From positions 1-24,432 of IMG/VR virus record IMGVR_UViG_3300025671_000513: a stretch of DNA of 24,432 nt; one strand, 5' to 3'. Positions 1-24,432 of the stretch are shown here, piece after piece; within the stretch, counting starts at the first letter, position 1, and each line of letters starts with the position of its first letter. Under the pieces are notes generated by a model that saw only the letters and a program-made list of their open reading frames with translations, did no database searches and was not told the DNA's origin. Source of the DNA: a virus. A program made the translations under genes and the position numbers.

Positions 1-249
1 CCCAAGATGACGATAGACCATATCAACAACGATAAACTTGATAATAGGTTGGAGAACCTACGACTAACGACCAATGCGTTTAATTGTAGAAGGAGGGAAT
101 ATAACAAACTCAATATGGAACTCGCAGAAGAGATTAGAGATTTGTATTCAAAAAATATTTATAGTTATTCACAACTGGCAGCGATGTTTGATGTTGCCAA
201 AACCACAATTTCAAATTGTATAACAGGAAAAACTTGGAACAAGATATGA
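1..249 (+). CDS. HNH homing endonuclease, C-terminal part (5' end outside window)
   Basis: The frame is open from base 1, so the gene starts upstream of the window. The visible 82 residues begin with the second half of an HNH_3-type nuclease site: a T-I-D-H-I-N-N-D-K stretch followed by N-R-L-E-N-L-R-L and a late N, which matches the family pattern H-x-D-x-(N)-N-x-x-x-N-L. Residues about 38-80 (counting from ATG at 7) look like a helix-turn-helix DNA-binding tail (S-Q-L-A-A-M-F-D-V-A-K-T-T-I-S-N). Free-standing HNH endonucleases of this type nick or cut phage DNA and spread by homing. Its TGA stop overlaps the ATG of the tail chaperone (ATGA), so it is inserted into the late operon without breaking it. 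The family call is firm; whether the enzyme is intact cannot be judged. Confidence 0.85.
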   Translation, partial: PKMTIDHINNDKLDNRLENLRLTTNAFNCRRREYNKLNMELAEEIRDLYSKNIYSYSQLAAMFDVAKTTISNCITGKTWNKI

Positions 250-911
250 GTATTAACTTAACGATAGACGGACAGAAATACTCCGTAAAGGAACGATTAA
301 CACTTGGGGAGTATATGACCCTACAGAAGATACAGAAAGGGGATTTATCCACCCCCAAATTACTTGAGACAATTACTGGTGTTCCTGAAAAGGAAATCAA
401 AAAGATTGATAGTAAAAGAACATTATATCTTGTTAATAAGATTATGAAGGAGAAGATGGAGGATAAGAAGAACCCCGTTCAAGCAACCTTTGAGTTTAAT
501 GGTAAGTTATATGGACTTGAAACAGATTTAACAAAACTTAACTTTGGGGGTTGGATAGATTTGGAAACCTTTATCAGTTTGGGGTTCAACGATAATCTAA
601 ATAAGATTGTGGCACTTTATTACAGACCCATACAAGCACAATTAGGTAAGAAGTATATATTAGAACCTTACGACACCGATGATTGTTTAAAACGAGCAGA
701 AGAGTTCTTGGAACTCCCCTTTGATATTGTATCAGGAGCATCGCGTTTTTTTTTGACCTTTACAAAGACATATACAGAAGATACGCTACATATTTTGAGA
801 CGGAGGAACCAGAGAATGAAGAGGAGGTTGAAGGCAGTAAGTTATATGAAGAAGATACTACCGAACTGGCTGGTTGGGAAAATACCGCAAGGTTTTACCA
901 AACCCAACTGA
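246..911 (+). CDS. Tail assembly chaperone, short form (lambda gpG-like role)
   Basis: This 221-residue protein lies several genes upstream of the tape measure, the usual neighbourhood of siphovirus tail assembly chaperones, which coat the tape measure and recruit tube subunits. The start at 246 is preferred over an upstream ATG at 216 because it gives a 4-base ATGA overlap with the HNH stop. Residues 1-169 look like a normal soluble mixed alpha/beta domain. After a T9 run (746-754) the zero frame yields only a basic tail of about 52 residues rich in R and K (RRR, KRR), ending at 911. The -1 frame instead stays open to 1060. No sequence family is recognised directly; the role is inferred from position plus the frameshift signature typical of G/GT genes. 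Confidence 0.6.
   Translation: MSINLTIDGQKYSVKERLTLGEYMTLQKIQKGDLSTPKLLETITGVPEKEIKKIDSKRTLYLVNKIMKEKMEDKKNPVQATFEFNGKLYGLETDLTKLNFGGWIDLETFISLGFNDNLNKIVALYYRPIQAQLGKKYILEPYDTDDCLKRAEEFLELPFDIVSGASRFFLTFTKTYTEDTLHILRRRNQRMKRRLKAVSYMKKILPNWLVGKIPQGFTKPN
746..755 (+). other. Probable -1 ribosomal frameshift (slippery) site
   Basis: Nine consecutive T are followed by G. In the zero frame the codons read CGT TTT TTT TTG, so both T TTT TTT (746-752) and T TTT TTG (749-755) fit the X XXY YYZ slippery pattern. A -1 slip moves ribosomes from the short chaperone frame into an ORF that runs without a stop to 1060. No obvious downstream pseudoknot was seen by eye. A homopolymer sequencing error is the alternative explanation. 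Confidence 0.65.
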
Positions 912-1060
912 TGACTTTGGCTCAAGACGACATAACAAAGATTGATATAATTTTAAAATACTCAACGAGTAGATGTTTTAACTATTTATCATATATCAAG
1001 GACAAACAGACAAGAGAATTAAACGCCATAAAGAAAGCAAGACAAAAACAAAATAGATGA
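752..1060 (+). CDS. Tail assembly chaperone, frameshifted C-terminal extension (gpT-like)
   Basis: Read in the -1 frame from codon TTT at 752, this segment encodes 102 residues beginning F-D-L-Y-K-D-I-Y-R-R-Y. It continues through an acidic stretch (E-T-E-E-P-E-N-E-E-E-V-E) to a basic end (K-K-A-R-Q-K-Q-N-R). It has no start codon of its own near the junction. Its TGA stop (1058-1060) overlaps the ATG of the next gene (1057) in the same ATGA arrangement used elsewhere in this operon, which argues that the frame is translated. Joined to residues 1-169 of the short form it would give a protein of about 271 residues, a layout matching lambda G/GT. The extension would be expected to bind the tape measure. 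It also explains the apparent gap at 912-1056. Confidence 0.65.
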   Translation, partial: FDLYKDIYRRYATYFETEEPENEEEVEGSKLYEEDTTELAGWENTARFYQTQLMTLAQDDITKIDIILKYSTSRCFNYLSYIKDKQTRELNAIKKARQKQNR

Positions 1061-1545
1061 TATATCCTGAAATGACTTTTAATAGAGTGATTGACGAATT
1101 ATTCAAGTTCGCAAAATATCACAAACAGATAAACAATTATGGGTTTGGAAACCTTGTTGATTTTTCAAGAAGGAATGAAGAAGTTGATGATGTTAAATAC
1201 CCCCTATTTTTTATCACCCCACAGAATATCACATATAATAAAACGACAACAGAATATACGATTAGTATTGTCTTTGGTGATATATTACAGGAGGACTATG
1301 ATGATGGTAAGAACTCCATATCCAATATGAGTATGATTGCGAAGGATTTAATATCATACATTACCAACCCCCCATCTAACCCCAATTCCGTTGATTTAAC
1401 GGAGTTGTTTGATATATCTTTACCTGTAAGTGCTATACCCTTCCAAGAAAGATTTAACGACTATATCGGGGGTGTTTCATTAGACATAACATTTATTGTT
1501 AGAGATAGTATAAACACTTGTAGTGATATGGTAGTGATTGAGTAA
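1057..1545 (+). CDS. Tail terminator/completion-like protein
   Basis: A 162-residue soluble protein. Its middle has the pattern Y-P-L-F-F-I-T-P-Q (about 48-56), then strand-rich Y-T-I-S-I-V-F-G-D and a D-D-G-K-N-S-I-S-N-M segment leading to a helix (M-I-A-K-D-L-I-S-Y-I). This resembles small neck or tail-terminator proteins of phages of Bacteroidota, which cap the tail tube and join it to the head. The gene starts inside the stop of the chaperone extension and ends by overlapping the next ATG (TAATG), so translation is probably coupled. The family match is from memory of its general pattern, and a different connector role is possible. Confidence 0.4.
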   Translation: MIYPEMTFNRVIDELFKFAKYHKQINNYGFGNLVDFSRRNEEVDDVKYPLFFITPQNITYNKTTTEYTISIVFGDILQEDYDDGKNSISNMSMIAKDLISYITNPPSNPNSVDLTELFDISLPVSAIPFQERFNDYIGGVSLDITFIVRDSINTCSDMVVIE

Positions 1546-2090
1546 TGGAGGAGATGTTAGAAATACTCGTTAAACAACTCAAGGTTGAACTGGCAAAGAA
1601 ATACCAACCAAGAGAATATAATAAGAATAGGAATACAAAAGGTATTCCCAAAACGATAGGACAATATCCAAAGAACAACACAAAGAGATTGAGTGATAGT
1701 ATTGGATATGAGATAAGAGAGATTGATGGTGAAGAGATGGGACTTATTGTAATGGAAGATTATTATGAGTTCGTAGATAGGGGTAGAAACCCTGGTGGTA
1801 ATGGAAAACCTGGTAGTAAGGTTTTTAGAGACGCAATAGATACTTGGGTTAGACAGAAGATAGGAACATTCCCCGGTCTTTCATTTGAGACAACATCGTT
1901 TCTTGTTAGACGAAGTGTCTGGATGAAAGGTATTGGGGGAATAAACTTTATAAACAACGCAATTGATAATATAATAGATGAGATGGTAGATAAAGGTGAG
2001 GACGAGTTCGCAGAACAATTTGAAGAGTTCGTAGATGAAAAACTATTGGTATTATCAAGAAGTTCAAGAGATATAACATATAATCAATAA
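1545..2090 (+). CDS. HK97 gp10-like neck/tail protein
   Basis: This 181-residue protein has an N-terminal helix (M-L-E-I-L-V-K-Q-L-K-V-E-L), a stretch with many K, R and N residues, and then Y-Y-E-F-V-D-R-G-R-N-P-G-G (about 68-80). The last segment resembles the Y-x-x-F-V-E-x-G motif of the HK97 gp10 family of neck or tail-completion proteins. The following S-F-L-V-R-R-S-V-W-M fits the place of that family's 'PFLxPA' segment. An acidic helix (D-E-F-A-E-Q-F-E-E-F-V-D-E) is near the end. It overlaps its neighbours on both sides by one base (TAATG). It probably acts at the head-tail junction, but the exact family is uncertain because the sequence is divergent. Confidence 0.5.
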   Translation: MEEMLEILVKQLKVELAKKYQPREYNKNRNTKGIPKTIGQYPKNNTKRLSDSIGYEIREIDGEEMGLIVMEDYYEFVDRGRNPGGNGKPGSKVFRDAIDTWVRQKIGTFPGLSFETTSFLVRRSVWMKGIGGINFINNAIDNIIDEMVDKGEDEFAEQFEEFVDEKLLVLSRSSRDITYNQ

Positions 2091-3820
2091 TGGGACAGAT
2101 TAGTATAATAAAAGATATTGAGGGGACACAACCAACATTATCCCCCGACAATTATTTTGTGGTTTCAGCAACCACAAATGAAGAGTTTAATTTTAGATAT
2201 GTATATGATTTATATGTCTTTGGTGAAAAGGTCTTTACAGGTAAATTAACCCCCAACCCTGAAGGTTTAGGTATTATCCCCGTAGGAGAGATTATACACG
2301 ATTACGCAAGGAACGCACCCATAGCATTTTCAGCAACAACAGGTGGTGGTGGAACATCATTATTCGTTCATCAAACAGAATACTTTACAACCCCTCAACA
2401 GAACGAGGTGGTGAATTGGTGGGCTAATTTCGGTGAAGAACATTCATCAACCATTTCATCACAACCTATAGGGTATAGTGGTATTGGTTCAGGGACAGGA
2501 GACCCAGCATATCCATCAGGACTACAAAGGAGTTTCTTGGGGACTATGGGTAGAAATATATTTTCTAACTTACCCAAGTTGGATACGGACAAGTTTTTTA
2601 TGAGTGGTTATGATGGGACATTCCCCTCATACCAATCGTTGTTCTTAACCAACTCACCAAGAATAAGAGACATAGGAGAAGATGATTATTTCACATTATC
2701 TGCGTTGAATTATATACTACCAAGTGAAGCAGAACCAAATGGTGATTACTCTTATGTATATGATTGTGAATATAATTTTTATGATAATGAAGGAGCATTA
2801 ATATCAGGTTATACCACATCTAATACAAGAGAAAATGGTGGAGGCCCCAGAAATACTTGTGATGAAGATTATGAGAATTATTCATTACCCACAGATGAGA
2901 CACAGGACTATTGGAATGTGGTTCATATCGCAGCAGGAACAAAGAACCTGTTTATACCAAGTGGAACAAAATATTATACACTTCAATTAAGGGGTGTTCC
3001 TTCACCCCCTCCCCCGACACCCACTCCCACAACCTTACCAGAGGGTTATACATCGTGGAGATTAAGAAGTTGTTGTAATCCTGAAAACACAATACTCGCA
3101 GGTATTCAAAGTGGATATACGGGGTCTGTAAGGGTTTATAACAATACCTGTTATTATGCTGACGAACAGATTTCAGGAGCGGCAATACTCATAGCAGGAG
3201 GAGCCACCCATGCCAATTGTGATGCGTGTAAATTACAATATCCTTGTCGGGCTCAACCAACAAAGGCAGCAAACTACCCGACCCCCACTCCCACTTATGA
3301 CCCATCATCACCTCCATCGGGTAGTAGAAGTAGTTGTCCTGATTGGGATTATTCAAGTGAGATATTCCAATTCAATATTGTAGATGATTGTGATAATCCT
3401 TATGATACAAACCAGTTCTTATTTAAGAACAGATATGGAACTTGGGATTATTTCAAGTTTAATAAAAAGAAGATAGAACAGATTGAAATAGATAGGGAAA
3501 GATACAACCAATTTGATATTAGTTATGGTTCATCTAACCCCATTAAAACCCCTTATGCTCGTGGATTGACTGATTATGCGACACAGATAAGGGAGATACA
3601 CACATACAATACAGGGTTCATTAACGAACCTGATATGTATTACCTTGAGGAGTTATTCACATCAAATGATGTTTATATGATATTGGATAATGGTGTTCCA
3701 TTCCCGATAAACATTATATCCAACACATTTGATAAGAAGACGAAGGGTAGAGGAAAAGAATTAACAAATATTACCATTCAATTTGAGTTCGCTAATAACA
3801 TTAAATTATTGGATAAGTAA
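2090..3820 (+). CDS. Virion (tail) protein with inserted cysteine-rich domain between Pro-Thr linkers
   Basis: A 576-residue protein. Residues 1-300 are strand-rich and gapped by G/S/T-rich loops. At about 302-316 there is a P-S-P-P-P-P-T-P-T-P-T-T linker, followed by a compact domain of about 75 residues with R-S-C-C-N-P, N-T-C-Y-Y and C-D-A-C-K-L-Q-Y-P-C motifs. A second linker (P-T-P-T-P-T, then S-S-P-P-S-G-S) follows. The C-terminal part (F-L-F-K-N-R-Y-G-T-W-D-Y-F-K-F) returns to a conserved core that I associate with tail proteins of Bacteroidota phages. The linker-flanked insert is probably surface-exposed and may touch the host. It lies between the gp10-like gene and a larger tail protein, all overlapping by TAATG. 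The structural role is likely; the precise part (distal tail or baseplate) is inferred. Confidence 0.55.
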   Translation: MGQISIIKDIEGTQPTLSPDNYFVVSATTNEEFNFRYVYDLYVFGEKVFTGKLTPNPEGLGIIPVGEIIHDYARNAPIAFSATTGGGGTSLFVHQTEYFTTPQQNEVVNWWANFGEEHSSTISSQPIGYSGIGSGTGDPAYPSGLQRSFLGTMGRNIFSNLPKLDTDKFFMSGYDGTFPSYQSLFLTNSPRIRDIGEDDYFTLSALNYILPSEAEPNGDYSYVYDCEYNFYDNEGALISGYTTSNTRENGGGPRNTCDEDYENYSLPTDETQDYWNVVHIAAGTKNLFIPSGTKYYTLQLRGVPSPPPPTPTPTTLPEGYTSWRLRSCCNPENTILAGIQSGYTGSVRVYNNTCYYADEQISGAAILIAGGATHANCDACKLQYPCRAQPTKAANYPTPTPTYDPSSPPSGSRSSCPDWDYSSEIFQFNIVDDCDNPYDTNQFLFKNRYGTWDYFKFNKKKIEQIEIDRERYNQFDISYGSSNPIKTPYARGLTDYATQIREIHTYNTGFINEPDMYYLEELFTSNDVYMILDNGVPFPINIISNTFDKKTKGRGKELTNITIQFEFANNIKLLDK

Positions 3821-6141
3821 TGGATACACTACTATTAGTTAAAACACAGGACGCCAGTAGGACAAACTTTATGACCCCTATTGATTTGTATGATAATGTA
3901 TCCATACAGATAGACATACAAGATGGGGACTTATCAGGGTTTGAAAGAAGGAGTAATTACTCCAAGACATTCCGTGTGCCAGCAACCGATAATAATAGTG
4001 AAATATTCAAGTATTTCTATGAGGTTAATGGAACGGATTACAACCCCTATTCTGCTTTACCCTGTGTGGTTCAAATTAACGGAAACGATGTATTCCAAGG
4101 CACCTTAAGATTGAATGGTGTATATAGAAATAATCTATATGATGAGTATGAGGTTTATATCCTACAGGAGTTGGTGGATTTCAATTTATCTTTGGGAGAT
4201 AAAGAGTTAAAAGATTTTAATTGGACTGAATATAACCACGAAGTTAATTATGATAATATCACCGCATCGTGGAGTGCTACGACAGGTGATACACAAGGTA
4301 TATTCGGGGGTGATATAATATACCCTATGATTAATTATGGATTGTCTTATGATAGTTCAGGTAATAGGGAGTTTGATTATTGTATTGGTTCTTCCCCTTG
4401 TATCAATACAGACCCTGGTGCTCTTGAACCGAGTATATGGAGACCGGCAATCAGGATAAAGGCGATTGTTGATAAAATCTTTGAAGAGACAGGATATTCA
4501 TATAATAGTGAGTTCTTTGAAAGTCCTTACTTTAGATTATTATATATGGATTTGGGGTATGATAATGAGTTGGGTATATCATCACCAACATCGGGTGATA
4601 ATCTTAACTTATTCAAGGTTTTTACAAATGGTGAAAATGAGTATATATCATATTCAAAACACATAGGAGGCACCTACTTCCCCTTCAGGTCATTAAATCC
4701 AATAGGTTATGATTATTTGGATAATTATACTCTTGCTGAAACGAACATCACATTTGATGACCCCACCAATTATTTCTCCGTTCCAAAAGACGGAACATAC
4801 GGATTTTCAATAAGATTTTCATATACCAAAGCAGGTTCATTTAACGAAGATTTGAGATTTAAGGTTGAGGTAAGAAAGAGTGATACTTTAGAAGGACTAC
4901 CAACGGGAACAATTATAGATACGGATACTTATGACGCTGATGATACAGACCAACAAGCATTACAACTATTTTCACATAGTTTAACAGCAGGACAATATGT
5001 CGGGGTATTCATAGAGAGTGTAAGTGTTGGAACAGCAGGTTTTAACCAAATACAGACACTCATATTGAAACCTTATAGTTCAGCATATCCCAAACCACAA
5101 TTTCAGTTATATAGTTCCCCCACACTCACCTTAAGTGATTTTGAGGGGAATAAGAATATGCCAGATATTAAGGCAATTGACTTCATTAGAAGTATTATAA
5201 AAATGTTTAATTTGGTATTCATCGTTAATGATACAAAGACAATAACGATAGAACCATTTAACTACTATTTCAGGAATGAAAATAGACAGGTTAAGGATTG
5301 GACTGATAAGTTGGATACATCGTCTTCATACACGATTAAACCCTTTAGTTTTGATATTCCAAAATCACAGAGATTTACCTACTTAAGTTCAGGTGAAGAA
5401 AACTTGGGGAAATACTATGAATATCAATTTAACAAAATATATGGAAGAAAGTTATTAACAAAAAATAGTAATATTCTTAAGGGTGAAGATGTATTGGAAG
5501 TTCCATTTAGAAGTATCCCCACAGATACAATACCAAATAGTAATTATGTGATTATACCGGAGATGTATAAAATAGATGATGATGGTAAAAGAGTTCCAAC
5601 GACTACAGAACCCCATATCTTCTTCTGGTTGGGTAATAGATACTTCTATTCCAATTATCCATCTACAAGTAGTGTATGGAAGTTTAACGATGGTTCTACG
5701 ATACACGATTGGACTACATATCCCGCAGTATCACATTTATCAAGTATTGAACCTTCAACAGACCCAGACAATTTTAGTGATTTGAACTTTGAACCCACTT
5801 GGGATTTCTTTGCGAACAACACATCAAGTATTAACCAATTCACATCAAATAATGTCTTTAATACATTTCATTCACAACTATATAATGAGAAGTATAGTGA
5901 TGAAGCAAGAAAGTTCGTTGGTAAGTTCCTATTGACCCCACAGGATATAGGACAACTGAATATCAACGACAAGATATTCATTAAGGATAGTATGTATAGA
6001 ATTGAAAAAATAACGGGTGCTTCTTTAACAGAAAAGAAACTTACAGAAGTATCTTTAATAAAACAAATTGGGGGTGGTTTTTATTACACAGAAAGTCCTG
6101 TTGATAATCCAACCATACCACCAAATGACCCAATCCCATAA
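3820..6141 (+). CDS. Large tail protein (baseplate/tail-tip hub candidate)
   Basis: A 773-residue protein that opens with a domain containing S-N-Y-S-K-T-F-R-V-P-A-T-D-N-N (about 45-59), a pattern I associate with a tail protein of Bacteroidota phages. Later comes W-R-P-A-I-R-I-K-A-I-V-D-K-I-F-E-E-T-G-Y, a helix typical of the same proteins. The central part is rich in beta-strand and aromatic residues with no signal peptide. The end is Pro-rich (P-V-D-N-P-T-I-P-P-N-D-P-I-P). It lies directly upstream of the tape measure rather than downstream, where tail-tip genes usually sit. It could be a distal tail or hub protein; no enzymatic motif is seen. Confidence 0.5.
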   Translation: MDTLLLVKTQDASRTNFMTPIDLYDNVSIQIDIQDGDLSGFERRSNYSKTFRVPATDNNSEIFKYFYEVNGTDYNPYSALPCVVQINGNDVFQGTLRLNGVYRNNLYDEYEVYILQELVDFNLSLGDKELKDFNWTEYNHEVNYDNITASWSATTGDTQGIFGGDIIYPMINYGLSYDSSGNREFDYCIGSSPCINTDPGALEPSIWRPAIRIKAIVDKIFEETGYSYNSEFFESPYFRLLYMDLGYDNELGISSPTSGDNLNLFKVFTNGENEYISYSKHIGGTYFPFRSLNPIGYDYLDNYTLAETNITFDDPTNYFSVPKDGTYGFSIRFSYTKAGSFNEDLRFKVEVRKSDTLEGLPTGTIIDTDTYDADDTDQQALQLFSHSLTAGQYVGVFIESVSVGTAGFNQIQTLILKPYSSAYPKPQFQLYSSPTLTLSDFEGNKNMPDIKAIDFIRSIIKMFNLVFIVNDTKTITIEPFNYYFRNENRQVKDWTDKLDTSSSYTIKPFSFDIPKSQRFTYLSSGEENLGKYYEYQFNKIYGRKLLTKNSNILKGEDVLEVPFRSIPTDTIPNSNYVIIPEMYKIDDDGKRVPTTTEPHIFFWLGNRYFYSNYPSTSSVWKFNDGSTIHDWTTYPAVSHLSSIEPSTDPDNFSDLNFEPTWDFFANNTSSINQFTSNNVFNTFHSQLYNEKYSDEARKFVGKFLLTPQDIGQLNINDKIFIKDSMYRIEKITGASLTEKKLTEVSLIKQIGGGFYYTESPVDNPTIPPNDPIP

Positions 6142-6152
6142 TATTTATCAGT
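6139..6152 (+). promoter_or_regulatory. ATATTTATNRGT motif before tape measure start
   Basis: TAATATTTATCAGT abuts the ATG at 6153. The same core with the same spacing precedes starts at 9125, 18446 and 19882, and 24133 on the minus strand. It could be a phage-specific late promoter element or a translation-initiation element; no TTTG box lies at promoter distance upstream. Confidence 0.45.
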
Positions 6153-9110
6153 ATGGCGAGAACTATAGCAATTGAATTAGAAGTTAATGGTGTTAAGGAA
6201 AGTGTTAAAACTATAGGTGAGTTAGAAACCGCTATAGAACAATTAACAGAAGAACTTAAAAACACCGATATAGGAACGGAAAAGTTTAACCAATTAACAA
6301 ATGAGTTAAATAAAGCGAAGAGTGAATTAAAGACATTTGAAGCCAGTTTTGAGGGGTTAGACCCCCAACAAAAAACAGCCGCTTATGTCGCTTTCGCAGA
6401 GAGTGTGGCATCAGGTATATTGTTGGCACAGGAAGCGTTAAGGTCATTTGGTGTTGAAAATGAAAATGTTAATAATGCGGTTGAAGCATCAACAAGAGCA
6501 ATCAACATCGCACTTCAGGCTCGTATTCTTTTGGAGGGTGCTTTGGAAGCGAGATTGTTGGCAACAAGTATCGCACAAAAAGCGTTAAATACTTCTGTTG
6601 TGGCGGGGAACAAAGCCCTTAAGGTTTTATTCACAACCATAGCCGCGAACCCATTAGGAGCGGTTCTTGCTGTTGTTGGATTACTGGTGACTGCCTTTAT
6701 TTCTTTGAGTGATGCGACTGAAGAAAATACAGAAGAAACAGATAAGAACAACGAAGCACTTGAAAGACAGAACCAATTAAGGGAGGCTCAGGCTCGTATC
6801 ATACAACAAGCGGAAGATGAGATTAGAAGGGCAAGACAAGAGGGAATACAGGCGTTGAGAGACCAAGAGGATATATTGGAAAGAAGACAAGTTATATTAG
6901 ATGAGGAGGTTGATAGATTAAGGGATTTAGCAAGGGAACAATTACTTCAAATTAACCAACAAAAGATATTAACAGGTAGTGCTGAAGATTTGGAAAAGAT
7001 ATATGATGATTTAATTTCTCAAATAGAAATAGCGACAGAAGAAGCGGGGGCAAATGCGAAGGTATTGGAAGCCTTAAGAAAAGAGTTGGAGAACATAGAT
7101 AAACAAATATCTACCAACGAACTTGATAGGTTTAAAGGTGATTTGGAAGACGCAAGAAAGGAGTTAGATAAGTTAAATAGAAGTGTATTGGAGTTTGGTG
7201 AATTGCCTGAACCCCCCATCATTCAGGAATTACAGAGGTTGATTGAATTACAAAACAGATATATTGAACTTACAGATGAAAGTGAAAAATCGTTAAAAGA
7301 TATATTTAGTGATTTCTTTGTTGATGTTAAAGCAGCCACACAACAAACAGACGACTTTGGTATTGCTTGGGATAAGACAAGAGAGTTCTTAAGTGAGGCT
7401 TTCTCAACAGGTGATGTTGATGATTTCCAAAGAAGGATTACAGAAGTCCAAGAAGAATATTTGGGTGAAAGTTCAAACTTTACTGAAGAACAGAAGAGAG
7501 CCGTAGCGTCTCTATTATCACAATACTCTACCGCATTTGATACATTAACACGATTAGGTCTGGAAGTCCCTGAAGAGTTTAGAAGTGTGGTTTTACCCCT
7601 ATTAGATGGTATTGCTTCAAAGTTAAGATTGGAGGGTTCTATAAACTTTAGAGAGATAAGTGGTGAAGAAGAGATTTTAAGAACAAGTGATACTTTAACT
7701 GATTTGATAAATAATCTTGAAAGTTTAAATGAAACGACTGAAGGAACAGAGGATACATCATTATTTGATTTTGATTTGGAAGAGGATAGGATTGAAAGAA
7801 TTGGACTTGATATAAAAACCCTTCAAGAAGGAACTGAAGAGTTCTATGAAAGAAGAGATGAGTTAATTTCATTATTTAGTGAAAAATATTTGGAGACAGC
7901 GAGATTAAGAAAACTTGCTGATGAAGATGAAACAGCAGCACGAGAGGAAGCGTTAAAACTTGCTACAGAAACCGCTGATAATGTTATTAACACAATACAA
8001 GACATAGCAACAGCAGAAGATGTTATTAGAGGTGTTAATAACGAGGTGGAGGATTTAACAAGAAACCTTGCTGAAGGACAGGATAATATAAAAGTTATTA
8101 CTGGTGCTATTATAGAAAACTTTGATTTAATATCAAAAGAATATGACTTTACAAAGTTATTTGACCCCACAGCAGGTTTGGAACAAAACTTTCAACAGGT
8201 GATTACACTATTGGAGCAATTGGGACTTGAAGGGGTTGAAGTTATATTTGATACAGAAGAAGAAAAGAAAAATATTGTTGAGTTTTTCTTAAAACAAAGA
8301 GAAAACTTGTTAAAAGAAAATGCTGATGCTGAAAAGAAGACACAAGAAGAACTCGTCCAAGAGACATTAAATAATTACCAAGAGATAGTGAATGGGTTAA
8401 ATCAACTTACATTATCTTTGGGTGAAGCATCACAATTACAAATAGAAAGAATTGAAACAAGAAGAGAAGAGAGTTTGAATAACATAGTCGGTGATACTGA
8501 AGAAGCGGAAGCGTTAAGAGCAGAAATCACAGAACAAGCAAACAAAGAAATTGTTGAAATTGAAAGAAAGGCAAGGTTAAGGGAATTACAATTTACGAAG
8601 ATACAAGCGGTCGCTGACTTGGCACAGGCGTTAGTAAATGCTCAAAAATTACCCCCTCCATTTAATGTTATTCAATCAGGTATTGTATCAACCGCAGGTG
8701 GATTACAGATTGCGGTTATACAATCACAGATAGACGACTTACAGGGAGCACAAGGGTTCGCAACAGGAGGTTTTGTGTCTGGACCTGGCACTTCAACAAG
8801 TGATAGTATCCCCGCATTATTAAGTGATGGGGAGTTCGTAGTTAATGCGAAATCAACAAAGAGGTTCTTACCTTTGTTGGAAAAAATAAACAATCAAGAA
8901 GAACAATTTAGAAAGTTTAATAATGGGGGATTTGTGTTAGATGGTTCAAGTTTTATGGGTTCAACTATACAGAATAATTTTGATGATAGTAGAATTATAG
9001 AAGAATTGAGAAAAACACGACAAGAACCCCTACGAGCGTATGTATTTGAGAAGGATATTACTGAAGCCCAACAGATAGAAAAACGCTTACAAGAACTTTC
9101 CAAACTATAA
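6153..9110 (+). CDS. Tape measure protein
   Basis: At 985 residues this is the longest gene in the window. The first 70 residues form a helical coiled-coil-like segment. Residues about 158-186 are a hydrophobic membrane-type segment (L-G-A-V-L-A-V-V-G-L-L-V-T-A-F), as in many tape measures that enter the host envelope. Residues 200-860 are long charged helices rich in E, K, R and Q. Near the C-terminus is G-G-F-V-S-G-P-G-T-S-T-S-D-S-I-P-A-L-L-S followed by D-G-E-F-V-V-N-A, a segment very typical of phage tape measure C-termini. Using the known proportion of about 0.15 nm of tail per residue, tail length would be roughly 150 nm (inference). The upstream gap is 11 bases and carries the ATATTTATNRGT motif. 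No lysozyme or peptidase motif is seen. Confidence 0.92.
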   Translation: MARTIAIELEVNGVKESVKTIGELETAIEQLTEELKNTDIGTEKFNQLTNELNKAKSELKTFEASFEGLDPQQKTAAYVAFAESVASGILLAQEALRSFGVENENVNNAVEASTRAINIALQARILLEGALEARLLATSIAQKALNTSVVAGNKALKVLFTTIAANPLGAVLAVVGLLVTAFISLSDATEENTEETDKNNEALERQNQLREAQARIIQQAEDEIRRARQEGIQALRDQEDILERRQVILDEEVDRLRDLAREQLLQINQQKILTGSAEDLEKIYDDLISQIEIATEEAGANAKVLEALRKELENIDKQISTNELDRFKGDLEDARKELDKLNRSVLEFGELPEPPIIQELQRLIELQNRYIELTDESEKSLKDIFSDFFVDVKAATQQTDDFGIAWDKTREFLSEAFSTGDVDDFQRRITEVQEEYLGESSNFTEEQKRAVASLLSQYSTAFDTLTRLGLEVPEEFRSVVLPLLDGIASKLRLEGSINFREISGEEEILRTSDTLTDLINNLESLNETTEGTEDTSLFDFDLEEDRIERIGLDIKTLQEGTEEFYERRDELISLFSEKYLETARLRKLADEDETAAREEALKLATETADNVINTIQDIATAEDVIRGVNNEVEDLTRNLAEGQDNIKVITGAIIENFDLISKEYDFTKLFDPTAGLEQNFQQVITLLEQLGLEGVEVIFDTEEEKKNIVEFFLKQRENLLKENADAEKKTQEELVQETLNNYQEIVNGLNQLTLSLGEASQLQIERIETRREESLNNIVGDTEEAEALRAEITEQANKEIVEIERKARLRELQFTKIQAVADLAQALVNAQKLPPPFNVIQSGIVSTAGGLQIAVIQSQIDDLQGAQGFATGGFVSGPGTSTSDSIPALLSDGEFVVNAKSTKRFLPLLEKINNQEEQFRKFNNGGFVLDGSSFMGSTIQNNFDDSRIIEELRKTRQEPLRAYVFEKDITEAQQIEKRLQELSKL

Positions 9111-9124
9111 TATATTTATTAGTA
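9111..9124 (+). promoter_or_regulatory. ATATTTATNRGT motif before protease start
   Basis: TATATTTATTAGTA abuts the ATG at 9125. It is an instance of the shared start-proximal motif and fills the 14-base gap between the tape measure and protease genes. Confidence 0.45.
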
Positions 9125-11023
9125 ATGAAAATATACGAATTACGAGTTGATGACGAGATATTAGAGGATACAACCCTTGATGGTTTGTATGACTATACTT
9201 CCGTTAGTGAGATTGCCTTGGTAGAAAATCCCGCAATAGAAACTGAATGGGTATATTTCTCAAGTGAAAAGTTTGAGAGTTGGAACGACTACCCAAGAGC
9301 CGCAAGTGATAATGCTTGTAGAGCCATTAAATGGGCTGATGAGAATGGTTGGGGTAGTTGTGGAACTAATGTTGGAAAACAAAGAGCACATCAGTTGTGT
9401 AATAGAGAAAAAATCAGTATAGAAACCATCGCTCGTATGGCTTCATTTGAAAGACATAGACGAAATAAGAATACCCCTTATGACGAAGGTTGTGGAGGTT
9501 TGATGTGGGACGCATGGGGAGGTGATGAAGGTATTAAATGGGCTCAAAGAAAGTTAAGGTTATTGGAAAGACAAAACTTAAGTGAAGACGCATTTGAAGC
9601 CGTTGTAGATATTGACGGATTACCCCTATACAGAACACAGGAAGAAGCGGAGAGTATCGCAGCATCTATGGGTTGTGAAGGTTCGCACCCCCACGAATAC
9701 GAAGGTGAGACATTATACATGCCTTGTAAGAGTATGGAGGACACAAAAAGGTTATGGGACGAAAGTGCTACTGAAGAGTTATGTGATAGTTGTTCTATGA
9801 CTGAAAATAAGGGGGTAGAATTGGACGAACTCTTGGAAGATGGGTATGTGATAAGTAATGTGGTAGAACTTGACGAGGAGGAGAGTTTAAAACTGATTGA
9901 GGATTACAGAAACAAGGTGAATGGTAAATACTCAAGGGAAGAGTTTTACAATATTGTCGCTGACCCTAACGCACCTTCAATACAAGATGGATTTGGAAAG
10001 AAAGTAAGATATATCTATGTTGTTGGTGAAAGTAGAGCACCCCTTATTTCTACTTCAAGACAATTCTGTAAGGATATGGTTGGAAAGAAACAACTTGTAT
10101 ATAGATTTGAAGATATACAGGACTTAAACGCACAATTAACCGCTGAAGATACAGATAGAAAGATTATACCCCGTCCAAAAGGGACTTCACCAAATATTTT
10201 TATTTATCACGGGGGAGCCAATTGCGGACACAAATGGGTTCAATTATGGTTTGACGAAGATATATCAAGAATACCAAAAAAACAAACAAGGGCTGTAAGT
10301 AAAGCAGAAGTGGAAACAAACGCACCAGGTCCAGCAGGTAGAGTTAATCAAAAGGTCGCATATTCCAAAGATGAAAAACCTGAAGATATGCCAGTCTTTT
10401 ATGAGTATGGATTACCCGTATATGAAGACCAAACGATGGCGGAATGGAAGAGTGAAATGATGGGTTGTAAGGGTGAAATAGATATGATAGATAAGGACGG
10501 AAAGACATACTATAGAACTTGTAAATACAAGGAGAATAAGGAGGAGTTTAAGGAACAATTTGAGTTCAAGAAGGACGAAGAAAAGAGAATGATTTATTCC
10601 CCCGCTATGTTGCCTGATAGATTGATTAGACGATTTGATGGACGAGATGAATATTGGGTATATTTTACAAAAGAGACAATAGAAAAAATCGCTCATAAGT
10701 TCTTAATGGAAAAGAGAGTAAATTATACCAACTTGGAACATACCGACAAAAAGTTTGACGATATATATATGGTTGAAAGTTGGATAATCGTAGATGAAAA
10801 AGATAAAGCGTATTCATTAGGATACACAAAAAAAGATGTTCCCATAGGTTCCTGGATGGTAGGATACAAAGTCAAGAACGAAGATGTATGGGAAAACCAA
10901 ATAAAAACAGGTAAAGTTAAAGGATTATCTGTTGAAGGAGAGTTTGAACTGATTACTCAATCATTTAGTAAAGATGAGTATATTTATAATAAAATCATAA
11001 ACATTCTTAAAAACACAAAGTGA
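9125..11023 (+). CDS. XkdF-type prohead protease (S78_2-like) with several inserted small domains
   Basis: A 632-residue composite protein. The N-terminus has V-S-E-I-A-L-V-E-N-P-A-I (about 27-38), the strand usual at the start of XkdF-like proteases. Residues about 60-145 hold a Cys/Trp-rich module (K-W-A-D-E-N-G-W-G-S-C-G-T; R-M-A-S-F-E-R-H-R; G-L-M-W-D-A-W-G-G-D). Two further modules share M-G-C-x-G and a later C (about 187-220 and 455-485). Another has R-Q-F-C-K-D-M-V-G-K and H-G-G-A-N-C-G-H-K-W. The catalytic core is near the C-terminus, with His539 in N-Y-T-N-L-E-H and Ser602 in K-G-L-S-V-E-G-E-F as the probable catalytic pair. Such proteases cleave scaffold and capsid N-termini during head maturation, which fits the scaffold and capsid genes directly downstream. 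It is much longer than simple XkdF proteases because of the insertions. The protease assignment is good; the insert functions are unknown. Confidence 0.75.
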   Translation: MKIYELRVDDEILEDTTLDGLYDYTSVSEIALVENPAIETEWVYFSSEKFESWNDYPRAASDNACRAIKWADENGWGSCGTNVGKQRAHQLCNREKISIETIARMASFERHRRNKNTPYDEGCGGLMWDAWGGDEGIKWAQRKLRLLERQNLSEDAFEAVVDIDGLPLYRTQEEAESIAASMGCEGSHPHEYEGETLYMPCKSMEDTKRLWDESATEELCDSCSMTENKGVELDELLEDGYVISNVVELDEEESLKLIEDYRNKVNGKYSREEFYNIVADPNAPSIQDGFGKKVRYIYVVGESRAPLISTSRQFCKDMVGKKQLVYRFEDIQDLNAQLTAEDTDRKIIPRPKGTSPNIFIYHGGANCGHKWVQLWFDEDISRIPKKQTRAVSKAEVETNAPGPAGRVNQKVAYSKDEKPEDMPVFYEYGLPVYEDQTMAEWKSEMMGCKGEIDMIDKDGKTYYRTCKYKENKEEFKEQFEFKKDEEKRMIYSPAMLPDRLIRRFDGRDEYWVYFTKETIEKIAHKFLMEKRVNYTNLEHTDKKFDDIYMVESWIIVDEKDKAYSLGYTKKDVPIGSWMVGYKVKNEDVWENQIKTGKVKGLSVEGEFELITQSFSKDEYIYNKIINILKNTK

Positions 11024-11649
11024 AAATGTTAAAACCAACAGAAGCAATCGGTAAAATTAAAGAACTATTAGGTCTTGAGTTTGCCGATACAAAACAAGAA
11101 AAGTTTTACACTTCATCACTTGCTGACGGGACACCAGTTACTAACAACACAGATAGTGAGAAGTTAGAGTTGGGTGATACTCTTTATGTTGTTTTAGATG
11201 ATGGAAACTTGGTTCCAGGTCCGGCCGGCGAACATACCCTACAATCAGGGGAGGTAATCGTTTTGGACGAGGAAAGTAAAGTAGTTGAAATTAGAGAAGA
11301 CAGAGAAGAAGTTGAAGAAGAAGCCCCCGATGAGGTTGAAGTTGTTGTGGAACAAAAAGAAATTGAAGAAGAAATGAGTGAAACTGAAGAAATGAGTGAA
11401 GACACTTCATTAGTTGAGTTGAAAAACGAGATTAGTGAAATGAAAGAAGCATTATCTAAAGTTTTGGATTTGTTCCAAGATTTCTCATCACAGACAGAGG
11501 AGGCGTTCTCCAAAGTTAATAACGATATTGATACTCTTAAAAAAGAACCAGAGGTTGAAAATATCAAAAATAAAGCAAAAAGCAATAAACAGGTTGTAGA
11601 GAACTTCGCAGATTACAGAGTTCAACAACTAAAAAAGTATTTTAATTAA
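11020..11649 (+). CDS. Head scaffolding-like acidic coiled-coil protein
   Basis: A 209-residue protein between the protease and the major capsid gene, the usual position of a scaffold. The first 90 residues include L-A-D-G-T-P-V and H-T-L-Q-S-G-E-V-I-V-L-D-E-E, a small beta domain seen in scaffold proteins of related phages. Residues about 85-130 are extremely acidic (E-E-V-E-E-E-A-P-D-E and similar). A helical coiled-coil segment follows (about 130-180), and the end is basic (V-Q-Q-L-K-K-Y-F-N), as expected for a capsid-binding tail. The start is ambiguous: GTG at 11020 overlaps the protease stop, while ATG at 11026 would give a protein two residues shorter and is equally plausible. A short GC-rich patch lies at 11219-11230. 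Confidence 0.65.
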   Translation: MKMLKPTEAIGKIKELLGLEFADTKQEKFYTSSLADGTPVTNNTDSEKLELGDTLYVVLDDGNLVPGPAGEHTLQSGEVIVLDEESKVVEIREDREEVEEEAPDEVEVVVEQKEIEEEMSETEEMSEDTSLVELKNEISEMKEALSKVLDLFQDFSSQTEEAFSKVNNDIDTLKKEPEVENIKNKAKSNKQVVENFADYRVQQLKKYFN

Positions 11650-11656
11650 TAATAAA

Positions 11657-12574
11657 ATGAAAAAGAAATTAGATTTTTCGTATGATTTAACAGGTCTCAA
11701 CAAGTGGTCTAACGAGCGTGGAGACGAAATGTTATTGAAGAGTGTATTGGGTGCTACTACCCCAAGATACGCTCGTATTTACCCAAATATGAAGGGAACA
11801 TCTATGAAGGTAGGTGTGATGGCAAACGACCCAGTTTGGCAAGATGGTTTGTCTTGTGGTTTAACTCCATCGGGAACAACTGATATTACACAGGTTGAGA
11901 TTGTCGGTTGTTATAAAACAGCAAGATTAAACAACTGCGGAAACGAGTTGAGAGAGTATTTCTTGGCTCAAGCATTAACAAACTCTTTGTTCCAAGAGAA
12001 TATCCCATTTGAGGAATTATTCATTCAGGACTTGTCTAACAGAAGTGCTGACTTTATGGAAACTGAATTGTGGAAGGGAACCTCTTGTGGATTTAGTGGT
12101 ATTACTGCTGAAATAAAAGCATCAGGTGTTTCAGGTGGAACATATACCTCTTTGACTGCTTCTAACGCAATCACACAATTAAACAACTTGGTATTGAATA
12201 TCCCAAGTTCTATCCAAAGAAGAGATGACTTGGCTATTTTCTTGTCTTTCGCTGACTACAGAGCGTTTGTCGCATCTTTGGCTGATAGTTCATCTATGAA
12301 CTTATTTACTTTGGGTGATGAGAGTGGTTTATCAACTGAAACTACTATCTTCTTACCAGGTTCTAACATCGCTGTTGTTCCAACACAGGGATTGGACGGA
12401 GCATCAACAATCGTTTTAGCCCCAACACAGAACATCTTGGTTGGTGTCGCTGCTGACGATGGTATGGAAGTTAGAGTTCAATACGACCCATTTGAAGATA
12501 ATGTTGCTTCATTAACTAAAGTTGGTTTCGGTGTTGGATTACACGAGCCAGACAAGTTCGTATATTTGGGATAA
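11657..12574 (+). CDS. Major capsid protein (HK97-fold candidate)
   Basis: A 305-residue protein directly downstream of the protease and scaffold-like genes. An N-terminal helical arm (M-K-K-K-L-D-F-S-Y-D-L) is followed by a strand-rich body. It contains E-L-W-K-G-T-S-C-G-F-S-G (about 136-147), a long helix ending N-I-P-S-S-I-Q-R-R-D-D-L-A-I-F-L-S, and a late segment Q-N-I-L-V-G-V-A-A-D-D-G-M-E-V-R that resembles the closing strands of the HK97 A-domain. The coding style differs from the neighbours, with many TCT serine and GCT alanine codons, as in a highly expressed gene. The upstream region is A-rich without Shine-Dalgarno. Identity rests on position, size and general pattern. Confidence 0.75.
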   Translation: MKKKLDFSYDLTGLNKWSNERGDEMLLKSVLGATTPRYARIYPNMKGTSMKVGVMANDPVWQDGLSCGLTPSGTTDITQVEIVGCYKTARLNNCGNELREYFLAQALTNSLFQENIPFEELFIQDLSNRSADFMETELWKGTSCGFSGITAEIKASGVSGGTYTSLTASNAITQLNNLVLNIPSSIQRRDDLAIFLSFADYRAFVASLADSSSMNLFTLGDESGLSTETTIFLPGSNIAVVPTQGLDGASTIVLAPTQNILVGVAADDGMEVRVQYDPFEDNVASLTKVGFGVGLHEPDKFVYLG

Positions 12575-12608
12575 TATACATAAATTAAACTAATAAAACA
12601 ATAAACAA

Positions 12609-13154
12609 ATGAGTTGTTATATAGACGCAGGACTAACTTTAGGTTGCCGCGATGCTTCAATTGGAGGTATTAAGTCGGTTTATATCTTGGGTGGTTCAGG
12701 AAACACAATCAGTAGTATCACTACTGATGCTGACGACCAGATTACCGCAATTAGTGGAACTGGTGTTATGTATAAGTTTGAACTCGTTAAAGGGTCTTCT
12801 TCTTTTGAAGAGACAATCGCTGTAAATGCTACTTCAAATAGTATCGTTTATCAGCCGACTTTGACTTTGAACTTGGCAAAATATGATAATGTCTTGAGAA
12901 AGGCATGGTTTGAATTAACGAAGCAACCAGAGTTTTTCTGTGTTGTTGAAGATAATAATGGAAGATACTGGTTCCCTGGTGAGGTTAATGGTTTGACTAT
13001 TACTGATGGTTCAGTATTCACGGGTGCTGCCTTTACAGATGCGAATGGTTCAACTATGACCGCATCTTCAGGAGAGCCCGCTGCTACAAGAGAGATAGAA
13101 GTATCTACGACTATTGACGATGTCTTTAGTGGTATTACTTTTGACGCGGTTTAA
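12609..13154 (+). CDS. Virion structural protein, possible major tail tube protein
   Basis: A 181-residue beta-rich protein that begins M-S-C-Y-I-D-A-G. Its C-terminal half has the pattern F-C-V-V-E-D-N-N-G-R-Y-W-F-P-G-E, then F-T-G-A-A-F-T-D-A-N-G and a late E, a layout I associate with an abundant virion protein encoded next to the capsid gene in Bacteroidota phages. It shares the TCT/GCT-rich coding style of the capsid gene, which suggests high expression and fits a tail tube subunit. It is the last gene before a terminator-like hairpin. A capsid decoration or head-completion role is the main alternative; no enzymatic motif is present. Confidence 0.45.
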   Translation: MSCYIDAGLTLGCRDASIGGIKSVYILGGSGNTISSITTDADDQITAISGTGVMYKFELVKGSSSFEETIAVNATSNSIVYQPTLTLNLAKYDNVLRKAWFELTKQPEFFCVVEDNNGRYWFPGEVNGLTITDGSVFTGAAFTDANGSTMTASSGEPAATREIEVSTTIDDVFSGITFDAV

Positions 13155-13161
13155 TTAAACT

Positions 13162-13204
13162 AAAGAGGTGTGAGTGAGGGGTAGTTCCCTCCTCACCCCT
13201 TTTA
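13162..13204 (+). terminator. Probable rho-independent terminator after the capsid genes
   Basis: An imperfect hairpin closes with GAGGG (13176-13180) and CCCTC (13187-13191) around a 6-base loop. Further pairs extend below it with single-base bulges (TGAG against CTCA, GG against CC) down to AAA/TTT, followed by TTTTATT. It lies 8 bases after the stop of the preceding gene. Readthrough is likely to be partial, because the fibre genes downstream show no clear promoter of their own. Confidence 0.6.
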
Positions 13205-13225
13205 TTAAAAATATACCCCCTTAAA

Positions 13226-13489
13226 ATGATTAGATGGAATGGTAAAAGATATATACCCGCAGGGGTAAAACCAGTTATGGGAGCACGAAGAGGGGCTCCT
13301 GTTCCTGGAAACAAAAAAGCAAGATGGGTTGCTGGTTGGGTTGGAGCGCCTGGTGTTCCACCGGCACCACCTGTTCCCCCACCTTGTGATTTTGACTATG
13401 TATTAGTTGAAACATACCATATCCTCGCACAGAACGGAAATGAATTAACTACTCAAGGTGGGGATAATATTGATTTTTACCCTCTATAA
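13226..13489 (+). CDS. Small proline-rich hypothetical virion protein
   Basis: An 87-residue basic protein that begins M-I-R-W-N-G-K-R-Y-I-P-A-G. It has a G/A/R-rich segment, then a proline linker (A-P-G-V-P-P-A-P-P-V-P-P-P) and a short C-terminal tail (Y-H-I-L-A-Q-N-G-N-E-L-T-T-Q). The tail resembles the end of the 330-residue protein encoded at 18446-19438 (R-I-L-T-E-N-N-E-L-L-T-Q-E). No known domain is recognised. As the first gene of the adhesion region it may be a small tail or fibre-associated component; this is inference from position. Confidence 0.5.
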   Translation: MIRWNGKRYIPAGVKPVMGARRGAPVPGNKKARWVAGWVGAPGVPPAPPVPPPCDFDYVLVETYHILAQNGNELTTQGGDNIDFYPL

Positions 13490-13510
13490 ATGATTTTTTA
13501 AAAAGAAGAA

Positions 13511-13813
13511 ATGGCTTTAAACATACAAGGAAATATTGAATTAAGTAGTGGAGTGGTTCTTAACTCCGCTTATTGTAGAATTGACCCATCATTAGATACT
13601 TCAGGAAAAAGAGTATTTACCCAAGTTGGATATTGGGTAAGTGAAAACGACTATATGGAAGGTAAATGGCCTTTGGAATATAGTGTTCCACTAAAGTATA
13701 GATACGATTATGATAGAACAACTGATGGTAGTGATATTCTAATGTTCTCAAATGAAAAGATAAAAGAAGAGTTGGAAACAAAAGGTTTTTCAGTTCAAAT
13801 AATAGAATTATAA
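13511..13813 (+). CDS. Small hypothetical virion protein
   Basis: A 100-residue protein with a beta-strand start (A-L-N-I-Q-G-N-I-E-L-S-S-G-V-V-L), a central Y/D-rich segment (Y-R-Y-D-Y-D-R-T-T-D-G-S-D) and a helical end (N-E-K-I-K-E-E-L-E-T-K-G-F). There is no signal peptide or cysteine cluster; one Cys is present at 22. It lies 21 bases after the preceding gene and 9 bases before the first fibre gene, so it is probably co-expressed with the fibres. It may be an adaptor or fibre assembly factor, but the function is not visible in the sequence. Confidence 0.5.
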   Translation: MALNIQGNIELSSGVVLNSAYCRIDPSLDTSGKRVFTQVGYWVSENDYMEGKWPLEYSVPLKYRYDYDRTTDGSDILMFSNEKIKEELETKGFSVQIIEL

Positions 13814-13822
13814 TAAAAAATT

Positions 13823-14824
13823 ATGGCTAATACCACAATACCAAATCTCCCCGAACAAACAGGTAAAACAGATGACGATTTACTTGTAATAGTTAATAGT
13901 GGTGAAACGACTACGAGTAAGATTAAAGTATCAACACTTTTGGAAGGTATTGGTGGTTCATCTTTTTTTACTGCTACAACTGAAAATACATCTAATGTAT
14001 TACAGACAGATAGGGGACATAATATATTCTTTAATGACCCCTCAAATAATCCACTTATAAATGATAATTTCTTTTTGGGTGGTTCAGGAAATACCATAGA
14101 TGCTGAAACCTATTTAAACAATAATTTCAATAGAAATATTTTTATAGGTGGTAAAGACAACCTTGTTGGAACTAATGCTAATGGAGCGAGAACTGACGAT
14201 GCCTCGTTTATTGGTGGTGAAAGTCATTTTATAGATAGAGCAGGTAGTAGGAGTTCATTTGTTGGTGGTTTTAATAATCAAATTAACTATGGTGGTAATA
14301 ACTTTTTGGGTGGAGGAGAAAATAATAATATGGCTCAACAAGACGCCGCAATTTTAGGTGGAAATAGTAATTTTGTTGGTTCATCTCGTTCTGTAGTTCT
14401 TGGTGGTTTTTCCAATTATATAAGAACAACCTCTGGTTCTATTAGTGGTTATGATAATTATATCAATTCTTATAATAGAAATGGTAATAGTATTGTTGGT
14501 GGAACTACAAATTATATGGCAAATACTAATGAATGTTTCATCGGTGGTGGTATAAATAATGATATTGTTAGCACTCCAACAATCCCGATGTATTCGGCTA
14601 TTATCGGTGGAGATACTAACTACATATCAGGACATACAAATAGTGTAATTGTCGGTGGTAGTGGTTTCACTTCAAATCACGACAACGAGGTTATTGTTCC
14701 AACTATGACGATAGGAAATTATAGTATATTAAACTTTTCAGGAGACACCGCAGCGGGAGTAGGAGGAGTTCCGTTAGGAGGTGTATATCAAAATAACGGA
14801 GAATTAAGAGTAAGATTAACATAA
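13823..14824 (+). CDS. Tail fibre / receptor-binding protein with GGxxN repeats (copy 1)
   Basis: A 333-residue protein. Residues 1-45 are a short conserved head (I-P-N-L-P-E-Q-T-G-K-T-D-D-D-L-L-V-I-V) shared with the next gene and with the 143-residue protein at 19438, probably the virion-attachment end. Residues about 85-295 contain around twelve repeats of the form [FVI]-[ILV]-G-G-x-x-N-x-I spaced 14-25 residues apart. This pattern suggests a regular beta-roll or beta-solenoid like the head of YadA-type trimeric adhesins. The C-terminus (V-P-L-G-G-V-Y-Q-N-N-G-E-L-R-V-R) is a common fibre ending. It is a tandem paralogue of the following gene, with a 35-base identical block (14483-14517 and 15500-15534). 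It probably binds the host surface as a trimer; the structure is inferred. Confidence 0.7.
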   Translation: MANTTIPNLPEQTGKTDDDLLVIVNSGETTTSKIKVSTLLEGIGGSSFFTATTENTSNVLQTDRGHNIFFNDPSNNPLINDNFFLGGSGNTIDAETYLNNNFNRNIFIGGKDNLVGTNANGARTDDASFIGGESHFIDRAGSRSSFVGGFNNQINYGGNNFLGGGENNNMAQQDAAILGGNSNFVGSSRSVVLGGFSNYIRTTSGSISGYDNYINSYNRNGNSIVGGTTNYMANTNECFIGGGINNDIVSTPTIPMYSAIIGGDTNYISGHTNSVIVGGSGFTSNHDNEVIVPTMTIGNYSILNFSGDTAAGVGGVPLGGVYQNNGELRVRLT

Positions 14825-14839
14825 ATAACAATATAAAAA

Positions 14840-15838
14840 ATGAATAAAACAATCCCTCAACTCCCCGAACAAACAGGTAAGACAGATAATGACTTGCTCG
14901 TTATAGTTGATAGTGGGGAGACAACAACGAGTAAAATAAAAGTATCAACACTATTAAGTGGTGCCGGTGGTGGTTCATCATTCTTTTCAGCATCAACTGA
15001 AAATACATCTAATATAATACAGATAGATAAGGGACACGAAATCCTTTATGGTGATGTATCAAATGAAACGACAATTAACGACAACTTTTTTGCTGGTGGT
15101 TCAGGTAATACGATAAATACAGGAACATTTACTAATCAATCTTTAAATAGAAATGTCTTTATTGGTGGTTATTTAAATGAGTTTTCGGCGGCACAAAATA
15201 ACACGGGTAGTAATAACTCCGCTATGATAGGTGGAACCAGTAATAGATTAGGAAGATTGAGTGATAATACCGCATTTATTGGTGGTGATAATAATACTAA
15301 TAATTATGGTCGTAGAAACTTTTTTGGTGGAGGAAATAATAACTTAAACGAACAAAATAATACCGCAATTTTAGGTGGAAATAGTAATAGTATAACAAAA
15401 AGTGATAGTGTTATTGCTGGTGGATTTAGTAATAATTTAAGAACGGCTTATGGTTTTATTAGTGGTAATGATAATTGGATTAACGCTTATAACCAAGTTG
15501 GTAATAGTATTGTTGGTGGAACTACAAATTATATTACTAATGCTAATAACGCATTTATTGGTGGTGGTATAAATAATGATATTCTTAATTCATCAATAGT
15601 AGATAATTCAGCAATAATTGGAGGTGATACAAATATTATAAATACACATGCGAGAAGTGTTATACTTGGTGGTAGTGGTTTTACCTCAAATCACGATGAC
15701 GAAGTAATTGTTCCAACCTTAACTATTGGTAATTACGCTTCATTAAATTATAGTGGAGATACAGCAGCAGCCGCAGGTGGAGTTCCATTAGGAGGTATGT
15801 ATCACGACAACGGAGCATTAAAAGTAAGAACAACATAA
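14840..15838 (+). CDS. Tail fibre / receptor-binding protein with GGxxN repeats (copy 2)
   Basis: A 332-residue paralogue of the preceding gene, collinear over the full length: same head (I-P-Q-L-P-E-Q-T-G-K-T-D-N-D-L-L), the same series of I-G-G-x-x-N repeats and the same ending (V-P-L-G-G-M-Y-H-D-N-G-A-L-K-V-R). Differences concentrate in the loops between repeats (for example F-S-A-A-Q-N-N-T-G-S-N-N against V-G-T-N-A-N-G-A-R-T-D-D), while the turn motifs are kept. This is what one expects of receptor-binding surfaces that vary on a fixed scaffold. Two fibres could give hetero-oligomers or two receptor ranges. Start at 14840 follows an A-rich leader (AATATAAAAA) with no Shine-Dalgarno. Confidence 0.7.
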   Translation: MNKTIPQLPEQTGKTDNDLLVIVDSGETTTSKIKVSTLLSGAGGGSSFFSASTENTSNIIQIDKGHEILYGDVSNETTINDNFFAGGSGNTINTGTFTNQSLNRNVFIGGYLNEFSAAQNNTGSNNSAMIGGTSNRLGRLSDNTAFIGGDNNTNNYGRRNFFGGGNNNLNEQNNTAILGGNSNSITKSDSVIAGGFSNNLRTAYGFISGNDNWINAYNQVGNSIVGGTTNYITNANNAFIGGGINNDILNSSIVDNSAIIGGDTNIINTHARSVILGGSGFTSNHDDEVIVPTLTIGNYASLNYSGDTAAAAGGVPLGGMYHDNGALKVRTT

Positions 15839-15847
15839 TAATATAAT

Positions 15848-17239
15848 ATGTCTCAAATAACAATCACAAGTTCAAACTTTAATGGTTATACAGGTGATAT
15901 AACCTTTTACCCCTTTTCAGGTGGTAGTATAAGTTATGGTTCTCAAACTATACCTTATACTATTGAAACTGAAAACTTTAATGGGGAATATACGATAGAT
16001 TTAACTTATGAAGGAGTGCCTGTTTCTTGTGGTCTTCAGGTTGGGTCTTCTCCTTGTGTTTATATAACGGCCGATGGAGAAAGTATTTCTTATTCAGGAC
16101 TTTATGAATATGTGGGACAAGGTTATTTACAATATAGTAGTAAAGTTCCTGATGAATACGATATTATATGTAGTGATACAGACCCAAAATCAAAGGCATT
16201 ATATATATTAAAAACAAGTAATGGAATACAAACAACTACTCATTTTATGGGTAATGTATATGAGAGTTTTTTAAGGACAGAACAAGTTTCTATAGTTAAG
16301 TTTATCAACTATAATGTCGCTGGTAATCCTTGCGGACAATCTATAAGTTGGCCGGCCACTTATGCCGCATATCCAACATATAGTAGTCAAGGTTTCCCAA
16401 AAGAAGGTAATTATTCATCAGGTATTTCAGGACAAGGAACTTATCTATTGGAGAATAACCCAAGTTGCCAGTTAGTTCCTGATGTTGATGCGAACGCATA
16501 TCTTGAAGATGTAATCGCGGCAGGTGGAACAACAAACGAAACCATCAATAATGCGGTTAATACATTATTTGAAGAATTAAAGACAGCAGGACTTTATAGT
16601 AAGATGATTGCTATGTATCCATTTGTTGGTTCAACAGCGTCATCACACTCAATCAATGCGACATTAAATAAGACATTTGATATTACTTGGTTTGGTGGAA
16701 TGACGCATGGTATATCTGGTTCAACAAGTGATGGTATAAATGGTTATGGAAACCCTGTTATATCAGGAAATGATTATTTGAATGTAGAGCAATCCGCTTT
16801 TGGTATTTATGTTGTTAGTCCTGATACTGATGCTGCTGGTGTGCATGGAGGATATTTTGGAGCAGGAAAAACAAGATTTCAAATTGGAACAAATTATTCT
16901 AATACTTGGGGTTGGGCTCACGGAGGAGGAAGTTTTCAACAAACACCAAATGGTGGTTTAAATGATGGTTCATTTATGATGGTTAGAACAGGTATTACTG
17001 AAAGTCAGTTATATAGAAATACGACAAATATTGATACATATACATCAGGTGTTGGAATATCTAGCGAATTGCCAATATTATTATTTACTATGACTTCAGG
17101 AACCAGCCCTGGCGCTTTTTATACAAATGATACATTAGGTTTCGCATTCTTTGCTGATAATCTATTATATAGTGAAGTATCAACATTAGACGGGATAATA
17201 AACACATTCCAAACATCATTAGGAAGAAATACATATTAA
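15848..17239 (+). CDS. Tail fibre protein with lectin-like C-terminal domain
   Basis: A 463-residue protein. The first 110 residues are beta-rich (S-S-N-F-N-G-Y-T-G-D-I-T-F-Y-P-F-S-G-G-S), followed by a middle region with N-I-E-type motifs and conserved Cys-containing loops. A helix (T-I-N-N-A-V-N-T-L-F-E-E-L-K) leads into M-Y-P-F-V-G-S-T-A-S-S-H (about 258-269). The rest looks like a concanavalin/LamG-type beta-sandwich (G-N-D-Y-L-N-V-E-Q, then F-G-I-Y-V-V-S-P, and a final F-F-A-D-N-L-L). Proteins with the Y-P-F-V-G-G-T-A-x-x-H entry motif are frequent in Bacteroidota phage tails and probably bind glycans. It sits directly after the two repeat fibres and 1 base before a small gene. Glycan binding is inferred. 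Confidence 0.6.
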   Translation: MSQITITSSNFNGYTGDITFYPFSGGSISYGSQTIPYTIETENFNGEYTIDLTYEGVPVSCGLQVGSSPCVYITADGESISYSGLYEYVGQGYLQYSSKVPDEYDIICSDTDPKSKALYILKTSNGIQTTTHFMGNVYESFLRTEQVSIVKFINYNVAGNPCGQSISWPATYAAYPTYSSQGFPKEGNYSSGISGQGTYLLENNPSCQLVPDVDANAYLEDVIAAGGTTNETINNAVNTLFEELKTAGLYSKMIAMYPFVGSTASSHSINATLNKTFDITWFGGMTHGISGSTSDGINGYGNPVISGNDYLNVEQSAFGIYVVSPDTDAAGVHGGYFGAGKTRFQIGTNYSNTWGWAHGGGSFQQTPNGGLNDGSFMMVRTGITESQLYRNTTNIDTYTSGVGISSELPILLFTMTSGTSPGAFYTNDTLGFAFFADNLLYSEVSTLDGIINTFQTSLGRNTY

Positions 17240-17240
17240 G

Positions 17241-17459
17241 ATGGAAGTAAGATTATTAACATTAATTGAGAAAGAAGCGATTGAAGGTAAGTTATATGCT
17301 CCTTCATCATACTTCAACCCCATACAAGATTGTAATGACGAATGGATTATATCACAACAGGAGTGCGATAATTGTGTTAATCCTGATTATCTATGGGTTA
17401 AAGATTTACCCATAATTGAATATTGTAAAAAACCAGTTCCCCCAATAAATGAATTATAA
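17241..17459 (+). CDS. Small cysteine-containing hypothetical protein
   Basis: A 72-residue protein with Cys at C-N-D-E-W, then E-C-D-N-C-V-N-P-D-Y and Y-C-K-K-P. The N-terminal R-L-L-T-L-I-E-K-E-A-I-E-G-K-L-Y is followed by a probable short strand and a Pro-rich end. Starting 1 base after the fibre stop, it is probably co-translated with it and overlaps the next small gene by 11 bases. It may be a fibre chaperone or cap; no known family is recognised. Confidence 0.55.
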   Translation: MEVRLLTLIEKEAIEGKLYAPSSYFNPIQDCNDEWIISQQECDNCVNPDYLWVKDLPIIEYCKKPVPPINEL

Positions 17460-17628
17460 GTTCAAAGAAATACGACTTAACCTTGAGACAGATGAAATAT
17501 CTGTTATGGTTGCTTTCCAAGAAAATCGTAATAGATGGAAGATAAAGGAGTATAAGTTTGATTGTCCTGATGAAATTGATATTGACGAATTATTAGATAA
17601 AACTAAAAGATTAATAGGTTATGAGTAA
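17449..17628 (+). CDS. Small hypothetical protein (59 residues)
   Basis: An ORF below common length cut-offs. ATG at 17449 lies inside the end of the preceding gene, and TAA at 17626-17628 overlaps the next start at 17621. It encodes M-N-Y-K-F-K-E-I-R-L-N-L-E-T-D, a V-M-V-A-F-Q-E-N-R-N-R-W-K-I strand pair, and an acidic helix (P-D-E-I-D-I-D-E-L-L-D). It exactly fills what would otherwise be a 161-base gap between two genes that are tightly packed everywhere else, which is the main support. The function is unknown. Confidence 0.65.
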   Translation: MNYKFKEIRLNLETDEISVMVAFQENRNRWKIKEYKFDCPDEIDIDELLDKTKRLIGYE

Positions 17629-17917
17629 TGTTCCATATAAGAGAGTTAAATACGAGAAACAGAACGGATTTGATATACCTTATTACGATAATAACGCATT
17701 ACCATTTCCTTCAATCTGCTCTACTTGCGAGAGATATGAAGTCATAAACGGAAGCAGAGTTAATGTATTAGAAATAGAATACACAAGATGTAGTGATGGG
17801 GTTGTAATAACAAATGAAATACCACCAGATACATATTTGTATGTATGTTCTTGTGATACTCCTGAAGTCATTTTTGGTGCTTCTTTTACTATAACAAATA
17901 TAGGAATATGCCCGTAA
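17621..17917 (+). CDS. Small hypothetical virion protein with YKRVKY head
   Basis: A 98-residue protein. The N-terminus, V-P-Y-K-R-V-K-Y-E-K-Q-N-G-F-D-I-P-Y-Y-D, is shared with the next gene (V-N-Y-K-R-V-K-Y-Y-S-L-G-R-P-Y-F-D), suggesting a common docking segment. The rest is strand-rich with Cys pairs (S-I-C-S-T-C-E and V-C-S-C-D-T). It overlaps its neighbours on both sides (8 and 10 bases). It is probably a small adhesion-apparatus subunit; no domain family is recognised. Confidence 0.55.
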   Translation: MSNVPYKRVKYEKQNGFDIPYYDNNALPFPSICSTCERYEVINGSRVNVLEIEYTRCSDGVVITNEIPPDTYLYVCSCDTPEVIFGASFTITNIGICP

Positions 17918-18423
17918 ATTATAAAAGAGTAAAATACTATAGTTTGGGAAGACCTTATTTTGATACAAAGGTAGTCCCTTCTCGTCCGCCTAAAGTATTT
18001 GAGATTACATCGTATTCACCAGATACTTCTATACAACAAAAGTATTATAGAACATCAAATATATTTGAGATACAGGGTAGAAGTCCTTATGTTGCCACAA
18101 ACGATGTGGTATGTGATACGACAACATATTTAACATATTTGAGTGAAGACGAAAAGTTTGCTTTCATTAAGTTCAAAGATAGTTTTAATGGAAGTTTAAG
18201 TTATTATGCTTTAATACGAGTTTTTAACCCACCATACGACCCTATCACTTGGTTAAATTGTGGTGATGTTGTTGATGTTTCAAAGTTATATTATTATTCA
18301 CTATGTATCACCAGTAGTGGAACTGGTTGTGATTTTGTTGAAGAATATAATGGTTTTTACTATCCAAAAGATGGAACAAGTGTTATAGGGTCTAATAGTA
18401 TGACGATAAATTATATCTCCTAA
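17908..18423 (+). CDS. Hypothetical virion protein with YKRVKY head
   Basis: A 171-residue protein sharing its first 25 residues in pattern with the preceding gene (Y-K-R-V-K-Y-x-x-x-G-x-P-Y-x-D). The remainder is rich in Y, S and beta-strand patterns (Y-L-T-Y-L-S-E-D-E-K-F-A-F-I-K-F-K-D), with Cys at D-V-V-C-D-T, L-N-C-G-D, L-C-I-T and G-C-D-F. There is no signal peptide or membrane segment. Its ATG lies inside the end of the previous gene (ATGCCCGTAA). It probably belongs with the fibre apparatus; a distinct variable tip domain on a common head is a reasonable guess. Confidence 0.55.
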   Translation: MPVNYKRVKYYSLGRPYFDTKVVPSRPPKVFEITSYSPDTSIQQKYYRTSNIFEIQGRSPYVATNDVVCDTTTYLTYLSEDEKFAFIKFKDSFNGSLSYYALIRVFNPPYDPITWLNCGDVVDVSKLYYYSLCITSSGTGCDFVEEYNGFYYPKDGTSVIGSNSMTINYIS

Positions 18424-18430
18424 TAATAAG

Positions 18431-18445
18431 TTATATTTATAAGTA
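18431..18445 (+). promoter_or_regulatory. ATATTTATNRGT motif before 18446 start
   Basis: TTATATTTATAAGTA abuts the ATG at 18446, inside a 22-base gap that otherwise separates two gene groups. It is a further instance of the start-proximal motif. Confidence 0.45.
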
Positions 18446-19438
18446 ATGTTAAAAATATCAGCAAATACAGAGAACACGATATGGGTAAATGCTTCAAGGA
18501 ATAAAACCTTGAGTAATCCAACCTATATGATGTCTTTGGAACATAAAGTTTCAGGGGAGAGAAAGTATTTTATCCCCCAAAATATAACATCTATTTCAGG
18601 GAATACAACTTATCAGGAAGACCCAAGAGTTGATTTATTTAAGTTTGGTGTTTTTAATAATGTTGAAAACTTAACAGGTGGAACGAGGTATTGGGTTAAA
18701 GAAAGACCACCAGCACTTGTTTATGGAGAAGGAGAAATAAATTACCCTGCCAATCTTCAGGGAACAGATAAGATTTATATAGACCAAACGATAATTATTC
18801 CAACAATATTTGGAGCAACAAGGATACAACTTGATACAAAAAACCCTGGTGAAATATTCACAGGTGGAACATTCTTTGCTGATAGTGTTAATTTAACCGC
18901 ACCTTTAAGTTTTGGAACATCAACTTCAGCGTATCTTGACTATGGAATACCTTACGCTCAAGTTCCTTTGGCAACAACAAATGGAGCATTTACAGCAACC
19001 ACTTTCACATATAAATTAGAAACCAATTCAGGTAGAACATTTACAGATACTATACATCTTGCTTCTATGGAGGAGATAAGAGATATTGAGCCTTGGACTT
19101 ATTTTGGTGATAAGTTCCAAGACAATCAAAGAAGACCCAATTATCCTCGTGTTTATGTTGGAACTACCAACATCTATTTAGAAAATTATGGTTGGTATTA
19201 TTATAGAATATACGAGCAAACATCACAAACCAATTTAAATCCCGCATTATCAACGAATGTCGTTGATGAGGGGACATTATACATATACCCCCCACCACCT
19301 GATGAGGTAAATTATACGGGTTATTCAACAAATGATATTGTTGTATATGATGAGGATAAACCAGTTAGTGATTATATATTACAAGAAGATTTATATAGGA
19401 TATTAACAGAAAATAATGAATTATTAACACAAGAGTAA
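18446..19438 (+). CDS. Virion structural protein (330 residues)
   Basis: The protein opens with M-L-K-I-S-A-N-T-E-N-T-I-W-V-N-A-S and a strand-rich domain containing Y-M-M-S-L-E-H-K-V-S-G-E-R-K-Y-F-I (about 28-44), a pattern I know from small structural proteins of Bacteroidota phages. The middle (P-T-I-F-G-A-T-R-I-Q-L-D-T, then G-G-T-F-F-A-D-S) is beta-rich. Near the C-terminus, Y-P-P-P-P-D-E-V precedes a helical acidic tail ending L-T-E-N-N-E-L-L-T-Q-E. It overlaps the next gene through TAATG. It is likely a tail or fibre-network component; no specific function can be assigned. Confidence 0.5.
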   Translation: MLKISANTENTIWVNASRNKTLSNPTYMMSLEHKVSGERKYFIPQNITSISGNTTYQEDPRVDLFKFGVFNNVENLTGGTRYWVKERPPALVYGEGEINYPANLQGTDKIYIDQTIIIPTIFGATRIQLDTKNPGEIFTGGTFFADSVNLTAPLSFGTSTSAYLDYGIPYAQVPLATTNGAFTATTFTYKLETNSGRTFTDTIHLASMEEIRDIEPWTYFGDKFQDNQRRPNYPRVYVGTTNIYLENYGWYYYRIYEQTSQTNLNPALSTNVVDEGTLYIYPPPPDEVNYTGYSTNDIVVYDEDKPVSDYILQEDLYRILTENNELLTQE

Positions 19439-19869
19439 TGGATAAAAAAATATCACAATTAACAGAATTAACCGCAAGAACAGAACAAGATGTTATTGCT
19501 ATTGTAAATGATGGAACAACAAAGAAAATTAGTGTTGAAAACTTTACACGAGAGCCCGTAATAAACGCTGGTAATGTATCAGGTGGTATATCTGTTGATT
19601 TATCACAAGGAAAATGGTTTATCTTCACTTTAACAGGTAATGTATCTGTAAGATTATCAAATGAAAAAGAAGGTGAAGAGTTCTTATTTTGGGTATATTC
19701 AAATGGAAACTATGCTGTAACCAGTATGACTTTAGATAGTGGTGGAGACATATATTGTGTTGGAGGTTCGCTCCCAAATCCTGCTAATAATCGGTGGAAC
19801 TTTTATAGAGGTTTTGTGATAAATGGAGGAATGATATTAACAGAGATTGATAATTTCTCGGCAATATAA
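19438..19869 (+). CDS. Short fibre-like protein sharing the fibre head domain
   Basis: A 143-residue protein. Residues 1-38 (K-K-I-S-Q-L-T-E-L-T-A-R-T-E-Q-D-V-I-A-I, then V-N-D-G-T-T-K-K-I-S-V) align with the heads of the two GGxxN fibres (I-x-x-L-P-E-Q-T-G-K-T-D-x-D-L-L-V-I-V, then S-G-E-T-T-T-S-K-I-K-V). The remaining 100 residues are a different beta-sandwich-like domain (F-T-L-T-G-N-V-S-V-R-L-S-N-E, then F-L-F-W-V-Y-S-N-G-N-Y-A-V-T). A common attachment head with unrelated tips points to modular receptor-binding or decoration proteins. The gene is followed by 12 bases carrying the start motif and then the portal. Confidence 0.6.
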   Translation: MDKKISQLTELTARTEQDVIAIVNDGTTKKISVENFTREPVINAGNVSGGISVDLSQGKWFIFTLTGNVSVRLSNEKEGEEFLFWVYSNGNYAVTSMTLDSGGDIYCVGGSLPNPANNRWNFYRGFVINGGMILTEIDNFSAI

Positions 19870-19881
19870 TATTTATAGAAT
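19867..19881 (+). promoter_or_regulatory. ATATTTATNRGT-like motif before portal start
   Basis: TAATATTTATAGAAT abuts the ATG at 19882. The core ATATTTAT is kept, but the RGT end is replaced by AGAAT, making this the weakest of the plus-strand copies. Confidence 0.4.
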
Positions 19882-20961
19882 ATGGAAAAACAATTTCACG
19901 CATTCGGTAGAAAGATAGATAGTGTTAATCGCTTTGAAGAGAAGGTGGTTAGAAACCAAGATTGGGTAAGTTGGGGAAGTGAGGACGACTTCCCTGAAAC
20001 ACTATATGACTACATAGATTATAACCCCACACATAACGCATGTATCAACGCTAAAGTAAGAAACTCAATAGGTCAAGGGTTCGTTGATGGTGATAAACTT
20101 GCCAACTCAACACAATCTTTAAATGAGTTCTTTATGGAGTTCGCAACGGAGTATATAACGACAGGAAATGTCTTTGTGGAGGTTGTATGGAGTGCGGATA
20201 GGACAGAGGGTTTAAATGGTATTTATGTCCTTCCTTCGTCGTCTGTGAGGGTTCAAAAGAAGGATACAATAGATGAGGAACAGAAGATTTATTATTATTG
20301 TGAGGACTTCAAAGAATATAGAAAAAAGAGTATTATTGAGTTCAGTAAGTTAGACCCAAACAATCAAAACAACAGACAGATATTCCATATTAAGAATTAC
20401 GCACCAGGATACAACTATTATGGTTCTCCTGATTATATGTCTGTTATTAACGATATTAGACTGGCTCACCAAATAACTCTATTTCATCTTTCAAACATCT
20501 TGAATTCGGGTATGCCCGGACTTTGGGTTAATTTTAACAACGGAATACCAGACAGCGACAACGAACAAAGAACGATGTTGGCTAAAATTGAAGAAAGATT
20601 TTCAGGAGCAGAAGGGGCAGGTAAAACGATGGTTTCATTTAGTGATGGAGCAGAACTCGCACCAACAATCACACAAATCCCTTCAAATACTCACGATGGA
20701 TATTACACGGAGATATTTGAATTAACCCAAAGACAGATTTTATCGGGGCATAAAATCACCAGCGGACTTTTGATTGGGCTAAATAACGGAGGTGGTCTTG
20801 GTTCAAACGCAGATGAGATTAACCAATCATTCCAAGTGTTCCTCAATACAACAATAAAACCATTACAATTAGAAATGGTGGAACAAATGAAACCCCTTAT
20901 TCAGTTGTTGTATCCAAACCAAGAAATAAACTTGAGTATTATACAAAATCAAATATTATGA
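19882..20961 (+). CDS. Portal protein (PBSX/P2 gpQ-like family)
   Basis: A 359-residue protein, close to the length of P2-type portals. It has an early W-V-S-W-G-S-E-D-D-F-P-E-T-L (about 29-42), C-I-N-A-K-V-R-N (about 54-61) and E-Y-I-T-T-G-N-V-F-V-E-V (about 90-101), the start of the portal wing. N-Y-Y-G-S-P-D-Y-M-S-V-I-N-D-I follows (about 178-192), which matches the conserved Y-G-x-P-D/E-Y of this family. The G-H-K-I-T-S-G-L-L-I-G-L segment and the long helix after it fit the stem and crown. The portal forms the dodecameric DNA gate of the head. Here it follows the fibre genes and precedes a connector (ATGA overlap) instead of following a terminase gene. Confidence 0.88.
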   Translation: MEKQFHAFGRKIDSVNRFEEKVVRNQDWVSWGSEDDFPETLYDYIDYNPTHNACINAKVRNSIGQGFVDGDKLANSTQSLNEFFMEFATEYITTGNVFVEVVWSADRTEGLNGIYVLPSSSVRVQKKDTIDEEQKIYYYCEDFKEYRKKSIIEFSKLDPNNQNNRQIFHIKNYAPGYNYYGSPDYMSVINDIRLAHQITLFHLSNILNSGMPGLWVNFNNGIPDSDNEQRTMLAKIEERFSGAEGAGKTMVSFSDGAELAPTITQIPSNTHDGYYTEIFELTQRQILSGHKITSGLLIGLNNGGGLGSNADEINQSFQVFLNTTIKPLQLEMVEQMKPLIQLLYPNQEINLSIIQNQIL

Positions 20962-21536
20962 TTACAGCATATTTCGTAAGCGAGCAGAAGTTAAAGGACT
21001 ATACACCTGTTAATAAAATGATGGATAGTGGTAAATTAGTATCCGCAATCCGTATCGCACAGGACATAGTTGCTAAAGAAGCATTAGGACAATCTCTATA
21101 TGAGAGAATGATGGAACTTATTACATCGGGTGATATATCCAATCCAGTCTATGTGAATTATAAAAACCTTTTAGACAACTACATCGTCCCTTGTGCTATG
21201 TGGAACGCTTATTACATCTCACTTGATTTTGCCCTTGTAGAATACGCTAATGTAGGTCTGGTGAGTAATAACACCGAACAGGGTAGTTCAGTTGATTTGG
21301 CGACCTTTAAAACGATTAAGAATGGTGCCAAACATACCGCAGATTTCTATACAGAGAAATTAAAGATGTGGTTGTATAATAATACATCACTTTATCCTGA
21401 ATACGATAGAGAAAGTCCTGGTGAAACAGAACCTGATAGAAGCACATATTCTACAGGAATTGTCTTTGATACTCCAAGTGGTTATTGTAGAGACGAATGG
21501 TTGTTCTGTGGGGGGTTTAATAAAGGGGGTAATTAA
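20958..21536 (+). CDS. Head-tail connector / head completion protein
   Basis: A 192-residue, mostly helical protein translated from an ATG overlapping the portal stop (ATGA). It begins M-I-T-A-Y-F-V-S-E-Q-K-L-K-D-Y-T-P-V-N-K, then has helices typical of adaptor proteins that bind the portal base (R-I-A-Q-D-I-V-A-K-E-A-L-G-Q-S-L-Y). A further helical segment (K-N-L-L-D-N-Y-I-V-P-C-A-M-W-N-A-Y-Y) recalls the DUF6712-type connectors of Bacteroidota phages. The C-terminus is Cys- and Gly-rich (G-Y-C-R-D-E-W-L-F-C-G-G-F). The stop codon lies inside the loop of the terminator hairpin. It is the last gene of the virion module. Confidence 0.65.
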   Translation: MITAYFVSEQKLKDYTPVNKMMDSGKLVSAIRIAQDIVAKEALGQSLYERMMELITSGDISNPVYVNYKNLLDNYIVPCAMWNAYYISLDFALVEYANVGLVSNNTEQGSSVDLATFKTIKNGAKHTADFYTEKLKMWLYNNTSLYPEYDRESPGETEPDRSTYSTGIVFDTPSGYCRDEWLFCGGFNKGGN

Positions 21537-21547
21537 CCCCCTTTTTT
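21522..21547. terminator. Strong rho-independent terminator between convergent modules
   Basis: AAAGGGGGT (21522-21530) pairs perfectly with ACCCCCTTT (21536-21544) around the 5-base loop AATTA, followed by a T-run on the plus strand. Read on the minus strand the same hairpin is followed by the weaker CCCCCTTTATT. It ends the plus-strand virion operon and probably also the convergent 176-residue minus-strand gene. The TAA stop of the connector gene (21534-21536) lies at the loop edge. Confidence 0.9.
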
Positions 21548-21548
21548 A

Positions 21549-22079
21549 TTATTTCTTCATTTCGTTAAACATTTCCACAACCTCTTCCATCTTTTCGTTG
21601 TAGATGTTCTCAAACAGAGTGTGGTGGTGTTCGTAGAGATACTTACAATCTTGTTTCCGTTCTCCGTTAATAAGACACTTTGGAGAGACATAGAACTTAA
21701 CTGCTTCGTGGAATGAAGCGGGGTAAGGGAAGTGGTTGTCCCACTTCATAATATCACTCATTTCCATCATACCATCAACGAGGTAAGTAATTTTTGAAGT
21801 CATACTCTCTTCTTCATTTACAGACACGAGTTCAATATCAAATGCGTCAGCGAGGAACTCCAACTCACACTTAATAAAATCATCGTATTCTTGACCTTCC
21901 AACTCAATACCTTCTTCTTCTTCGTAGTTCCACACAGCGTCATTAAGGTATTCGTAGATAGTAATAGAGTAGTCCAAGTCATCTGTTGTTTCCATCTTAA
22001 TCACATTCCAACTTCCGTTGTAGTGAGTGGTGTGAAAAGTTCCGTCTTCGTTAATGTAAATCTTTGTGATGTTTTCCAT
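21549..22079 (-). CDS. Acidic hypothetical protein (176 residues)
   Basis: A soluble, strongly acidic protein (E-Y-L-N-D-A-V-W-N-Y-E-E-E-E-G-I-E-L-E near the middle). An N-terminal strand-rich section (I-T-K-I-Y-I-N-E-D-G-T-F-H-T-T-H-Y-N-G) is followed by helices. Cys and His residues lie at about 134-151 (S-P-K-C-L-I-N-G-E-R-K-Q-D-C-K-Y-L-Y-E-H-H-H), and a helical end has M-E-E-V-V-E-M-F-N-E-M-K-K. No family is recognised. It has its own promoter of the Bacteroidota type with a leader of about 25 bases. Small acidic early proteins of phages often block host proteins, but nothing here shows a specific target. Confidence 0.7.
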   Translation of the reverse strand: MENITKIYINEDGTFHTTHYNGSWNVIKMETTDDLDYSITIYEYLNDAVWNYEEEEGIELEGQEYDDFIKCELEFLADAFDIELVSVNEEESMTSKITYLVDGMMEMSDIMKWDNHFPYPASFHEAVKFYVSPKCLINGERKQDCKYLYEHHHTLFENIYNEKMEEVVEMFNEMKK

Positions 22080-22111
22080 AGTGTTTATTGTTTCTGTGTT
22101 TGTTTGTTTTA

Positions 22112-22143
22112 CAAATATACTGCGAGTTTTTTAATCTACCAAA
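22112..22143 (-). promoter_or_regulatory. Bacteroidota-type promoter for the 176-residue gene
   Basis: Read on the minus strand, TTTG (22140-22143) is followed by exactly 20 bases and TATATTTG (22112-22119), a full match to the Bacteroidota sigma consensus TTTG-N19-21-TAnnTTTG. The start codon is 33 bases downstream of the -7 box. The -33 box directly abuts the stop codon of the upstream 79-residue gene. Confidence 0.8.
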
Positions 22144-22383
22144 TTATCCAATCATTTTTTTCAAGGACTTACCACGACTTGATGGGTCATCAAACATCAT
22201 ATTAACGAAACGGGTGATTACTTTGAGTTTCCGTTCCATACGCTCTGTATTGTATTCACTCCAATCAATCTTATCTTGAATAGCCCAAATACAACGGGCT
22301 TTGTTGATGGAGTTGTTGATAGACATATCAATAGAGTTTTCTTCTACGACTTCAAGGAATAGGGTGTGTGTTGATTTTTTCAT
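22144..22383 (-). CDS. Small hypothetical protein (79 residues)
   Basis: It begins M-K-K-S-T-H-T-L-F-L-E-V-V-E-E-N-S, with a central segment I-N-N-S-I-N-K-A-R-C-I-W-A-I-Q-D-K-I and basic helices (R-M-E-R-K-L-K-V-I-T-R-F-V-N-M-M-F-D). It is mostly helical with no known domain. It is transcribed from its own promoter, with only 4 bases between the -7 box and the start codon. The function is unknown. Confidence 0.65.
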   Translation of the reverse strand: MKKSTHTLFLEVVEENSIDMSINNSINKARCIWAIQDKIDWSEYNTERMERKLKVITRFVNMMFDDPSSRGKSLKKMIG

Positions 22384-22387
22384 ACCA

Positions 22388-22418
22388 CAAAGATAAGCGT
22401 TTTTATTTAACCACCAAA
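22388..22418 (-). promoter_or_regulatory. Bacteroidota-type promoter, near-leaderless, for the 79-residue gene
   Basis: On the minus strand TTTG (22415-22418), 19 bases, then TATCTTTG (22388-22395) match the TTTG/TAnnTTTG consensus in full. The -7 box ends only 4 bases before the ATG (22383), so the transcript would start at or next to the start codon. The -33 box overlaps the T-run of the terminator immediately upstream. Confidence 0.75.
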
Positions 22419-22445
22419 AAAAATGGGAACTTTTTTAGTTCCCAT
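22416..22445 (-). terminator. Rho-independent terminator of the minus-strand operon
   Basis: On the minus strand ATGGGAACT, loop AAAAA and AGTTCCCAT form a perfect 9-base-pair stem (22423-22445) followed by eight T (complement of 22416-22423). It ends the transcription unit that runs from 24133 or 23154 down to 22435. The stop codon of the 42-residue gene lies inside the hairpin. Confidence 0.88.
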
Positions 22446-22563
22446 ATCTTGCGTCAGTATCATCAGCCAACATTTCATCTTTCAAAAACCTATCACTTCC
22501 ATAATACTCCTCATACTTCAACTGAATATACCTTTCCCACGCTTTCTTTCTATCCTGTTCCAT
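22435..22563 (-). CDS. Very small hypothetical protein (42 residues)
   Basis: The ATG at 22563 lies 2 bases after the stop of the upstream 124-residue gene, and the TAA (22435-22437) falls inside the terminator stem. It encodes M-E-Q-D-R-K-K-A-W-E-R-Y-I-Q-L-K-Y-E-E-Y, then Y-G-S-D-R-F-L-K-D-E-M-L-A-D-D and a short polar end: one charged helix rich in aromatic residues. Its position as the last gene in a compact operon, ending precisely in the terminator, is the main evidence that it is real. Confidence 0.6.
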   Translation of the reverse strand: MEQDRKKAWERYIQLKYEEYYGSDRFLKDEMLADDTDARYGN

Positions 22564-22565
22564 TT

Positions 22566-22940
22566 TTAATGACTTACAATATAACCATTCTCAAACTTCC
22601 ATAAATCAAACCAACCTTCCTCATATCCTTTCTTTTCCCACTTCTTTCTCTTTTCATTTTGTCTTTTGAGGAATAACTCTTGTTGTTCCGTTTCATCTTC
22701 AACATAACAAAATATACCTTCACTTACTTCTTTAATAACACCCATATCTAATAGGTTAGAGAACGCCCCACCTGTTGATGAAGTCCTAATACCCATTCTA
22801 TCATAGAAGTAATCTATAACATCATTATAAGAGATATTCCCTTGTGATTTAACATATTCATATACCCTCTTTTTTAGATTATCCAATTCAGGGTTATTGA
22901 GGTTTCTAATGTATGTATTTCGTTGATTTATGGTTGCCAT
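22566..22940 (-). CDS. Possible winged-helix DNA-binding protein (124 residues)
   Basis: Residues about 15-80 resemble a winged helix: a helix (L-D-N-L-K-K-R-V-Y-E-Y-V-K-S), I-S-Y-N-D-V-I-D-Y-F-Y-D-R-M, a second helix with T-S-S-T-G-G-A-F-S-N-L-L-D-M-G-V-I-K, and a strand pair (S-E-G-I-F-C-Y-V). A basic helical segment (R-Q-N-E-K-R-K-K-W-E-K-K) follows. The pattern of a helix, a small-residue turn, L-L-x-x-G-x-I-K and a beta wing is typical of small regulators. It lies 1 base downstream of the 70-residue gene, and both are probably transcribed from the promoter near 23180. A role in regulating phage genes is inferred; it could equally be a non-DNA-binding fold. Confidence 0.5.
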   Translation of the reverse strand: MATINQRNTYIRNLNNPELDNLKKRVYEYVKSQGNISYNDVIDYFYDRMGIRTSSTGGAFSNLLDMGVIKEVSEGIFCYVEDETEQQELFLKRQNEKRKKWEKKGYEEGWFDLWKFENGYIVSH

Positions 22941-22941
22941 A

Positions 22942-23154
22942 TCAGTTCTTTTTTAATTCGTTAATGTAAGTATCTACTGCTTCCAAACGAGTTCCCAAAT
23001 CCTTTGAGTATCCGTTTTCAACATAATCCACCATAACATTTGTTATTGCGATTAAATCTTTTAATGTGAGACATACCCCACAATCCTTACTCCATTCTGT
23101 AATCAACTTAAGTTGTGATTGTCTTGCGATTGCTGCTCCTGTGTTGTTTTTCAT
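22942..23154 (-). CDS. Small hypothetical protein (70 residues)
   Basis: An all-helical 70-residue protein: A-I-A-R-Q-S-Q-L-K-L-I-T-E-W-S, C-G-V-C-L-T-L-K-D-L-I-A-I-T-N-V-M-V and a C-terminal helix (Y-I-N-E-L-K-K). Two Cys in C-G-V-C are not followed by a second pair, so zinc binding alone is unlikely. It heads a transcription unit with its own Bacteroidota-type promoter and shares the leader end A-A-A-C-A-N-T-A-A-A-N-A-C-T before ATG with the 176-residue gene. No family is recognised. Confidence 0.65.
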   Translation of the reverse strand: MKNNTGAAIARQSQLKLITEWSKDCGVCLTLKDLIAITNVMVDYVENGYSKDLGTRLEAVDTYINELKKN

Positions 23155-23178
23155 AGTATTTAATGTTTTTGTATATCA

Positions 23179-23210
23179 CAAATATAGGAACACTTATCTT
23201 AATAGTCAAT
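23179..23210 (-). promoter_or_regulatory. Bacteroidota-type promoter for the 70-residue gene
   Basis: On the minus strand ATTG (23207-23210; consensus TTTG), 20 bases, then TATATTTG (23179-23186), a full match to the -7 consensus. The start codon is 24 bases beyond the -7 box. The -33 box overlaps the end of the kinase-like gene. Confidence 0.7.
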
Positions 23211-23562
23211 ACATCTTACTTATTTTTTCATCAATACCATAATCTATTAACCGAAGTTGTCCCTTATATAATCCCCAGTTCTCCTTGTTATGTAAATCAC
23301 AATTATCAAATTGAAATTGTGGTATAACTAATTTGATAAAATGAACTACTGATTTATCTATACTTTGGACTGGTTCAACTCTTTCTTGTATTACAATCCC
23401 ATATCTCTCGTATAACAGAGGAACTAATAGATTTGTATGTCTATATCCATTCCATACTTTTCTTTCGTTTTTACCCTGTAAATAACCCCTATAACTCAAA
23501 GGTATTTTGTATGCTCTGTTCTTGGTTAATATAACCAGTCTTGTTGAATACTTTATCCTCAT
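23206..23562 (-). CDS. Mini protein-kinase-like protein
   Basis: At 118 residues it has reduced forms of the main protein-kinase-like motifs in order: Y-K-I-P with Lys19 (beta-3 lysine), G-K-N-E-R-K-V-W with Glu33 (helix C), V-I-Q-E-R-V-E-P-V (hinge-like, about 57-65), D-N-C-D-L-H-N-K-E-N-W-G with Asp89 and Asn95 (catalytic loop), and R-L-I-D-Y-G with Asp107 (DFG-like). This is less than half the length of a typical kinase. It may be a small phage kinase or pseudokinase that modifies or binds host proteins. The Asp-to-Asn spacing is one residue longer than usual, which leaves catalysis uncertain. It starts inside the stop of the upstream 43-residue gene (ATGA). Confidence 0.6.
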   Translation of the reverse strand: MRIKYSTRLVILTKNRAYKIPLSYRGYLQGKNERKVWNGYRHTNLLVPLLYERYGIVIQERVEPVQSIDKSVVHFIKLVIPQFQFDNCDLHNKENWGLYKGQLRLIDYGIDEKISKMY

Positions 23563-23690
23563 TTATTCTTCCACATACTATAACAGATTGCCGCAGCAAC
23601 ATCACTTCTTTTACCTAATGATTTTTCTTTTTGAATACACCTTGCTATGAATGTGTCCTTGTCTTCACCTGTCTTTGGTTTAATTGGCAT
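23559..23690 (-). CDS. Stand-alone small Cys module protein (43 residues)
   Basis: ATG at 23690, TGA overlapping the kinase-like start (ATGA). It encodes M-P-I-K-P-K-T-G-E-D-K-D-T-F-I-A-R-C-I-Q and ends A-A-A-I-C-Y-S-M-W-K. The pattern K-P-K-x-G-E-x-x-x-x-F-I-x-R-C followed by A-A-I-C-x-x-x-W is one I know as a short module inside capsid-protease or portal-region proteins of Bacteroidota phages. Here it stands alone. Upstream coupling to the kinase-like gene and the recognisable motif make the ORF credible despite its size. Its function is unknown. Confidence 0.65.
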   Translation of the reverse strand: MPIKPKTGEDKDTFIARCIQKEKSLGKRSDVAAAICYSMWKNK

Positions 23691-23713
23691 GTCTTAATTC
23701 TTATTTAAATCGT

Positions 23714-24133
23714 TTATAATCCATTATCTTCCTTTTCTTGGTATGGTATATCGTCCATCTCCAAAATAACCCCGTATTTCTCCTCTATTCGTTTTTGGAA
23801 TTGTTTATAAATTGGTTGGGTTGTATCATATCCCATATTGTTTAGGTATAGTTCCAAATCATCATCATCAAATGGTGTTGGATATACTCTTAAATGTTTT
23901 CCTGTTTGAGCGACATAAGCAGTCCCATATTGCTCGTTCATAGTTGGTTTCCTGTATTTCTCGTATCTTTCTTTCTTCTTACAGGTGGAACAATATATAT
24001 CAACACCAAAGGTCTTGTATTTGTTCTTATACATATACCTCTCGTCCTTGTATTCCTCACATCTTACACAGAAGTAATGCCATAGTCCATTCTCTCCCAT
24101 ATATCTTTTCTTTTCTTTAATCGGTCTTCCCAT
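23714..24133 (-). CDS. Zinc-ribbon protein (139 residues)
   Basis: A basic N-terminus (G-R-P-I-K-E-K-K-R) is followed by F-C-V-R-C (Cys22, Cys25) and Y-C-S-T-C-K-K-K (Cys48, Cys51), a four-Cys zinc ribbon like that preceding HNH nucleases or in small phage DNA-binding proteins. No HNH motif follows. The rest is helical and acidic (F-D-D-D-D-L-E-L-Y-L), with no recognised domain. It is the first gene of the minus-strand operon, with a promoter ending next to its start codon. It is probably nucleic-acid or protein binding; a specific role is not visible. Confidence 0.65.
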   Translation of the reverse strand: MGRPIKEKKRYMGENGLWHYFCVRCEEYKDERYMYKNKYKTFGVDIYCSTCKKKERYEKYRKPTMNEQYGTAYVAQTGKHLRVYPTPFDDDDLELYLNNMGYDTTQPIYKQFQKRIEEKYGVILEMDDIPYQEKEDNGL

Positions 24134-24138
24134 ACCAA

Positions 24139-24169
24139 TAAATATAAGATATAAAAAAAAAGTTTCAAA
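24139..24169 (-). promoter_or_regulatory. Promoter of the minus-strand operon, near-leaderless
   Basis: On the minus strand TTTG (24166-24169), 19 bases, then TATATTTA (24139-24146), one base off the Bacteroidota -7 consensus. An overlapping sigma-70-like reading is TTGAAA, 16 bases, TATATT. The box ends 5 bases before the ATG at 24133, so the mRNA may lack a leader. The bases TATATTTATTGGT before this ATG also match the ATATTTATNRGT motif of the plus-strand genes. Confidence 0.7.
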
Positions 24170-24210
24170 TGATTTGACTTTTTTGATATGATTTAGTATT
24201 TATAGTTATA

Positions 24211-24432
24211 CTTCAAGATTGGATACAGGTGTTGTAAGGACTTTCACCTCCAAGACAAGAAGTTCTCTTTAAATCTCGCTATAGTCGTTCTAGGGACTTA
24301 TGACTGATTGAGAGCCTCAAAACTACTGAAGTAGTTAAGAAAGGTAGAGTTCCCCTCCCCTACATAACACTCTTAATTGAGTGGGGGGCCTGGGGGGACT
24401 TAATTTTTCTACCTAAAACTACTGGTCTATTA
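24211..24432 (+). ncRNA. Candidate structured non-coding RNA, 3' end outside window
   Basis: No ORF of note covers this stretch, but several helices can be drawn. (1) CTTC 24211-24214 with GAAG 24259-24262, TTGG 24219-24222 with CCAA 24250-24253, AGGTG 24227-24231 with CACCT 24245-24249. (2) TCTC 24274-24277 with GAGA 24310-24313, AGTC 24283-24286 with GACT 24302-24305. (3) AACTAC-TGAA-GTAGTT 24321-24336. (4) A long arm: AGGTAGA 24342-24348 with TCTACCT 24408-24414, GTTCCCCT 24349-24356 with GGGGGGAC 24392-24399 (two G-T pairs), CCCC 24357-24360 with GGGG 24385-24388, CACTC 24368-24372 with GAGTG 24379-24383. The G-T pairs favour the plus strand. GC-rich helices in such AT-rich DNA are unusual. 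A TATTTATAGT element at 24197-24206 could mark its promoter. The family is unknown; a replication origin or packaging site is an alternative. Confidence 0.5.

Follow-up and report, generated by a model that had tools for sequence, protein, structure and literature searches.

A predicted structured RNA at the right end of a viral contig: a candidate new family of stand-alone phage RNA in a genomic slot of variable content

The locus at the right end of the contig

The window analyzed here spans an entire linear viral contig (24,432 bases), with the RNA at its right edge. To the left of the RNA lies a minus-strand gene for a 139-aa zinc-ribbon protein, and the gap between the two holds a pair of divergent promoter-like sites, one in front of the RNA and its mirror image in front of the gene (Table 1). 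An earlier note on this DNA had described a TATTTATAGT element before the RNA (24197-24206), which we found to belong to the rightward site TTTG-N20-TATTTAT, and a divergent placement beside a minus-strand promoter, which is indeed the arrangement seen here. The pattern TTTG-N19..21-TATTTAT has two sites in the 24-kb window, both in this gap, and we take it to resemble the Bacteroidota promoter TTTG / TAnnTTTG. In addition, TATTTAT followed by 4-5 bases and ATG precedes gene starts at 6142, 9113, 18434, 19870 (plus strand) and 24144 (minus strand); the four plus-strand sites have no TTTG at N19-21 and may represent a start signal or the promoter of leaderless transcripts.

From about 24210, a start implied by the position of the promoter, the window is the 5' part of a predicted non-coding structured RNA, and the contig end cuts off the remainder. 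As a correction to the first reading, the RNA is to be regarded as incomplete in the window, because the predicted pairing partner of positions 24236-24255, a 3' strand seen in L032 and L003, lies past the end of the window. These two contigs contain the complete RNA, which has a length of about 300-350 nt, and comparison with them indicates that about 65-130 nt of the 3' portion are absent from the window.

The open reading frame check gave no coding frame of note across the RNA region, in agreement with the earlier description of it as non-coding. The RNA had also been described as unlike tRNA, tmRNA, ribozyme or intron, and this held: no tRNA or tmRNA was detected in the window by ARAGORN, and at the curated thresholds of Rfam 15 zero families matched in the window or in eight relatives, with the models of ROOL, GOLLD, group I and group II introns and known ribozymes all included. 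Moreover, the RNA locus is intergenic and has its own promoter-like site, whereas an intron would lie in an interrupted host gene. A permissive Rfam search (E up to 10) returned only sub-threshold chance matches, and the families named by it were rejected since their scores were under the curated cut-offs.

Table 1. Features of the RNA locus in the window (RNA elements are predictions).
Feature	Position	Strand	Details
139-aa zinc-ribbon gene, weakly like endonuclease VII	23714..24133	-	PHROG E 0.001-0.006; divergent neighbour of the RNA
Promoter-like site of the 139-aa gene	24138..24169	-	TTTG 24169-24166, 21-nt spacer, TATTTAT 24144-24138
Promoter-like site of the RNA	24173..24203	+	-33 box TTTG 24173-24176, 20-nt spacer, -7 box TATTTAT 24197-24203
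Structured RNA, 5' part	24210..24432	+	homologues L003, L031, L032, L033; folding; start approximate
Local alternative AGGUG/CACCU	24227-24231/24245-24249	+	competes with the long-range closing helices
Closing helix Pa, 5' strand AAGGACUUUC	24236-24245	+	partner GAAAGUCCUU in L032, beyond the window
Closing helix Pb, 5' strand UCCAAGA	24249-24255	+	partner UCUUGGA in L032, beyond the window
Arm H1, UCUCG/UGAGA and UAGUCGU/AUGACUG	24274..24313	+	pairs kept in L003; GC to AU change between rows
Conserved motif, 5' copy GCCUCAAAACUACU	24314..24327	+	GCCUCAAAAC-W-ACU, same in L003, L031, L032, L033 except W
Hairpin AACUAC-UGAA-GUAGUU	24321..24336	+	GUAGUU may instead pair with AACUAC 24417-24422
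Long arm with C- and G-tracts	24338..24410	+	AU to UA compensatory change vs L031
Conserved motif, 3' copy ACCUAAAACUACU	24411..24423	+	ACCUAAAACUAC in L031, L032, L033; ACCUAAAACAAC in L003

Structural elements of the RNA

The hairpins that the earlier note had drawn at the right end are present in the sequence, the long arm and the 6-bp hairpin in amended form. The long arm, formerly placed at 24342-24414, was off by about 4 bases; its strands are AGAAAGGU/AUUUUUCU followed by GAGUUCCCC/GGGGGACUU, and its lower helix has pair probabilities of 0.85-0.93 in the window. The 6-bp hairpin with a UGAA loop exists but is only one of two alternative pairings, and L031 and L032 favour the other: in these two RNAs the pair probabilities of GUAGUU are 0.53-0.94 for long-range pairing with the second AACUAC versus 0.05-0.28 for local pairing, while in the truncated window the first AACUAC copy is preferred.

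The two closing helices Pa and Pb would join the 5' strands of the window to the 3' end of the full-length RNA. At the 3' end of L003 the partners are AAAGUCCUU for Pa and UCUUGG for Pb, with strands near-identical to those of L032, and there is hardly any variation in these helices between the two RNAs. Their pair probabilities are 0.82-1.0 where measured, Pb in L003 being taken from the minimum-energy fold. Reading 24227-24249 as a simple hairpin was ranked behind this long-range pairing, the partner of which is visible in full-length L032. In L031 and L033 the closing domain is absent and the core is preceded by a short hairpin.

Homologues and mobility

RNA members were found in five viral contigs, namely the window, L003, L031, L032 and L033. 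The 139-aa neighbour gene served as the lead to L002 and L003, and a motif scan of viral contigs gave L031, L032 and L033. In L003 the promoter region and the first ~50 RNA bases are nearly unchanged and the rest has diverged, with GCCUCAAAAC-W-AC and ACCUAAAAC-W-AC retained. The window and L032 share 24197-24432 as their sole common DNA, at 94.6% identity, and the terminases of L032 and of the window's group (represented by L002) are 36% identical. The site TTTG-N20-TATTTAT also precedes the RNA in L031 and L033, L003 has TTG-N19-TATTTAT, and L032 has TATTTAT without TTTG at such spacing; the mirror promoter, with TTTG-N20 or N21, is also present in L031, L033 and L008. We are confident, from these comparisons, that promoter and RNA travel together as a self-contained cassette among distantly related phages.

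A wider motif scan of viral contigs gave no new members, 24 of its 28 matches being other sequences, nearly all inside long open frames, and a blastn search of phages and plasmids with the RNA gave nothing useful. Public bacterial genomes scanned for the zinc-ribbon protein and the terminase contained no relative and hence no host prophage. The carrier phages probably infect Bacteroidota, as suggested by the promoter style and by phages of Phocaeicola and Flavobacterium with distantly related terminases.

Three further observations concern the relatives. Window positions 1-7729 are 99.7% identical to L007, the early region of which is rearranged and diverged, so that the window phage population appears strongly mosaic. 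The RNA 5' end recurs in L003 (3582-3600) as an exact 19-nt match (TTATACTTCAAGATTGGAT), which lies within the loop of a hairpin with the stem AACCGAC/GTCGGTT, upstream of the promoter of the RNA. L003, a related phage with rearranged gene order, encodes a DruA-domain protein at 4738-5835 (PF14236, 2.3e-16).

Evidence for the structure

The earlier note had named homologues as the test of the structure, and the diverged homologues retain pairs through compensatory changes. In the H1 region of L003, defined as the stretch between the anchors AAA and GCC, most helix positions differ from the window, and all 9 of the 9 tested pairs are kept with the same bulges, 5 of them with both bases changed; such retention was equalled by 8 of 200,000 shuffles. 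In the four-row core alignment 29/29 pairs are standard in every row, compared with 32-48% when the partner was slid. The 2 double-change pairs of this alignment were reached by 93/500 shuffles, a set too small to decide alone.

Folding also points to the plus strand. At full length the window had z scores of -2.1 to -2.2 on the plus strand and -0.65 on the minus strand; for the core, the plus-strand values were -3.1 in the window (0/200 shuffles), -3.8 in L032 and -3.8 in L031, versus -1.2, -2.0 and -1.8 on the minus strand. L003 folds slightly better than its shuffles (z -1.5). The covariance model R1, the E-values of which are rough, gave L003 15.5 bits, level with chance matches; because R1 does not recover L003 above chance, we regard this RNA as homologous on the basis of its context, its identical 5' block and the motifs it shares.

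The evidence base for the family consists of four distinct RNAs, one of them badly diverged, and covariation support for the predicted structure is thin. Nevertheless, since several independent lines agree, we judge the RNA to be real and very probably a new family of stand-alone phage RNA. The possibility of a new family raised earlier is thus supported: homologues exist, their context is mostly kept and compensatory changes are seen. Strand, fold, family and cassette behaviour, taken jointly, are likewise assigned with high confidence from the comparison of the contigs.

The genomic slot and its alternative contents

Zinc-ribbon homologues adjoin the locus in L003, L031, L033, L006 and L008, and what fills the slot flanked by the zinc-ribbon gene and the holin-terminase genes varies among relatives. 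The RNA occupies this slot in the window, L031, L033 and L003, while in L032 it lies one gene further from the zinc-ribbon gene. In L002 and L006 the slot holds a different structured RNA on the opposite strand. L002 is 99.3% identical to the window until 24174 and then continues with different sequence containing this other RNA; two near-identical phage genomes with different structured RNAs in the slot thus provide a natural comparison. In L008, L009 and L010 the promoter TTTG-N20-TATTTAT is followed by genes for 47-aa, 257-aa replication-initiation and 132-aa proteins. The 257-aa protein of L008 matches replication initiation families (phrog_270, 4e-12; phrog_428, 1e-6), and two perfect 23-nt direct repeats, 24 nt apart and iteron-like, lie inside its gene (L008:4682-4728).

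The record of L031 (G1) comprises 27,476 bases and is probably complete because it has terminal repeats of 246 bases at 98.4% identity. Profile search of nearly all of its genes, a method that may miss genes, gave no credible replication gene; the matches included portal, tape measure, protease, methyltransferase and HNH nuclease. A match to a helicase-labelled family was rejected, since it falls on a methyltransferase piece. GC skew followed the gene strand and marked no origin.

The other RNA, here called type A, is about 440 nt long (L002:3940-4390, plus strand; L006:4952-5386, minus strand) and has the promoter-like sequence TATATTTATTGTTAGAC, seven double-change pairs, an intrinsic terminator before the zinc-ribbon gene and a possible pseudoknot (CACCAU/AUGGUG to CAUCAU/AUGAUG). 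It was rejected as a distant relative in the same family, as model R1 fails to detect it, and scanning with the pattern AAAAGGTATATGRTGGTT turned up no additional RNA of type A.

Comparison with known RNAs

Phages and prophages encode the large structured RNAs ROOL and GOLLD, which have no assigned function, and many GOLLD RNAs exceed 800 nt (PMC12286853). The earlier comparison with them stands insofar as the present RNA is a phage-borne structured RNA of unknown role, but it does not extend to a model match, to size or to window tRNA genes: ROOL and GOLLD are often near tRNA islands, whereas ARAGORN found zero tRNA in the window. The RNA described here, of about 300-350 nt and without an Rfam match, is also smaller than both, ROOL being roughly 580 nt.

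ColE1 RNA II, a structured transcript of several hundred nt, is a replication preprimer that allows replication without an initiator protein. The likeness would be an analogy of function only, drawn from the slot and the missing replication genes; there is no Rfam sequence match, and the carrier here is a phage, not a plasmid. As for an antisense partner of the RNA I type, a divergent promoter is present, but it points away from the RNA and serves the 139-aa gene. The packaging RNA of phi29 (pRNA, about 174 nt, from protein-primed phages) is similarly a phage-encoded structured RNA near packaging genes. However, the window and its relatives have no Rfam match to it, a terminase pair is present here, and the RNA lies several genes from the terminase, in an order that is changed in L003.

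Possible role of the RNA and alternative explanations

It is rare for a structured RNA to have its own promoter and to pass from phage to phage, and what the known examples, ROOL and GOLLD, do is unsolved; here the slot offers a concrete functional hint, as the RNA lies where relatives hold a replication initiator. Our best explanation as a whole, which we put forward tentatively and at somewhat less than even chance, is a new-family RNA cassette acting in phage replication. The RNA polymerase of the host would initiate near 24210 and transcribe rightward; the RNA would fold into a domain closed by the two long-range helices and containing arm H1, the long arm and the two CCU(C)AAAAC-W-AC motif copies, and it would start or regulate phage DNA replication locally, as a primer or origin transcript or as its controller. 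A role in replication initiation or control, considered by itself, is possible but on the unlikely side. It is suggested because the same promoter drives a replication-initiation gene in relatives and because G1 lacks a recognisable replication gene, and we word it conditionally because it rests on the slot and on an absence. That a mobile RNA replaced the initiator protein in small tailed phages, the divergent promoter yielding either initiator mRNA or an RNA that primes or controls replication, seems doubtful.

An RNA that acts in trans or binds a protein has about the same likelihood as the replication role, and such an accessory RNA (a moron) with its own promoter and unrelated to replication is a serious, if tentative, alternative. 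The repeated CCU(C)AAAAC-W-AC would in that case bind a host or phage protein or pair with a target, for example in anti-defence or in altered host expression. The promoter-like site and the movement of the RNA between distant phages would both fit, as would the motif itself, since both copies are conserved while adjacent pairs change, and in L003 both carry the same U-to-A change while the middle strand has no matching change. However, the replication operon in the slot of relatives would be left unexplained, and an antisense target search of the RNA against the rest of the window gave no excess complementarity.

A leader or attenuator that acts in cis on the rightward holin-terminase operon, with the alternative pairing of GUAGUU switching expression, is improbable. 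The genes to the right of the RNA are co-directional in the window group and L031, and the two alternative pairings do exist. However, in L031 an intrinsic terminator separates the RNA region from the next gene, and in L032 and L003 a promoter of the TTTG-TAnnTTTG type, read off the sequence, stands directly behind the RNA, both of which favour a separate transcript over a leader. Further, the terminase operon of L003 is oppositely directed and other genes follow the RNA there, and there is no terminator hairpin that competes with the switch. A possible further small RNA lies behind the RNA core of L031 (2890-3050, plus strand), where another promoter-like sequence, TATATTTAT, is accompanied by the closing stem GUGAUACUAU/AUAGUAUCAC and a terminator.

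Still less probable is a DNA element, in which the hairpins would form on single-stranded or cruciform DNA as an origin or packaging site. Its divergent intergenic position beside the replication slot would suit such an element, and the window and L033 contigs end at the same point within it. However, 5/29 pairs are G-U in every row of the four-row core alignment, which bears out the earlier argument that wobble pairs exist only on the plus strand; the plus strand folds more strongly than the minus strand; and a promoter stands immediately in front. Moreover, the L031 and L032 contigs continue through the element, and the two that break off there have their other end in common as well, inside a mobile HNH gene, for which reason we set aside the idea that the common stop marks a genome terminus or packaging site.

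That the RNA end of the window was joined from another phage by chimeric assembly is highly improbable: the departure of L002 at 24174 and the high identity of 24197-24432 to a distant phage would agree with it, but in the close relative L003 this promoter and 5' block lie within the contig, window 24154-24210 matches L008 too, the order of promoter and RNA is identical in L031 and L033, and the RNA exists in other contigs whatever the junction.

The window and the L033 record (G002) are independent contigs, yet their ends nearly coincide on both sides: one lies within the HNH gene and the other 10 nt past the second AACTAC of the RNA, with the same 4 kb missing from both; these shared stops are probably assembly breaks at sequence common to phages.
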